A stretch of 64,000 nt of DNA from Paracidovorax avenae (GTDB lineage: Bacteria; Pseudomonadota; Gammaproteobacteria; Burkholderiales; Burkholderiaceae_C). Each line of letters starts with the position of its first letter. The first letter of the stretch is position 1. The position numbers and the translations under genes were made by a program. This document shows, piece by piece, positions 1-64,000 of the stretch. Location: positions 806,001 through 870,000 of the forward strand of contig NZ_CP156079.1 in NCBI RefSeq assembly GCF_040892545.1, written 5' to 3'. Below the pieces are notes generated by a model. It did no database searches. It had not been told where the DNA came from and saw nothing but the letters and a program-made list of their open reading frames with translations.

Positions 1-231
1 CGCGGGGCGCCGGTCGGCCTGCGCATGGGTGATGGCTTCGGCGTCCTGCGGGTCGATGGCGCCGCCGGGGAAGACGTAGGCCCCCGGCGCGAAGCTGGCC
101 TGTGGCGAGCGCCGCGTCATGAGCACTTCGAGGCTGCCGCCGGGCGCGTCGCGCAGCAGCAGCACGGTGGCGGCCGCGCGCGTGGCGGCGGGCTCGCGGT
201 GGGGATGGAGTTGTTGGGAAGGGCGGGGCAT
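1..231 (-). CDS. NUDIX hydrolase-like protein, N-terminal part (runs off the left edge)
   Basis: The leftward frame opens at ATG 231 and stays open to base 1, giving 77 residues. A variable basic start is followed by a hydrophobic strand (TVLLLRDAPGG), then EVLMTRRS and PGAYVFPGGAID. A strand, an arginine pair and an F-PGG turn in this order are typical of the start of large NUDIX hydrolases of the NUDT7/NUDT19 type, which cleave nucleoside-diphosphate derivatives such as CoA. The catalytic NUDIX box lies outside the window, so the family call rests on the N-terminus alone. No Shine-Dalgarno is visible; instead GATAAT sits 6 bases before the ATG. Confidence 0.6.
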   Translation of the reverse strand, partial: MPRPSQQLHPHREPAATRAAATVLLLRDAPGGSLEVLMTRRSPQASFAPGAYVFPGGAIDPQDAEAITHAQADRRPA

Positions 232-237
232 CCGGGG

Positions 238-243
238 ATTATC
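238..243 (-). promoter_or_regulatory. -10-like element next to the NUDIX start
   Basis: On the minus strand GATAAT ends 6 bases before the ATG at 231, so a transcript from it would start at or next to the start codon. No convincing -35 is seen. It is one of nine cases of this arrangement in the window. Confidence 0.4.
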
Positions 244-304
244 GGCAGCGCACCCCTGCCTGCCGGCAGAGGGGCTTCCCGCCCGTGCGGTGGCCGGCCC
301 CGGT

Positions 305-1615
305 TCAGGCCGCGGTCGCCGTCGGCGCCGACTGCCGGTGCCCCGCCGCGGTCTTGTAGCTGCGCACCCAGTCGGCCAGCAGCGCGGGATCGAGCACGTC
401 GCCGATGCGCTCGAAACCATCGGGCGCGCGCTCTTCCACCATGTCGAGGATGGCGTCCAGGCCCTCCGCGCGGTTGAGCTCCACGATGCGCGCGGTCATG
501 GGCCGGCGGCCTTCCTCGTAGGCGTCGAGTGCGGCGGGCAGGTCGTGCGGACGGGCGGCCAGCGCCTCGGCGATGGCGCGCGCGTCCAGCAGCGCCTGGG
601 TCGCGCCGTTGGAGCCGATCGGGTACATGGGGTGGGCCGCGTCGCCCAGCAGCGTCACGCCGCGGCCCTGGCGCCAGCGCGGCAGCGGGTCGCGGTCCAC
701 CATGGGCCACTCGAGGATCTGCGTGGCCTGCGCGATCAGGCCCGGCACGTCCACGAAGCCGAAGCGCCAGGTGCCGAAGGTGGGCAGCAGGTCGTCCACC
801 GAGCCCGGGCGGCTCCAGTCCTCGCGGCCCGGGGCCACGAGGCCGCCGCCGAAGCCGTCCTCGCGCAGCCGGCGGTCGGCCACCCAGTTGACCAGCTGCA
901 GCCCGTCCGCGCGCGGCGGCGCTATGGGATAGACGACGAATTTCGCGCGGCGGTGGCCGGCCTGCACCATGGTGCGGCCGTCCATGAACGGTCGGGCCCA
1001 GGTGGTGCCGCGCCACATCATCATGCCGTTCCAGCGGGGCGCACCTTCATGGGGATGGAACTGGCGCCGCAGCGCCGAATGGATGCCGTCCGCCCCGATG
1101 AGCAGGTCGCAGCGCAGCGTGGCGGTGCCGCCGTCGGCGAGCTCGGCCTGCGCCAGCACGCTGCCGCCGGCTTCCTCGGTGCAGCCGGTGATGCGGGTGC
1201 CGGCGCGCACGCGTTCCTCGCCCAGGCGCTGCAGGCAGGTGTTCCACAGCAGCATCTGCAGCTCGCCCCGGTGCACGCTGTACTGCGGATGGCTGTAGCC
1301 GGCCTCGGTGCCGCGCAGGTCTTCGTAGATCGGCTGGCCGTGCCGGTTGGCGAACACCAGGGCGCGCGTGCGCACGCCCATGGCGTCGAGCGCGGGCAGC
1401 AGGCCCAGGCCGTCCAGCACCTCCACCGCGTGCGGCAGCAGGTTGATGCCCACGCCCAGCGGCTGGGGCCGCGCCGCGGCCTCGCAGACGGTGACGCGGT
1501 GCCCCTGGGCGGAGAGGGCGAGCGCGGCGGCGAGGCCGCCGATGCCGCCGCCGGCGATCACGATGTCCAGCGGACGCGGCGTGGACTGGAAGGAAGCGGG
1601 GGAGGGCGAGGTCAT
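305..1615 (-). CDS. FAD-dependent monooxygenase (aromatic hydroxylase family)
   Basis: The 436-residue protein has the full class A flavoprotein hydroxylase pattern: the dinucleotide-binding motif GGGIGGLAAALALSAQG near residue 20, the DG-containing motif LIGADGIHSALRRQF near 175, and the second FAD motif GDAAHPMYPIGSNGATQALL near 320. The family inserts oxygen into aromatic or heteroaromatic rings using NAD(P)H; the whole protein resembles PhzS-like and salicylate-hydroxylase-like enzymes. The substrate cannot be told from sequence. The start at 1615 is preceded by GGAG at about 10 bases. It is transcribed divergently from a MarR regulator whose operator lies in the 63-bp gap, so control by that regulator is likely. 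Another NUDIX-like gene lies downstream on the same strand. Confidence 0.85.
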   Translation of the reverse strand: MTSPSPASFQSTPRPLDIVIAGGGIGGLAAALALSAQGHRVTVCEAAARPQPLGVGINLLPHAVEVLDGLGLLPALDAMGVRTRALVFANRHGQPIYEDLRGTEAGYSHPQYSVHRGELQMLLWNTCLQRLGEERVRAGTRITGCTEEAGGSVLAQAELADGGTATLRCDLLIGADGIHSALRRQFHPHEGAPRWNGMMMWRGTTWARPFMDGRTMVQAGHRRAKFVVYPIAPPRADGLQLVNWVADRRLREDGFGGGLVAPGREDWSRPGSVDDLLPTFGTWRFGFVDVPGLIAQATQILEWPMVDRDPLPRWRQGRGVTLLGDAAHPMYPIGSNGATQALLDARAIAEALAARPHDLPAALDAYEEGRRPMTARIVELNRAEGLDAILDMVEERAPDGFERIGDVLDPALLADWVRSYKTAAGHRQSAPTATAA

Positions 1616-1642
1616 GCTGTGCGTTCTCCGGGTTAATGCCGC

Positions 1643-1672
1643 TTGACGCGGATCAATGCGTTTCACTATTGT
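1643..1672 (+). promoter_or_regulatory. marR promoter (TTGACG, 18 bp, TATTGT)
   Basis: TTGACG at 1643-1648 and TATTGT at 1667-1672 are separated by 18 bp, the best-matched sigma70-type pair next to a start in this part of the window. The -10 ends 6 bases before ATG 1679, so the predicted transcript begins at or beside the start codon and would be leaderless. Confidence 0.5.
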
Positions 1673-1687
1673 TGCGCCATGCAACAA
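1669..1687. promoter_or_regulatory. MarR-type operator, perfect inverted repeat
   Basis: TTGTTGC at 1669-1675 and GCAACAA at 1681-1687 are perfect complements separated by GCCAT. The repeat overlaps the -10 hexamer and the ATG of the MarR gene and also lies in the upstream region of the divergent monooxygenase. Length, symmetry and placement fit a MarR dimer site, so one bound repressor could silence both genes. Confidence 0.65.
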
Positions 1688-2218
1688 AAAGAGCGCTCCG
1701 CAAAAACCCGCAGTCCCGGCGCACGCCCCCCTGCGGCCGCCCGGGCATCCGATGCGCCCGAGGGCCCGCTGCAGCCGCTGCCCGGGCTGCGCTACGGCGT
1801 GCTCGACCAGCTCATGGGCTATGCGCTGCGCCGGGCGCAGAACGCGCTGTACCTCGATTTCCTGCGCGCGGTGGGCGATGACGTGAGCCCGCAGCGGTTC
1901 GCCGCCCTGGTGCTGGTGGTGGGCAATCCGGGGCTGCGCCAGGGCCTGCTGGCCGAGGCGATGGGGCTGCACCGCAGCGGCGGCATGCGCCTGGTGGACT
2001 GGCTGCACGCCCAGGGCTGGGTGCAGCGCGAGGCCGATCCGCAGGACCGGCGCTCCTGGCTGCTCCATCCCACCCCGCAGGGCCGTGCGGCGCTGGAGGC
2101 GCTGTCGGCCCGGGTGCGCGCGCACGATGCCGCGCTGGTCGCATCCCTGGGCCCCGGCGGCGACACCCTGCACCCGCTGCTGGACCGGCTGGCCCGCACG
2201 GCGCCCGGCCCCGGGTGA
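1679..2218 (+). CDS. MarR-family transcriptional regulator
   Basis: The 179-residue protein has a MarR-type winged helix: SPQRFAALVLVVGNPGLRQG (about residues 70-90) as the first helices, LLAEAMGLHRSGGMRLVDWL as recognition helix region, and the wing QREADPQDRRSWLLHPTPQG near 125-145 with the diagnostic DxRS motif. MarR proteins bind DNA as dimers and release it when a small, often phenolic, ligand binds. ATG 1679 is preferred over an upstream TTG because it lies exactly in the operator and promoter geometry described at 1643-1687. The gene is divergent from a flavin monooxygenase, the probable target. The N-terminal 45 residues are low-complexity and of unknown role. Confidence 0.85.
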   Translation: MQQKERSAKTRSPGARPPAAARASDAPEGPLQPLPGLRYGVLDQLMGYALRRAQNALYLDFLRAVGDDVSPQRFAALVLVVGNPGLRQGLLAEAMGLHRSGGMRLVDWLHAQGWVQREADPQDRRSWLLHPTPQGRAALEALSARVRAHDAALVASLGPGGDTLHPLLDRLARTAPGPG

Positions 2219-2286
2219 AGATACGCCCCCGCCGGTACGGGCGACGCAGTCCGGCATGATTCGAACACTTCCAGGAGACAAGCACC

Positions 2287-3309
2287 ATGACCCATTCCAC
2301 CCCGCGGGGCGCCTCCCGCCCTCTTCCGCCGCAGGGCATCCGCCGGCGCGATGCCGGCCTGGCCCTGGCCGCGCTCTGCTTCGGCTCCGCCGGGCCTGCA
2401 GCGGCGCAGCAAAGCGTGCAGCGCATCCTGGTGGGATTTCCCGCGGGGGGCTCGGTCGATGTGGTGGCGCGGCGCCTGGCCGAGAGCTGGCGCGCACGCA
2501 ACGGCACGACCACGCTGGTCGAATCCCGCGCCGGCGCGGGCGGGCGCATCGCGCTCACGGCGCTGAAGGACGCGCCGCCCGACGGGCTCACCGTGGTGCT
2601 CAGCCCCTCGTCCATGCTCACGATCTATCCGCACGTGTACAAGCGGCTGCAGTACAAGCCCGCCACGGATTTCATCGCCGTGGCGCCGGTGGCGCTATCC
2701 ACCTGCGGCTTCATGGTGGGGCCGAAGGTGCCCGATTCGGTGAAGACGCTCAAGCAGTTCGCCGAATGGGCCAAGGGCCGGCCCGAGCCCGAGGGCTATG
2801 CCTCTCCCGCCGCGGGCGCCATGCCGCACTTCCTTGGCAACCAGTTCGCGCGGGCCGCCGGCATCTCGCTCACGCACGTGCCCTACCGCGGCGCGGCACC
2901 CGGCCTGCAGGACCTCATGGGCGGGCAGGTGGCCTCGGGCTGCTTCAGCGTGGGCGACTGCCTGCCGCACCTGCCCACGGGCCGCGTGCGCGTGCTCGCG
3001 GTGAGCGACAGGCAGCGGTCGCGCTTCCTGCCCGACGTGCCCACCTTCGCCGAGCAGGGTTTCGCGGGCATCCAGGGCGTGGAGAGCTACGGGCTCTACC
3101 TGCCCGCCCGCGCGCCCGCGGCGGTGGCCGAGCGCTGGGCCGAAGCCGCCCGCGCGGCCGTGGGCGATCCGGCGGTCGTGGAGGCGCTGGCCAAGCTCGG
3201 CTTCGAGCCCGCGTCGGGAACGCCCGAGGAATACGCCCGCCAGCTGGCCCAGGAGCGCGATCGCTGGGCGCCGGTGGTCGCCGCCTCGGGTTTCTCGTCG
3301 GAGGAGTAG
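2287..3309 (+). CDS. Bug/TctC-family tricarboxylate-type periplasmic binding protein
   Basis: The 340-residue protein starts with a secretion signal: arginines at 19-21, a hydrophobic run, and a likely cut near the AAAQ around residue 40. The mature part has the Bug signature (ILVGFPAGGSVDVVARRLAE, then NGTTTLVESRAGAGGRIALTAL, later THVPYRGAAPGLQDLMGGQV). Bug proteins are two-lobed periplasmic receptors that bind carboxylates, amides or related small anions, some with TctA/TctB permeases and many as orphans; no permease gene is beside this one. AGGAG stands about 10 bases before the ATG. It follows the MarR gene after 68 bp and may or may not be co-transcribed. The ligand is unknown. Confidence 0.85.
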   Translation: MTHSTPRGASRPLPPQGIRRRDAGLALAALCFGSAGPAAAQQSVQRILVGFPAGGSVDVVARRLAESWRARNGTTTLVESRAGAGGRIALTALKDAPPDGLTVVLSPSSMLTIYPHVYKRLQYKPATDFIAVAPVALSTCGFMVGPKVPDSVKTLKQFAEWAKGRPEPEGYASPAAGAMPHFLGNQFARAAGISLTHVPYRGAAPGLQDLMGGQVASGCFSVGDCLPHLPTGRVRVLAVSDRQRSRFLPDVPTFAEQGFAGIQGVESYGLYLPARAPAAVAERWAEAARAAVGDPAVVEALAKLGFEPASGTPEEYARQLAQERDRWAPVVAASGFSSEE

Positions 3310-3367
3310 CGGCGAAGGGCCCGCGGCGGGCACGGAATCCGGGGAAAATCACGAACCTTTCCTCGCG

Positions 3368-4726
3368 ATGGACCCCATGCCGACTCTTGCCGCCGAGGGC
3401 GCGAGCCCGTCGCCCGTGTCCCTGCCACAGGCCCTGCGCTTCTGGCTGAAGCTCGGCTTCATCGGTTTCGGTGGCCCGGCCGGGCAGATCGCGCTCATGC
3501 ACGACGAACTGGTGGACCGGCGCCGCTGGATCTCCGAAAAGCGCTTCCTGCATGCGCTGAACTACTGCATGCTGCTGCCCGGGCCCGAGGCGCAGCAGCT
3601 CGCCACCTACCTCGGCTGGCTGCTGCACCGGACGTGGGGCGGCATCCTGGCAGGCGTACTCTTCGTGCTGCCCTCGCTGTTCATCCTGGTGGCCCTGGCC
3701 TGGCTGTACATGGCGCACGGCGATGCGCCGGCGGTGGCGGGCGTCTTCCACGGCATCAAGCCGGCGGTGACGGCCATCGTGGCGCAGGCCGCCCTGCGGA
3801 TCGGGGGGCGGTCGCTGCGCAGCGGCTGGCTGTGGTGCATCGCCATCGCGGCGTTCATCGCGCTCTTCGCCTTCGATGCGCCGTTCCCCGCCATCGTGGC
3901 GGCCGCTGCGGCGGCGGGCTACATCGGCGGCAGGCTGCGTCCGGCGGCGTTCGGCGCCGCGGTGGCCACCGCCGCTCCGCCGGGGACGCCCCGGATACAG
4001 GGCCGCGCCCTCATCGACGACGACACACCGGTGCCCGCCCATGCGCGCTTTTCCTGGCGGCGCGCGTGCGCGGTGCTGGCGGCCGGCACGGCCCTCTGGC
4101 TGCTGGCCATGGGCGGGCTGTGGGCGGCGTTCGGCCGCGATGCCGTCCTGGTGCACATGGCCTGGTTCTTCACCAAGGCGGCGCTCATGACCTTCGGGGG
4201 CGCGTACGCGGTGCTGCCCTATGTGTACCAGGGCGCGGTGGAGCACTTCCAGTGGATCACCCCGGCCCAGATGATGGACGGCCTGGCGCTCGGAGAAACC
4301 ACGCCGGGGCCGCTCATCATGGTGGTGTCGTTCGTCGCCTTCGTGGGTGGCTGGGCCCGCGCGCTCTTCGGTCCGGACGCGCTGCCGCTCGCCGGCGCGG
4401 CGGCGGCGGCCGTGGTGACGTTTTTCACCTTCCTGCCGTCCTTCGTCTTCATCCTGCTGGGCGGCCCGTTCATCGAGTCCACGCGCGGCAACCTCCGGCT
4501 CGCGGCGCCGCTGGCGGGCATCGCGGCGGCCGTGGTCGGGGTGATCGCGAACCTGGCGGTGTTCTTCGCCCTGCACGTGTTCTGGCCGCAGGGCCTGCAC
4601 GCGGGCCCCGATGTACGCATGCTGCTCATCGGGGCGGTGTCGGCCGTGGCGCTGGTGCGCTGGCGCGTGGGCGTCATCCCGGTGATCCTCGCCGCGGGGC
4701 TCGCCGGGCTCGCGATGGGGTTGTGA
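3368..4726 (+). CDS. chrA: Chromate transporter, two-domain ChrA (CHR family)
   Basis: The 452-residue membrane protein has two homologous CHR halves. The first carries [20 protein letters not shown] and [16 protein letters not shown] (residues about 30-85); the second carries [14 protein letters not shown] and [20 protein letters not shown] (about 275-330). About ten hydrophobic segments fit the long-chain ChrA form, which exports chromate from the cytoplasm. The first half is followed by a charged cytoplasmic loop near 210-235. ATG 3368 is used; ATG 3377 is an alternative and neither has a strong ribosome site. No chrB regulator is beside it. CHR proteins are often annotated as chromate exporters without test, so the substrate is inferred. 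Confidence 0.88.
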
Positions 4727-4739
4727 GCCACGGGCAGGG

Positions 4740-4768
4740 CCCCGGCACGAGAGACCGTCAGGCCGGGG
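4740..4768. terminator. Possible terminator hairpin between chrA and the convergent GST gene
   Basis: CCCCGGC at 4740-4746 pairs perfectly with GCCGGGG at 4762-4768 around a 15-base loop, in the gap between two converging genes and overlapping the GST stop. There is no T tract, so intrinsic termination is uncertain. Confidence 0.3.
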
Positions 4769-5477
4769 TCCTCGCGGGAATCTCCAGCCCGCGCGCCACC
4801 GCCGGCCGGGCCACGAAGGCATCCAGCACGCGGCGCACGTGGGTGAACCGGTCGAAATCCACCAGTTCGCCTGCCTCGTAGAAGCCCACGAGGTTGCGCA
4901 CCCACGGGAACACCGCGATATCGGCGATGGTGTAGTCCTCGCCCACCAGCCAGGGGCGGCCGTCGGCCAGCTGCCGGTCCAGCACGTCCAGCAGGCGGCA
5001 GCTCTCGGCCACGTAGCGGTCGCGCGGGCGCTTGTCCTCGTAGTCCTTGCCGGCGAACTTGTGGAAGAAGCCGAGCTGGCCGAACATCGGGCCGACGCCG
5101 CCCATCTGCCACATCAGCCACTGCAGCGCGGCATAGCGCTGCGCGCCCGCGGGGGCCAGGAAGCGGCCCGTCTTGTCGGCCAGATAGATCAGGATCGCGC
5201 CGGACTCGAACAGCGCCAGGGGCTGGCCGCCCGGTCCGTTGGGGTCCAGGATGGCCGGGATCTTGTTGTTCGGATTGAGCGAGAGGAATTCCGGCGAGGT
5301 CTGGTCGTCCTGGTCGAAGCGCACGAGGTGCGGCTCGTAGGGCAGGCCGGTCTCCTCCAGCATGATGGATGCCTTCACGCCGTTGGGCGTGGGCAGCGAA
5401 TACAGCTGCAGGCGGTCGGGATGGCGGGCGGGCCATTTGCGGGTGATCGGGAAGGCGGCGAGCACGTCGTCGGTCAT
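4758..5477 (-). CDS. Glutathione S-transferase family protein (YghU/YfcG-like)
   Basis: The 239-residue protein has a thioredoxin-fold first domain ([18 protein letters not shown], residues 24-41; [11 protein letters not shown] with the cis-proline near 95; [14 protein letters not shown] near 115) and an all-helical second domain ending with [22 protein letters not shown] in place of a catalytic Tyr or Ser, the long N-terminus and the [19 protein letters not shown] segment match the bacterial Nu-class (YfcG/YghU) group, which uses glutathione as a disulfide-bond reductase rather than a classical transferase. GAGGAG stands 6 bases before the start. It faces chrA tail to tail. Confidence 0.85.
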
Positions 5478-5575
5478 CGGAACTCCTCGGGGGGGCGTCA
5501 GGGACGGGAGGCGCCATCATCGCGCGCCCGGCCGGCCCCTGCAGGCGAGGGGCCATGCCGCGCCTGCCGGGCAAC

Positions 5576-5581
5576 GATAAT
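5576..5581 (+). promoter_or_regulatory. -10-like element next to the dapF start
   Basis: GATAAT ends 7 bases before dapF ATG 5589, and no Shine-Dalgarno lies between them. A transcript from it would start at the A of the ATG. No good -35 is seen. Confidence 0.4.
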
Positions 5582-5588
5582 CCTGCGG

Positions 5589-6467
5589 ATGCAGATCCGC
5601 TTCACCAAAATGCAGGGTGCCGGCAACGATTTCGTCGTGCTCGACGAAACGCAGGGGCGCCTGGGCCTCACGCCCGCGCAGTACCGCTACCTCGCCGACC
5701 GCCACTTCGGGGTCGGCGCCGACCAGATCCTCACCGTGCGCCCGTCGCCGGCCGAAGGCATCGATTTCGAATACGTCATCCACAACGCCGACGGCGGCGA
5801 GGTCGAGCAGTGCGGCAACGGCGCGCGCTGCTTCGCCCGCTACGTGCGCGACAAGGGCCTCACCGACCGGGACACCATCCGCGTGCAGACCCTGGCCGGC
5901 GTGATCGCCCCGCGCCTGACACCGGACGGCCGCGTCACCGTGGACATGGGCCGCCCGCGCTTCGCACCCCCCGAAGTGCCTTTCGACGCCTCCGGCCTCG
6001 CCCCCGCGGCCCGCGGGGCGGGGCAGACGTGGCCCCTGTCGCTCGGCGCTGGTGCCGATGCGCAGGTGGTGGATGTGGCGGTGGTCTCAATGGGCAACCC
6101 GCATGCCGTCCAGCTGGTCGCGGACGTGGACACGGCGCCGGTGGCGCGCACCGGCCCGCTCATCGAGGGCCACGCGCGCTTTCCGCAGCGCGTGAACGCG
6201 GGCTACCTGCAGATCGAGGACCGCGCCCGCGTGCGCCTGCGCGTGTACGAACGCGGCGCTGGCGAAACCCTGGCCTGCGGCACGGGCGCCTGCGCGGCCG
6301 TGGCCGCCGGCATCCGCCTGGGCCTGCTGGACACGCGCGTCGATGTCCGCACGCGCGGCGGCCTGCTCACCATCGCCTGGAGCGGCGACCCCTCCGAGTC
6401 CGTCTTCATGACCGGCCCGGCGACCACCGTCTTCGAAGGCCAGATCGACATTCCCGACGCACCATGA
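5589..6467 (+). CDS. dapF: Diaminopimelate epimerase
   Basis: DapF interconverts LL- and meso-diaminopimelate, the last step before meso-DAP is used for lysine and for peptidoglycan. The 292-residue protein opens with [16 protein letters not shown] and has both catalytic thiols: Cys75 in [18 protein letters not shown] and Cys230 in [14 protein letters not shown]. Length is a little above the usual 275 because of a Gly/Ala-rich insert near residues 140-150. The start is set by homology; the upstream sequence has a -10-like GATAAT rather than a ribosome site. The stop overlaps the next start by 4 bp, so it leads a dapF, DUF484, xerC operon as in many proteobacteria. Confidence 0.95.
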
Positions 6468-7165
6468 CCCATCCGCATACCCCCTCCCAGGCCGTGCCTC
6501 CCATCACGGAAGAAGACATCGCCGAATTCCTCGCCAATACCCCGGGCTTCTTCGAGCGCCATGCCGAACTGCTGACCGGCGTGGTCCTCACCAGCCCCCA
6601 CGGGCAGCGCGCCGTCAGCCTGCAGGAGCGCCAGGCCGAGATGCTGCGCGAGAAGATCAAGGGCCTGGAGCAGCGCATCATGGAAATGGTGCGCCACAGC
6701 CACGAGAACACCGCCATCGCGCAGAAGATCCACCAATGGACGCGCGAGCTGGCGCAGGCCGGCGATCCGGCGCTGCTGCCGGGCGTGGTGGAGCAGGGCA
6801 TCCGCCGGCTGTTCGACGTGCCGCAGGCCGCGCTGCGCCTCTGGGACGTGGCCGGCCCGTACGCGGGCGCCGCCTTCGCGCAGGGCGCGAGTGCCGATGC
6901 GCGCTCGTTCGCCACCTCGCTCACGCAGCCGTTCTGCGGCCCCAACCTCGGCTTCGAGCCCGTGGGCTGGCTGCCCGAGCCGGCCTCGGTGCAGTCGATC
7001 GCCCTGCTGCCGCTGCGCCAGGGCGCGCTCGATGGGGAAGCGCCGGCTTACGGCCTGCTGGTGCTGGGCTCGCCCGATCCGCAGCGCTTCGGCGCCGACA
7101 TGGGCACCGACTTCCTCGTGCGCATGGCCGAACTGGCCAGCTCGGCGCTCTCGCGCCTGCGCTGA
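6464..7165 (+). CDS. DUF484 family protein
   Basis: The 233-residue protein has the DUF484 layout: an N-terminal segment [20 protein letters not shown], a helical coiled-coil stretch ([20 protein letters not shown], about residues 45-80), and a GAF-like alpha/beta domain (about 100-233). The biochemical role of the family is not established; it is regularly found between dapF and xerC, as here. The start overlaps the dapF stop in an ATGA, so translation is probably coupled. xerC starts 7 bases after its stop. Confidence 0.85.
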
Positions 7166-7172
7166 TCCGGCC

Positions 7173-8153
7173 ATGGCGGACGGCCTGCAGCCGGTGGCGC
7201 CCACCGATCCCGACGTGCTGCGCTACCTGGAGCACGTGCGCGTGGAAAAGCGCCTGGCGCAGCGCACCGTCACGCTCTACACGCTCGACCTGGCCAGGCT
7301 GGCCGCCAGCGCGCGCGATGCGGGCGTGCCGCTGCTGCAACTGCAGACCGCGCACATCCGCCGCTTCGTCGCGCAGATGCATGCGGGCGGGCGCAGCGGG
7401 CGGGGCATCGCCCTGATCCTGTCGGGCTGGCGTGGCTTCTTCACCTGGGCGGCGCGGCAAGGCCTCGTGCCCCACAACCCGGTGCAGGGCATTCGTGCCC
7501 CGCGCGCGCCCAAGCCGCTGCCCAAGGCGCTGGGCGTGGACGACGCGGTGCGGCTGGCGGAGTTCGAGGGCTCGGCGGGCAGCGACCCGTGGCTGGAGGC
7601 CCGCGATGCGGCGATGGTCGAACTGCTCTACGGCTGCGGCCTGCGCGTGGGGGAACTGGCCGGCCTGGACGCCGTGCCGGGGCCGGACACGCAGCGCCAG
7701 GGCCGGGGCTGGATCGACCTGGAAGCCGCCGAGGCGCACGTCTTCGGCAAAGGCTCGAAGCGGCGCAGCGTGCCGGTCGGATCGGCCGCGCTGGCGGCCC
7801 TGCGCGCCTGGCTGGAGGTGCGGCTGCAGCCCTTCGGCGCGGCGTCCGGCCGGGCGGATCCCGCGCTCTTCCTGGGCCGGCGCGGCGCACGGCTCACGGG
7901 GCAGTCCATCTGGTCGCGCCTGCGGCAGCGCAGCCAGCTCGCCGGGCTCTCCACCCCCGTGCATCCGCACATGCTGCGGCACTCCTTCGCCAGCCACCTG
8001 CTGCAGTCCAGCGGCGACCTGCGGGCGGTGCAGGAACTGCTGGGCCACGCCAACATCACCACCACCCAGGTCTATACGCGCCTGGATTTCCAGCACCTCG
8101 CCAAGGTGTACGACGCCGCGCATCCGCGGGCGCGCCGCAAGCCCGGCGGCTGA
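7173..8153 (+). CDS. xerC: Tyrosine recombinase XerC
   Basis: XerC acts with XerD at the dif site to resolve chromosome dimers at division. The 326-residue protein has an N-terminal SAM-like core-binding domain (about 12-100) and the catalytic domain with the full set of tyrosine-recombinase residues: Arg158 (GLRVGEL), His266 and Arg269 (HMLRHSFASHLL), His292 (LLGHANITTTQ) and nucleophile Tyr301. Its place after dapF and the DUF484 gene is the classical xerC context and separates it from XerD. A 20-residue longer loop (GPDTQRQGRGWIDLEAAEAH) sits before the beta-hairpin lysine region. No dif site was recognised in the window. Confidence 0.93.
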   Translation: MADGLQPVAPTDPDVLRYLEHVRVEKRLAQRTVTLYTLDLARLAASARDAGVPLLQLQTAHIRRFVAQMHAGGRSGRGIALILSGWRGFFTWAARQGLVPHNPVQGIRAPRAPKPLPKALGVDDAVRLAEFEGSAGSDPWLEARDAAMVELLYGCGLRVGELAGLDAVPGPDTQRQGRGWIDLEAAEAHVFGKGSKRRSVPVGSAALAALRAWLEVRLQPFGAASGRADPALFLGRRGARLTGQSIWSRLRQRSQLAGLSTPVHPHMLRHSFASHLLQSSGDLRAVQELLGHANITTTQVYTRLDFQHLAKVYDAAHPRARRKPGG

Positions 8154-8170
8154 CCGCTGACAACGGGCTG

Positions 8171-8194
8171 CCCCTCCAGGGTGGCAGGGGTTTT
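8171..8194 (+). terminator. Possible weak terminator after xerC
   Basis: CCCCT at 8171-8175 can pair with AGGGG at 8186-8190 and is followed by TTTT. The stem is only 5 bp, and an alternative CTGCC/GGCAG pairing competes. Confidence 0.3.
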
Positions 8195-8202
8195 CCGTGC
8201 TG

Positions 8203-8208
8203 CAGAAT
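8203..8208 (+). promoter_or_regulatory. -10-like element next to the GHL10 lipoprotein start
   Basis: CAGAAT, preceded by TG one base further up, ends 8 bases before ATG 8217. No Shine-Dalgarno is present between it and the start. Confidence 0.3.
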
Positions 8209-8216
8209 GTCGGCCC

Positions 8217-9569
8217 ATGTCCTGTCCCCCTGCCACGCTGTTGTCTTCCCCCTACGATCCGCGCCGCCGGCGCCTGCTCGCCCAGGCGGCCGGGCTGTCT
8301 TCCCTGCTGGCGGCCCCGCTGCTGCTGGAAGGCTGCGGTGGAGGGGCCAGCGCCGACACAGGCGTTGGTGGGCCGGAGCGGGCCTTCACCCGTGCCCGGC
8401 CCTTGCGGGCCAGCTGGGTTTCCACGGTCCTGAACCTGGACTGGCCCTCCGCGGAGTCCGCCCGGATCGCCGACGATGCGCAGCGCGTCGCCGTGCAGCA
8501 GGCGGAACTGCTGCGCATCCTCGACGAGGCGGTAGCCACCGGCCTCAATGCGGTGATCTTCCAGGCCAAGCCGTGCGCGGATGCTCTCTACGATTCCGAC
8601 CTCCTGCCCTGGTCACCCTACCTGACTGGCACGCTGGGCCGGCATCCCGGATTCGACCCCCTGGCCTTCGCCGTGGAGCAGGCGCATGCGAGAGGGCTGG
8701 AACTGCATGCCTGGCTCAATCCCTACCGCGTATCGATGGACGTGGGCCCGGACACCGTGCAGATGCTGTCCGGCCTGCCCGCCGACGGCCCGCCCAGCAT
8801 CTACCGCGCCCGGCCCGGCTGGATCCGCACGGCCGCCCGGCGCTTCGTGCTGGACCCGGGGCTGCCCGAGGTGCGCGCCTGGCTGGGCAGCGTGGTGGCC
8901 GAGATCACATCGCGCTACGCCGTCGATGCCATCCATTTCGACGACTATTTCTATTACGAAACCGCCGATTCGCGCCTGGACGACGCACAGACCTTCGCCA
9001 CCTACGGCCAGGGCTTCGCGGACAAGGGCGACTGGCGCCGCCACAGCACCCGGCAACTGGTGCAGGGGCTGTCGGAGCAACTGCGCGCCACCAGCCCCGG
9101 CGTGCGCTTCGGGGTCAGCCCCGCGGGCGTCTGGCGCAACCGGGCCGACGATCCGCGTGGCTCGGACACGCAGGCCGGGGCACCCAGCTACGACGCGGCC
9201 TTCGCCGATACGCGCCAGTGGGTGCTCGATGGCCTGGTGGACGACATCGTGCCCCAGGTCTATTGGCCCTTCGCGCGGCAGGCGGTGGGCTACGGCACCA
9301 TCGCGCGCTGGTGGGCGGACGTGGCGCTGGCCTCTCCCGGCGTACAGGTCCACATCGGCATGGCGCTCTACAAGGCGGGGCGGCCCACGGCGCAGGAGCC
9401 GGACTGGGGCGTGGAGGGCGGCGTGCCGGAATTCCGCCGCCAGATCGACCTCAACGAATCCACGCCCGGCATCCACGGCAGCGTGCTGTTCCGCCACGCC
9501 TTCCTGCGGGACCCTGCGGCCGCGGCCGTCGCGGCCTGGCTGCGGCAGCGGTGGGTCCCCGCGCCCTGA
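8217..9569 (+). CDS. Glycoside-hydrolase-like lipoprotein (GHL10/YddW-like family)
   Basis: The 450-residue protein has four arginines at 16-19, a hydrophobic run and a lipobox-like LLEGC with Cys40, so it is probably exported (perhaps by Tat) and lipid-anchored. The rest matches the GHL10 family (PF02638): RASWVSTVLNLDWPS, the barrel strand GLNAVIFQAKP, LHAWLNPYRV, the acidic strand VDAIHFDDYFYYE with the probable catalytic or binding acids near residue 245, and VPQVYWPFARQAVGYGTIA. Relatives such as E. coli YddW are thought to act on cell-wall or other polysaccharides, without firm biochemistry. ATG 8217 gives a signal-competent start. It faces a chemoreceptor gene 18 bp away. Confidence 0.85.
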   Translation: MSCPPATLLSSPYDPRRRRLLAQAAGLSSLLAAPLLLEGCGGGASADTGVGGPERAFTRARPLRASWVSTVLNLDWPSAESARIADDAQRVAVQQAELLRILDEAVATGLNAVIFQAKPCADALYDSDLLPWSPYLTGTLGRHPGFDPLAFAVEQAHARGLELHAWLNPYRVSMDVGPDTVQMLSGLPADGPPSIYRARPGWIRTAARRFVLDPGLPEVRAWLGSVVAEITSRYAVDAIHFDDYFYYETADSRLDDAQTFATYGQGFADKGDWRRHSTRQLVQGLSEQLRATSPGVRFGVSPAGVWRNRADDPRGSDTQAGAPSYDAAFADTRQWVLDGLVDDIVPQVYWPFARQAVGYGTIARWWADVALASPGVQVHIGMALYKAGRPTAQEPDWGVEGGVPEFRRQIDLNESTPGIHGSVLFRHAFLRDPAAAAVAAWLRQRWVPAP

Positions 9570-9587
9570 GGCCGGTTCCCCGGAGGC

Positions 9588-11213
9588 TCACCCGTGGCGC
9601 AGCAGCGCGCGGGGGGCAGAGGCCTCGGGCAGTGCCGCTCCTGCCAGGGCGAAGCTTTCGGCGGGCAGCCGGAAGCTGGCCACGGTGCCGACCAGTTCCC
9701 GGGCGCGCTGGCTCAAGGCCGCGGCAGCGGCGGCCATCTCCTCGACCAGGGCCGCGTTGTGCTGGGTGGAGCGGTCCATGTCGTTCACCGCGTCGTTGAT
9801 CTGGTCCACGCCCTGGCTCTGCTCCTGGCTGGCGGCGGTGATTTCGCCCACCAGCTGCGACAGCCCCTGGATCGACTGCACCACGCTCGACATGGTCTGG
9901 CCGGCGCGGCCCACCAGCGCGGTACCCGCGGCCACGCGGTCCATGCTGGCGCCGACCAGGCCCTTGATCTCGCCGGCCGCCTGGCCCGCGCGCTGGGCGA
10001 GGCGGCGCACCTCTCCCGCGACCACCGCGAAGCCCCGGCCCTGTTCGCCTGCGCGGGCGGCCTCCACCGCGGCGTTGAGCGCGAGCAGGTTGGTCTGGAA
10101 GGCGATGCTGTCGATGATGCCGGTGATGTCCGCGATGCGCCGGCTGCTGTCCTGGATCTGCTGCATGGTGTCCACCACCTCGGTCACCACCGCGCCACCC
10201 TGGGCGGCCACGCGGGACGCGGCCTGCGCCACGCGGTCGGCCTCCAGCGCATTGCCCGCGTTCTGCCGCACGGTGCCGTTCAATTGCTCCATGGAGGCTG
10301 CCGTCTGCTGCAGCGCGCCCGCCTGGCCTTCGGTGCGTGCCGAGAGGTCGCTGTTGCCCTGGGCGATCTGCAGCGCGGCGGAGGACACGCTTTCGGCGCT
10401 CTCGTGGATGGCCGCCACCATGGCGGCAAGCTGGTCGCGCATGCTCCGCAGCTGGGCCATCAGGCTCGTCGTATCGCCCTGGCGCGCGGGAATCTCGATG
10501 GTGAGGTCGCCCTGCGCCACGCTGCGTGCCACGGCCGCGGCCGAGCCGGGTTCCGCGCCGAGCTCCCGCAGGATGCCGCGCACCACCAGGGTTCCGAAGC
10601 CGATGGCGAACACCATGCCCGCCAGCACCGCAGCGATGACGCCCGCGCGGGTGTCGTCATAGCGGGTCTCGGCCGCCTCGTAGGTGCTGCGCGCGGTGTC
10701 CAGCTGCACCTGCGTGAGGGCCGCGAGCACTGCCTGCAGCGGGTCGAGCGCCGGATACATCTCCCGGGCGGCGAATGCCGTCAGGCCGGGGATGTCCCGG
10801 GCGCGCAGCAATTCCTCCAGGGCCTGCACGGCGGCGTCCGCACGCGCCTGCAGCGGCCCGAACTCCTCCAGCAGCCGATGTTCCTCGGCATGCAGGCCGG
10901 TCGCCAGGTACGCGGCCCACTGCTCCCGCACCTCCTTGCGCGCCGCATCGACCGACTGCAGGCCCTGCTGCGGCGTCAGCGCGCCGTCGCGCACCTTGTG
11001 GGCGGTGTCCACGATGTTCACCGCATAGGCGTCGGCCACCCGTTTGATCTGCTGCAGCGGCACGACCCGGTCGTGGTAGACGGAAACCAGGCCGGCATTG
11101 GAGTGGGCCATGCCCAGCAGCCCGGCGGCGCCGACACCGGCAGCCAGCAGGCAAAGGGCGGCCAGGAGCCAGCCGAGACGGGTCGAGACCTTGAGCCGGG
11201 GTAGGTAGTGCAT
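9588..11213 (-). CDS. Methyl-accepting chemotaxis protein
   Basis: The 541-residue receptor has a transmembrane helix at about 13-35, a periplasmic four-helix-bundle-type sensor (about 36-190), a second membrane helix ([20 protein letters not shown]), a HAMP segment, and a long helical signalling domain with the conserved hairpin tip ([20 protein letters not shown], then [20 protein letters not shown] near residue 385). Such proteins control the CheA kinase in response to attractants. The ligand is unknown. The C-terminus ends in an Ala/Pro-rich tail without the NWETF-type pentapeptide used to recruit CheR/CheB. It is tail to tail with the GHL10 lipoprotein and divergent from the next gene. 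Confidence 0.92.
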
Positions 11214-11289
11214 GGAAATTCCCTCTGTAGTGGATGGTGGATCTGTTCTTGCGCGGGCCGCACGGGGCTGCTGCAGGCACGGATCCTAG

Positions 11290-11310
11290 GAAAGCCCGGC
11301 GCCGGCTTTC
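11290..11310. other. Inverted repeat in the 255-bp divergent gap
   Basis: GAAAGCC at 11290-11296 and GGCTTTC at 11304-11310 are perfect complements around a 7-base GC loop, between the chemoreceptor and the divergent secreted protein. It is followed by the most A/T-rich stretch of the gap (about 11311-11340). It could be an operator or an mRNA hairpin; no T tract is present. Confidence 0.3.
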
Positions 11311-11492
11311 TCAACAATCCTCAAATCTTCTTTTCCCCGGAATTTCCTGCGCATGAAAGCCACGCTTTTGAACGCTTTCCGTGTAGGGAGCGGCGGTTCG
11401 GGGCCTGAGTCCGGGGAGAATGCGCATCTCACGAAACCCACGGGAAGCGCCTCGATGCGCAGGTTTGCATGACTGAATCTAGGAAGGCCGGA

Positions 11493-13883
11493 ATGTTTCC
11501 CTCAGGCCTGCGCTGGTGGCTGGGCGCCGGCGTGGCGCTCGTGCTGTTGTCCGGGTTCGCCGTGGCAGGCGGCCATTGGGCCGGGACGAGGTTGACGGAC
11601 TTGCCGGCCCCGGTGGCGGGGCCGGGGCGCGCATTCGGCCATGTGGACTCGCTGCAGCGCGCCCCTGACGGGTCGCTGCGCATCCAGGGGTGGGCGATCA
11701 GCCCGGACGGCATCCAGAACCTGGAGGCCCGTGTGAATGGCCATCCCGTGGAGATTCCCTCCGGCCTGCTCCGCCTGGATGTCTTCCGGGCCCATCCCGG
11801 GAAGCGCGGCGCCATGGAGGCCGGTTTCGACGGCAAGCTGCCCATCGGCGACATCGACCGGCAAACCGACCTGGAAGTCGTGGTCGTCGATCGGAAGGGG
11901 GGGAACACGACGTTGATGCGCCAGACGTTCTTCCCGCAGTCCTACAAGACCCGCTGGGGGGATTTCCGGCCCGGGCGGAGCGTGGATCCCGATGACGTGT
12001 TCTTTTTTCCCATCGCCACGAGCCACGTGGACGGAGGAGGCGCCGACGGTATCCGGGACACCTTCGCTCCCTATGAGAGCCATACCGTCAAGGCCGGGAT
12101 CCGTGTCCAGATCCTCTACATGCGCACCACCACCGGTGCCCAGGGGGACTATGCGTTCGATCCGGATTTCGTCCCGGACAAGAAATGCGGCCGGCGCCTC
12201 ATCGCGGAAGACAGCCTGCACGGCGTGATGCGATACGCCGTCGAGAAGAAAATGCCCGTGCTGTTCACGCTCAACGGGGGGATCTGGGCCGACGCCCCGT
12301 GCGATGCCCCCCAGTGGGACATCAACGATGTGCTGGAGCAGGACGAGACGCTTTGCCAGTGGAACGACAGGAACGGGGTAATGCCCGACTCGGCGATCGA
12401 GGGGCAGCCCGGATCGTTCGAGTCCCCGGAGCTGGGGCGTGCCCTGAGCCTGAACGTGTTCGCAGAGCGGGCCCGTTTCTACAAGAAGCGCAACCTGCAG
12501 CAGGCCGCCGCGCTGATCCAGCGCTTTGCCATCGAGCACCCTGACCTGTTCATCGGCATCAGCCTGGACCCGGACGTGTACATCAACCCCTTCTTCGAGG
12601 GGCGGCAGTGGTACGACTACAACCCGCAGACGCTGCGCCAGTTCCGCGACTGGCTGCGTGGCAGCGGACCCTACGCGAACGAAGGCGGGCCCGGCGTGCC
12701 GGACCTGCGTTCCTACCGGCGGCCGCAGTCGCTGACCCTGGCGGATATCGACAGGATGAGGGGCAGGCACCACGCCAGCTGGGAGGAGGTCGATCCTCCG
12801 CGCCGGTTCCCCAAGGCACCGCATCCGTTCTGGCAGGAGCCCTGGACCCAGGCATGGGAGCAATTCCGCCGCCATCTCGTGAAGCTGCATTACGACGAGC
12901 TGTCGCAGTGGGTTGCGCAGACCGGCGTGCCCGCCAGCCGCATCTATTCCGCGCAAGGCTTCATGCCCCCGGGCTTGATGGAACCCTTTGCCGTGCGCCT
13001 GGACAGCCCGGCCAAAAGCTACGATTCCGGGGGCATCTCGATCGAGGGCTCGGCGCCGGTGCAGGGGCGACTGGGCGCGATCATCTATGGCGACAGCGCC
13101 ACCAATTCGATCCCGATGGAAGGCAAGACATCGCTGTTCGGTGAATTCCGCCGCTACAGCCCGGAATGGGCCGTGGTGGAGTACAACACGGCCGACCTGA
13201 CCGCCCCCCGGCGCATGCCGAACTACGACCGGGCCTACCGTTCGCTGAGGGAGATTTCCAACTATGGGGCACGCCTCGTCTCTCCCATGGCCTGGAACGG
13301 CAGCCCGGGCGAAGCGGCGAATACGCAAGGCTATGTCAGCTACACGTCGTTGCGCCGCACGCCGCTCGAAGAGGCCATCCAGCATTTCATGATGTCGCGG
13401 TATGACCTGCCCCGCGGTGCACGCCTCTGGACCTTCGGATCGGGACGGCACCACGACACGGATGGGTGGCAGGCCGGCGCAGGAACACCGGTGGCCGCCA
13501 CCCCGGACGGGCTGCGCCTGGTCCTGGACGGCGAAGGCCGTGCCGGCGCCGTATCGCCCGCCGAACTGGCCATGCGCCCCGGCGCGTTCGACGCACTGGT
13601 CGTGCAGGCCGACGGCGGCGGCGAAGACCTGAGTCTGGCGGTGGATGTGCAGACCGCGGGCGGCGCCTGGCAGCCGCTCGTGGCCGACACCCCCGTTCGG
13701 CAGTGGGAGCGCCGGAGCGTGGGATGGCGCATCCCGCTGCCGGCAGCCTCCGCGCCGGACGCCGGAACTTTCGACCGGCTGCGCCTGGTCTGGCGAGGCC
13801 GGCCCGGCGCCGCCGTGGATATCGGCCTCGTGGCGCTCTACCCGGCGCCGCGCGCGGCCGCCGTGGAGCCTGCCGCCCGCTGA
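11493..13883 (+). CDS. Large membrane-anchored secreted protein, glycoside-hydrolase-like, function unknown
   Basis: I do not recognise a named family. The 796-residue product has a membrane segment at about 8-28, then a small beta domain (about 45-150; GHVDSLQRAPDG and RIQGWAISPDG) of a kind often attached to exported carbohydrate-active proteins. A central region (about 160-600) looks like a hydrolase barrel: FTLNGGIWAD, DLFIGISLDPDVYINPFF, WYDYNPQTLRQFRDWL and WAVVEYNTADL resemble family GH42-type strands. A C-terminal beta-sandwich (about 640-780) may bind sugars. Catalytic acids cannot be assigned with confidence. ATG 11493 is chosen because AGGAAGG stands 5 bases before it; an in-frame ATG at 11469 would add eight residues. 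Confidence 0.7.
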   Translation: MFPSGLRWWLGAGVALVLLSGFAVAGGHWAGTRLTDLPAPVAGPGRAFGHVDSLQRAPDGSLRIQGWAISPDGIQNLEARVNGHPVEIPSGLLRLDVFRAHPGKRGAMEAGFDGKLPIGDIDRQTDLEVVVVDRKGGNTTLMRQTFFPQSYKTRWGDFRPGRSVDPDDVFFFPIATSHVDGGGADGIRDTFAPYESHTVKAGIRVQILYMRTTTGAQGDYAFDPDFVPDKKCGRRLIAEDSLHGVMRYAVEKKMPVLFTLNGGIWADAPCDAPQWDINDVLEQDETLCQWNDRNGVMPDSAIEGQPGSFESPELGRALSLNVFAERARFYKKRNLQQAAALIQRFAIEHPDLFIGISLDPDVYINPFFEGRQWYDYNPQTLRQFRDWLRGSGPYANEGGPGVPDLRSYRRPQSLTLADIDRMRGRHHASWEEVDPPRRFPKAPHPFWQEPWTQAWEQFRRHLVKLHYDELSQWVAQTGVPASRIYSAQGFMPPGLMEPFAVRLDSPAKSYDSGGISIEGSAPVQGRLGAIIYGDSATNSIPMEGKTSLFGEFRRYSPEWAVVEYNTADLTAPRRMPNYDRAYRSLREISNYGARLVSPMAWNGSPGEAANTQGYVSYTSLRRTPLEEAIQHFMMSRYDLPRGARLWTFGSGRHHDTDGWQAGAGTPVAATPDGLRLVLDGEGRAGAVSPAELAMRPGAFDALVVQADGGGEDLSLAVDVQTAGGAWQPLVADTPVRQWERRSVGWRIPLPAASAPDAGTFDRLRLVWRGRPGAAVDIGLVALYPAPRAAAVEPAAR

Positions 13884-13925
13884 GCCGCCGCGGCGCCGGT
13901 CCGGGCGCCTTGCGGCTGCCGGACG

Positions 13926-13931
13926 GACAAT
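13926..13931 (+). promoter_or_regulatory. -10-like element next to the rlmI start
   Basis: GACAAT ends 7 bases before ATG 13939, with no Shine-Dalgarno between. Same geometry as at dapF, rodA and others. Confidence 0.35.
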
Positions 13932-13938
13932 ACGGCCC

Positions 13939-15126
13939 ATGAAAACCATCCGCCTGCGCCCTGGCAAGGAGCGCTCCCTCCTGCGCCGCCATCCCTGGAT
14001 CTTCGAATCGGCCATCGCCAAGGGCGGTGGCGACAGCGGGGAAACCGTGCGGGTGGAGTCTGCGGACGGCCGCTTCCTGGCCTGGGCTGCCTTCAGCCCC
14101 GCATCGCGCATCCGCGCCCGCGCATGGAGCTTCGACGAGGCGCAGCGCATCGACCCCGCGTTCTTCGCCGCGGCCGTGGACCGCGCGGTCCGGGCGCGGG
14201 AGCGCTTCGCCATCGAGAGCGACGGCGTGCGCCTGGTGCACGGGGAGTCCGACGGCCTGCCCGGCCTGATCGTGGACCGGTACGGGGACACCCTGGTGGC
14301 GCAGTTCACCAGCGCCGGCACCGAGCGCTGGAAAGCCGTCATCGCCGATGCCCTGCTGAAAGCCACCGGCCTGCAGAAGCTCTACGAACGCTCCGACGCC
14401 AGCGTGCGCCAGCTGGAGGGCCTGGAGCCCGCCACGGGCTGGCTGCGCGGCGAAGGCCCCACGGAACTCTCCATCCGCGAACATGGCTGGCGCCTCACCC
14501 TGGACATCGCCGAAGGCCACAAGACCGGCTTCTACCTCGACCAGCGCGACAGCCGTTACCGCTTCTCCGAGGCCGTGCGCCGGCTCGGCGCGCGCCAGGT
14601 GCTCAATTGCTACTGCTACACCGGCGGCTTCACTATCGCGGCGCTCGCGGGCGGAGCCTCGCAGGTGACCTCCATCGATTCGTCGGGACCGGCGCTGGAG
14701 CGTGCGCGCTCGCATGCGGCCCTCAACGGCTTCGAGGCCGCCCGCACGGAATTCCTCGATGCCGACGTGAATGCCTCCCTGCGGCGCTTCCTGCAGGAGG
14801 GCCGCCGCTTCGACGCCATCGTGCTCGATCCGCCGAAGTTCGCACCCACGGCCGCGCATGCCGAGCGCGCCGCCCGGGCCTACAAGGACATCAACCGCCT
14901 GGGCCTGCAGTTGTTGAACCCGGGGGGCCTGCTCTACACCTTCTCCTGCTCCGGCGGCATCAGCGCCGACCTGTTCCACAAGATCGTGGCGTCGGCCGGT
15001 GCCGATGCAGGGGTGGACGGCTACATCCTGGAGCGGCTGGGCGGCGCCCCCGACCACCCCATGACCCTGGAATTCCCCGAGGGGGAATACCTCAAGGGGC
15101 TGGCGGTGATGCGCAAGGGAGCGTGA
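13939..15126 (+). CDS. rlmI: 23S rRNA (cytosine-5)-methyltransferase RlmI-type
   Basis: RlmI methylates C1962 of 23S rRNA using S-adenosylmethionine. The 395-residue protein has the N-terminal PUA RNA-binding domain (LRPGKERSLLRRHPWIFESA at 5-24), the EEHD-like middle part ending in EGHKTGFYLDQRD, and the Rossmann methyltransferase domain with motif I LNCYCYTGGFTIAALAGGA, motif IV VLDPPKFAP and the catalytic-cysteine motif TFSCSGG near residue 340. Length matches the family. The 3' end overlaps the convergent diguanylate cyclase gene by 35 bp, so both share their last codons on opposite strands. Confidence 0.9.
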   Translation: MKTIRLRPGKERSLLRRHPWIFESAIAKGGGDSGETVRVESADGRFLAWAAFSPASRIRARAWSFDEAQRIDPAFFAAAVDRAVRARERFAIESDGVRLVHGESDGLPGLIVDRYGDTLVAQFTSAGTERWKAVIADALLKATGLQKLYERSDASVRQLEGLEPATGWLRGEGPTELSIREHGWRLTLDIAEGHKTGFYLDQRDSRYRFSEAVRRLGARQVLNCYCYTGGFTIAALAGGASQVTSIDSSGPALERARSHAALNGFEAARTEFLDADVNASLRRFLQEGRRFDAIVLDPPKFAPTAAHAERAARAYKDINRLGLQLLNPGGLLYTFSCSGGISADLFHKIVASAGADAGVDGYILERLGGAPDHPMTLEFPEGEYLKGLAVMRKGA

Positions 15127-16555
15127 CCGGCGCCTGCGGCTCGCCGTCGGCGCCGGCCATCTCGACGCGGCCGCGGCCACCACGCTTGGCGGCATAGCAG
15201 GCAGCATCCGCGTCGGCCATGAGGATTTCCAGGGGCTCCGGCGTGCTCCCGAACAGCCGCACGCCGACGCTCGCGCCGATCCGGAACACGTGTGGCGCCG
15301 CACGGAAAGGCTCGCTGCGCAGTGCCTCCACGATCTGCAGGCCGATGCTCCGGGCGCCATGCCGGCTGCAGTGCCGCAGGAGGACCACGAACTCGTCGCC
15401 GCCCAGGCGCACGAGCACGTCGTCCCCGCGCACGCACCGGCGCAGCCGGCCCGCCACCTGGCAGAGAACCTGGTCGCCGGCCGCATGGCCGGCTTCGTCG
15501 TTCACGGCCTTGAAACCGTCCAGGTCGATGAACAGCAGCGCATGCGATCCAGGCTGGGCCGAGAGTTCCTGGACCTGCGCTCCCAAACTGCGGCGGTTCG
15601 GCAGTCCGGTCAGCACGTCGTGGCGCGTTTCCATGCGCAACTGCTCGGCCAGCACCCGCAACTGCTCCTCGCTCTCGCGCGCACGCAGTTCGGCCGCGCG
15701 CAGCTCGCTTTCGTTGCGCTTGACTTCGGAGATGTCCGTATGCAGGGCGTAGCTCTGTCCGCCGGCGCTGCGGTTCATGGTCACGCGCATCCAGCGGCCG
15801 CCCGGCAGCGGCACTTCGAACGGGGCGCCCGCGAAGAAGGCGGCATCGTGCAGGGCCGCGGCCAGGTCCTGTGCGCGCCGCAGCCGTTCCTGGACATCGG
15901 GCGACGCATCCCAGAGCTGCCTGACGATCTGCACATAGGTACGCTGCGCCAGGGCTTCCCTGGAGGGCAGTCCGTGCATCATCACGAACAGGTCGTTGGC
16001 GTACAGGATGCGGCCCTCGTCGTCCAGCACGGCCGCGGCCTCGCCCAGGTCCTCCAGCATCTGCCGGGTGCCGGACGCCGGAAGCGCCGTCTGGCACTCC
16101 GGGGCCGGGGCTTCGCAGGTTTCGTCCACATGCGCCACGTGCTGCCAGACGCGTATGCGGTGCCCTCCCTGCACCGGCACCGCGGCCACGCGCAGCCAGC
16201 GCCCGAGGTGCTGGAAGACATAGGGCCGCGTCTGCAGGCGGTTGCGCATCAGGCCGTCGGCGATGAAGCGGTCGATATGGGGCAGGTCTTCGGGCGGCAG
16301 GCGCCCCTGGTAGAAGCGCCGCAGGTTGTCGGCGTAGGGCTCGCCGGCATGGACATGGCCTTCGTGCTCCGGGAAGAACCGGAGAAACGAGGCATTCCAC
16401 AGGACGGTACGCTCCTCGGCATCGAACACGCACATGGCGATGCCCAGCGAATCCAGGAGCGTGGCGGTCAGGTCGAAATCCATGGCCTGGAAGGGAGCGG
16501 AAACAGCTCGTAGAAGGGCTTCGGGGTGCGGAATCTGGAAATCAATGTAGCGCAT
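15092..16555 (-). CDS. PAS-domain diguanylate cyclase
   Basis: The 487-residue protein makes cyclic di-GMP from GTP. It has two PAS-like sensor modules (about 20-115 and 150-275; DFDLTATLLDSLGIAMCVFD opens the first), a short coiled-coil linker (SELRAAELRARESEEQLRVL) and a GGDEF domain with an intact GGDEF signature at 385-389. An inhibitory I-site RGDD lies exactly five residues upstream (376-379), so product inhibition is expected. No membrane segments are seen, so it is probably cytoplasmic. The start is uncertain: ATG 16555 is used and ATG 16483 is an alternative. It is divergent from the CobW-type gene and overlaps rlmI by 35 bp at its end. Confidence 0.88.
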   Translation of the reverse strand: MRYIDFQIPHPEALLRAVSAPFQAMDFDLTATLLDSLGIAMCVFDAEERTVLWNASFLRFFPEHEGHVHAGEPYADNLRRFYQGRLPPEDLPHIDRFIADGLMRNRLQTRPYVFQHLGRWLRVAAVPVQGGHRIRVWQHVAHVDETCEAPAPECQTALPASGTRQMLEDLGEAAAVLDDEGRILYANDLFVMMHGLPSREALAQRTYVQIVRQLWDASPDVQERLRRAQDLAAALHDAAFFAGAPFEVPLPGGRWMRVTMNRSAGGQSYALHTDISEVKRNESELRAAELRARESEEQLRVLAEQLRMETRHDVLTGLPNRRSLGAQVQELSAQPGSHALLFIDLDGFKAVNDEAGHAAGDQVLCQVAGRLRRCVRGDDVLVRLGGDEFVVLLRHCSRHGARSIGLQIVEALRSEPFRAAPHVFRIGASVGVRLFGSTPEPLEILMADADAACYAAKRGGRGRVEMAGADGEPQAPVTLPCASPPAP

Positions 16556-16685
16556 TTCCCGATCCGCCAAACGGGGAAAAGGCGGGCTTTGGCGCGCGAA
16601 ATCCGGGGGTGTTGACAGCCTCGCTAAACTTTTGGGAAGGCGTGCCGCGCCGGCACCCTCCATCTTCCGAAAGCGTTTGCCGACC

Positions 16686-17765
16686 ATGTCCCTCATTCCG
16701 ACCACCATCCTCACGGGCTTCCTGGGCTCGGGCAAGACCACCCTCCTCAAGCGCGTGCTGACCGAATCGCACGGCCAGAAGATCGCCGTCATCGAGAACG
16801 AATTCGGCGAGGAGAACATCGACAACGACATCCTGGTGACCGACGCCAAGGAGCAGATCGTGCAGATGAGCAACGGCTGCATCTGCTGCACGATCCGCGA
16901 GGACCTGCGCGAGACGCTGCAGGTGCTGGCCGCCAAGCGGCGCAAGGGGCTGCTGGATTTCGAGCGCGTGGTGATCGAGACCACCGGCCTGGCCGACCCC
17001 GGCCCCGTGGCGCAGACCTTCTTCATGGACGAAGAGATCGCCGAGACCTACCTCATCGACTCCATCATCACGCTGGTGGACGCCAAGCACGCCGCCCAGC
17101 AGCTGAACGACCGCCAGGAGGCGCGCCGCCAGGTGGGCTTCGCGGACCAGATCTTCCTGTCCAAGACCGATCTCGTTTCCAGCGAAGAGACCGACGCGCT
17201 GGTCCACCGCCTCAAGCACATGAACCCGCGCGCCCCGATCAAGGCGGTGCATTTCGGCGAAGTGCCGGTCTCCGAGGTGCTGGACCTGCGCGGCTTCAAC
17301 CTGAACGCCAAGCTCGACATCGACCCCGATTTCCTGAAGGAAGAGGACGACCATGGACACGGGCATGACCACGCGCACGACCACCACGACCATGACCACG
17401 AGCATGGCGAGCACTGCAGCCATCCCTCGCACCAGCACGCAGGCCACGGCCACCACCATCACCATGACGACGATGTGAAAAGCTTCGTCTACCGCGCCGA
17501 CCGGCCCTTCGACCCGGCCAAGCTGGAGGATTTCCTGGGCGCCATCGTCAACATCTACGGCCCCCGCATGCTGCGCTACAAGGGCGTGCTGCACATGAAG
17601 GGCACCGAGCGCAAGGTCATCTTCCAGGGCGTGCACCAGCTCATGGGCAGCGACCTGGGACCGCAGTGGGCCGAGGGGGAGAAGCGCCAGAGCAAGATGG
17701 TGTTCATCGGCATCGAACTGCCCCAGGACATCTTCCAGCAGGGCCTGGAGCAGTGCCTGGCGTAA
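16686..17765 (+). CDS. CobW/COG0523-family GTPase, probable metal chaperone
   Basis: The 359-residue protein is a G3E GTPase: P-loop TGFLGSGKTTLLKRVL at 9-24, ENEFGEENIDND, the metal-binding CxCC motif in NGCICCTIREDL near residue 64, Walker-type ETTGLADPGP, and the guanine motif SKTD near 160. A histidine- and aspartate-rich segment (about 222-260, more than 15 His) and a C-terminal CobW_C domain follow. COG0523 proteins with such features deliver zinc, or less often cobalt or iron, to client proteins. The next gene is a DksA lacking most zinc-finger cysteines, a combination discussed in zinc-limitation regulons. No Zur box was recognised upstream. Confidence 0.88.
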   Translation: MSLIPTTILTGFLGSGKTTLLKRVLTESHGQKIAVIENEFGEENIDNDILVTDAKEQIVQMSNGCICCTIREDLRETLQVLAAKRRKGLLDFERVVIETTGLADPGPVAQTFFMDEEIAETYLIDSIITLVDAKHAAQQLNDRQEARRQVGFADQIFLSKTDLVSSEETDALVHRLKHMNPRAPIKAVHFGEVPVSEVLDLRGFNLNAKLDIDPDFLKEEDDHGHGHDHAHDHHDHDHEHGEHCSHPSHQHAGHGHHHHHDDDVKSFVYRADRPFDPAKLEDFLGAIVNIYGPRMLRYKGVLHMKGTERKVIFQGVHQLMGSDLGPQWAEGEKRQSKMVFIGIELPQDIFQQGLEQCLA

Positions 17766-18066
17766 GCCGTGCCCTGGCGGCCGGTTTGTAGGATAACCAC
17801 TACTTCGCGGGGGGCGGCCGCGCAGGCGTGAAATCGGCCGATACAATCGCGCCCCGGCAAAAACGGGAGGACACCGCCGCCGCATCGACCGCTTTTCCGG
17901 GAGGGCGGGCGGCAGGGGCGGGACCGGGTTTGCCGCGCCGCCGTTCCATTCCGGTGGAAACCGCCGGACGTAGGAGGCGGCCTCCTTCCCGTTTGGAGCA
18001 ATTGACCGTACCATCCACGGCACCGTCGCCGGCCACCCCGCCGGCGCAGCCAGCCTAATACACATC
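17766..18066. other. 301-bp intergenic region upstream of dksA
   Basis: No gene is seen here. TACAAT at 17842-17847 could be a -10 hexamer, but no -35 fits at 16-18 bp. TAATAC at 18056-18061 lies 5 bases before the dksA ATG. TTGACC at 18002-18007 has no partner. Long leader transcription of dksA is possible, but no recognisable riboswitch or terminator was found. Confidence 0.35.
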
Positions 18067-18564
18067 ATGCCTACGACCCTGCAAGCGCAATCGCCCGTCG
18101 CGGCCGCCAAGAAAGACCCGAAGCTGGCCAACAACTGGAAGACCAAGCCGGCCGAGGAGCTCTCCGACGCCGAGGTGCTTTCCATGCCCGACAGCGAATA
18201 CATGAACGAGAAGCAGCTGGCGTTCTTCCGGCACAAGCTCGTGCAGCTCAAGCAGGACATGCACAACAACGCAGGCGAGACCACCGAGCACCTGCGCGAG
18301 GACACCGTGGTGGTGCCCGACCCGGCCGACCGCGCCACCATCGAGGAAGAGCACGCCCTGGAGCTGCGCACCCGTGACCGCGAGCGCAAGCTGCTCAAGA
18401 AGATCGAGCAGTCCATCGCGCGCATCGATGCGGGCGACTACGGCTACTGCGACGAGACCGGCGAGCCCATCGGCGTCGGCCGCCTCCTGGCGCGTCCCAC
18501 CGCCACCCTGTCCCTGGAGGCCCAGCAGCGCCGGGAGCTCAAGCAGAAGATGTTCGGGGATTGA
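18067..18564 (+). CDS. dksA: RNA polymerase-binding transcription factor DksA (zinc-finger-degenerate)
   Basis: DksA enters the secondary channel of RNA polymerase and, with ppGpp, redirects transcription from rRNA to stress and biosynthesis genes. The 165-residue protein has the coiled coil with the tip motif DPADRATIEEE near residue 80 (the two acidic residues and the alanine needed for activity are present) and the C-terminal globular part YGYCDETGEPIGVGRLLARP. Of the four cysteines in the E. coli zinc finger (C-x2-C...C-x2-C) only the first remains; the others read Thr, Ser and Ala. The fold probably works without zinc, as in other Cys-poor DksA proteins. The CobW-type GTPase gene precedes it. 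Confidence 0.92.
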   Translation: MPTTLQAQSPVAAAKKDPKLANNWKTKPAEELSDAEVLSMPDSEYMNEKQLAFFRHKLVQLKQDMHNNAGETTEHLREDTVVVPDPADRATIEEEHALELRTRDRERKLLKKIEQSIARIDAGDYGYCDETGEPIGVGRLLARPTATLSLEAQQRRELKQKMFGD

Positions 18565-18672
18565 CGGCACCGCGTCCGCCACGCCCGCCCGCGACCGGCC
18601 CGTCCCGCCGTTTTCCGCACCAGTCCGCCCGACCCCCGTGCCGAGGCGCGTGCCCTCCAGCCACGACGATCC

Positions 18673-20487
18673 ATGAGCAAGGAAGATTCCTCCCGCGGCC
18701 TGCTGTCCAAGGTGGTGCGCTTCGTGCGCAATCCCACCGTCAACTGGAATGAGCTCGACTCCATCGACGAGGAGCGCGAAAGCCAGTACAGCAAGCAGAT
18801 GCTCAAGGAGATGATCGAGCGCAAGCGCCGCAACGACTTCGTGCGGCGCCGCGAATTCGATCAGCTGCGCAAGCTGCGCCAGCGCGAGGCCCTCCACGGC
18901 CAGCGCTCGGACGACCAGACCGCCCGGCCCTCGTTCTTCCATACCAGCATGACCTCGCCGGACGACCGGGCCGTCACGCTCAAGAAGATCGACGAGATCG
19001 AGGCGCAGATGTCCCAGCAGTGGTGGAAGAGCAAGCAGCCTGCGGCCACTGGTTCGCCGGCCGGCATGGCGCCCACCGAACCTGCGCCGTTCGGCGCCTC
19101 CGATTCCACCATCGCGGCGCATGCCCGTGCCTTCGCGCCCACCGCCCCGGCCAGCCTGCCGGCGGGGTTGTCGGAGCCCGGCGTGCAGCCGCTGTTCTCC
19201 GGCGAAAGCCTGCCGCCCGCCACGGACTTCATGGCCCCCACGGTGCCCCAGGCCTTTCCCGGCGAGCGCTCCGCCGAAGGCTCGCGTCCGCTGGCGCCCC
19301 CGCTGCTCACCGAGCGGGCCGATCCGCCGCCGCGCCGCGTGCCCGCCCATGTGGTGCCCGAGCCGCCCCCCTTCGTGCACGAGCCCGACCTGGAAGAGGC
19401 CGCGATCCGCTTCGCGAACGGCGATTACGCCGGCGCGGAAGCGGGCCTGCTGGAAGCACTCGCGCAGCACGAGGGCGATGAAGACATGGCGCGGCAGGCA
19501 GAGTTCTGGATGGCGCTCTTCGACTTCTACCGCGCCACGGGCGACCACGCCCGCTTCGAATCGCTGGCCATCGATTTCGCCGCACGGTTCGGCCGCTCCG
19601 CGCCGCTGTGGTTCTCCATGCCCGAACTCCTGGGGCTGCAGCCTCCGACCGCCGCGGCCGCGGCCGCGACCGAATCCGCCGGCGGGGCCCAGCGCGAATT
19701 CCTCTGGAACGCACCTTCGGTGCTCACGGCGCAGTCGGTGGCCGCCCTGCAGGCCTCCGTGGCCCGTGCGTCCGCTCCGCCCTGGACCTTCTCCTGGTCG
19801 CGCCTGATGACCATCGAGGACGGGGCCGTTCCGGGCCTGGCGCAGCAGTTCGGGCAGTGGGCGGACCGTACCGAGGCCATCGTCTTCAAGGGCGTGGACG
19901 CCCTGGCGAGCCTGCTGGAGGCCCGCACGCCGTCCGGCGACCGGAGCGTTCCGCCGGACTGGTGGCGCCTGCGCATGGCGGCATTGCGGCTGATGGGCCG
20001 GCCCGACGAGTTCGAGCTGGTCGCGCTGGACTACTGCGTCACCTACGAGGTCTCCCCGCCGTCCTGGCTGCCCTCGAACTGCAGCTATTCCGATGACGGG
20101 GGCGGCGAGGGCGCCCATCCTGCGGCGGCCTCGGTGCCCTTCGATGCGGATGCCTTCTCCTCGGGCTTCGGCGAACCGGCCTCCCAGCCCGGCGGGCTGG
20201 AGCCCTCCATCCCGGCTGCCGTGCTGTCCGGGCACATCGAGGGCGATGCGACGGCCATTCTCGAACCCATGGAGGCGCACCTGCACGCCGGCGTGCCCTT
20301 CGCCATCGGCTGCGACCGGCTGGCGCGGGTGGATTTCGCCGCCGCCGGATCCGTGCTGAACTGGACCGCCGCCCAGCAGGCGCTGGGCAACGTGGTGCAT
20401 TTCACCCAGGTCCCGCGGCTGGTGGCGGTGTTCTTCAACGTCATCGGCATCCACGAGCACGCGCGCATCGTCCCGCGGCAGAACTGA
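18673..20487 (+). CDS. Large STAS-domain protein of unknown function
   Basis: The 604-residue protein is hydrophilic and has no signal or membrane segment. It has a charged N-terminus with coiled-coil character (about 30-80; [20 protein letters not shown]), a Pro/Ala-rich linker (about 110-235), a TPR-like helical middle (about 238-320; [20 protein letters not shown]), and a C-terminal STAS/MlaB-like domain (about 515-600; [20 protein letters not shown] and [19 protein letters not shown]). STAS domains bind partners or nucleotides, as in anti-sigma antagonists and lipid-transport MlaB. The conserved Ser/Thr of antagonists is not obvious. Position between dksA and hslV suggests a stress-related role, but this is inference only. 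Confidence 0.75.
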
Positions 20488-20538
20488 GCCTGTCACCCGG
20501 GCCGGCGTGCGGGCCGGCCGGCGGCTGTTGCAATCCGG

Positions 20539-20562
20539 GCGTCCATCCCCAATTCCGGACGC
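20539..20562 (+). promoter_or_regulatory. Hairpin directly before the hslV start codon
   Basis: GCGTCC at 20539-20544 pairs with GGACGC at 20557-20562 around a 12-base loop; the ATG follows after one base. It would occupy the ribosome-binding region and could tune hslV translation or mRNA stability. Confidence 0.4.
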
Positions 20563-20563
20563 T

Positions 20564-21112
20564 ATGGAACAGTTTCACGGCACCACCATCCTCAGCGTCC
20601 GCCGCCAGGCCGCGGACGGCACCATCCAGGTCGCCATCGGCGGCGACGGGCAGGTCACGCTCGGCAACATCGTCGTCAAGGGGTCGGCGCGCAAGGTGCG
20701 CAAGCTGCACCACGGCAAGGTGCTCGCGGGCTTCGCGGGCGCCACGGCCGACGCCTTCACCCTCTTCGAGCGCTTCGAGGCCAAGCTGGAAAAGCACCAG
20801 GGCCACCTGACGCGCGCCGCCATCGAACTCACCAAGGACTGGCGCACCGACCGCGTGCTGCGCCGCCTGGAGGCGATGCTGGCCGTGGCGGATGCCAGCG
20901 CCTCGCTCATCATCACCGGCAACGGCGACGTGCTGGAGCCGGAGCAGGGCATCGTGGCCATCGGCTCCGGCGGCGCCTACGCGCATTCGGCCGCCAAGGC
21001 GCTGCTGAACCACACCGAGCTGTCCGCCGAGGAGATCGTGCGCAAGTCGCTCGCCATCGCGGGCGAACTGTGCATCTACACGAACATGCACCACACCGTC
21101 GAAACGCTCTGA
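20564..21112 (+). CDS. hslV: ATP-dependent protease subunit HslV (ClpQ)
   Basis: HslV is the proteolytic double-hexamer partner of HslU. The 182-residue protein starts [14 protein letters not shown]. The catalytic N-terminal threonine is therefore Thr7, and a six-residue propeptide ending in Gly must be removed, unlike E. coli where only Met precedes the Thr. Lys and Gly residues of the active site ([15 protein letters not shown] near 37-50; [17 protein letters not shown] near 60-76) and the conserved end [16 protein letters not shown] are present. It is followed by hslU after 104 bp. A hairpin immediately precedes the start. Confidence 0.95.
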
Positions 21113-21216
21113 CGCCCGCGTCGTCCTTCCGCCGAAAGCGGCGGGCCTGCCCGCGGGCCGCCCGCCGTGTCCCCTCCCTGCCGGTTCCCGGCCCGTTCCG
21201 TCCCGAGTGAACACCA

Positions 21217-22533
21217 ATGTCGTCCATGACCCCCCAGGAAATCGTCTCCGAGCTCGACCGCCACATCGTCGGCCAGTCGGGCGCCAAGCGCGCCGTCGCC
21301 ATCGCGCTGCGCAACCGCTGGCGCCGCCAGCAGGTCGATCCGGCGCTGCGCCAGGAGATCACCCCCAAGAACATCCTCATGATCGGCCCCACCGGCGTGG
21401 GCAAGACGGAAATCGCCCGCCGCCTCGCCCGGCTGGCGGACGCCCCGTTCATCAAGGTGGAGGCCACCAAGTTCACCGAGGTGGGCTATGTCGGCAAGGA
21501 CGTGGACTCCATCGTGCGCGACCTCGTCGAGGTGGCCGTCAAGCAGACCCGCGAGGCCGACGTGAAGAAGGTGCGTGCCCGGGCCGAGGACGCCGCCGAA
21601 GACCGCATCCTCGATGTGCTCATCCCCACGGCGCGCACGGGCGAGCAGCCCGCTGACAGCACTGCGCGGCAGGTGTTCCGCAAGAAGCTGCGCGAGGGCC
21701 AGCTGGACGACAAGGAGATCGAGATCGACCTGGCCGATGCCAGGCCGCAGCTCGAGATCATGGGCCCGCAGGGCATGGAGGAAATGGCCGAGCAGCTGCG
21801 CGGCATGTTCAGCCAGATGGGCCAGGAGCGCCGCAAGACGCGCAAGCTGCGCATCGCCGAGGCGCTGAAGCTGCTTACCGACGAAGAGGCGGGCAAGCTG
21901 GTCAATGAAGAGGAAGTCAAGACGCGCGCCCTGCAGAACGCCGAGCAGAACGGCATCGTGTTCATCGACGAGATCGACAAGGTCGCCACGCGCCAGGAGG
22001 CGGGCGGCTCCGACGTCTCCCGCCAGGGCGTGCAGCGCGACCTGCTGCCGCTGGTGGAGGGCACCACGGTGAGCACCAAGTACGGCATGGTGAAGACCGA
22101 CCATATCCTCTTCATCGCCTCCGGCGCCTTCCACCTGGCCAAGCCGAGCGACCTGATTCCCGAACTGCAGGGGCGCTTTCCCATCCGCGTCGAACTGGAG
22201 TCGCTCTCCGTGGGCGATTTCGAGGCCATCCTCACGCAGACCCATGCCTCCCTGGTGAAGCAGTACCAGGCGCTGCTGGCCACCGAAGGGGTCACGCTGG
22301 AGTTCGTCCCCGAGGGCATCACCCGGCTGGCCCGGATCGCCTTCGAGGTGAACGAGCGCACCGAGAACATCGGCGCGCGCCGGCTGTCCACGGTCATGGA
22401 GCGGCTCCTGGACGAGGAGAGCTTCGACGCCGCGAAGCTCTCCGGCCAGACCGTGCGCGTCGATGCCGACTACGTGGACGGACGCCTCGCGAGCCTCAGC
22501 CAGAACGAGGATCTTTCGCGCTACATCCTGTAA
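21217..22533 (+). CDS. hslU: ATP-dependent protease ATPase subunit HslU (ClpY)
   Basis: HslU is the AAA+ unfoldase that feeds substrates into HslV. The 438-residue protein starts with [17 protein letters not shown], has Walker A GPTGVGKT at 57-64, Walker B FIDEIDK at about 249-255, the intermediate I-domain (about 110-240; [20 protein letters not shown]), sensor 2 [19 protein letters not shown], and the C-terminal YIL tail that docks into HslV and activates it. The pore motif GYVGKD is present near residue 90. It forms an operon with hslV and is followed by a strong intrinsic terminator, so the stress operon is insulated from the dcw cluster. Confidence 0.96.
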
Positions 22534-22590
22534 GAAACGATCTTTTCCTACAGACTTGCGGATTTTTCCGCGGGTTTTTCCTGAAGTCGC

Positions 22591-22630
22591 ATCGCCGCCC
22601 GGACGCCAGCCGCCGGGCGGCGATTTCTTT
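22591..22630 (+). terminator. Strong intrinsic terminator after hslU
   Basis: A perfect 12-bp stem (22591-22602 with 22613-22624, GC-rich with A-T at the base) around a 10-base loop is followed by TTCTTTT. This is the clearest terminator in the left half of the window. Confidence 0.85.
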
Positions 22631-22818
22631 TGGGCGCCGGCACGGGGCGGACGGCCGGCCAGGGCACCGGATGCCTGTGCGCGTTCCACGTTGGCGCCAG
22701 ACCCTAAGGTATCACTTCCACAGCATTTGCTAAGTGCTTATCCAGGAAGGGAATTCACCCCCGATATACGTTCGCAATCAGCGCTAAGTCGTTGATTTCA
22801 TTGCAAAACTTTGTTGCA

Positions 22819-22842
22819 CCCGATCGTGCGATCGGGCCTTTT
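22819..22842 (+). terminator. Terminator-like hairpin just upstream of the mraZ promoter
   Basis: CCCGATCG at 22819-22826 and CGATCGGG at 22829-22836 form a perfect palindrome (7-bp stem with a GTGC loop) followed by CCTTTT. It would stop read-through from upstream; alternatively the palindrome may be a protein-binding site in the -35 region. Confidence 0.55.
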
Positions 22843-22844
22843 CC

Positions 22845-22853
22845 TGCTACAGT
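22845..22853 (+). promoter_or_regulatory. Extended -10 of the mraZ/dcw promoter
   Basis: TG at 22845-22846, one base, then TACAGT at 22848-22853 form an extended -10. The -35 region is poor. The last three bases of the hexamer are shared with the first MraZ-type box, so repressor binding would block this promoter. Confidence 0.45.
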
Positions 22854-22890
22854 GCAAAAAAGTGCAATTAAGTGGTGAAAAGTGCCCTCC
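22851..22890 (+). promoter_or_regulatory. Four tandem MraZ-type boxes, 10-bp period
   Basis: AGTG recurs exactly every 10 bp at 22851, 22861, 22871 and 22881; three of the four are AAGTG. Three or four direct repeats with a GTG core at 10-bp spacing upstream of mraZ are the known operator of the ring-shaped MraZ repressor, so autoregulation of the cluster is expected here. Confidence 0.75.
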
Positions 22891-22940
22891 AACCCCGTTC
22901 TTCGCGGGAAGTGGCGGCGACAACCTGTCGGGGTCTAACG

Positions 22941-23369
22941 GTGTTTCAAGGGGCGTCATCGCTGAGTCTGGATGCGAAGGGTAGGCTTTCCGTGCCCACC
23001 CGGCATCGTGACGTCCTGAGCGCGACGGCCGGCGGACAGCTCACCATCACCAAGCACCCGCACGGCTGCCTGATGGTCTTCCCCCGCCCCGAATGGGAAA
23101 AATTCCGCGAGCGCATCGCCGAACTGCCGATGTCCGCCCAATGGTGGAAGCGCATCTTCCTGGGCAACGCCCAGGACGTGGAGATGGACGGCACGGGCCG
23201 CGTGCTCGTGGCACCCGAGCTGCGGCAGGCCGCCGGCATCACCAAGGACACCATGCTGCTGGGCATGGGCCACCACTTCGAGCTCTGGGACAAGGCCACC
23301 TACGAGGCGCAGGAAGCCCAGGCCATGCAGGGCGAGATGCCCGAAGCCTTCAAGGACTTTTCTTTCTGA
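22941..23369 (+). CDS. mraZ: Transcriptional regulator MraZ
   Basis: MraZ represses its own dcw operon by binding tandem repeats upstream. The 142-residue protein has two SpoVT/AbrB-like repeats, each with the DxxGR core: [17 protein letters not shown] (first) and [17 protein letters not shown] (second). GTG 22941 is chosen because family members start M-F-x-G-A; GGGG lies 7 bases upstream. An in-frame GTG at 22872 would add 23 unrelated residues and overlap the repeats. It is the first gene of the cluster, and rsmH starts 5 bases after its stop. Confidence 0.93.
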
Positions 23370-23374
23370 AGGCC

Positions 23375-24310
23375 ATGGCGGACACCACGACACTGCTGCA
23401 CACCACCGTCCTGCTGGACGAGGCGGTCGATGCCCTGCTGGGGGGCGCCGGCCCCTCGCCCGCCGGCGTCTGGATCGACGCGACCTTCGGCCGGGGAGGG
23501 CACTCGCGCAGGATATTGGAGAGGCTGGGGCCGCAGGGCCGCCTCGTGGCTTTCGACAAAGACCCCGAGGCGATCCAGGAAGCAGCGCGCATCACCGATG
23601 CGCGCTTTTCCATTCGGCACGAGGGTTTCCGCCACCTGGCCGACCTGCCCGAGCGCAGCGCGGCCGGCATCCTCATGGATCTCGGCGTGAGTTCGCCGCA
23701 GATCGACAGCCCCGGGCGCGGCTTCAGTTTCCGGTTCGACGGCCCCCTGGACATGCGCATGGACACCACGCGCGGCGAGAGCGTGGCCGACTGGCTGGCG
23801 ACGGCCGACGTGGGGCAGATTGCGGAGGTGATTCGTGAATACGGTGAAGAACGGTTTGCTGGCCCCATTGCAAAGGCGATTGCTGCTCGGCGCGCGGAGC
23901 GCGGCCCGCTGCGCACCACTTCCGAGCTGGCCCAGCTCGTGGCTGGCGCGGTCAAGACCCGCGAGGCCGGCCAGAACCCCGCGACCCGGACCTTTCAGGC
24001 TCTTCGGATTTTCATCAACGCAGAACTTGAGGAGCTGCAGGCCGCGCTAGAGGCCAGCCTGCGCGTGCTCGCGCCGGGAGGCCGGCTCGCGGTCATCAGC
24101 TTCCATTCGCTCGAAGACCGCATCGTCAAGCAGTTCATCGCGCAGCACTCCCGGGAGGTCTATGACCGCCGCGCGCCGTTCGCCGCCCCGCAGCCGATGC
24201 GGCTGAAGGCGCTGGACCGCATCAAGCCGGGCGCCTCCGAGGTGGATGCCAACCCGCGCGCGCGCAGCGCCGTGATGCGCGTGGCCGAGCGCACGGAGGT
24301 GCCGGCATGA
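23375..24310 (+). CDS. rsmH: 16S rRNA (cytosine(1402)-N4)-methyltransferase RsmH
   Basis: RsmH (MraW) methylates N4 of C1402 in the 16S rRNA decoding centre. The 311-residue protein has [14 protein letters not shown] at the start, motif [36 protein letters not shown] near 105, GPLDMRMD, and the late motif [20 protein letters not shown] near 240-260. All are diagnostic. It starts 5 bases after mraZ and its stop overlaps the ftsL start in ATGA. A methyltransferase second in the division cluster is the standard order. Confidence 0.96.
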
Positions 24311-24636
24311 CGCGCCTGAGCCTCGTGCTGCTGCTGGGCGTGCTGGCCAGCGCGCTCTACCTCGTGCACACGCAGTACGAGTCGCGCCTGCTGTTCACCG
24401 AGCTGGACCGCGCCATCGGCGAGTCCCGCCGCCTGGAGACGGAGCACCAGCGGCTGCAGGTCGAAAAACGCGCCCAGGCCACGCCGCTGCGGGTGGAGAA
24501 GCTCGCGCGCGACCGGCTGCAGATGCGCACGGCCACGCCCGCGATCACCCAGTACGTGACGGACGACGGCACGCCCGTGCCGACCCCCACCGCGCCGGCC
24601 TCCGCCGCCACGGCGCCTGCGGGAGTTCGCCGATGA
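24307..24636 (+). CDS. ftsL: Cell division protein FtsL
   Basis: FtsL is a bitopic divisome protein that forms a trimer with FtsB and FtsQ and helps activate FtsW-FtsI. The 109-residue product has one N-terminal membrane helix ([20 protein letters not shown], residues 3-22), a periplasmic leucine-zipper-type coiled coil (about 25-60) and a Pro/Ala/Thr-rich tail. Sequence identity in this family is low; size, topology and position between rsmH and ftsI carry the call. It overlaps both neighbours by 4 bp. Confidence 0.92.
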
Positions 24637-26378
24637 GCCGCAGCGTCCTCTACACCTCCAGCCCGCTGCTCGCGAGCAAGACGCCCGTCTGGCGCAGCAA
24701 GTTCATCGTCGCCATGGTGGCGCTGGGCTTCCTGGCGCTGGCCGGGCGCGCGGCGTACGTGCAGGTGTTCGGCAACGACTTCTTCCAGCGCCAGGGCGAA
24801 GTGCGCTTCGCACGCACGCTGGAACTGCCCGCCAACCGCGGCCGCATCCTGGACCGCAACGGGCTCATCCTCGCCTCCAGCGTGCCCGCCGCCAGCATCT
24901 GGGCCATTCCGGAAGACGTGGAGCAGGACAAGCCCGAGGTGCAGGCCAAGCTGCGGCAGCTTGCCAGGCTGCTGGAGATGCCGCTGTCCGCCCTGCAGGC
25001 GAAGCTGGCCGACGAGGACAAGACCTTCGTCTGGATCAAGCGGCAGCTCGACTGGGAGGTGGGCCAGCAGATCGCCGCCCTGGACATCAAGGGCATCTAC
25101 CAGCGCAAGGAATACAAGCGCCAGTACCCCGAGGGCGAATCGGCCGCGCACGTGGTCGGCTTCACCAACGTGGAAGACCATGGCCAGGAGGGCGTGGAAC
25201 TGGCGTTCGACAAGGACCTGGCCGGCAAGCCCGGCTCGCGCCGCGTCATCAAGGACCGCCTGGGCCGTGTCGTGGAAGGCGTGGGGGCCGAGGTGCCTCC
25301 CGTCGATGGCAAGGACATGCAGCTGTCCATCGACAGCAAGGTGCAGTTCTTCGCCTACCAGAAGCTGCGCGACCAGGTGGCGCTGCACAAGGCCAAGGCG
25401 GGCAGCGTGGTCGTGATCGATGCGCACACCGGCGAACTGCTGGCGCTGGCCAACTACCCGAGCTACGTGCCCGACAAGCGGCAGAACCTGACCGGCGAGC
25501 AGCTGCGCAACCGCGCCATCACCGACGTGTTCGAGCCCGGCTCGACCATGAAGCCCTTCACCATCGGCCTCGCGCTCGAGACCGGCCGCGTGCGGCCCGA
25601 CACCATCATCGACACCAACCCCGGGCGCGTCACGATCACGGGCTCGACGATCTCCGACACCCACAACTACGGCGTGCTGACCGTGGAGGGCGTGATCCAG
25701 AAGTCCAGCAACGTGGGCACGACCAAGATCGCCATGCAGATGCCGGCCAAGGAGATGTGGGAAACCTTCTCCGCCGCGGGATTCGGCCAGAAGCCGCAGA
25801 TCCATTTCCCCGGCGTGGTGAGCGGGCGGCTGCGTCCCTACAAGACCTGGCGCCCGGTCGAGCAGGCCACCATGTCGTACGGCTACGGCCTCTCGGCCAG
25901 CCTGCTGCAGATGGCGCGCTCCTATACGGTGTTCGCCAACGGCGGCAAGATCATTCCTGCCACCATGCTCAAGACCAGCGAGCCCGCCGTGGGCGTGCCG
26001 GTGTTCTCCGAGCGCACCGCCTCGCAGATCCGCAAGATGCTGCAGATGGCGGCAGGCCCGGGCGGCACGGGCCAGCAGGCGCAGACCGTGGGCTATTCCG
26101 TGGGCGGCAAGTCCGGCACGGCGCGCAAGCAGGTGGGCAAGAGCTATGCCTCCGGCAAGTACCGCGCCTGGTTCACCGGCATGGCGCCGATCGACAAGCC
26201 GCGCATCATCGTCGCGGTGATGATCGACGAGCCCAGTGCCGGCTCGTTCTACGGCGGCGCCGTGGCTGCGCCCGTGTTCAGCGAAGTCGTGCAGCAGACG
26301 CTGCGCATGATGGGCGTGGCGCCGGACATGGCCGTCAAGCCCCGGATCGTCTCCAACGGCGTGGAGGAGTCGCTATGA
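24633..26378 (+). CDS. ftsI: Peptidoglycan transpeptidase FtsI (PBP3)
   Basis: FtsI cross-links septal peptidoglycan as partner of FtsW. The 581-residue protein has a short cytoplasmic start, one membrane helix (about 24-45), the PBP dimerisation region (ANRGRILDRNGLILASSVP near 67-85) and the transpeptidase domain with Ser304 in STMK, SSN at 358-360 and KSGT at 493-496. It belongs to the beta-lactam target class B PBPs. It starts inside the ftsL stop (ATGA) and ends in the murE start. Confidence 0.96.
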   Translation: MSRSVLYTSSPLLASKTPVWRSKFIVAMVALGFLALAGRAAYVQVFGNDFFQRQGEVRFARTLELPANRGRILDRNGLILASSVPAASIWAIPEDVEQDKPEVQAKLRQLARLLEMPLSALQAKLADEDKTFVWIKRQLDWEVGQQIAALDIKGIYQRKEYKRQYPEGESAAHVVGFTNVEDHGQEGVELAFDKDLAGKPGSRRVIKDRLGRVVEGVGAEVPPVDGKDMQLSIDSKVQFFAYQKLRDQVALHKAKAGSVVVIDAHTGELLALANYPSYVPDKRQNLTGEQLRNRAITDVFEPGSTMKPFTIGLALETGRVRPDTIIDTNPGRVTITGSTISDTHNYGVLTVEGVIQKSSNVGTTKIAMQMPAKEMWETFSAAGFGQKPQIHFPGVVSGRLRPYKTWRPVEQATMSYGYGLSASLLQMARSYTVFANGGKIIPATMLKTSEPAVGVPVFSERTASQIRKMLQMAAGPGGTGQQAQTVGYSVGGKSGTARKQVGKSYASGKYRAWFTGMAPIDKPRIIVAVMIDEPSAGSFYGGAVAAPVFSEVVQQTLRMMGVAPDMAVKPRIVSNGVEESL

Positions 26379-27934
26379 CCGAGCCCCAGTCCCCGTCCGG
26401 ACACCCCACGCCCCCGCTGCTCGGCTCCGTGCCGGAGGCGCTGGAGTGGCTGCGCGCCCATGCACCGCACGGCGCGCTGCGCACGGACAGCCGCCAGGTC
26501 GAGCCCGGCGACATCTTCATCGCCTGGCCCGGTGCGGCCACCGACGGCCGCATGCACGTGGGCGAGGCGCTCGCGCGCGGCGCGGCCGCCTGCCTGGTGG
26601 AGCGCGAAGGCGTGGAGGCCTTCCGCTTCGGCGCCGACGGCGTGGCGGCGCTGCGCGACCTCAAGGCCGCCACCGGCCTGCTGGCCGCCGACTGGTTCGG
26701 CATGCCCACGCAGCGCCTGGACGTGGTGGCGGTGACCGGCACCAACGGCAAGACCAGCACCACCTGGTGGCTCGCCGATGCGCTGAACCAGCTGGCGGGC
26801 AGCGGCCTGGCCACCCACGGCGGCTGCGGCCTGATCGGCACCCTGGGCGTGGGCGTGCCGCCCGTGCTGGAAGGCACCGGCCTCACCACGCCCGACCCCG
26901 TGCGGCTGCAGCAGGCCTTTGCCGGCTTCGTGGCCAACGGGCTGGGCGCCTGCGCCATCGAGGCCTCGTCCATCGGGCTGGCGGAGCACCGCCTGGCGGG
27001 CATGCGCCTGCGCGTGGCCGTCTTCACCAATTTCACGCAGGACCACCTGGACTACCACGCGGGCATGGCGGCCTACTGGCAGGCCAAGAGCGCGCTCTTC
27101 GACTGGCCCGGACTGCAGGCGGCGGTCGTGAACATCGACGATCCGCGCGGTGGCGAGCTGGCGGACACGCTCGCGCAGCGCCCCATCGACCTCTGGACCA
27201 CCTCGATCACCGGCCCGGCCCGGCTGCAGGCCCGCGACATCACGTGGGGCGAGGGCGGCCTGCGCTTCACGGTGGCCGAAGGCGTGCAGGCCCACGTGCT
27301 GCAGACGCGCGTGATCGGCCACTACAACATCCACAACCTGCTCGCCGTGGTCGCCAGCCTGCGCGCGCTGGGCATTCCGCTCGAACATGCGCTCTGGGCC
27401 TGCGCACAGCTCGCGCCGGTGCCGGGCCGCATGGAGCTCATCCACGAATCTGGCCAGCCGCTGGTGGCCGTGGACTATGCCCACACGCCCGATGCGCTCG
27501 AGCAGGCCCTGCAGGCGCTGCGCCCCGTGGCGGAGCAGCGCGGCGGGCGGCTGTGGTGCGTTTTCGGCTGCGGCGGCAACCGCGACCGGGCCAAGCGGCC
27601 GCTCATGGGCCGCATCGCGCAGCAACGCGCCGACGCGGTGATCGTGACCAGCGACAATCCGCGCAACGAGGCGCCGGGTGCCATCCTGCACGAGATCCTG
27701 CTGGGCACGGTGGCCGGCACCACGGTGCAGGCCGAGCCCGAGCGCGATGCCGCCATCGCGCGCGCCATCGCCGAAGCGGACGGGCGCGACGTGGTGCTCA
27801 TCGCCGGCAAGGGGCACGAGGACTACCAGGAATCCGCGGGCGTGCGCCGGCCTTTCTCGGACGCCGCCCATGCGCGCGCCGCGCTGGCGCAGCGCGAGTC
27901 CGCGGCCGGCGGGGATGCGGGGGGCACGGCATGA
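26375..27934 (+). CDS. murE: UDP-MurNAc-tripeptide synthetase MurE (meso-DAP adding)
   Basis: MurE adds the third stem residue to UDP-MurNAc-L-Ala-D-Glu in the cytoplasm. The 519-residue protein has ATP-binding TGTNGKTST at 121-129, the central domain with [10 protein letters not shown], and a C-terminal ligase domain with DNPRNE starting at Asp427. The DNPR form selects meso-diaminopimelate over lysine, fitting a Gram-negative wall and the dapF gene at 5.6 kb. It overlaps ftsI and murF by ATGA. A 25-residue C-terminal Ala/Gly-rich tail is unremarkable. Confidence 0.96.
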
Positions 27935-29433
27935 GCGGCACCCCCATGCTCACGCTGCAGCAGGCCCACGCCCTCGTGCAGGCCCGCGTCCCGCAGGCGC
28001 GCCTCGTGGGCGAGCCAGGCACGCCCCTTCTGCGCGTGCACACCGACACGCGCACGCTGCAGGCGGGCGACCTGTTCGTGGCGCTGCGGGGCGAGCGTTT
28101 CGACGCCAATGCATTCCTCGCGCAGGCGCGTGCGGGCGGCGCGGCAGCGGCCCTGGCCCACCCGGGCCGGCTCGATTCCGCGAGCCTGCCCGGCATCGAG
28201 GTGCCAGACACCCTGGCCGCCCTGGGCGCCCTGGCCGCCGGCTGGCGCGCGCGCCTCGACCTGCCCCTGATCGGCGTCACGGGGAGCAACGGCAAGACCA
28301 CCGTCACGCAGATGACCGCGGCGGTGCTGCGTGCCTGGAAGGGCGACGCCGCATTTGCAACGCAAGGCAACTTCAACAACGACATCGGCGTGCCGCTCAT
28401 GCTGCTGCGCCTGCGCGCCGCGCACGAGGCCGCTGTGATCGAGCTCGGCATGAACCATCCGGGCGAGATCGCGGTACTGGCCGGCATCGCGCAGCCCACG
28501 GTCGCGCTGGTCAACAACGCCCAGCGCGAGCACCTCGAATTCATGCACACGGTGCAGGCGGTGGCGGAGGAGAACGGCTCGGTGATCTCCGCGCTGCCGC
28601 CCGGCGGCGTGGCGGTGTTCCCGGCGGACGATGCCTATGCGCCGCTCTGGCGAGGCCTGGCCGGCGCGCGCCGCTGCCTCGCGTTCGGGGTGGAGCCCGG
28701 CTCCACGGCGGACGTGCGCTGCACCCGTGCGCACTGGGATTCCGGCGCCTGGAACGTACACATCGACACGCCCCTGGGCGGATTCGATGGCACCGTGCGC
28801 ATCGCAGGGCGCCACAACGTGGCCAATGCACTGGCCGCCACGGCCTGCGCGCTGGCAGCAGGGGCTCCGCTCGACGCCATCGCGCGCGGCCTCGCGGCCT
28901 TCGAGCCGGTGAAGGGCCGCTCGCGCGCCTTCACGGCCGCGGTGCCGCAGCCGGGCGGCGGCTCCCGCCGGATCACGGCCGTGGACGACACCTACAACGC
29001 CAACCCCGATTCCATGCACGCAGCCATCGACGTGCTGGGCGAGCTGCCCGGCCCGCGGCTGCTGGTGATGGGCGACATGGGCGAGGTCGGCGACCAGGGG
29101 CCGCGGTTCCACGCGGAAGCGGGAGCGCATGCGCGCGACCGCGGCATCGAGCGGCTGTTCGCGCTGGGAGCGCTCGGCATTCACGCCGTGCAGGCCTTCG
29201 GGCCGCAGGCACGGCATTTCGACGACATGGCATCGCTGCTCGCGGCGGTGCAGGAAGCCGCGCCCTCGACAGGCAGCGTGCTGGTGAAGGGATCGCGGTT
29301 CATGAAGATGGAACAGGTGGTGCAGGCGCTGGAGGCGCCGGATGCGGTGTCGCAGATCCACCCCGGAGGCAGCGGCCAGGGCGCCGCAGCGGGCGCGCGC
29401 GCCGCCCTGCAAGGGGGGGCCGCATGCTCCTGA
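27931..29433 (+). CDS. murF: UDP-MurNAc-tripeptide-D-Ala-D-Ala ligase MurF
   Basis: MurF adds D-Ala-D-Ala to complete the cytoplasmic pentapeptide precursor. The 500-residue protein has [20 protein letters not shown] in the UDP-binding domain, ATP-binding [13 protein letters not shown] from 116, [30 protein letters not shown] and the late [15 protein letters not shown], all typical. A Gly/Ala-rich C-terminal extension of about 30 residues follows the expected end. It overlaps murE by 4 bp and mraY by 10 bp. Confidence 0.96.
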
Positions 29434-30602
29434 TGCTGTCCCAGTGGCTGCAGGGCCTGTCGCCCGAATTCGGCTTCTTCCGCGTCTTCCAGTACCTCAC
29501 CTTCCGTGCGGTGATGGCTGCCATGACGGCGCTGCTCATCGGGCTCCTGGCGGGCCCGAAGGTGATCCGCATGCTCACCGCGCTCAAGATCGGCCAGCCG
29601 ATCCGCGGCTACGCGATGGAATCGCACCTGTCCAAGAGCGGCACGCCCACCATGGGCGGCGTGCTCATCCTGGGCGCCATCGCCATCTCCACGCTGCTGT
29701 GGTTCGACCTGTCCAACCGCTTCGTCTGGGTGGTGCTGGCCGTCACCCTGGGCTTCGGTGCCATCGGCTGGGTGGACGACTGGCGCAAGGTCGTGCGCAA
29801 GGACCCGGAAGGCATGCGCTCGCGCGAAAAGTACTTCTGGCAGTCCGTCATCGGCATCGTGGCCGCGCTCTACCTGGTGTTCTGCATTTCCGAGAATTCC
29901 AACGCGCGCGTGTTCGAGCTCTTCGTCACCTGGATCCAGTCGGGTTTCTCGATGGACCTGCCGCCCCAGGCGGGCCTGCTCGTGCCGTTCTTCAAGGAAG
30001 TGAGCTACCCGCTGGGCGTGCTGGGCTTCGTGATCCTGACCTACCTCGTCATCGTGGGCTCCAGCAACGCGGTCAACCTGACCGACGGGCTGGACGGCCT
30101 GGCCATCATGCCGGTGGTCATGGTGGGCGCCTCCCTGGGGGTGTTCGCCTATGTCACGGGCAGCGCGGTGTATTCCAAATACCTGCTCTTTCCCAACATC
30201 GCCGGCGCGGGCGAACTGCTGATCTTCTGCTCGGCCATGGCCGGCGCGGGGCTGGCCTTCCTGTGGTTCAACACCCATCCGGCGCAGGTGTTCATGGGCG
30301 ACGTGGGCGCGCTCGCGCTGGGCGGCGCCCTGGGCACCATCGCCGTGATCGTGCGCCAGGAAATCGTGCTGGCCATCATGGGGGGCATCTTCGTGGTCGA
30401 GGCCCTGTCGGTGATGCTGCAGGTCACGTGGTTCAAATACACCAAGCGCCGCTACGGCGAGGGCCGGCGCCTGCTCAAGATGGCGCCGCTGCACCACCAT
30501 TTCGAGAAGAGCGGCTGGAAGGAGACGCAGGTCGTCGTGCGCTTCTGGATCATCACCATGCTGCTGTGCCTGATCGGCCTCACCACGCTCAAACTGCGAT
30601 GA
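29424..30602 (+). CDS. mraY: Phospho-MurNAc-pentapeptide translocase MraY
   Basis: MraY makes lipid I by joining the MurNAc-pentapeptide to undecaprenyl phosphate. The 392-residue membrane protein has about ten helices and the family motifs [13 protein letters not shown] near 69-81, the catalytic aspartates in GWVDDWRKV near 115 and [10 protein letters not shown] near 220, and the histidine-rich [12 protein letters not shown] near 355. The start at 29424 lies inside murF (10-bp overlap), the one junction in this run that is not a 4-bp overlap. It ends in the murD ATGA. Confidence 0.96.
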
Positions 30603-32626
30603 ACCCGATCGACCGCGACCTCCATCCCGCCGCCGGCGTCCCCCTGGGCGCCGAAGCCGCGCCATGGCCCCGTCCCGCCGCCGTGGCGGAGGAGGCGCCT
30701 GCGCCAGCCGAGAGCCCGGCAGCCGACAGCCCTGTTGCAGAGGGTGCGACAGCCGAAGGCCCGGCCGGGGGAGATGCGCCCGCGCGCGCCATCGAAGCCG
30801 CCCTCACCGTCGACGCTCCGGCTGCCGTGGAGGCCGCCGGCACCCTGGAGCCGGCGGCAGAGACCGGCGCGCAGCCGGTGGCGCTGGCGGACGGAATCGA
30901 CATGACCGCGCCGCGCGTTTCCGCGGCGCAGGAGGCCGCGGAGTTCGTGGCCCGCATCTTCGCGGACGTCCAGGCCGAGGCATCCCCGGCAGCCGATCCC
31001 GCCGATGCGCGCGAGGCTCCCGTGGGCGAGGCTGCCGGCGCACAGGTCCCGGCGGATGGAGAGGAGCCCGCTGAACCCCTCGGCCGTCCCGCGGACACGC
31101 TGCGCCCGCTGGCGGGCCGCCGCATCCTCATCCTGGGCCTGGGCGCTTCGGGACTGGCCATGGCACGCTGGTGCGTACGCTGCGGTGCCGGGGACGTGAC
31201 CGTGGCCGATACCCGCGAGGCACCGCCGCAGCTGGCCGTGCTGCAATCCGAACTGCCCGGGGTGCGCTTCGTCGCGGGCGCGTTCGACGCGGCGCTGGTG
31301 CAGGGCCAAGGCCTGGATGCCGTCTACCGCTCGCCGGGCCTGGCGCCCGACACGGTGGCACCCGTGTTCGTCGCGGCCGCCGCCGAGGGCATCGCCACGG
31401 GCGGCGAACTCGGACTTTTCTCCATGGCGCTGGCTGCGCTCAAGGACTCCCATGGCTACGCGCCCGCGGTGCTGGCCGTCACCGGCACCAACGGCAAGAC
31501 CACGGTGACCTCGCTCACCGGCCTGCTCGTCGAATGCGCGGGCCGCTCCGTGGCCGTGGCCGGCAACATCGGCCCGACCCTGCTCGACACGCTGGGCCGC
31601 CACCTGGACGCCGACACCCTGCCGCAGGCCTGGGTGCTGGAACTCTCCAGCTTCCAGCTCGAAGGCGCGGCCGGCTTCGAACCCACCGCTGCGACCGTGC
31701 TCAATGTCACGCAGGACCACCTCGACTGGCACGGCGACATGCAGGCCTATGCGCGCGCCAAGGCCCGGATCTTCGGCGAATCCGGCCTCATGGTGCTCAA
31801 CCGCGAGGACGCCGCCGTGATGGGCATGCTGCCGCCGCCCGTGCGCTTGAAGCTGCAGAAGCCGCAATTGCGTGCCCATGTGACGTTCGGGGCGGACATG
31901 CCCCAGCGACCCGGGGACTTCGGCATCGAGACCGTCAACGGCATGGCCTGGCTGGTGCGCGCGCAGGAGTCCGACGAGACGGCGAAGCGCACGCGCAGCC
32001 ACGCCGAAGAAGATTTGCACATCCAGCGCCTGATGCCGGCCGACGCGCTGCGCATCCGCGGCCGCCACAACGCCGTGAACGCGCTGGCCGCGCTGGCGCT
32101 CGCGCATGCGGCCGGCTGCCCGTTCGCGCCCATGCTCTATGCCCTGCGCGAGTACCGCGGCGAGCCGCACCGCGTGGAGCCCCTGGGCCGCGTGAACGAG
32201 GTGGAGTATTTCGACGACAGCAAGGGCACCAACGTGGGCGCCACGGTGGCCGCGCTGGGCGGCCTGGGCGCCGACCGCCGCGTCGTGGTGATCCTGGGCG
32301 GCGACGGCAAGGGCCAGGACTTCTCGCCGCTGGCCATGCCGGTGTCGCGCTACGTGCGCGCCGCGGTGCTCATCGGCCGCGACGGGCCGCAGATCCGCGC
32401 CGCCCTGCGGGATGCGGGCGTGCCGCTGATCGACGCGCCCACGCTGCCGGAGGCCGTGCGCCTGGCCGCGCAGCGGGCCCATGCGGGCGATGCGGTGCTG
32501 ATGTCGCCCGCCTGCGCGAGCTTCGACATGTTCCGCAACTACGAACACCGCGCCGAGGTGTTCCGCGAGGCCGTGCAGGCGCTCGCGGACGAGGCCGGAC
32601 AGGCGCTGGAAGGGGGGCTGGCATGA
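30599..32626 (+). CDS. murD: UDP-MurNAc-L-Ala-D-Glu ligase MurD with a long N-terminal extension
   Basis: MurD adds D-glutamate to UDP-MurNAc-L-Ala. The catalytic core runs from about residue 169: [20 protein letters not shown]-binding [11 protein letters not shown] from 295, [34 protein letters not shown] and [17 protein letters not shown]. The full frame is 675 residues against about 440-450 in E. coli. The extra N-terminal ~168 residues are rich in Ala, Pro, Glu and Asp, probably disordered, with one helical patch ([17 protein letters not shown], about 109-125). ATG 30599 overlaps mraY by 4 bp as at the other junctions, which supports the long form; an internal ATG at 30902 also exists. 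Confidence 0.9.
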
Positions 32627-33906
32627 ACGCGGGCGCTGCTGCATCGTCTCCGCAGGGCCTGCGCCAGCGGATGGCCGGCTGGTTCGGCCGCGGCGCCGCG
32701 CCCGCGGCCGACGTGTTGCCCGTGCGCGTGGGCGGCACGGAGTACCGCCAGACCACGACCACCCCGGCGCGCGTGCTCGGGTTCGACCAGGCCCTGCTCT
32801 GGGTGGTGGTGGCGCTGCTGGCCTGGGGGCTGGTCATGGTCTATTCGGCCTCCATCGCCATGCCGGACAACCCGCGCTTCGGCAAGATCGCGCCCACGCA
32901 TTTCCTCATGCGCCACATCTTCGCGCTGGCAATGGGCTTCGTGGCGGCGCTGCTCGCTTTCCAGGTGCCCATGTCCGTGTGGGAGCGGGTGGCGCCCTGG
33001 CTGTTCGTGCTTTCCATCGTCCTGCTGGTGGCCGTGCTCGTGCCGCACGTGGGGACGGTGGTCAACGGCGCGCGGCGCTGGCTGTCGTTGGGCATCATGA
33101 ATTTCCAGCCCTCCGAACTCGCGAAGTTCGCGGTGCTGATCTACGCGGCCGACTACATGGTCCGCAAGATGGAAGTGAAGGAGCGCTTCTTCCGCGCCGT
33201 GCTGCCCATGGGCGTGGCGGTGGCGGTCGTGGGCGTGCTGCTGCTGGCCGAGCCCGACATGGGGGCCTTCATGGTGATCGCCATCATCGCCATGGGCATC
33301 CTGTTCCTGGGCGGCGTCAACGCCCGCATGTTCTTCCTCATCGCCGCCGTGCTGGTGCTGGCCTTCGCCATCATGGTCATGGGCAGCCCCTGGCGGCGTG
33401 AGCGGATCTTCGCCTACCTCGACCCCTTCAGCGAGGCGCACGCGCTCGGCAAGGGCTACCAGCTGTCGCACTCGCTCATCGCCATCGGCCGCGGCGAGAT
33501 CTTCGGCGTCGGCCTGGGCGGCAGCGTGGAGAAGCTGCACTGGCTGCCCGAAGCCCACACCGACTTCCTGCTCGCCGTGATCGGCGAGGAATTCGGCCTC
33601 GCCGGGGTGCTGGTCGTGATCGCGCTGTTCTTCTGGATGACGCGCCGCATCATGCACATCGGCCGCCAGGCCATCGCCCTGGACCGCGTCTTCGCGGGCC
33701 TCGTCGCGCAGGGCGTGGCGATCTGGATGGGCTTCCAGGCCTTCATCAACATGGGCGTGAACCTCGGCGCCTTGCCCACCAAGGGCCTGACCCTGCCGCT
33801 CATGAGCTTCGGCGGCTCGGCCATCCTCATGAACCTCGTCGCGATTGCGGTGGTGCTGCGCGTCGACTATGAAAACAAGCACCTCATGCGCGGAGGCCGC
33901 GTATGA
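32623..33906 (+). CDS. ftsW: Septal peptidoglycan glycosyltransferase FtsW
   Basis: FtsW is the SEDS-family polymerase of septal lipid II, paired with FtsI. The 427-residue protein has a ~50-residue cytoplasmic start and about ten membrane helices. Diagnostic stretches are [29 protein letters not shown] near 147-166, [12 protein letters not shown] (with the catalytic-type Asp in the SEDS loop), [38 protein letters not shown] and [14 protein letters not shown]. The coding end forms half of a 45-base near-perfect palindrome, and the stop overlaps a new ATG in ATGA. Confidence 0.95.
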
Positions 33907-33917
33907 GGTGCTTGTTT
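33873..33917 (+). promoter_or_regulatory. 21-bp hairpin spanning the ftsW stop codon
   Basis: Bases 33873-33887 and 33903-33917 are perfect 15-base complements. Inside them one G-T pair and CGCGG/CCGCG (33889-33893, 33897-33901) extend the stem to 21 bp with a 3-base AGG loop. The ribosome-site-like GGAGG and the ATGA are buried in it. Position 33909-33917 can pair instead with 33923-33931, so two alternative folds exist. Confidence 0.7.
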
Positions 33918-33989
33918 CGCCAAAACAAGCATTCGCCGCGTGCCAGCGCGGCGGGGCGCGCAGCGCCGATGAGCGGAGGCCGCGTATGA
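33903..33989 (+). CDS. Possible 28-residue coupled small ORF between ftsW and murG
   Basis: ATG 33903 overlaps the ftsW stop in ATGA and the frame ends in a TGA that overlaps the murG ATG in ATGA. The predicted peptide begins [13 protein letters not shown], is basic, and ends MSGGRV, echoing the FtsW end MRGGRV. GGAGG lies 9 bases before the start, inside the hairpin loop region. It may be only a coupling device that carries ribosomes across the duplicated spacer rather than a functional peptide. No homology is known to me. Confidence 0.45.
33909..33931 (+). promoter_or_regulatory. Alternative hairpin competing with the ftsW-end stem
   Basis: TGCTTGTTT at 33909-33917 pairs with AAACAAGCA at 33923-33931 around a 5-base loop. 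The left arm is also the right arm of the larger hairpin, so only one can form; a ribosome at the ftsW end would open the larger stem and favour this one. Confidence 0.5.
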
Positions 33990-35053
33990 GCCCCCCCAAA
34001 ACCGCCCTCGTGATGGCCGGCGGCACCGGCGGCCACATCTTCCCCGGCCTGGCCGTGGCCGAGGAACTGCGCGCGCGCGGCTGGAACGTGCACTGGCTGG
34101 GCACGCCCGGCAGCATGGAGTCCCGCATCGTGCCGCCGCAGGGCTTCGCCTTCGAGCCGATCGATTTCTCGGGCGTGCGCGGCAAGGGCCTGGCCACGCT
34201 GGCGCTGCTGCCGCTGCGTTTGCTGCGCGCGTTCTGGCAGGCGCTCGCGGTGGTGCGGCGCGTGCAGCCCGACGTGGTCGTGGGGCTGGGCGGCTACGTC
34301 ACCTTCCCCGGCGGCATGATGGCCGTGCTCTGCGGCAAGCCGCTCGTGGTGCACGAGCAGAATTCCGTCGCCGGCCTGGTCAACAAGGTGCTGGCCGGCG
34401 TGGCCGACCGGGTCTTCACCGCCTTCCCCGGTGCGCTGCGCAAGGGCGCGTGGGTGGGCAACCCGCTGCGCACCGCGTTCACGCGCCAGGCCGATCCGCA
34501 GGCGCGCTTCGCGGGCCGCAGCGGCCCGCTGCGCCTGCTGGTCGTGGGCGGCAGCCTGGGCGCGAAGGCGCTCAACGACATCGTGCCGCAGGCGCTGGCC
34601 CTCCTTCCCGCGGAGCGTCGCCCGGTGGTCACCCACCAGAGCGGCGCCACCCAGATCGATGCGCTGCGCGCGAACTACGCCGCCGCGGGCGTCGAGGCCA
34701 CGCTCACCCCCTTCATCGACGACACCGCCACCGCGTTCGCCGAGGCCGACCTCATCGTCTGCCGCGCGGGCGCGAGCACGGTGACCGAGATCGCCGCCGT
34801 GGGCGCGGCGGCCGTCTTCGTGCCCTTCCCGCACGCGGTGGACGACCACCAGACGGCCAACGCCCGCTTCCTCGCCGACGCCGGCGGCGGATGGCTCGTG
34901 CAGCAGCGCGACCTCTCTGCCGAAGCGTTGGCGCAATTGCTACAAAATACGGAGCGCGAAGCGCTGTTGGAGCGCGCGCTGAAAGCCAAGACGATGCAGA
35001 AGATCCACGCCACCCGCGAGGTGGTGAACGCGTGCGAGGAATTGACCGCATGA
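33986..35053 (+). CDS. murG: UDP-GlcNAc transferase MurG (lipid II synthesis)
   Basis: MurG transfers GlcNAc to lipid I on the inner membrane face. The 355-residue GT28 protein has the glycine-rich loop [17 protein letters not shown] near 8-24, [42 protein letters not shown] near 125-140, [20 protein letters not shown], and the acceptor/donor region [21 protein letters not shown] near 262-282. ATG 33986 has GGAGG 9 bases before it and lies in a duplicated copy of the ftsW end. A slightly A/T-richer patch codes for [10 protein letters not shown] near the C-terminus. It ends in the murC ATGA. Confidence 0.95.
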
Positions 35054-36477
35054 AGCACGCCATCCGCCACATCCATTTCGTGGGCCTCGGAGGCGCCGGC
35101 ATGTGCGGCATCGCCGAAGTGCTGTTCAACCTGGGCTACGAGATCTCGGGCTCGGACCTGGCCGACAGCGCCACGCTGCGCCGCCTGGCCGCGCTGGGCA
35201 TCGCCACCCACGTGGGCCATGCGGCAGCGCACATCGAGGGCGCCGACGCGGTGGTCACCTCCACCGCCGTGCAGGCCGACAACCCCGAAGTGCTGGCCGC
35301 GCGCGAGCGCAAGATCCCCGTGGTGCCGCGCGCCCTGATGCTGGCGGAGCTGATGCGCCTCAAGCGCGGCATCGCGATCGCCGGCACGCACGGCAAGACC
35401 ACCACCACCAGCCTCGTGACCAGCGTGCTCGCGGAAGCCGGGCTGGACCCGACCTTCGTGATCGGCGGGCGCCTCAACAGCGCGGGCGCGAATGCCAAGC
35501 TGGGGCAAGGCGAGTACATCGTGGTCGAGGCCGACGAATCCGATGCATCGTTCCTCAACCTGCTGCCCGTGATGGCGGTGGTGACGAACATCGACGCCGA
35601 CCACATGGAGACCTACGGCCACGATTTCGGCCGGCTGAAGTCGGCCTTCGTGGACTTCCTGCACCGCATGCCGTTCTACGGCACGGCCATCCTCTGCACC
35701 GACAACCCGGCCATCCGCGAGATCCTGCCCGACGTCACCTGCCCGGTCACGAGCTATGGCTTCTCCGAGGATGCGCAGGTGCGCGCGGTGGACGTGCGGG
35801 CCGATGCGGGCCGCATGCGCTTCCGGGTGCAGCGCCGCAACGGCGTCACGCTGCCCGACCTCGACGTGGTGCTGAACCTCGCGGGTGAGCACAACGTGCT
35901 CAACGCGCTGTCGGCGATCGCCGTGGCGGTGGAGCTGAACATCCCCGACGAGGCGCTGCTGCGCGCGCTCGCGCAGTTCAAGGGCGTGGGCCGGCGCTTC
36001 CAGCGCTACGGCGAACTGCCCGCGCAGGGCGGCGGCACTTTCACCCTGATCGAGGACTACGGCCACCATCCCGTGGAAATGACGGCCACGCTCGCCGCGG
36101 CGCGCGGCGCGTTCCCGGGCCGCCGTCTCGTGCTGGCCTTCCAGCCGCACCGCTACAGCCGCACGCGCGACTGCTTCGAGGACTTCGTGAAGGTGATGGG
36201 CAGCGCCGACGCCGTGCTGCTCACCGAGGTCTATGCGGCCGGCGAGGCGCCCATCGTGGCCGCCGACGGCCGCTCGCTCGCCCGGGCGGTGCGCGTGGCA
36301 GGGCAGGTGGAGCCGGTCTTCGTGGACGACATCGGAGAGCTGCCGCGGCGCATCGCGGACAACGCGCGCGGCGGCGACGTGGTGCTGTGCATGGGGGCCG
36401 GCTCGATCGGCGCCGTGCCCGCGAAGGTGGTGGAGATGCTGCGGGCCGAGGCGCCGGCGGTGCAGGAAGGACGGTGA
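35050..36477 (+). CDS. murC: UDP-MurNAc-L-alanine ligase MurC
   Basis: MurC attaches L-alanine to UDP-MurNAc, the first amino-acid step. The 475-residue protein has the UDP-binding start [23 protein letters not shown]-binding [13 protein letters not shown] from about 111, [11 protein letters not shown] near 163, [36 protein letters not shown] and [10 protein letters not shown] near 336. Size is typical. It overlaps murG by ATGA and ddl by GTGA. Order murG-murC-ddl is the usual one in proteobacteria. Confidence 0.96.
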
Positions 36478-37481
36478 CGGCGGTGGGCCTGAAAGATTCC
36501 GAAATCGACGTGCGTGCCCTGGGCAAGGTCGCGGTCCTGATGGGCGGCGACTCCGCCGAGCGGGAGGTCTCGCTCATGTCCGGCGGCGGCGTGCTGCAGG
36601 CGCTGCGCGCGCGCGGCGTGGACGCGCACGCCTTCGACCCGTCGCAGTCCGACCTCTCGGAGCTCAAGAGCCACGGCTATGCGCGCTGCTTCATCGCGCT
36701 GCACGGCCGGCATGGCGAGGACGGCACCGTGCAGGGCTCGCTGGAGCTGCTGGGCATTCCCTACACCGGCCCGGGCGTGATGGCGTCGTCCATCGCGATG
36801 GACAAGATCATGACCAAGCGCATCTGGCGCTTCGAGGGCCTGCCCACGCCGGACTGGCGGCTGGTATCGAGCGCCGCCGAGACCGCGCAGGCGCTCAAGG
36901 ACCTGGGCTCGCCCATGATCGTCAAGCCCTCGCGCGAGGGCTCGACCATCGGGCTGACCAAGGTCACCTCGCCCGGCCAGTGCGAGCAGGCCTACCGCCT
37001 TGCCTCGCGCTACGACCCCGAAGTGCTGTGCGAGCAGTTCATCGACGGCGAGGAAACCACCTGCCCCGTGCTGGGGCAGGGCGCTGGCGCCCATGCGCTG
37101 CCGGTGATCCGCATCGTGGCGCCCGAGGGCAACTACGACTACCAGAACAAGTACTTCACCGACGTCACGCAGTACCACTGCCCCAGCGGCCTGCCCGGGC
37201 AGGAGGAGCGCGAGATCCAGCGCCTGGTGGTGGAGGCGTTCCGCACGCTGCAGTGCCGCGGCTGGGCCCGCGCCGACATCATGATCCGCGCGAGCGACCG
37301 CAAGCCCTTCCTGCTGGAGATCAACACCTCTCCCGGCATGACCGGCCATTCGCTGGTGCCCATGTCGGCGCGCGCCATGGGCGTGAGCTACGAGGAACTG
37401 TGCCTGCGCATCCTGGCGGGGGCGTCGCTCGACGCACGCCAGGGCCAGGTGGACGCCGCAGGACATCCGGGAGCCGCATGA
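36474..37481 (+). CDS. ddl: D-alanine-D-alanine ligase
   Basis: Ddl makes the D-Ala-D-Ala used by MurF. The 335-residue ATP-grasp enzyme has [20 protein letters not shown] near 18-37, [51 protein letters not shown] near 150 and the metal-binding [17 protein letters not shown] near 282. The start is taken as GTG 36474 because it overlaps the murC TGA as GTGA, the same geometry as its neighbours, and gives the usual length; no ATG is available close by. It ends in the ftsQ ATGA. Confidence 0.94.
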
Positions 37482-38305
37482 CCACGAACACGCTGCCCGC
37501 ACCGCTGGACGTGAAGCTCATGAACTGGACCGCGACGGTCCTGTTCGTGGGCTGCGCCGCGGCCGTGCTGGTGGCCGCCGGCTCGTGGGCGCGGCACCAC
37601 CCGATGTTCGCTATCGGGCGCATCGTGGTGCAGGGCGAGCTGGTCCACAACAACGCGGTGACGCTGCGCGCCAATGTCGGCCCGCACCTGGTGGGCAACT
37701 TCTTCACCATGGACCTGGCCGCCGTGCGCGAAGCCTTCGAGCAGGTGCCGTGGGTGCGCCGCGCGCTGGTGCGGCGCGAGTTCCCCAACGGCCTGCGCGT
37801 GGAACTGCAGGAGCACGACGCCTTCGCCTACTGGGGGCCGGAGGAGGGATCGACCCTGCTCAGCACCCGCGGCGAGGTTTTCGATGCCAGCGCCGACGAC
37901 CTGGAAGACGACGAATTGCCCCGCCTGCAGGGCCCGCAGGGCCAGTCGGAAGCGGTGATGCGCATGTACCAGCGGCTCGCCCCGGTGGTGGAGCCCCTGG
38001 GCGCGCGCCTCGCGACGCTGGAGCTGTCCACGCGTGGCAGCTGGCGGGCGTCGCTGTCGGGCGGCGCGGCGCTGGAGCTGGGCGGCGGCACGCCGGAAGA
38101 CGTCGAGGCACGCACGCGGCGCTTCGTGCGCACCGTGGCGCGCGTGGCGGCCCAGTACGGGCGCCGGCCCGACGCGCTGGAATCCGCCGACCTGCGCCAT
38201 CCCGACGGCTACGCGCTGCGGCTGCGCGGGGTGACCACCGTCGAGGGCGACGCACCGCGCGCCGTGCGGGCGGCCGTGCGCCGCATGCCTCCAAGGAATC
38301 GCTGA
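37478..38305 (+). CDS. ftsQ: Cell division protein FtsQ
   Basis: FtsQ links early and late divisome proteins and binds FtsB-FtsL. The 275-residue protein has a short cytoplasmic start, one membrane helix ([20 protein letters not shown], residues 17-36), the POTRA domain ([16 protein letters not shown] near 43-58, [20 protein letters not shown] near 88-107) and the beta domain with STRGEVFDA and [14 protein letters not shown]. Start overlaps ddl in ATGA; ftsA follows after 24 bp, the first real gap in the cluster since rsmH apart from the ftsW-murG spacer. Confidence 0.94.
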
Positions 38306-38329
38306 CCCTTAGTCAGGACACACAAAGAT

Positions 38330-39559
38330 ATGGCACGAGAATACAAAGACGTGGTGGTGGGGCTGGACATCGGGACGGCCAAGGTGATGGCCGTGGTGGC
38401 CGAGGTGCTCCCCGGCGGCGACCTGAAACTGGCCGGCCTGGGCGTGGCCCCGAGCAACGGGCTCAAGCGCGGCGTGGTCGTCAACATCGACGCCACGGTG
38501 CAGAGCATCCAGCAGGCCCTGAAAGAGGCCGAGCTGATGGCCGACTGCAAGATCCAGCGCGTCTACACGGGCATCACCGGCAGCCACATCCGGGGCCTGA
38601 ACTCCAGCGGCATGGTGGCCGTCAAGGACAAGGAAGTCACTCCCGCCGACGTGGCGCGCGTGGTCGAGACCGCCAAGGCCATCAACATCTCCTCCGACCA
38701 GCGCCTGCTGCTCGTGGAACCGCAGGAATTCGTGATCGACGGGCAGGACGTGCGCGAGCCCATCGGCATGAGCGGCATCCGGCTGGAGGCCAAGATCCAC
38801 ATCGTGACCGGCGCACAGAGCGCGGCCGAGAACATCATCAAGTGCGTGCGCCGCTGCGGCCTGGAGGTGGAGCAGCTCATGCTGAACCCGCTCGCCTCCA
38901 GCCAGGCGGTGCTGACCGACGACGAGCGCGAGCTCGGCGTGGCCGTGGTGGACGTGGGCGCGGGCACGACCGACGTGGCCATCTTCACGGGCGGGGCCAT
39001 CCGCCACACCGCCGTGATCCCGATCGCCGGCGACCTCATCACCAGCGACATCGCCATGGCGCTGCGCACGCCCACCAAGGATGCCGAGGACATCAAGGTC
39101 GAGAGCGGCTACGCCAAGCAGCTCCTGGCCGATCCCGAGGCGCAGGTGGAGGTGCCGGGCCTGGGCGACCGCAGCCCCCGCATGCTGAGCAAGCAGGCGC
39201 TCGCCGGCGTGATCGAGCCGCGCGTGGAGGAGATCTTCTCGCTGGTGCAGCAGGTGATCCGCGAGTCGGGCTACGAGGAGGTGCTCTCCTCGGGCATCGT
39301 GCTCACGGGCGGCAGCGCCATCATGCCCGGCATGGTGGAACTGGGCGAGGACATCTTCCTCAAGCCCGTGCGCCGCGGCATTCCGAAGTATTCCAGCGCG
39401 TTGTCCGACATGGTGGCCCAGCCCCGTGCTGCTACCGTCATGGGTTTGCTCGAAGAGGCGCGGCAGGCACGCCTGCGCGGCTTCAAGGTGGCCCAGAAGA
39501 GCGGCTCGGTGAAGACGGCCTTCGGACGGTTCAAGGATTTCATCATCGGGAACTTCTGA
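38330..39559 (+). CDS. ftsA: Cell division protein FtsA
   Basis: FtsA is an actin-like ATPase that tethers FtsZ to the membrane and recruits later proteins. The 409-residue protein has the phosphate-1 motif VVVGLDIGTAKVMAVVAEV near 6-24, the 1C domain typical of FtsA (about 85-165), phosphate-2 VVDVGAGTTDVAIFTGG near 205, adenosine motif GIVLTGGSAIMPGM near 323, and a C-terminal amphipathic helix (GRFKDFIIGNF) that serves as membrane anchor. Its start has only a weak AGGA-like ribosome site. Confidence 0.96.
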   Translation: MAREYKDVVVGLDIGTAKVMAVVAEVLPGGDLKLAGLGVAPSNGLKRGVVVNIDATVQSIQQALKEAELMADCKIQRVYTGITGSHIRGLNSSGMVAVKDKEVTPADVARVVETAKAINISSDQRLLLVEPQEFVIDGQDVREPIGMSGIRLEAKIHIVTGAQSAAENIIKCVRRCGLEVEQLMLNPLASSQAVLTDDERELGVAVVDVGAGTTDVAIFTGGAIRHTAVIPIAGDLITSDIAMALRTPTKDAEDIKVESGYAKQLLADPEAQVEVPGLGDRSPRMLSKQALAGVIEPRVEEIFSLVQQVIRESGYEEVLSSGIVLTGGSAIMPGMVELGEDIFLKPVRRGIPKYSSALSDMVAQPRAATVMGLLEEARQARLRGFKVAQKSGSVKTAFGRFKDFIIGNF

Positions 39560-39601
39560 CATGCGAACCCCTCTGCAACGGCTTGTCCGCGAAAGTTCCC
39601 C

Positions 39602-39636
39602 GGCCCGTGGCCGCCTCCGATGGCGGGGCACGGGCC
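39602..39636 (+). other. Stable hairpin in the ftsA-ftsZ gap
   Basis: GGCCCGTG (39602-39609) pairs with CACGGGCC (39629-39636), and CCGCC (39611-39615) with GGCGG (39622-39626), giving 13 bp with small internal asymmetry. No T tract follows. It may be an mRNA processing or stability element that lets ftsZ be expressed differently from ftsA; the 191-bp gap is otherwise without a gene. Confidence 0.5.
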
Positions 39637-39750
39637 CTCCCGCGGCGTGCACCGGCACCCCCGCAGCACCGTTTTCCCATTCGTATGACCTACCGGCCGC
39701 AACGGCCAACCGCAAATCTCACGTGAAAGACCAGGACTAGGAGCACCAGC

Positions 39751-40983
39751 ATGACCATCGAAATGATCGAAGCCGAAGAATTCAACCAGGGCACGCAGAT
39801 CAAGGTGATCGGTGTCGGCGGCGGCGGCGGCAATGCCGTCGAGCACATGATCTCGCGCCAGGTGCAGGGCGTGGAGTTCGTGTGTGCCAATACCGATGCG
39901 CAGGCGCTCACCCGCAGCAGCGCGCACCGCGTCATCCAGCTGGGCCACAGCGGCCTGGGCGCCGGCAGCAAGCCCGAGAAGGCCCGCGAGGCCGCCGAGG
40001 CCGCGCAGGAAGACATCCGCCAGGCCATCCAGGGCGCGCACATGCTGTTCATCACCGCCGGCATGGGCGGCGGCACCGGCACCGGCGCCGCACCCGTGAT
40101 CGCACGCGTGGCCAAGGAGATGGGCATCCTCACCGTGGGCGTGGTCACCAAGCCCTTCGACTGGGAGGGCGGCCGCCGCATGCAGAACGCCGACAACGGC
40201 CTGGCCGAGCTGGAAGCCAACGTCGATTCGCTGATCGTCGTGCTCAACGAGAAGCTGCTGGAAGTGCTGGGCGACGACATCACCCAGGACGAAGCCTTCG
40301 CGCACGCCAACGACGTGCTGAAGAACGCCGTGGGCGGCATCGCCGAGATCATCAACGAGTACGGCCACGTCAACGTCGACTTCGAGGACGTGCGCACCGT
40401 GATGGGCGAGCCCGGCAAGGCCATGATGGGCACGGCCACCGCCAGCGGTCCCGACCGCGCCCGCATCGCCGCCGAGCAGGCCGTGGCCTGCCCGCTGCTG
40501 GAAGGCATCGACCTCTCGGGCGCCAAGGGCGTGCTGGTGCTGGTCACGGCCGCCAAGGGCAGCCTCAAGCTGTCCGAGTCGCGCCTGGCGATGAGCACGA
40601 TCAACGCCTACGCCTCGCCCGATGCGCACGTCATCTACGGCGCCGCCTACGACGACAGCCTGGGCGACGACATCCGCGTCACCGTCGTGGCGACCGGCCT
40701 GTCGCGCGCCAACGCGCGCCGCCAGCCGATCTCCGTGGTGCAGGGCGGCCTGCGCACCGGCACCGACAACATCGCCTACCAGATGCCCATCGCAGGTGCC
40801 GCCGTGGGCGCGGCCGGTGGCCTGGTGGGTGGTGCTGCATCGCAGGCCGACTACGGCAACATGTCGGTGCCCAGCGTCTGGCGCACCAACCGCACGCAGG
40901 CCGCGGCCCGCGTGGATGCGCTGTCCTCGGGCGGCATGGACGACCTGGAGATCCCCGCCTTCCTGCGCAAGCAGGCGGACTGA
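39751..40983 (+). CDS. ftsZ: Cell division protein FtsZ
   Basis: FtsZ is the tubulin-like GTPase that polymerises into the Z-ring. The 410-residue protein has IKVIGVGGGGGNAVEHMI near 17-34, the tubulin signature GGGTGTG at 106-112, the T7 loop region around NVDFEDVRTVM near 208 (with the catalytic Asp), a variable linker and the C-terminal peptide DDLEIPAFLRKQAD that binds FtsA and ZipA-type anchors. TAGGAG stands 8 bases before the ATG, the best ribosome site in the cluster, fitting its high abundance. A terminator follows. Confidence 0.97.
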   Translation: MTIEMIEAEEFNQGTQIKVIGVGGGGGNAVEHMISRQVQGVEFVCANTDAQALTRSSAHRVIQLGHSGLGAGSKPEKAREAAEAAQEDIRQAIQGAHMLFITAGMGGGTGTGAAPVIARVAKEMGILTVGVVTKPFDWEGGRRMQNADNGLAELEANVDSLIVVLNEKLLEVLGDDITQDEAFAHANDVLKNAVGGIAEIINEYGHVNVDFEDVRTVMGEPGKAMMGTATASGPDRARIAAEQAVACPLLEGIDLSGAKGVLVLVTAAKGSLKLSESRLAMSTINAYASPDAHVIYGAAYDDSLGDDIRVTVVATGLSRANARRQPISVVQGGLRTGTDNIAYQMPIAGAAVGAAGGLVGGAASQADYGNMSVPSVWRTNRTQAAARVDALSSGGMDDLEIPAFLRKQAD

Positions 40984-41074
40984 TTGGCTCCCCTGAGTCG
41001 CCGGTGGCCCGGCAAAGCCGGTTCCACGGCGTCTGCCGGCATGGCCTGCTCCGCGGCCTTCTGACGGGTGAGGT

Positions 41075-41089
41075 CGTGAATGATTCACG
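41075..41089. promoter_or_regulatory. Near-perfect palindrome downstream of ftsZ
   Basis: CGTGAAT and ATTCACG flank a single G at 41082; further GG/CC matches extend it to 41072-41092 with one mismatch. Its size and symmetry are those of a dimeric regulator site. It lies 50 bp before the ftsZ terminator. What binds is unknown. Confidence 0.4.
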
Positions 41090-41125
41090 GCCGTGACCCT
41101 GAATCATGGCTTTCCGCACTCTCTG

Positions 41126-41161
41126 GCCGCCCCGCTTCCGCAAGGAGCAGGGCGGCTTTTT
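41126..41161 (+). terminator. Intrinsic terminator of the dcw cluster after ftsZ
   Basis: GCCGCCC at 41126-41132 pairs with GGGCGGC at 41150-41156, followed at once by TTTTT. The interior also folds, closing in a GCAA tetraloop of the stable GNRA type at 41140-41143. lpxC is therefore probably transcribed on its own. Confidence 0.85.
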
Positions 41162-41180
41162 GTTTCCGTTGTGACGCATG

Positions 41181-41202
41181 GGCTATGGATGGCATAGCCA
41201 TC
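41181..41202 (+). other. Two competing short hairpins between the ftsZ terminator and lpxC
   Basis: GGCTATG (41181-41187) pairs with CATAGCC (41193-41199); alternatively GATGGC (41188-41193) pairs with GCCATC (41197-41202). The arms overlap, so only one can form. If transcription of lpxC starts upstream this would be a leader switch; if it starts at the -10 at 41231 it would act as DNA. Confidence 0.35.
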
Positions 41203-41230
41203 TGTGCGGGCAGGGACGGGTGCCGCCACC

Positions 41231-41236
41231 TAAAAT
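41231..41236 (+). promoter_or_regulatory. -10-like element next to the lpxC start
   Basis: TAAAAT ends 6 bases before lpxC ATG 41243. No good -35 and no Shine-Dalgarno. One of nine such arrangements in the window. Confidence 0.4.
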
Positions 41237-41242
41237 TGCGGG

Positions 41243-42166
41243 ATGCTCCAGCAACGCACGATCAAGACCCTCACCCGCGCCGTCGGCGTGGGCCTGCACA
41301 GTGGCCAGCGGGTCGAGCTCACGTTGCGTCCGGCCGCGCCGGACACGGGCATCGTGTTCCGCCGCATCGACCTGCCCGAACCCGTGGACATCCCGATCCG
41401 CGCCGAGTCGGTGGTCGATACCCGCATGGCCTCCACCATCGGCGTGGGCGGTGCCAAGGTGCATACGGTCGAGCACCTCATGTCGGCCTGCGCGGGCCTG
41501 GGGTTGGACAACCTCTACATCGACATCACGGCCGAGGAGGTGCCCATCCTCGACGGCTCGTCGGCCTCCTTCGTGTTCCTGCTGCAGAGCGCCGGCGTGG
41601 TGCTGCAGAACGCGCCCAAGAAGTTCATCCGCGTCACGCGGCCCGTGGAAGTGCGCGAGGGCGAGGGCCAGCAGCTCAAGTGGGCGCGGCTGGAGCCCTA
41701 CCACGGCTACAAGCTGCGCTTCGAGATCGACTTCGCCCACCCGGCCGTGGATTCCACCGGCCAGAGCGTGGAGTTCGACCTCGGCGCGGGCAACTACACG
41801 CGCGACATCGCGCGCGCGCGCACCTTCGGATTCACGAAGGACGTGGAGATGATGCGCGCGAGCGGCCTCGCGCTGGGCGGCGGGCTCGACAACGCCATCG
41901 TCATGGACGACTACAAGGTGCTCAATGCCGACGGCCTGCGCTACGACGACGAGTTCGTGAAGCACAAGATCCTCGACGCCATCGGCGACCTGTACATCGT
42001 CGGCCATCCGCTGCTGGCGGCCTACAGCGCGTTCCGCTCGGGCCACGCGATGAACAACCGTCTGCTGCGCGAACTGCTGGCCCAGGAGGATGCGTGGGAG
42101 ATCGCCACGTTCGAGAGCGAACGGCAGGCACCCTCCGGGTTCGCCGCGCCCGTGCAGGCCTGGTGA
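41243..42166 (+). CDS. lpxC: UDP-3-O-acyl-N-acetylglucosamine deacetylase LpxC
   Basis: LpxC is the zinc amidase that commits UDP-acyl-GlcNAc to lipid A synthesis. The 307-residue protein opens [20 protein letters not shown], has the first zinc histidine in [19 protein letters not shown] near residue 78, and the second site in [18 protein letters not shown] with His and Asp ligands, then the catalytic histidine in [12 protein letters not shown]. Being last in the division cluster but behind a terminator is typical of betaproteobacteria. A small membrane protein gene follows after 12 bp and may be co-transcribed. Confidence 0.96.
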
Positions 42167-42178
42167 GGCCGCGCCGCC

Positions 42179-42355
42179 ATGCTGCTGTTCCGCGGTCTGT
42201 TCTTTTTCCTGCTGCTGCTGGCGGTGGTGTCGTTCGTGTTCTATGTGGCCACCGGGCAGCCGCGCTACAAGCGCTTCGGCATCGTGATTGTCAAGTGGAC
42301 GGTGCTCTCGGCCTTCGCCTTCTTCGCGGTGCTGGCGCTCGAGCGCTTCCTCTGA
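42179..42355 (+). CDS. 58-residue membrane protein of unknown function
   Basis: A short rightward frame with ATG 42179 and TGA 42353-42355 codes for 58 residues: LLFRGLFFFLLLLAVVSFVF (a membrane helix at about 2-21), a basic connecting loop GQPRYKRFG, and a second helix (IVKWTVLSAFAFFAVLALER). The pattern of two helices with a positively charged loop and the clean composition argue for a real gene. It follows lpxC by 12 bp. No function can be assigned. It is too short for many gene finders. Confidence 0.65.
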   Translation: MLLFRGLFFFLLLLAVVSFVFYVATGQPRYKRFGIVIVKWTVLSAFAFFAVLALERFL

Positions 42356-42381
42356 TGTCCGCTGGCGTGCCCCGCCGTGGG

Positions 42382-42410
42382 GTGACACGGCCGGGCATCG
42401 CTCCTATACT
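42382..42410 (+). promoter_or_regulatory. thiC promoter upstream of the TPP riboswitch
   Basis: GTGACA (42382-42387) and TATACT (42405-42410) are separated by 17 bp, a good sigma70 match. Transcription would begin near 42417, exactly where the riboswitch stem P1 starts. Confidence 0.65.
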
Positions 42411-42415
42411 CGCGC

Positions 42416-44557
<2,142 letters not shown>

Positions 44558-44586
44558 TGCCGCCTGTCCGGGCCGGTCGGGACGGT

Positions 44587-46320
44587 TCAGCCCGCCGTGG
44601 CCAGCAGGCGCTGCGGGCGCGGGAGCGGCAGCGCGCTGCGTGCCGGCGGCGCGGCCGGGGCCGGCTCCTGCGCGGGCAGCACGAACTGGCTCACGAGCTG
44701 GGCCAGGTCGTGGGTCTGCAGGCGCAGGCTTTCGGTGGCGGCGGCCGATTCCTCCACCAGCGCGGCGTTCTGCTGGGTCATCTCGTCGAGCCGCGTCATG
44801 GCGGCGTGGATGGCGGCGATGTCCTCGTTCTGCGATTGCGCATGGCTGCGGATCTCGCCCATCGTGCGGGCCGTGTCCTCGACGGTCGAGACCACGCGGC
44901 GCATGGTCTGGCCGGCCTGGCGGGCCAGGCCGGCGCCGTCCTGCACCTGCTGCACCGAGGACTGGATGAGGCCCTTGATTTCGCGCGCGGCTTCGGCCGA
45001 GCGGTTGGCCAGGCTGCGCACCTCGGCCGCCACCACCGCGAAGCCGCGGCCCTGCTCGCCGGCCCGCGCCGATTCCACCGCCGCGTTCAGCGCCAGGATA
45101 TTGGTCTGGAAGGCGATGGAGTCGATCACGCCGGTGATGTCCGCGATGCGGCGCGAACTGGCTGCGATCTGTTCCATGGTCTGTTCCACCTGGCCCACCA
45201 CCCCGCTGCCTTCGCGCGCGACCTGGGCCGCCTCGGTCGCCAGGGCTTCGGTGCGCTGCGCCGAGTCCGCGGCGCCGGCCACGCGGAGGGTGACATGCTC
45301 CAGCGCCGCCGCGGTCTCCTGCAGCCGCGCGGCGGTTTCCTCCGTGCGGCTGGACAGCTCGGCATTGCCGCCGGCGATCTCCGACGAGGCCGAGCGGATC
45401 GCCTGGCCCAGGGACTGCATCCGGCGAACGAGCCCGCGCAGCGCCGCCTGCATCACGGCAAGCGATTCGAGCATGTGGCCGGCCTCGTCGCGCCCGTGGC
45501 CCTGGATCTCCTGGCGCAGGTCCAGTCCGGCCACGCGGTCCGCCGTGGCGCCGGCCTGGGCGATCGGCCGGGTGATGCTGCGCACCAGCCACAGCGCCAG
45601 CAGCGTGCCGGCCGCCAGCGACAGCACGCCGAACGCCAGCAGCGCCCAGCGCCCCGCGGCGCCCAGCCCGGCCACCTCGTCCGCGCCGGCGTCGATGGCC
45701 TGGCGCTGCGACTGCGACAGGCCGTCCAGCGAGGCGAGCAGGCGCGTGGCCGCGGGCACGAAGCGTTCGCCGTACACCTTGCGGATGCGTTCCGTGAGGC
45801 CGGAATCCCGTGCCGCGATCAGCTCGGCACAGGCCTGGCTGAAATCCCGGCCCGCCGAGCGCACCGCCACGATCCGTTCCGCGTCCTCCGTGCCCTGCAG
45901 GCGCTCCGCGAGCTGTGCCAGGAGGCTGTCGTACTGCCGCTGGGTGCGCGCGATGTCGGCCCCCAGGATGTCGCCCACCTCGGGTTCGGAGCTGAGGGCC
46001 ACGGCCTTGTAGCGCTCCGCATTGATGGCCTGCAGCCGGTGCGCGTCGGCCACCAGCCGTTCCGTGGCGACCCGGCGGTCCACCATGGCGCTGGCAGACG
46101 CGCCGATGCGTTGCAGCGCGACAACGCCGATGGCCGAACCGATGCCGTTGAGTGCCAGCACGGCAAGAAAGGCGCCCAGCAGCCGCCGCCCGAGCGCGCC
46201 GCGGCGGGCAGGCCGGTCCGGCAGCGCATGGGGCGGGAGGGAAGGCTGGGCGGAGTCGGGAGTGTGGGAGGAGGGAGTCACGCAGGAGACCTGGCAGTGC
46301 AGGGAAAGGAGACGGGGCAT
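44587..46320 (-). CDS. Methyl-accepting chemotaxis protein
   Basis: The 577-residue receptor has a Ser/Pro-rich start, a first membrane helix (about 45-67), a periplasmic helical-bundle sensor (about 70-215; [20 protein letters not shown] and [17 protein letters not shown]), a second helix ([20 protein letters not shown]), HAMP, and a signalling domain with the tip [20 protein letters not shown] and [20 protein letters not shown]. The sensor resembles four-helix-bundle types that detect small metabolites. The start is uncertain: ATG 46320 would give a long cytoplasmic lead, and a GTG near 46280 would be nearer the helix. The tail has no CheR-docking pentapeptide. It is divergent from another receptor. 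Confidence 0.9.
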
Positions 46321-46530
46321 GCCCGGATTCGGATACTCTGCACCAAGGTTGTGACAGTTTGTTTATATCGCTTGCGACTCGGTCACGCGGCAGGTAACTG
46401 CGCCAGTCGTGCTTACCCTGGCGGTGCCACTGTCGTGCCGCCCTATAGTGGGCGCCCCTGCGGCCCACGAGGCGGCAATGGGTGGGCGCGGTTATTGCAT
46501 GCGCCTTTGTAACGTTTTGTAGAGGATGTC

Positions 46531-48237
46531 ATGAATACTCTGGGACGCCTGTCGATCCGCGCGCGCCTTTACTTCGGCACGATTTTTTCCCTGGTGCTGC
46601 TCGTCGTCATCGGAGGGCTGGGATACCTCGCCCTCGACCGCACGCGCGACACGCTGCAGGTGCTCTTTTCCCAGCGGGTGCAGACCCTGACCGACATGGC
46701 GGACCTGCGCACGACGCTGGGCACGCTGCGCCGCACCGAGAAGGACATCATCCTCAACTTCAACAACTCGGTCGAGGTGGCTTCCCAGCGCGAAGCCTGG
46801 GGCAAGACCCTGGCCGCGCTGCGCAAGAGCCTCACGGCCGTGCGGCAGGTGCAGGCGGGCGACGCGGCCTTCGTGGGCTCCATCGACAAGGCGCTGGCCG
46901 AGATCCAGCAGTACGAGGCCGGCATCTCCCCGATCTTCGAGCAGATCGAGCGGGCCCAGCTCGACGGGGCCGGCGGTGCCGCCTATGCCGACCGCCTGAA
47001 GGGCCACATGGAGGCCACCGACCAGATCCTCGCGAGCCTGGCCCAGAGCGCACGCGAGAACATGGAGGAAGCGCGGCAGGGGGTGGAGGCGCGCACCGCC
47101 ACCATGTCCGCGGTGATCGGCGGCGGGCTGGTGCTGGGGCTGGCGGTGCTGATCCCGCTCACCTTCTTCAGCGTGCGCTCCATCACCAGCTCCCTGGCGC
47201 AGGCCCGGTTCCTGGCCGAACGCATCGCCAGCGGGGACCTGTCGCATGAAGTCCGGCCCGCCCAGATGGACGAGGTCGGCCAGCTCGTCGTGGCCATGGG
47301 CCGCATGCAGGATGCATTGCGCGGACTGGTGCGGCAGGTGCAGGAAGCATCGGGCAACATCTCGACGGCCAGCACGGAGATCGCCTCGGGCAACCACGAC
47401 CTGAGCCAGCGCACCGAGCAGACCGCCGCCAACCTGGAGGAGACGGCCTCGTCCATGGAAATGCTCGCCGGCACGGTGCAGCAGAGCACCCAGTCCGCAC
47501 GCCAGGCCAGCGACTTCGCGTCCACCGCGGCCCAGGTGGCGGCCAGGGGCGGCAGCGTGGTCTCGCAGGTCGTGGAGACCATGGGCCAGATCACCGACAG
47601 CTCGCGCAAGATCGCCGACATCACCGGCGTGATCGATTCCATCGCCTTCCAGACCAACATCCTGGCGCTGAATGCCGCCGTCGAGGCGGCCCGCGCGGGC
47701 GAGCAGGGCCGCGGCTTCGCGGTGGTCGCGGCCGAGGTGCGCACGCTGGCCCAGCGCTCGGCCTCGGCGGCCAAGGAGATCAAGGAGCTCATCGGCTCCT
47801 CGGTGGAGCGCGTGGAAAGCGGCTCCCGGCTCGTGAGCCAGGCCGGCACGACGATGACCGAGATCGTGGACAGCGTGCGCCGCGTCTCCGAAATGATCTC
47901 GGAGATCACCGCCTCGTCGGCCGAGCAGAGCGACAACATCGGGCAGATCAGCCAGTCCGTGAGCCAGCTCGACCAGATGACCCAGCAGAACGCCGCGCTG
48001 GTCGAACAGTCCACGGCCGCATCGGAGTCGCTGCGCGATCAGGCCGTGCAGCTGATCGGTGCCGTGCGCCGCTTCCGCCTCGACGATGACGACGGCGCTG
48101 TCGTTGATACCGCCCTGCAGGCACCGCCGCCGCCGCCCGGCAGCGCGCCCCTGGTGCCCCGGTCCCAGGCCGCCGCCCTGCCCGAACCCGTGCGTGGTCC
48201 GGTGGCCGGCTTCGTGCGCCACGAACCCGCCGCCTGA
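46531..48237 (+). CDS. Methyl-accepting chemotaxis protein
   Basis: The 568-residue receptor has a membrane helix at about 11-34 ([20 protein letters not shown]), a periplasmic four-helix sensor with the [13 protein letters not shown] segment (about 65-77), a second helix ([20 protein letters not shown]) near 192-211, HAMP and a signalling domain with [20 protein letters not shown] and [21 protein letters not shown] Pro-rich tail (about 530-568) ends without a CheR-docking pentapeptide. The core is close to the two other receptors in the window. Its start has GAGGA about 7 bases upstream. The 210-bp gap to the divergent receptor contains TATAGT at 46444-46449 as a possible -10 without a clear -35. 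Confidence 0.92.
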
Positions 48238-48334
48238 CCAGGGCCTCCCGACCGGACCGGGGTTGCGGTTTTCCCCGGCCGGGGCGGGCCGGTCATGGTG
48301 GTAGGCTGCGGCTTTTGCCCCGCAGCAACGAGCC

Positions 48335-48838
48335 ATGATCCGTACCGACTCCTCTTGCGCCGATGCATCCGGTTCCGGCGCGCTGAACCACTTCCGTTCC
48401 GCCGGCCTGGCGCTGTTCCTCGGCCTGTCCTCCCTGGGCGCTCAGGCGCAGCCCTACGACGGCATCCCGGGCCGCGAGTACGAGCACGGGCCCGGACACC
48501 GCAAGGGCGGCCCGGGCCACGGCCCCCATGGGCACCATGCCGGCCCGCGCCATGCACCGCCGCCCCCGCCGCAATGGCACCATGCCGGTCCGCGCCACCA
48601 TCCCGGCCCTCCGCCGCATGCCCGCGCCCATGGCCGCCGTGGTGCAGGCCCGCACCACGACTGGTACCGCGGCAGCCGCGTGCCGCCGATGTACCGGTCG
48701 CACCACTACGTGGTGCAGGACTGGCGCGTGCACCACCTGGCGCCCCCGCCGCGCGGCTACCACTGGGTGCAGAACGGCCCCGACTACCTGCTGATCTCGG
48801 TCGGTTCCGGCGTCGTCGCGCAGATCGTCTTCCGGTAG
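48335..48838 (+). CDS. RcnB-like periplasmic protein, His/Pro-rich
   Basis: The 167-residue protein has a signal peptide (hydrophobic run near 23-38, cut likely at AQA-QP), a His/Gly/Pro-rich middle (about 45-105, over 20 histidines) and a C-terminal RcnB domain: HDWYRGSRVPPMYRSHHYVV, DWRVHHLAPPPRGYHWVQNG and DYLLISVGSG. E. coli RcnB is needed for nickel and cobalt homeostasis; many relatives have no known role. The His-rich stretch suggests metal binding but this is inference. It converges with ruvC 10 bases away. Confidence 0.8.
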   Translation: MIRTDSSCADASGSGALNHFRSAGLALFLGLSSLGAQAQPYDGIPGREYEHGPGHRKGGPGHGPHGHHAGPRHAPPPPPQWHHAGPRHHPGPPPHARAHGRRGAGPHHDWYRGSRVPPMYRSHHYVVQDWRVHHLAPPPRGYHWVQNGPDYLLISVGSGVVAQIVFR

Positions 48839-48848
48839 CCGGAGGGCA

Positions 48849-49397
48849 TCAGAGCGTCCGTCCGCCCCGGTACATGGCGTGCTGGCGGCGGTTGAGTGTC
48901 GTGGCTTCCGCCAGCCTGCCCATCGCCGCGCCGGCATGGGCGTGGGTGATGGCCAGGCCGAGCGCGTCGGCGGCGTCGCTGCCCGGCAGGCCGGGCAGCT
49001 GCAGCAGCCGGCGCACCATCTCCTGCACCTGGGATTTGGCCGCGCGGCCATGGCCCACCACGGCCTTCTTCATCTGCAGCGCGGTGTATTCGGCGACGGG
49101 CAGCCGGCTGGCCACCAGGGCGGTCACGCAGGCACCCCGCGCCTGCCCGAGCAGCAGGGTGGACTGGGGGTTCACGTTCACGAAGACGATCTCGACCGTG
49201 GCCACGTCGGGCTGGTAGCGGGCGGCCACTTCGGTGATGCCGTCGAACAGGATCTTCAGGCGGCCCGGCAGGTCGCCCAGGGCGGCGCCCGTGGTGCGGA
49301 TGGTGCCGCTGGCCACGTAGCTCAGGTGATGGCCGTCCACATCCACCACGCCGAAGCCGGTGGTCTGCAGGCCGGGGTCGATGCCCAGGATTCTCAT
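48849..49397 (-). CDS. ruvC: Holliday junction resolvase RuvC
   Basis: RuvC nicks Holliday junctions bound by RuvAB. The 182-residue protein has the acidic catalytic set: Asp7 in [18 protein letters not shown], Glu in [20 protein letters not shown] near 72, and the two aspartates of [19 protein letters not shown] near 145. The loop [19 protein letters not shown] is typical. ATG 49397 fits the family; an upstream in-frame ATG would add only five residues. ruvA and ruvB are not in the window. It follows cdsA by 11 bp on the same strand. Confidence 0.95.
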
Positions 49398-49408
49398 GGG
49401 GGTGCCGT

Positions 49409-50413
49409 TCACAGGCCGAAGTACCAGCGGGCCGAATGGAAGAACACGGGGCCCGCGAAGCACAGCGCGTCCACGCGGTCCAGCAGGCCGCCCGCCCCGG
49501 TGGTGGACTGGCCCTGCAGGCCCCAGCTGGTCACGCCGCGGTCGCGCTTGAGCGCCTTCATCACGAGGTGGCCGAGCGTTCCGGCCAGGCAGGCCAGCAG
49601 CGCCATGCCCAGCGCCTGCCCCACCTTGAAGGGGGTGATGAACGACAGCGCCACGCCCGCCAGGCCGCCCACCGCGACGCCGACGATCCAGCTCAGCCAC
49701 TGGAAGCTCTGGCTCACCAGCGGGGCGACGGGGCGGTGCGGGAAGCGCCGGCCCAGCAGGTGCTGCGCGATGACGCTGGTCTGCACCACGGCCACGAGGA
49801 AGAAGACCAGGAAGGCGCCGCGCCCCTCGTAGTTGGGAAAATCGAGCAGCAGCAGCGCGGGCACGTGGCTCATGCCGTACACGCAGACCATGATGCCCCA
49901 CTGCAGCTTGGCGTTGCGCTCCAGGAAGCGTTCCGGGTCGTTGGCCAGCGCGCTCGCCACCGGCAGCGCGAGGAAGACATAGACCGGAATGAACACCGTC
50001 AGCAGGTCGAACTTGCGCATTCCCACGATGGCGAACTGCAGCGGCAGCACGACGAAGAACGCCAGCGCGAGGCTGCGGTGGTCGCCCCGCCGCGTGGGCG
50101 AGAGCGTGATGAACTCGCGCAGCGCCAGGAAGGCGACGATGGCGAACAGCACCGTGGCGACGGCATCGCCCAGGGCCCAGCCCACCCAGAACACCGTCGC
50201 CATGATCCAGGAGGTCTTCAGCAGGCTCCAGAAGCGGCGCCATTCCTGCTGGTGCACCTCGTGCGCGGCCTGGTCTTCCGGGCCGGGCCCGCGCGCCTCG
50301 CGCAGCGTCTGGAAGAAGGCATAGAGGGTGACCAGCGACAGCAGGCCGAACATGGCCACGAACAGCGCGCCGATCTGCTGCGTGGTGGTGAGGTGGCGGA
50401 GGGTGTCCAGCAT
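49409..50413 (-). CDS. cdsA: Phosphatidate cytidylyltransferase-like membrane protein (CdsA family)
   Basis: The enzyme makes CDP-diacylglycerol from phosphatidate and CTP. The 334-residue protein has about eight membrane helices and ends with the CTP_transf_1 signature region: [20 protein letters not shown] then [20 protein letters not shown], where the G-x3-DR-x-D core is intact while the conserved KD-K stretch is altered to KRDRG-T. Length is longer than the ~270-285 of E. coli CdsA and closer to YnbB-type paralogues. It lies 3 bp after an acyltransferase gene, so phosphatidate synthesis and activation are paired. Confidence 0.85.
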
Positions 50414-50416
50414 GTC

Positions 50417-51298
50417 TCACACCTCCCGCAGGGCGATCACCGCGCGCCGGGCGCGGTCGAGGAAGGCGCGCCGCTCTTCGCCCGCACCCAGTTCGATGGG
50501 GGCGCCGAAGGTCACCGAGCACAGGATGGGCACGGGCACCACCTCGCCCTTGGGCATCACCCGCTGCACGTTGTGGATCCAGGCCGGCACCAGCACCACC
50601 TGCGGGAACATCTGCGCGAGGCGGTAGAGCCCGGACTTGAAGGGCTGGGGCTCGTCCCCGTGGCCGCGCGTGCCCTCGGGGAAGATCACGATGGAATCCC
50701 CGCTCTCCAGGGCGTGCACCAGCGGCGCGAGCGGATCGTCAGCGGGCAGCGCGGCGCGCAGGGCTTCAGGGTCCGGCCGCACGGGCGGCGCCGGATCGGC
50801 GGTCGGGGCGGCTGGCCCGGCCAGCGCGGGCGCGGGCTGCGCCAGGAATCCCTCGAGCGTGCCCTGGGCGGACGGCGGGAGGGGCACGGAAGGCTCCGGC
50901 CGGGCGGGCGGTGCAGGCTCCGCGGAGGCCGGCAGGGGCGCTCCGGCCGTCGCCTGCATGTCGGGCTGGGGTGGCGCCTCCGGCGCAGGGCGCTGGCCGG
51001 GCGTGCCTGAAACCCGGTCCACATACACCGCATTGAAGACGGCCGTGGTCAGCCATTGCCGGAACGGGCTCCTGGTCCAGTAGTCCCGGGCGGCGATGGG
51101 CCGGGTGATGCTGCGCAGTTCCTGGGGCAGGGCGGCCCAGATCATCACCAGGTCGGCATGGCTCTGGTGGTTGGCGAAATAGATGCGCTGCTCGGCCTTG
51201 GGCGGACAGCCGTACCACCGGGCCTGCGAGCCGGTCAGCAGGCGCACCAGCCCGAGCAGGAAAAGGCTCATCAACTTGGACAGCATGGCCCGGATCAT
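50417..51298 (-). CDS. 1-acylglycerol-3-phosphate acyltransferase (PlsC-like) with a Pro/Ala-rich insert
   Basis: The 293-residue protein is a PlsC-family acyltransferase: motif [10 protein letters not shown] with HX4D near residue 48, [12 protein letters not shown] (motif II region) near 85, FPEGTRG (motif III) near 207 and LVPAWIHN (motif IV) near 238. Such enzymes make phosphatidate. Between motifs II and III is an extra ~90-residue stretch rich in Pro, Ala, Glu and Gln that most relatives lack. ATG 51298 is used; ATG 51286 is an alternative. cdsA follows 3 bp later, so the two probably act in sequence. Confidence 0.85.
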
Positions 51299-51424
51299 AC
51301 GGGGGCACTTCCTGTTCCAGCCCGGCGCCATGCCGTGTCTGCCCTCGGGGCAATCCCGCAGGCCGGGAAGGGCCATGAATTGCGGAATGGGGATAAATCG
51401 TTCCACTCTTCGGAATCCGGAAAG

Positions 51425-51445
51425 TTCGCCTCCTATTCGGCGAAT
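51425..51445. promoter_or_regulatory. Inverted repeats upstream of the Bug-cupin-aldolase operon
   Basis: TTCGCC (51425-51430) and GGCGAA (51439-51444) are complements around 8 bases, and ATTCG/CGAAT (51435-51445) overlap it. The region to 51528 is unusually A/T-rich for this genome (for example 51474-51513). It is a candidate promoter and IclR-regulator site; no experimental or consensus match is claimed. Confidence 0.35.
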
Positions 51446-51528
51446 ATGGCTTCTAGACTCTGCTCATGCGAATCAAAAAATGATTTTGGTATCGTATTGA
51501 TCAAATTTATCAAGAGGGAACCTTGTAC

Positions 51529-52539
51529 ATGCCGTCCAACATTCTGCTGTCACGCCGCACCGCTCTCGCCCTGGGCCTGGGGAGCGCGGCCCTGCCCTGG
51601 CTCGCCCATGCGCAGGGGCCGCAGGGCGCGGCCAGCGGCGGCGATTTTCCTTCCCGGCCGATCCGGCTGGTGGTGCCCTTCGCGCCGGCAGGATCGACGG
51701 ACATCCTCGCGCGGCTGCTCTCCAAGCAGCTCTTCCCCCACAGCGGCCAGCCCATCGTGGTGGAGAACGTCGCCGGCGCGGGCGGCAACCTGGGGGCCGC
51801 CGTGGTGGCGCGCGCACCAGCCGACGGCTACACCCTCGAGATCGGCGCGATGTCCACCCACGCGATGAACGGCAGCCTCTACCGGCAACTGCCGTTCGAT
51901 CCCATGAACGATTTCGACACCGTCGCCATGCTGGCCTACGCGATCAACGTGATCGCGGTGTCCGCCAGCATGCCGGTGCACACCTTCCCCGAACTGCTCG
52001 CCTACATCCGCGCCAACCCCGGAAAGATCAACTACGCCTCCGGGGGCATCGGCACGCACAACCACCTCACCCTGGCCCTGCTGGCCAAGACCGCGGGCCT
52101 GGACATCGTGCACGTACCCTACAAGGGGGGCGGCCCCGCCGTGGCGGCCCTGGTGCAGGGAGAGTGCCAGATGTTCGCGGGCGGCGCCTCGCTGCTGCTG
52201 CCCCATGCGCAGGCCGGGAAGATCCGCCTCATCGCGGTGACCGAGAAGAACCGCACCGACCTGCTGCCCGGCATACCGAGCGTGTCCGAGACGCTCAAGG
52301 GTTTCGAGGTGACCAACTGGTATGGCGTGTTCGCTCCGCGCGGCCTCGAGCCGGCGCGCCGCGCGCAGCTCAACGAAGAGATCAACCGCGTCACCGCGCT
52401 GCCCGAGATCGCCGAGCGATTCCGGGGCCTGGGCATGGTGCGCTCCCCCCTGTCGCCGCTGCAGCTGCGCGCCGTGCTCCAGGCGGACCACGATCTCTGG
52501 TCCCGCACCATCCAATCCCTCCGCATCGCACCCGAATGA
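51529..52539 (+). CDS. Bug/TctC-family periplasmic binding protein
   Basis: The 336-residue protein has a signal peptide with RR at about 10-11, a hydrophobic run and AHAQ as likely cut near 29, then the Bug core: IRLVVPFAPAGSTDILARLL, SGQPIVVENVAGAGGNLGAA, ADGYTLEIGAMSTHAMN, and IVHVPYKGGGPAVAALVQGE. ATG 51529 has GAGGGA 9 bases upstream; a TTG at 51523 is less likely. Its stop overlaps the cupin start in ATGA. It begins a run with cupin, HpcH-type aldolase and IclR genes, so its ligand may be a carboxylic acid fed into that pathway. It is only distantly like the Bug protein at 2287. Confidence 0.88.
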   Translation: MPSNILLSRRTALALGLGSAALPWLAHAQGPQGAASGGDFPSRPIRLVVPFAPAGSTDILARLLSKQLFPHSGQPIVVENVAGAGGNLGAAVVARAPADGYTLEIGAMSTHAMNGSLYRQLPFDPMNDFDTVAMLAYAINVIAVSASMPVHTFPELLAYIRANPGKINYASGGIGTHNHLTLALLAKTAGLDIVHVPYKGGGPAVAALVQGECQMFAGGASLLLPHAQAGKIRLIAVTEKNRTDLLPGIPSVSETLKGFEVTNWYGVFAPRGLEPARRAQLNEEINRVTALPEIAERFRGLGMVRSPLSPLQLRAVLQADHDLWSRTIQSLRIAPE

Positions 52540-52913
52540 CCTCCTCTGCCCCCGCTCCCCTTCCGCCCGAAGCGGCTGCCGTCCTGCACAGCGTCGACTG
52601 GAGCGCGCTGGAATGGGTGCCCGTGCGCCGCGGCATCGAACGCAAGGCGTTCGGCAGCGGCAACGTGACCCTGGCGCTGCACCGCCTGATGCCCGGGCAC
52701 GAGCCCCGGCCGCACCAGCACCCTAACGAGCAGGTGATGTACATCCTGGCGGGGCAGATGGACGTGCATGTGGACGGGCAGGTGGTCCGGCTGGGGCCCG
52801 GGGGGCTGCTGCTCATTCCTCCCCATGCGCTGCACTACGGCGTGGTGGTGGGCGACGAGCCCGTGCTCAACCTGGATGTGTTCACGCCCGCGCGGCCGGA
52901 ATACCTCGCATGA
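52536..52913 (+). CDS. Small cupin-domain protein
   Basis: The 125-residue protein is a single cupin barrel: PGHEPRPHQHPNEQVMYILA near 52-71 with the metal-binding His-x-His...Glu set, GQMDVHVDGQVVRLGPGGLL, and the second histidine in IPPHALHYGVVV near 95. Small cupins may be enzymes or ligand sensors; no reaction can be named. It overlaps the binding protein before it and the aldolase after it by 4 bp each, so it is surely part of that operon. Confidence 0.85.
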   Translation: MTSSAPAPLPPEAAAVLHSVDWSALEWVPVRRGIERKAFGSGNVTLALHRLMPGHEPRPHQHPNEQVMYILAGQMDVHVDGQVVRLGPGGLLLIPPHALHYGVVVGDEPVLNLDVFTPARPEYLA

Positions 52914-53719
52914 CCGGCATCGCCCCCTCCCTGCCTTCCGCGCCGTCTCCGGCGGCACGGCTGCGCAGCCGCATCCTGGCGCGCGACCGCCTGATGGCGA
53001 CCTTCGTCAAGACGACCTCGCACCAGACGGTGGAGGTGCTGGCCGCCACCGGGCTCGATACGCTCGTGCTCGACGCCGAGCACGCGCCGTTCGGCCCGGA
53101 GAGCCTGGACCGCAGCCTGCTCGCCGCACATGCCTGCGCGCTGCCGGTCCTGGTGCGCGTGCCCTATCCGCGCCCCTCGGCCATCCAGCAGGCGCTGGAC
53201 CTCGGCGCGGGCGGGGTGATGGTGCCGCACGTGGACGATGCCCGCATCGCCGAAGAGGTGGTGCGTGCCGCGCGCTACGGCCAGGGCGGAGCCAGGGGGT
53301 TCAGCAATTCCTCGCGCGCCGGGGGCTACGGCACCCGCGGCATGGCCGAGCACCTGCGTGCCAGCGATGCGCACACCTCGGTCATCGTGCAGATCGAAAG
53401 CGCCCGTGCCGTGGCCGAGGCGGCCGCCATCGCCGCCGTGCCGGGCGTGGATTGCCTCTTCGTCGGCCCGGCCGACCTTGCCGTGTCCCTGGGGGCCCAG
53501 GGCCTGGACGATCCGCGCGTGGCCGCCGCGGTCGCGGCCGTGAGCGCTGCCGGGCTGGCCCAGGGGCGCGCGGTGGGCTGCTTCGTGCCCGATGTGCACG
53601 CCATCCCTCCGCTGGCCGCGCAGGGCATGTCGTTTTTCGTGGTGGGTTCCGACCAGGCCCTGCTGTGCCGGGCGGCGCGGCAGGTGCTGGCCGAGGCGAC
53701 CGAGGCCGAGACGGCCTGA
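52910..53719 (+). CDS. HpcH/HpaI-family aldolase
   Basis: The 269-residue protein matches class II pyruvate-dependent aldolases that cleave hydroxy-oxo acids such as 4-hydroxy-2-oxoheptanedioate: the base in TLVLDAEHAPFG near 52, LVRVPYPRP, GAGGVMVPHVDDA near 100-113, ARGFSNSSRAGGYGT near 130, metal ligand Glu in IVQIESARAV near 165 and Asp in VGPADLAVSLGAQG near 192. The substrate is unknown. It overlaps the cupin gene in ATGA and a short ORF plus an IclR gene follow, so it is probably induced by its own substrate class. Confidence 0.88.
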   Translation: MTGIAPSLPSAPSPAARLRSRILARDRLMATFVKTTSHQTVEVLAATGLDTLVLDAEHAPFGPESLDRSLLAAHACALPVLVRVPYPRPSAIQQALDLGAGGVMVPHVDDARIAEEVVRAARYGQGGARGFSNSSRAGGYGTRGMAEHLRASDAHTSVIVQIESARAVAEAAAIAAVPGVDCLFVGPADLAVSLGAQGLDDPRVAAAVAAVSAAGLAQGRAVGCFVPDVHAIPPLAAQGMSFFVVGSDQALLCRAARQVLAEATEAETA

Positions 53720-53741
53720 GGGCCATCCCGGAGACCTGCCC

Positions 53742-53861
53742 ATGAACCGCCGTCCTTCCTTTTCTCCAGCGCGCGTGACCGGGGGCCCGCGCGCGATCGC
53801 GTACCCCGAATGTCCCCCGCATTCGCCGGCCTTCCATTTCCACAGAGAGAACAACCCATGA
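53742..53861 (+). CDS. Possible 39-residue coupled leader ORF before the IclR gene
   Basis: GGAG stands 9 bases before ATG 53742, and the frame ends in a TGA that overlaps the IclR start as ATGA. The predicted peptide (starts MNRRPSFSPARVTGG) is basic and not membrane-like. It could couple IclR translation to upstream ribosomes. No homology is known to me and it may be fortuitous. Confidence 0.3.
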   Translation: MNRRPSFSPARVTGGPRAIAYPECPPHSPAFHFHRENNP

Positions 53862-54724
53862 GTACCGAAGTCCGCTCCGTGCAACGTGCGCTGCTGATCC
53901 TGCGCGTCATGAACGAGCGCTCCACCTGGAGCTTGCAGGAACTGCACCAGCGCACGGGCCTCGCCAAATCCACGCTGCACCGCCTGCTGGGCACGCTGGA
54001 GCACGAGAAATACGTGCGCAGCGATCCCCATGCCTACGGGCAGTACCAGCTGACGCTGGCCGTGAGCAACCTCAGCAGCGGCGTGAACGAGAAACTGCGC
54101 CTGGCCGAGCTCGCCGCGCCGCTGATGATCACCGCCACGCGGCAGATCAAGTGGCCGCTGTCGCTCGCCGTGATCGACGGGCACCAGATGCGCGTGGTCT
54201 TCTGCACCATGCCCTACAGCCCCTATGCCATCCGCCCCTCCAGCCTGGGCCGACGCTACGACCTGATCCCCTCGGCGCTGGGCCGCGCCTACCTCGCCTA
54301 CTGCACCCGCGCCGAGCGCCGCATCCTCGTGGAGGCCGCCAACACCCATGGCGAGCCGCACCAGAAGATCACCGACATGTGGGCGCTGCGCCGGATCGTG
54401 CGGGAAACGCGCCGCCAGGGCTATGCCATCCGCTATGCGCGCAACAACTCCGAGAGCACGGCTTTCGCGGTGCCGGTGTTCGGCGGGGGCGTGCTGCGCG
54501 GCGCGCTGGTGTATTCCACCTTCGCGAGCCAGATGGACGACCGCATGCTCAAGCGTTTCCTCTCGCTCGTGCAGTCCACCGCATCGCGCATCGGCGAGGA
54601 AGCCGCGCAGTCGTCGCAGCCCTCCGGCATGCCGATGCCGCCGCAGACGGCCGGCGTCCTGGCCGCACCGCAGCCGATGGCGTATGCGGGTGCCGTGTCG
54701 AACGCGCACCCCGTGGCGGCCTGA
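53858..54724 (+). CDS. IclR-family transcriptional regulator
   Basis: The 288-residue protein has a winged helix-turn-helix (SVQRALLILRVMNERSTWSL and GLAKSTLHRLLGTLEHEKYV, about 8-55) and the IclR effector-binding domain (AAPLMITATRQIKWPLSLAV near 88 to QSTASRIGEE). It resembles MhpR-type regulators of aromatic or hydroxy-acid degradation. A 35-residue Pro/Ala-rich tail ends it. It is downstream of the Bug-cupin-aldolase genes in the same direction, and the natural target is the operon promoter near 51.4-51.5 kb. ATG 53858 is chosen because the conserved domain starts shortly after it. Confidence 0.88.
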   Translation: MSTEVRSVQRALLILRVMNERSTWSLQELHQRTGLAKSTLHRLLGTLEHEKYVRSDPHAYGQYQLTLAVSNLSSGVNEKLRLAELAAPLMITATRQIKWPLSLAVIDGHQMRVVFCTMPYSPYAIRPSSLGRRYDLIPSALGRAYLAYCTRAERRILVEAANTHGEPHQKITDMWALRRIVRETRRQGYAIRYARNNSESTAFAVPVFGGGVLRGALVYSTFASQMDDRMLKRFLSLVQSTASRIGEEAAQSSQPSGMPMPPQTAGVLAAPQPMAYAGAVSNAHPVAA

Positions 54725-54729
54725 GAGCC

Positions 54730-55464
54730 CTAGGGCAGCTCCGCGCTGGCCATCCGGCCCAGGATCACGCGCGTGCGGCCCGACAAATACGCCGAACCCG
54801 GGTTCTTCTCGAAGCGCTTGGGCGCGGGCAGCATGACGGCGAGGCGTGCCGCCTCCGCGGCGCTCAGCTGCGACGCGCTCTTGCGGAAGTAGCGCTGCGC
54901 TGCCGCCTCGGCGCCGAACACGCCTTCGCCCCATTCCACGCTGTTGAGGTAGATCTCCAGGATGCGCTCCTTGGAGAGCAACTGCTCCAGCGCCAGCGTC
55001 AGCACGAACTCCTGGCCCTTGCGCAGCAGGTTGCGCTCGCCGGAGAGCAGCAGGTTCTTGGCGAGTTGCTGCGTGATGGTGGAGCCGCCCCGGATGCGCG
55101 CCGGGCGCACCGCGCGCCCGGGCTGTGCATCCTGCAGCCGGGCGGCCTGGGCCTCGGCGCGGGCGTTGCGCTCCCAGGCCTTCTCGATCGCATTCCAGTC
55201 CACGCCGTCGTGGCTGGCGAAGCCGTCGTCCTCCGATGCGATCACCGCGCGCTTGAGCGTGTCCGCGATGCGGCCATAGGGCACCCATTCCTGGCGCCAG
55301 CGCAGCCCGTTGCCGCCGGCCACCTGGGCCCAGGCCTCGGAGCGCTGGAAGCTGGTGGACTGCGGGTCGATGGCCGCCATCGCGGCGATGCGCAGCACGA
55401 AGAACACCTGCAGGGCCACGCCGGCCAGCAGCACGCAGCCGATCCAGCGCAGCAGGCCCCTCAT
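54730..55464 (-). CDS. mtgA: Monofunctional biosynthetic peptidoglycan glycosyltransferase MtgA
   Basis: MtgA polymerises lipid II glycan strands without transpeptidation. The 244-residue GT51 protein has one N-terminal membrane helix (LLRWIGCVLLAGVALQVFFV), the catalytic Glu region AVIASEDDGFASHDGVDW near 75-92, GGSTITQQLAKNLLLSGERN near 125-144, KERILEIYLNSVEWGEGVFG and AAEAARLAVMLPAPKRF. All fit MtgA. The start overlaps the aroE stop in ATGA. It is the end of a leftward exoribonuclease, tonB-like, aroE, mtgA run. Confidence 0.95.
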   Translation of the reverse strand: MRGLLRWIGCVLLAGVALQVFFVLRIAAMAAIDPQSTSFQRSEAWAQVAGGNGLRWRQEWVPYGRIADTLKRAVIASEDDGFASHDGVDWNAIEKAWERNARAEAQAARLQDAQPGRAVRPARIRGGSTITQQLAKNLLLSGERNLLRKGQEFVLTLALEQLLSKERILEIYLNSVEWGEGVFGAEAAAQRYFRKSASQLSAAEAARLAVMLPAPKRFEKNPGSAYLSGRTRVILGRMASAELP

Positions 55465-56306
55465 AGCTGCGCGCGCAGTTCCTGCAGCACCTGCGCGGCC
55501 GGGGGGCGCACGCCACGCCAGACGGCGAACGCCTCGGCGGCCTGTTCCACCAGCATGCCCAGCCCGTCGCGCGGCACCGCGCCGTGGGCGCGTGCCCAAT
55601 CCATGAAACCCTGCGCGGCGGGGCCGTACATCATGTCGTAGGCCAGGGTGCCCTCGCGCAGCACCGTGTCCGGCACGGGCACCTCGCCGCCGGCCAGGCT
55701 GCTGGCCGTGGCATTGATGACCACATCGAAGCCGGTGCCGGGCTGGCCGATCGGCCGCGCCTCGAGCGCCACCTGCCGGCTGGCCGCGAGGTCCGCATGC
55801 GCCTGCACCAGGGCCTGCGCGCGCACTTCGGTACGGTTCACCACGGCGATCCGCCGGGGGGCCTGGTCCAGCAGCGGGGCGAGCACGCCCGCCGCCGCGC
55901 CCCCGGCACCCACGAGCAGCACGTCGCGGCCCGCGAGCGCCACGCCCGCATTGCCGACGATGTCGGCCACCAGGCCCAGGCCATCGGTATTCTCTGCATG
56001 CACCGTGCCGTCGGCCCGGAAGCTCAGGGTGTTGGCCGCCCCCGCGCGCCGCACGCGGTCGCTGGCGTGGGTGGCGAGCCGGGCCGCGTCGTGCTTGAAC
56101 GGCACCGTCACGTTGCAGCCCGCCCCGCCGGCCGCCGCGAAATCGGCGAGCGCCCGGGCGAAGCCGTCGAGCGGCACCAGCCGCCGCGTGTAGGCGATCC
56201 GCTGGCCGGTGAGTTCGGCGAAGCGCGCATGGATCCACGGTGAGCGGCTGTGCTCCACGGGGTGGCCCATCACGCAGTACACGTCCGGGGCGGATATCGT
56301 CGTCAT
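55461..56306 (-). CDS. aroE: Shikimate dehydrogenase
   Basis: AroE reduces 3-dehydroshikimate to shikimate with NADPH. The 281-residue protein has CVMGHPVEHSRSPWIHARFA near 11-30, NVTVPFKHDAARL with the catalytic lysine near 71, AGAANTLSFRADGTVHAENT with Asp of NTDGLG near 106, and the NADP site LLVGAGGAAAGVLAPL, then VVNRT and NATASSLAGGEVP. Length is typical. It overlaps mtgA by ATGA and follows the tonB-like gene by 43 bp. Confidence 0.95.
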   Translation of the reverse strand: MTTISAPDVYCVMGHPVEHSRSPWIHARFAELTGQRIAYTRRLVPLDGFARALADFAAAGGAGCNVTVPFKHDAARLATHASDRVRRAGAANTLSFRADGTVHAENTDGLGLVADIVGNAGVALAGRDVLLVGAGGAAAGVLAPLLDQAPRRIAVVNRTEVRAQALVQAHADLAASRQVALEARPIGQPGTGFDVVINATASSLAGGEVPVPDTVLREGTLAYDMMYGPAAQGFMDWARAHGAVPRDGLGMLVEQAAEAFAVWRGVRPPAAQVLQELRAQL

Positions 56307-56349
56307 GGCGGCAGGAGAGGGAAGTCGTCGGGCAGGCGGGCGGTGTGCG

Positions 56350-57210
56350 TCAGCGCACGCTGGTCTCCAGCGTCTGCTCGCGCGTGAACTTGAAGCGCGA
56401 CACCACGGCGATCTGGTCGGCCTTGGCGCGCATCGCGGGGCTGAAGGTGCCGAAGGGGCCGGACGCGCGCACGATGGCCTGCGCGCGCTGGTCCAGCAGG
56501 CGGTTGCCCGAACCCTGGACGATCTCGGTGTCGAGCACCTGGCCGTCGTGGTTCACGGTCACGATCATGGTCAGCTCGCCGTAGAGCTTCCGGCCGGCCT
56601 GCTCGGGGAAGCTCTCCGTGCCCTTGTCCTCGATCTTGCGGCGCAGCGCGTCGTAATAGACCGCATAGACCTCCTCGCGGGTCGCCGGGCTGATGTAGCG
56701 CTTCTTCGGGCGGGAGTTCTCTTCGTTGATGCGCTTCTCGATCTCGGCAAGCAGCTTCAGCAGCTGGCGGCGCCGCTCCTCCTGCTGCACGCGGTCCGTG
56801 TTCGGGCTCTGGTCGCGCGGATCGGGCGGGGGCATGGTCGCCAGCTGCTTGCGCAACTGCGCCAGCAACTGGGCCTGCTGCTCCTGCATGGCGTCGAGCT
56901 TGCGCTGCGCCTCCTCGAAATCCTCGCCCACCTGCGTGATGGCGGAGTAGGGCAGGGGGCTGGTCGCCCGGCCCTTGTCCGCGTCGCCGCCGCCCGCCAG
57001 CGAGGATTGCGCGATCGCCTGGGCCTTCTCGGGGCGTTCATTGGACTTGGCATTCACCAGGATCACCTCCAGCGGCGTGTCCTGGAAGACCCGGTTGAAG
57101 CCTTCCGGGTCGATGAAGCGCGCCGACAGCAGCACGGCGTGCACGGCCACCGAGAAGGCGAGCGCGATCTGCAGCGTGCTGAAGCGTTGGAGAAGGGCGG
57201 GAAGTCTCAC
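56350..57210 (-). CDS. TonB-family energy-transducing protein
   Basis: The 286-residue protein has an N-terminal membrane helix (LQIALAFSVAVHAVLLSARF, about 13-32), a long charged and Gln-rich periplasmic segment with coiled-coil character (EEAQRKLDAMQEQQAQLLAQ near 100-119 and EERRRQLLKLLAEIEKRINE) and a C-terminal TonB domain (ELTMIVTVNHDGQVLDTEIV through VVSRFKFTREQ). TonB passes proton-motive energy to outer-membrane receptors. exbB/exbD are not adjacent. The long coiled middle replaces the usual Pro-rich spacer, so it may serve a different function from canonical TonB. The start is GTG 57210, 8 bases after a -10-like CATAAT. Confidence 0.85.
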   Translation of the reverse strand: MRLPALLQRFSTLQIALAFSVAVHAVLLSARFIDPEGFNRVFQDTPLEVILVNAKSNERPEKAQAIAQSSLAGGGDADKGRATSPLPYSAITQVGEDFEEAQRKLDAMQEQQAQLLAQLRKQLATMPPPDPRDQSPNTDRVQQEERRRQLLKLLAEIEKRINEENSRPKKRYISPATREEVYAVYYDALRRKIEDKGTESFPEQAGRKLYGELTMIVTVNHDGQVLDTEIVQGSGNRLLDQRAQAIVRASGPFGTFSPAMRAKADQIAVVSRFKFTREQTLETSVR

Positions 57211-57218
57211 GGCGGCCG

Positions 57219-57224
57219 ATTATG
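57219..57224 (-). promoter_or_regulatory. -10-like element next to the tonB-like start
   Basis: On the minus strand CATAAT ends 8 bases before GTG 57210. No Shine-Dalgarno is present between them and no clear -35 upstream. Confidence 0.35.
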
Positions 57225-57252
57225 CGGGCTGGAGCGGCGTGGCCAGTGGCGT

Positions 57253-59334
57253 TCAGGACGCTGCGGGCTGTGCGTTCGTTCCCTCGGCCTCGTTGACGTC
57301 CACCGCGATGGCGATCGGGCCGGCCACGGCTTCCTCGTCGTCGCCCTCGGGCTCGCCGGCGATGGCGTCGTCCCCCGGATCGGCCGGATCGTCCAGGCGC
57401 TCGACCACCGTGCCGTTCACATCCAGCGTGATGTCGTCGATCTCGCCCAGCTTCACGCGCACGCGCGCCCCGCGGGGCAGCGCCTGGGCGCCCAGCACGG
57501 GCAGCACCAGCGGCAGCTCGTCCGCGCGCACCAGGTAGCTGCCGCCGCCACCGTCCTTGATCACGCTGGCATCGATTTCGGCGATGCCGTTCTGGCGCAG
57601 GTACTGCAGCGTCCAGAAGCGCTCCATGCCGGCCTGGTAGCCGTTGTAGGCGCTGTAGGCCGCGTCGAAGCTGCTGATGATGGAGAACAGGTCCGCATCC
57701 TTGGGCTTGAACGGCGCCGCGAGCGCGGCCGTCTTGCCGTGGCGCACGCAGGCGATGATCTGCCACTGGTTCACCAGATCGACGTAGCGGCGCAACGGCG
57801 AGGTCGCCCAGGCATAGCTTTTCACGCCGATGCCCGCGTGGGGCAGGGCCTTGGTGCCCATGCGCACCTTCATGCCGGGCGCGAGGCTCGCCTGGCTGCG
57901 GTAGATGCCGGGCACGCCATGGTCGGCCAGCAGGCCGCCCCAGGTGCTGTTGGCCACGATGGCGGCCTCCGCCACGATCAGGTCCAGCGGCGCGCCGCGG
58001 CGGCGCGTGGTGATCGAGACGGTCTCGGCGCCGGTCGGCTCTCCGCCCTCGGGCACGCCCGCAAGGCGGAAGTTGTAGTCGGGCCGGTTGAAGGTCTCGG
58101 GCTTGCCGCGCACCACCTCGCGCTGCGCCTTGAGCTTGCGCGCCAGGCGGTGGAGGAACGACAGTTCGGCCCGGCGCTCCTGCAGCGCGGCGGGCGTGCC
58201 CTCCACCTCCACGGACGGGTCCTGCAGCCACTCCTCGGTGACGATGTGGTCCAGCCGGTCGTGGCGCAGGTTCACTGCCACGGGCACGCGTTCGAGCTTC
58301 GTCTCCGTGCCGGTGATCTCCAGCGTGGCCTCGTCGATGGACACGTAGAGCGAAACCGCCGGGTTCGCGCGGCCTTCGTCCAGCGTGTAGATCTGCACCA
58401 CTTCGTCCGGCAGCATGGTGATCTTGTAGCCCGGCATGTAGACGGTGGACAGCCGTTGCCGGCCGAGCTGGTCGAGCGGTGAGCCCGGCACGATCGCCAG
58501 CCCGGGCGCGGCGATGTGGATGCCCAGCACCACCGTGCCGGTGCCCAGGCCCTGCACCGAGAGCGCGTCGTCGATCTCGGTGGTCTGCGAGTCGTCGATC
58601 GAATAGGCCTGCACGGGCGCCAGCGGCAGGTCGGCCGGCGGCTGGGGCGCCGTGAGCGACGGAAAGCCCGTGCCCTTGGGGAAGTTGTCGAACAGGAAGC
58701 GCTTCCAGTGGAACTGGTAGGGCGAATCGATGGCGCCCGCCTGCTGCAGCAGGTCGAGCGGCGCCTTGTGCGTGGCGCGGCTGGCTTCCACCACCGCCTT
58801 GTACTCGGGCGCGTTCTTGTCGGGCCGGAACAGGATCCTGTAGAGCTGCTCGCGGATCGGCTGCGGGCATTCGCCGCGGCCCAGCTGCTCCGCCCAGGCG
58901 GCGATCTGCTCCTGGACCAGGCGCTTCTTCTCGATGCCGGCCAGCGCCTGCTGCAGGATCTCGGCCGGCGCCTTCTTGAACCGGCCCTTGCCGGCGCGGC
59001 GGAAGTAGTGCGGTGCCTCGTAGAGCGCGAACAGCGCGCCCGCCTGCTGGGCCAGCGTGGCGTTCTCGGAGAAATAGTCGCGGGCGAGGTCGGCGAAGCC
59101 GAATTCCTCTTCCGGCGCGAACTCCCAGGCCAGGGGCAGCTCGATGGTCGCGGCCAGGGCCTGGCCCTCGCGCAGCAGGTCGGCCGGGGCCGGCTTCTCG
59201 AACTTCAGCAGGATGTGGGCGGCCTTCACCTTCACCCGCTTGCCCGATTCGAGCTCGATCTGGGCCGAGCTTTCCGCTTCGGACAGGATGCGGCCGGCCA
59301 GGAACTTGCCGGCTTCTTCAAACAGTGCGTGCAT
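57253..59334 (-). CDS. RNase II/R-family 3'-5' exoribonuclease
   Basis: The 693-residue protein degrades RNA from the 3' end. The N-terminal ~230 residues are helical and unlike the cold-shock domains of RNase R. The RNB catalytic domain follows: YSIDDSQTTEIDDALS near 253-268, GIHIAAPGLAIVPGS, GYKITMLPDEVVQIYTLDEG, the RNA-channel region AIVANSTWGGLLADHGVPGI, and ATSPLRRYVDLVNQWQI near 525. In the metal cluster the usual D-x5-D-x-DD has Glu at the second acidic place (about residue 262). The tail is acidic and lacks a clear S1 domain. The start at 59334 follows a -10-like GACAAT by 6 bases. Confidence 0.88.
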   Translation of the reverse strand: MHALFEEAGKFLAGRILSEAESSAQIELESGKRVKVKAAHILLKFEKPAPADLLREGQALAATIELPLAWEFAPEEEFGFADLARDYFSENATLAQQAGALFALYEAPHYFRRAGKGRFKKAPAEILQQALAGIEKKRLVQEQIAAWAEQLGRGECPQPIREQLYRILFRPDKNAPEYKAVVEASRATHKAPLDLLQQAGAIDSPYQFHWKRFLFDNFPKGTGFPSLTAPQPPADLPLAPVQAYSIDDSQTTEIDDALSVQGLGTGTVVLGIHIAAPGLAIVPGSPLDQLGRQRLSTVYMPGYKITMLPDEVVQIYTLDEGRANPAVSLYVSIDEATLEITGTETKLERVPVAVNLRHDRLDHIVTEEWLQDPSVEVEGTPAALQERRAELSFLHRLARKLKAQREVVRGKPETFNRPDYNFRLAGVPEGGEPTGAETVSITTRRRGAPLDLIVAEAAIVANSTWGGLLADHGVPGIYRSQASLAPGMKVRMGTKALPHAGIGVKSYAWATSPLRRYVDLVNQWQIIACVRHGKTAALAAPFKPKDADLFSIISSFDAAYSAYNGYQAGMERFWTLQYLRQNGIAEIDASVIKDGGGGSYLVRADELPLVLPVLGAQALPRGARVRVKLGEIDDITLDVNGTVVERLDDPADPGDDAIAGEPEGDDEEAVAGPIAIAVDVNEAEGTNAQPAAS

Positions 59335-59340
59335 GGCGGG

Positions 59341-59346
59341 ATTGTC
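59341..59346 (-). promoter_or_regulatory. -10-like element next to the exoribonuclease start
   Basis: On the minus strand GACAAT ends 6 bases before ATG 59334 with no Shine-Dalgarno. Same geometry as the eight other cases. Confidence 0.4.
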
Positions 59347-59478
59347 CCATGGGCCGCGCACCCGGCCGGCCCGGCGCGGCAGGAGCCGCCGGGCGCCCTA
59401 TGATCTGGCGCTCGCCGGCGCCTGCCGCGCCCCCTTTTTCGCGACCGACTCCGTCCGCTTCCGCGTCCCTCCCATCCG

Positions 59479-61134
59479 ATGACCGCGCCCGCGCAATCCC
59501 CCTGGCTTTCCCCCCTGCTCGCCTGCAGCGCCGCCGTGGCCATTGCGCTGCCCTTCCTGTACGGGCACACGACTCCGCCGCTGTCCAATTTCTGGCCCCT
59601 GGCCGTTTCCGGCCTGTGCGCCTTCGCGGTGGCGGCCGCCCTGGTCGCCGCCTGGTCGCGCCAGCCGGCCGGCACGGCGGGCGACGGCCTGCGCCAGGGC
59701 GCGGCAAAGGCGGTGGCGGCCGGCATGCTGCTCGCGGGCCTGGTGGGCGCCGCGATCGGCCTGGCCCAGTTCTTCTGGGGCGATCCCGGCTGGGCGCCCT
59801 GGATCTATCCCTCCACGCACGGCATCGCCATGGGCAACCTGCGCCAGCGCAACCAGCAGGCTACGCTGCTGTGCATGGGCGCCTGGGCGCTCGCATGGTG
59901 GGTGGCGCGCACGCAGGGCAGCGAAAGCCGGCGCCTGCGGCCCGCTTCCGTGGCGCTGGCGCTGCTCGCCTTCTGGGCGCTGGCGCTGCTCGCGGCCGGC
60001 GCGGCGGCCACGGCGTCGCGCACCGGGGCGCTGGAATGGGGTTGCATGCTGGTCCTGCTGCTGCTCTGGCGCCGCTCCCTGGGCGCGCCGGCCCTGGCCC
60101 TCGGCATGGCGGGCATCGCGCTCTATGCCCTGTTCTCCGGGCTGCTGCCCATCCTGCTGGAGCGCTGGACAGGCTTCGCCATGGACGGCCTGTTCGCGCG
60201 CCTCTCGGCGCCGGAGCATGCCTGCGACAACCGCCGCGTGCTCTGGTCCAACGTCCTGCACCTGATCGCCCAGACGCCCTGGACGGGCTGGGGGTGGGGC
60301 GAACTGTCCTACGCCCACTACATCACCGAATACCCCGGCAGGCGCTTCTGCCTGCTGGTGGACAACGCCCACGACCTGCCGCTGCACCTGGCCGTGGAAC
60401 TGGGCCTGCCTTTCGCGCTGGGCGCCTGCGGCCTGGTGCTCTGGCTCGTGTGGCGCGCGCAGCCCTGGCGGGAAGCCGACCCGGCCCGGCAGCTCGCCTG
60501 GGGGCTGCTGGCCATCGTCGGCGTGCACAGCCTGCTGGAGTTCCCTCTCTGGTACGGGCCCTTCCAGCTGGTGACGGCCTGCGCGCTCGCGCTGCTGTGG
60601 CCGCGCTGCTGGCGGATGCCGGCGCGCGCCGCCCTGCGCGTCCCGCTGCTGTGCGCCGCCGGACTGGCGGCGGGCCTCTGGCTGGCCGGCATCGCGCTGC
60701 TGGTGCGCGACTACCACCGCGTCTCGCAGCTCTACCTGGCCGTGGACCAGCGCGATCCCGCCTTCCGGGAGGACACCGAACGGCGTGTCGCCCATGGCAC
60801 CGTCTTCTTCCGCGACACCCTGGATTTCGCCATCCTCACCACCCTGCGGCCCACGCAGTACAACGCTGCACGCGTACACGCCCTCGCCAGCCGGCTGCTG
60901 CACTACTCGCCCGAGCCCCGCGTCATCGAGGCGCTCATCGACAGCGCCACCCGGCTCGGCCTGGACGGCGAGGCCGACTTCCATACGCGGCGCTACCGCG
61001 ATGTGTATCCGCAGGAATATGCCAGCTGGCTGGCCAAGCGGCCGGCGCCGGCTTCCGCCGTCCCGCCGGCGACGAGCCCTTCCGGACCACGGCCGGGCCT
61101 TCCCGGACCGCGACCGAGCCGCCCCCTGCGCTAA
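59479..61134 (+). CDS. PglL/Wzy-family O-oligosaccharyltransferase or O-antigen ligase-like protein
   Basis: The 551-residue protein has about eleven membrane helices and the Wzy_C core with a long periplasmic loop (about 190-330). Diagnostic parts are GNLRQRNQQATLL near 115-127, matching the PglL-type N-terminal signature, WGWGELSYAHYITEYPGRRF and the conserved histidine in LLVDNAHDLPLHLAVELG near 300, then LLEFPLWYGPFQLV. The C-terminal part (about 420-551) matches the Wzy_C_2 region. PglL proteins transfer lipid-linked glycan to Ser/Thr of type IV pilins and other exported proteins. No pilin gene is adjacent, so the acceptor is unknown. It is divergent from the exoribonuclease gene. Confidence 0.8.
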   Translation: MTAPAQSPWLSPLLACSAAVAIALPFLYGHTTPPLSNFWPLAVSGLCAFAVAAALVAAWSRQPAGTAGDGLRQGAAKAVAAGMLLAGLVGAAIGLAQFFWGDPGWAPWIYPSTHGIAMGNLRQRNQQATLLCMGAWALAWWVARTQGSESRRLRPASVALALLAFWALALLAAGAAATASRTGALEWGCMLVLLLLWRRSLGAPALALGMAGIALYALFSGLLPILLERWTGFAMDGLFARLSAPEHACDNRRVLWSNVLHLIAQTPWTGWGWGELSYAHYITEYPGRRFCLLVDNAHDLPLHLAVELGLPFALGACGLVLWLVWRAQPWREADPARQLAWGLLAIVGVHSLLEFPLWYGPFQLVTACALALLWPRCWRMPARAALRVPLLCAAGLAAGLWLAGIALLVRDYHRVSQLYLAVDQRDPAFREDTERRVAHGTVFFRDTLDFAILTTLRPTQYNAARVHALASRLLHYSPEPRVIEALIDSATRLGLDGEADFHTRRYRDVYPQEYASWLAKRPAPASAVPPATSPSGPRPGLPGPRPSRPLR

Positions 61135-61727
61135 TCCACCAGGCCGCAGAACGCCACCACTTCGCCGAGGTGGTCCGGGAACGTGCTCAGCGCGTGGTCG
61201 CCCCCTTCGAGCAGACGCACCTGCGCGCCGGCGTGGCGGGCCGCCATTTCCCGCCAGTCCAGGAGCTCGTCGCCCTTGGCGATGATGGCCAGCTTCGGGC
61301 CGGCCGGGGGAAGGCCCCGCACGTCCAGTGCCCGGAGCTCGGCGATGTATTCCGGCCGGAAGTAGAAGTGCTCTGCGGGATCGTGCCACGCCGTCTGTTC
61401 GCCGATATAGCGCTCCAGGTCCCGGGCCGGGTCCACCGCCGGGTTCAGCACCACGCTCGTGCAGCCCGGCTTCTGCCGGGCCACCCAGCTCGCGTAGAAC
61501 CCGCCCAGCGAGGAGCCCACCACGGCCATGCGCTGCGCCGGCCAGTCCGCGATGCCCTGGGCGACCAGCGCCATCGCCTCCCGGGGCGACGGGGGCAGCT
61601 GCGGGCACCAGAAGTGCGCGTCCGGCCGGTGGGCCGCCATCCATTCGGCCATCTGCCGCGCCTTGGCCGAGCGGGGAGAGGAGCGGAAGCCGTGCAGGTA
61701 GAGCAGGTGGGTGGTGGTGTGGGGCAT
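61131..61727 (-). CDS. Small alpha/beta hydrolase (YqiA/UPF0227 esterase-like)
   Basis: The 198-residue protein has the alpha/beta-hydrolase set of the YqiA/YcfP group: LLYLHGFRSSPRSAKARQM near 8-26, oxyanion-type sequence, the nucleophile elbow GSSLGGFYASWVA with Ser near residue 72, an acid in IAKGDELLDWREM near 152 and the histidine in LEGGDHALSTFPDHL near 177. Natural substrates are unknown; E. coli YqiA is an esterase acting on short acyl esters in vitro. ATG 61727 fits the family; an in-frame GTG at 61778 would add 17 residues. It overlaps the PglL-like stop by 4 bp tail to tail. Confidence 0.85.
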   Translation of the reverse strand: MPHTTTHLLYLHGFRSSPRSAKARQMAEWMAAHRPDAHFWCPQLPPSPREAMALVAQGIADWPAQRMAVVGSSLGGFYASWVARQKPGCTSVVLNPAVDPARDLERYIGEQTAWHDPAEHFYFRPEYIAELRALDVRGLPPAGPKLAIIAKGDELLDWREMAARHAGAQVRLLEGGDHALSTFPDHLGEVVAFCGLVD

Positions 61728-61829
61728 GGTCGGACGGGGGGGAACGTGCGCAGGCAGGCGGTGAGGGCGATGGGGCACTGCGGCGGATGGGTCATTGTGC
61801 CGCCGGCCGGCCCCCGCGGGGCGGCCACC

Positions 61830-61835
61830 GATAAT
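61830..61835 (+). promoter_or_regulatory. -10-like element next to the rodA start
   Basis: GATAAT ends 8 bases before ATG 61844. No Shine-Dalgarno and no clear -35. Confidence 0.4.
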
Positions 61836-61843
61836 GGCGCCCC

Positions 61844-63004
61844 ATGTCCGCCGTTTTCGACAAGCCTTCCCTGCCGCAGCGCATCCTGCCCCTGTTCCGG
61901 GGCTTCGACTGGCCGCTCATCGCGGTGCTGCTGCTGCTGTCGTCGATCGGCCTGGTGGCCATGTATTCCTCGGGCTACGACCACGGCACCCGCTTCTACG
62001 ACCACGGCCGCAACATGATCCTGGCGGCGGGCATCCTCTTCGCCGTCGCGCAGATTCCCCCGCAGCGGCTCATGGCCCTGGCGGTACCGCTCTACGCGGT
62101 GGGGGTGGCCCTGCTGGTGGCGGTGGCGATGTTCGGCATCATCAAGAAGGGCGCCCAGCGCTGGATCAACGTGGGCATCGTGATCCAGCCGAGCGAGATC
62201 CTCAAGATCGCCATGCCGCTCATGCTGGCCTGGTGGTTCCAGAAGCGCGAGGGGCAGCTGCGTCCGCTGGATTTCGCGGTGGCCGGCGTGCTGCTCGCCG
62301 TGCCCGTGGGCCTCATCATGAAGCAGCCCGACCTGGGCACCTCGCTGCTGGTGCTCGCGGCCGGGCTTTCGGTCATCTTCTTCGCGGGACTGCCCTGGAA
62401 GCTGGTGCTGCCCCCGGTGATCCTGGGCGGCATCGGCATCGCCCTCATCGTGTGGTTCGAGCCACAGCTCTGCGCGGACGGCATGCGCTGGCCGGTGCTG
62501 CACGACTACCAGCAGCAGCGCATCTGCACGCTGCTCGATCCCACGCGCGATCCGCTGGGCAAGGGCTTCCACATCATCCAGGGCATGATCGCGATCGGCT
62601 CGGGCGGTGTGTGGGGCAAGGGCTTCATGGCCGGCACGCAGACCCACCTGGAATTCATCCCCGAGCGCACCACCGACTTCATCTTCGCGGCCTATTCCGA
62701 GGAGTTCGGCCTGGTGGGCAACCTGTTCCTGATCGTCTGCCTGCTGCTGCTCGTCTGGCGCGGGCTGGCCATCGCCCTGGGCGCGACGACGCTCTTCGCG
62801 CGCCTGATGGCCGGCGCCGTGTCGATGATCTTCTTCACCTACGCCTTCGTGAACATGGGCATGGTGAGCGGCATCCTGCCCGTGGTGGGCGTGCCGCTGC
62901 CCTTCGTGAGCTACGGCGGCACCGCCATGGTCACGCTGGGGCTGGCACTTGGCGTGCTGATGTCCATCGCCCGCGCGCAGCGGCAGCCGCTGGCCCCGGG
63001 CTGA
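61844..63004 (+). CDS. rodA: Rod-shape-determining peptidoglycan glycosyltransferase RodA
   Basis: RodA is the SEDS polymerase of the elongasome, paired with PBP2. The 386-residue protein has about ten helices and GAQRWINVGIVIQPSEILKI near 103-122, IMKQPDLGTSLLVLAAG with the catalytic-type Asp near 165, LTRD-type KGFHIIQGMIAIGSGGVWGK, HLEFIPERTTDFIFAAYSEE near 267-286, and LPFVSYGGTAMVTLGLALGV. It is shorter at the N-terminus than FtsW at 32.6 kb and separates clearly from it. Its usual partner mrdA is not adjacent: the neighbour is a divergent esterase gene. It converges with an amidase gene. Confidence 0.93.
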   Translation: MSAVFDKPSLPQRILPLFRGFDWPLIAVLLLLSSIGLVAMYSSGYDHGTRFYDHGRNMILAAGILFAVAQIPPQRLMALAVPLYAVGVALLVAVAMFGIIKKGAQRWINVGIVIQPSEILKIAMPLMLAWWFQKREGQLRPLDFAVAGVLLAVPVGLIMKQPDLGTSLLVLAAGLSVIFFAGLPWKLVLPPVILGGIGIALIVWFEPQLCADGMRWPVLHDYQQQRICTLLDPTRDPLGKGFHIIQGMIAIGSGGVWGKGFMAGTQTHLEFIPERTTDFIFAAYSEEFGLVGNLFLIVCLLLLVWRGLAIALGATTLFARLMAGAVSMIFFTYAFVNMGMVSGILPVVGVPLPFVSYGGTAMVTLGLALGVLMSIARAQRQPLAPG

Positions 63005-63029
63005 GGGGCTGGCGGCCACCCTCAATCCG

Positions 63030-64000
63030 TCAGTCCGCGCGCAGGCACGCCTCCACGGCGCGGCCTGCCCGCAGGATGCGGGCATCCGCGCCGTGCAGCC
63101 CCGCCACCGACAGCCCCACCGGCAGTTCGCCCGGGGCCTCGCAGGGCAGCGACAGCGCGCAGCCATCCAGAAAGTTGATCACCGACGTATTGCGCAGCAC
63201 CAGGGCGTTGGTCGCGAAGAAGTGGGCGTCGTCCTGCTCCAGCGGTGCACGCAGCGGCGCACGCACCGCCACCGTGGGCATCAGCCAGGCGTCCAGGGGG
63301 CCCAGACGCTCCTGCGCGGCGGCCTGCAGCAGGGTGCGGGCATCCTGCACATCGATGTAGTCCGCTGCCAGGATGGCTTCCCCCCGCCGGGTGCGCTGCG
63401 CCACGCGCGGGTCGTAGCGGGCCGCCACGGAGACGTCCACGAGGCGTGCGCGATGCACCTGCCAGGCCTCCGCCGCGATCAGCCCGCCCGCCGCGTTGAT
63501 GCGCGGCAGCCCTTGCAGCTCCGGAAAGGCCACCCGTTCGATGCGGGCCCCCGCCGCGGAAAGCCGGCGCAGCGCGCTCTCGAACGCGGCGGCCACCTCG
63601 GGCTCCAGCCCGTCCATGACGAGATCCTGCACCACCCCCAGCCGCATCCCGGCCAGCGGCAACGCGCCGGCAGCGTCGGCATCGCTTCCCTCGCCGGACA
63701 GCACCGCGTCCAGGATCGCGCAGCAATCCACGCTGCGCGCCAGCGGACCGATGGAGTCGAGGCTGCGCGAGAGCGGATACGCGCCCGCGAGCGGCACCCG
63801 CCGTGCCGTCGGCTTGAAGCCCGTGAGCCCGCAGAATGCCGACGGAATGCGGATGGAGCCACCTGTGTCCGTGCCCAGTGCCGCGGCAGCCAGGTCCAGC
63901 GCCACCGTGGCCGCCGCGCCGGAGCTCGATCCGCCGGTGACCCGGCCGGCATCCCGCGGGTTCGCCGGCGTGCCGTGGTGGGGGTTGAGGCCCAGGCCGG
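63030..64000 (-). CDS. Amidase signature-family protein, C-terminal part (runs off the right edge)
   Basis: The leftward frame is open to base 64000 and ends at 63030. The visible 323 residues have the amidase signature: GGSSSGAAATVALDLAAAAL with the catalytic Ser-cisSer region, GTDTGGSIRIPSAFCGLTGF, KPTARRVPLAGAYPLSRSLD and DSIGPLARSVDCCAILD. Family members hydrolyse amides; GatA of the tRNA amidotransferase has the same core. The C-terminal part (NTSVINFLDGCALSLPCEAP and GELPVGLSVAGLHGADARIL) resembles stand-alone amidases more than GatA. The N-terminus is outside the window, so no substrate can be given. Confidence 0.85.
   Translation of the reverse strand, partial: GLGLNPHHGTPANPRDAGRVTGGSSSGAAATVALDLAAAALGTDTGGSIRIPSAFCGLTGFKPTARRVPLAGAYPLSRSLDSIGPLARSVDCCAILDAVLSGEGSDADAAGALPLAGMRLGVVQDLVMDGLEPEVAAAFESALRRLSAAGARIERVAFPELQGLPRINAAGGLIAAEAWQVHRARLVDVSVAARYDPRVAQRTRRGEAILAADYIDVQDARTLLQAAAQERLGPLDAWLMPTVAVRAPLRAPLEQDDAHFFATNALVLRNTSVINFLDGCALSLPCEAPGELPVGLSVAGLHGADARILRAGRAVEACLRAD

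Follow-up and report, generated by a model that had tools for sequence, protein, structure and literature searches.

Genes of an operon can be translationally coupled through ATGA, a stop-start overlap. Some integrative elements restore the end of the gene that they enter, as at tRNA genes, icd and guaA. The Rickettsia palindromic elements are palindromic and can read in frame within genes. REP and REPIN sequences with RAYT (GTAG repeats) are short hairpins dispersed next to genes and within them, according to one report (PMC3733652). Template switching is named as a source of hairpins with perfect arms in another (PMC8794818).

Here, we compare with these systems the ftsW-murG junction of Paracidovorax avenae in the window, the whole stretch of 64,000 nucleotides that was analysed. 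All the features described lie on the + strand. The ftsW (32623-33906; TIGR02614, 386.7 bits) and murG (33986-35053; TIGR01133, 330.5 bits) genes, identified like murC, murD and ddl with NCBIfam support, are 79 bases apart from the ftsW stop to the murG ATG, the insert measuring 83 bases. The ten other junctions between 24310 and 37481 all overlap, nine by 4 bases and one by TGATG, and the next one beyond 37481, at 38305, has a 24-base gap.

Repeat comparison reveals two versions of the ftsW end, an inner copy at 33886-33907 (ATGCGCGGAGGCCGCGTATGAG) and an outer copy at 33969-33990 that is the source of the murG GGAGG and ATG. They extend over 22 nt with one mismatch, and 18 bp are identical. 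A mini-ORF of 28 codons (33903-33989) bridges the spacer with an ATGA overlap with ftsW and another with murG.

The foldback H1 (33873-33917), a 21-bp stem with an AGG loop recognized by folding and covariation, spans the ftsW end, the ftsW stop and the mini-ORF start. Its arms (33873-33893 and 33897-33917) are 21 nt long, 95% complementary and 3 nt apart, the left one being inside the last ftsW codons. The inverted arm A' (GGTGCTTGTTTC, 33907-33918) is the reverse complement of upstream ftsW codons. A second direct copy A'' (CAAAACAAGCA, 33921-33931) and an alternative A':A'' stem (33909-33931; arms 33909-33917 and 33923-33931, 9 bp, 5-nt loop), mutually exclusive with H1, are read from the sequence, and the hairpins H2 (33934-33953) and H3 (GGCGCGCAGCGCC, 33955-33967) are predicted folds.

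The 171 nt around the junction fold with a z of -6.09, and 0 of 200 shuffles are equally low. At these settings, the runner-up hairpins in 464 kb, namely the window and 400 kb sampled from its genome, have 16 bp. The first-pass annotation had located the 18-bp repeats, the ATGA-to-ATGA frame, the foldback and the exclusive stem just where we find them, and its views that the gap is exceptional in the cluster, that the ftsW end is doubled and that murG is displaced are likewise borne out.

The 177 ftsW-murG loci that we read are 17 of the genus, 80 named ones and 80 from the 294 genomes of the family in which murG was matched, some named loci duplicating genus or family genomes. Among the 175 callable ones (L048 and L158 were left uncalled), murG starts directly on the ftsW stop in 136 and with another kind of overlap in 2. 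The remaining 37 (33 distinct) are bridged by mini-ORFs, 31 with one relay ORF and 6 with two, and none is broken. After removal of identical junctions, the layout is present in 30 of 162 and absent in 132. The relay is still intact at L122, L179 and L193 with unrelated inserts.

The relay rule is weaker beyond the family. In an order-level sample of 50 loci, made of the 30 best-scoring and 20 hand-picked across families, the 46 callable ones comprise 29 direct junctions and 8 relays, 5 that do not overlap, 3 that are out of frame and 1 that is broken, and some core-bearing inserts there (L212) have no relay. The spacers of L221 and L231 hold unrelated tandem inserts that also preserve the ATGA relay to murG, the one in L221 terminating in a copy of the last ftsW bases. 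Another repeat upstream of murG in L046, L067, L140, L166 and L181 extends the MurG N-terminus in frame with a peptide like MSAARPPEGA...PLGGSED...VPSVGA; L140 has both that repeat and the foldback element.

The layout is patchy even among close relatives. The 17 genus genomes have one unit in 6, two in 5 and none in 6, sister species differ in its presence, and tree neighbours are of opposite state (L017/L021, L020/L024, L019/L025 and L102/L106). On a quick MurG tree without bootstrap, built from 89 loci with sufficiently long protein including 18 carriers, the trait needs 13 changes, at least 8 of them forced by starred branches. It is somewhat clustered, because shuffled traits average 16.6 changes and only 6 of 500 shuffles need as few as 13.

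On balance, the spacer is probably a core-reduced copy of a palindromic repeat, dispersed in Burkholderiales, that takes the place of gene ends and probably brings a foreign end along when it passes between species, its mobility and import being what we infer. An order-level genome (G553) has a fuller core in its ftsW-murG spacer, and the core is repeated elsewhere in that genome. At its sites, a gene end is followed by an inverted arm thereof, then by TTTCGGCGCAGGCTAAC, a pair of hairpins, GCCAAAA and finally the gene end once more. Many copies likewise run from the gene body through an inner end, the complementary arm A', TTTC, the two-hairpin core and CCAAAA to an outer end. In such copies the gene remains complete through its inner end, and the outer is a second version with mostly synonymous differences.

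A covariance model of the core from 16 sequences (R2, replacing R1, whose structure was poor) gives 124 matches in 13 of 41 genomes from the family of G553, with 43 in the richest genome, and 81 matches in 34 of 100 genomes of the window's family including its own genome at metK (E up to 0.001 in both). Its matches extend to the ftsW-murG spacers of L238, L139, L212, L319 and L328, where the GAAAAC site is the same, and the repeat unit is found in many genera. The core matches of L331 and L339 include five about 145 bases apart (G331:C1:1737659-1738298), an array of the folE2 end and the element head to tail that resembles a small satellite.

We examined the 75 copies with loci given, which are mostly the best-scoring and include some tandem neighbours. 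Scored at the 99th percentile of 438 controls, of which the highest scores were 13.6 and 78.4, 35 have the inverted arm, 35 the doubled end, 17 both and 22 neither, leaving 53 with one or both. By HMM names, the hosts with at least one feature are metK, argF, pstB, folE2, ftsZ, ruvC, thiolase, dnaJ, cytochrome c' and a SIS-domain protein, together with an acyl-CoA dehydrogenase whose HMM score is under the equivalog cut-offs. The metK copy in the window's own genome (L355) and the pstB copy have the arm only, and the groES (L353) and lepA (L366) copies have neither arm nor doubled end above the control threshold. Two further hosts (L288, L357), named from their tails, are presumably metK.

In ruvC and thiolase it is the gene start, not the end, that is doubled. 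A tRNA-Leu host (L337) was identified by ARAGORN; at L337:1375-1607 the tRNA-Leu is intact on one side of the element and its 3' part from AAAATCC is exactly repeated on the other. A copy around 1500 of L358 reads, by eye, in frame inside its host gene, which we take to be a probable RND transporter. Most of the hosts named here are conserved housekeeping genes; such a preference, if real, is what interspecies recombination would favour.

For the element, Rfam gave no match above the gathering score, so a known Rfam RNA is not supported. Nor is mobilisation by RAYT, since Y1_Tnp was not found in the four element-rich genomes G331, G494, G595 and G113 with 43, 9, 11 and 15 core matches. Y1_Tnp is present in 13 of the 17 genomes searched, both with and without the element, and the same search tied no transposase to it.

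The window copy retains A, A', A'' and the doubled end, with only GC between TTTC and CAAAAC and with H2 and H3 positioned after A''. With E allowed up to 10, R2 finds nothing at 33873-33990, its best match in the window lying elsewhere (E 0.053), so that membership rests on the site, the layout and the intermediates. The core is present in L139 and only its GCAGGC remains in L115; the two look like intermediate steps toward the coreless form, which likely descended from a core-bearing one.

The foldback arm tracks each lineage's own ftsW end, with G-U pairs nearly absent. Identical rows being entered once and L196 omitted, with its arm 56 bases upstream, 85.6% of cells are paired in 20 distinct 48-base rows of H1 that include four off-register, and 94.0% in the 16 in-register rows. 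Nine of 22 pairs are altered on both sides in the latter, the kind of change that the first-pass annotation had proposed to look for, and covariation is 0.339 vs 0.04-0.13 for slid versions. The B stem is perfect in 20 of 30 carriers vs 6 of 132 others.

For arms in which 6 or more of 7 positions are paired, the count is 151 Watson-Crick pairs to 1 G-U; for B stems with 9 or more of 11, it is 238 to 21. More G-U would be expected in the arm under ordinary compensatory change. Its near-absence would be explained by template-switch copying of one arm from the other (PMC8794818). Selection on RNA could produce parts of the pattern. A' pairs better with the inner than the outer ftsW end in 24 of 26 carriers and equally in 2, 4 of the 30 being unplaced. 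In the dispersed copies the arm is closer to the inner end in 32 of 35 and equal in 3, a figure biased because those 35 were selected on a good inner match.

Between the inner and outer ends of 33 scorable coding copies, 90 codons differ synonymously and 28 otherwise; eight copies contribute no change, and L305, too short, and the tRNA L337 were left out. Even the stop codon differs between the two ends in ftsZ (L308, G555) and dnaJ (L336). As the differences are mainly synonymous, both ends were probably under coding selection while diverging. From this we infer that the simplest source of the divergence would be different species, the outer end being native and the inner having arrived with the repeat.

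Two comparisons agree with such import. The outer end of L020 and the bases following it equal its element-free sister L024 over GGGTGGACGCGTATGAGCGCACCCAAAACC, and the L020 inner end differs. Over 21 bases, agreement within the genus is 20.8 for inner ends (11 carriers), 18.0 for outer ends and 17.1 for element-free ones.

The ruvC outcome is mixed, with two unclear loci taken as element-free and 3 of 16 loci unclassed. Its second codon, a mark picked post hoc, is CGN in 7 of 7 inner copies, AGA in 5 of 7 outer ones and AGA in 4 of 6 element-free ones, yet by overall identity to element-free heads the 7 divide into 3 with the outer head closer, 3 with the inner head closer and 1 tie. The dnaJ sister tails favour neither end as native. 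Selection on the used outer end could also yield parts of the pattern.

A purely local origin would have slippage double the ftsW end and template switching grow the foldback at a quasi-palindrome, the dispersed likeness being convergence. It would account for a window spacer without the core, which in a search of its own genome finds itself and otherwise weak matches only (E >=0.01), and for arms almost exclusively Watson-Crick; slippage is indeed evident from tandem units that are identical (L192) or nearly so (L196). Convergence, however, fits poorly with the GAAAAC site, arms and doubled end co-occurring with the core in L238, L139, L319 and L328 and with a unit present in many genera, and we regard the local origin as rather unlikely. 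The layout is no strain-specific accident either: murG overlaps ftsW directly in 6 of the 17 genus genomes, the case in which the first-pass annotation would have called it one, yet its presence at 30 distinct junctions rules this out.

That annotation had also proposed a ribosome-dependent switch or relay, its exclusive stems and mini-ORF setting MurG against FtsW. The relay stands, being retained in 37 of 37 bridged loci, and a stem that hides GGAGG and the start, together with the strong H1 covariation, would suit a switch. A dedicated MurG-level switch as the reason for the layout is nevertheless quite improbable given its patchiness on the MurG tree, its absence from those 6 genus genomes and its occurrence at unrelated genes, including ones that end without a coupled partner, and the arm pairs suit template copying no less than they suit selection on RNA. 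Any effect on the MurG level is probably secondary to the element. That the mini-ORF encodes a working small protein imitating the FtsW tail is very improbable. Its end does duplicate that tail, and L115 has QNRQVMRGARA vs ENRQVMRGARA with mostly synonymous changes, but the middle is read in different frames among relatives with the hairpins constant (L009/L011; L189/L142), which rules out a conserved peptide.

Under the reading of a dispersed repeat that replaces gene ends, the inner end would be imported with the repeat by homologous recombination in a conserved gene, the outer end being native. Since the ribosome site and start of murG lie in the outer ftsW end, the inserted DNA persists as the relay mini-ORF, which would hand ribosomes from FtsW to MurG through its two ATGA overlaps. 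The foldback may be produced and kept perfect by template switching, the repeat may be lost without a scar through its direct repeats, and the window form probably derives from a core-bearing one. The first copy at a new gene might arise, as a guess, from a template switch writing A'.

We further propose, quite tentatively, a new class of tiny mobile DNA. Its members would be non-coding foldbacks that insert at the ends of conserved housekeeping genes and supply a working foreign end; the arm of each would be an inverted copy of that end, and the displaced native end would provide the homology for spreading on between species. A literature search in open-licence papers found no description of such an element. 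If the reading of a dispersed repeat is right, core genes across Burkholderiales hold foldback repeats that can be removed and that exchange gene ends, an entry route for short foreign stretches into essential genes that is harmless to them. This would account for doubled gene ends and long hairpins otherwise taken for riboregulators, and would offer a natural test of template switching with arms following the host gene. It also suggests that ftsW-murG translation must apparently stay continuous in the family, because every insert in the family-level survey preserves it.

Compared with the known systems, the repeat shares with REP and REPIN the dispersed hairpin copies, its core reaching 43 matches per genome, though the window form has no second copy found in its own genome. 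It differs by the gene-specific inverted arm, the doubled gene end and the absence of Y1 transposase from the four element-rich genomes. Unlike MITEs, it has no fixed terminal inverted repeats, the arm following the host gene where found, and no short uniform target duplication, the doubled stretch being a diverged gene end.

The Rickettsia palindromic elements, compared by description, are alike in being palindromic and perhaps in reading in frame, as L358 does by eye, but the present copies frequently occupy a gene end and come with a second one. The arms resemble the template-switch hairpins of PMC8794818 in being perfect and seemingly renewed without G-U steps, and differ in that a dispersed core and a doubled gene end accompany them.

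As with the gene-end integrative elements, a working end lies on one side and a displaced end on the other, as in the tRNA-Leu copy and wherever the end is doubled (35 of the 75 copies), but the insert is only about 80 bp, has no integrase and enters many host genes. Finally, the stop-start overlaps at both mini-ORF ends are those of ATGA coupling, with the difference that here a relay mini-ORF bridges an insert.
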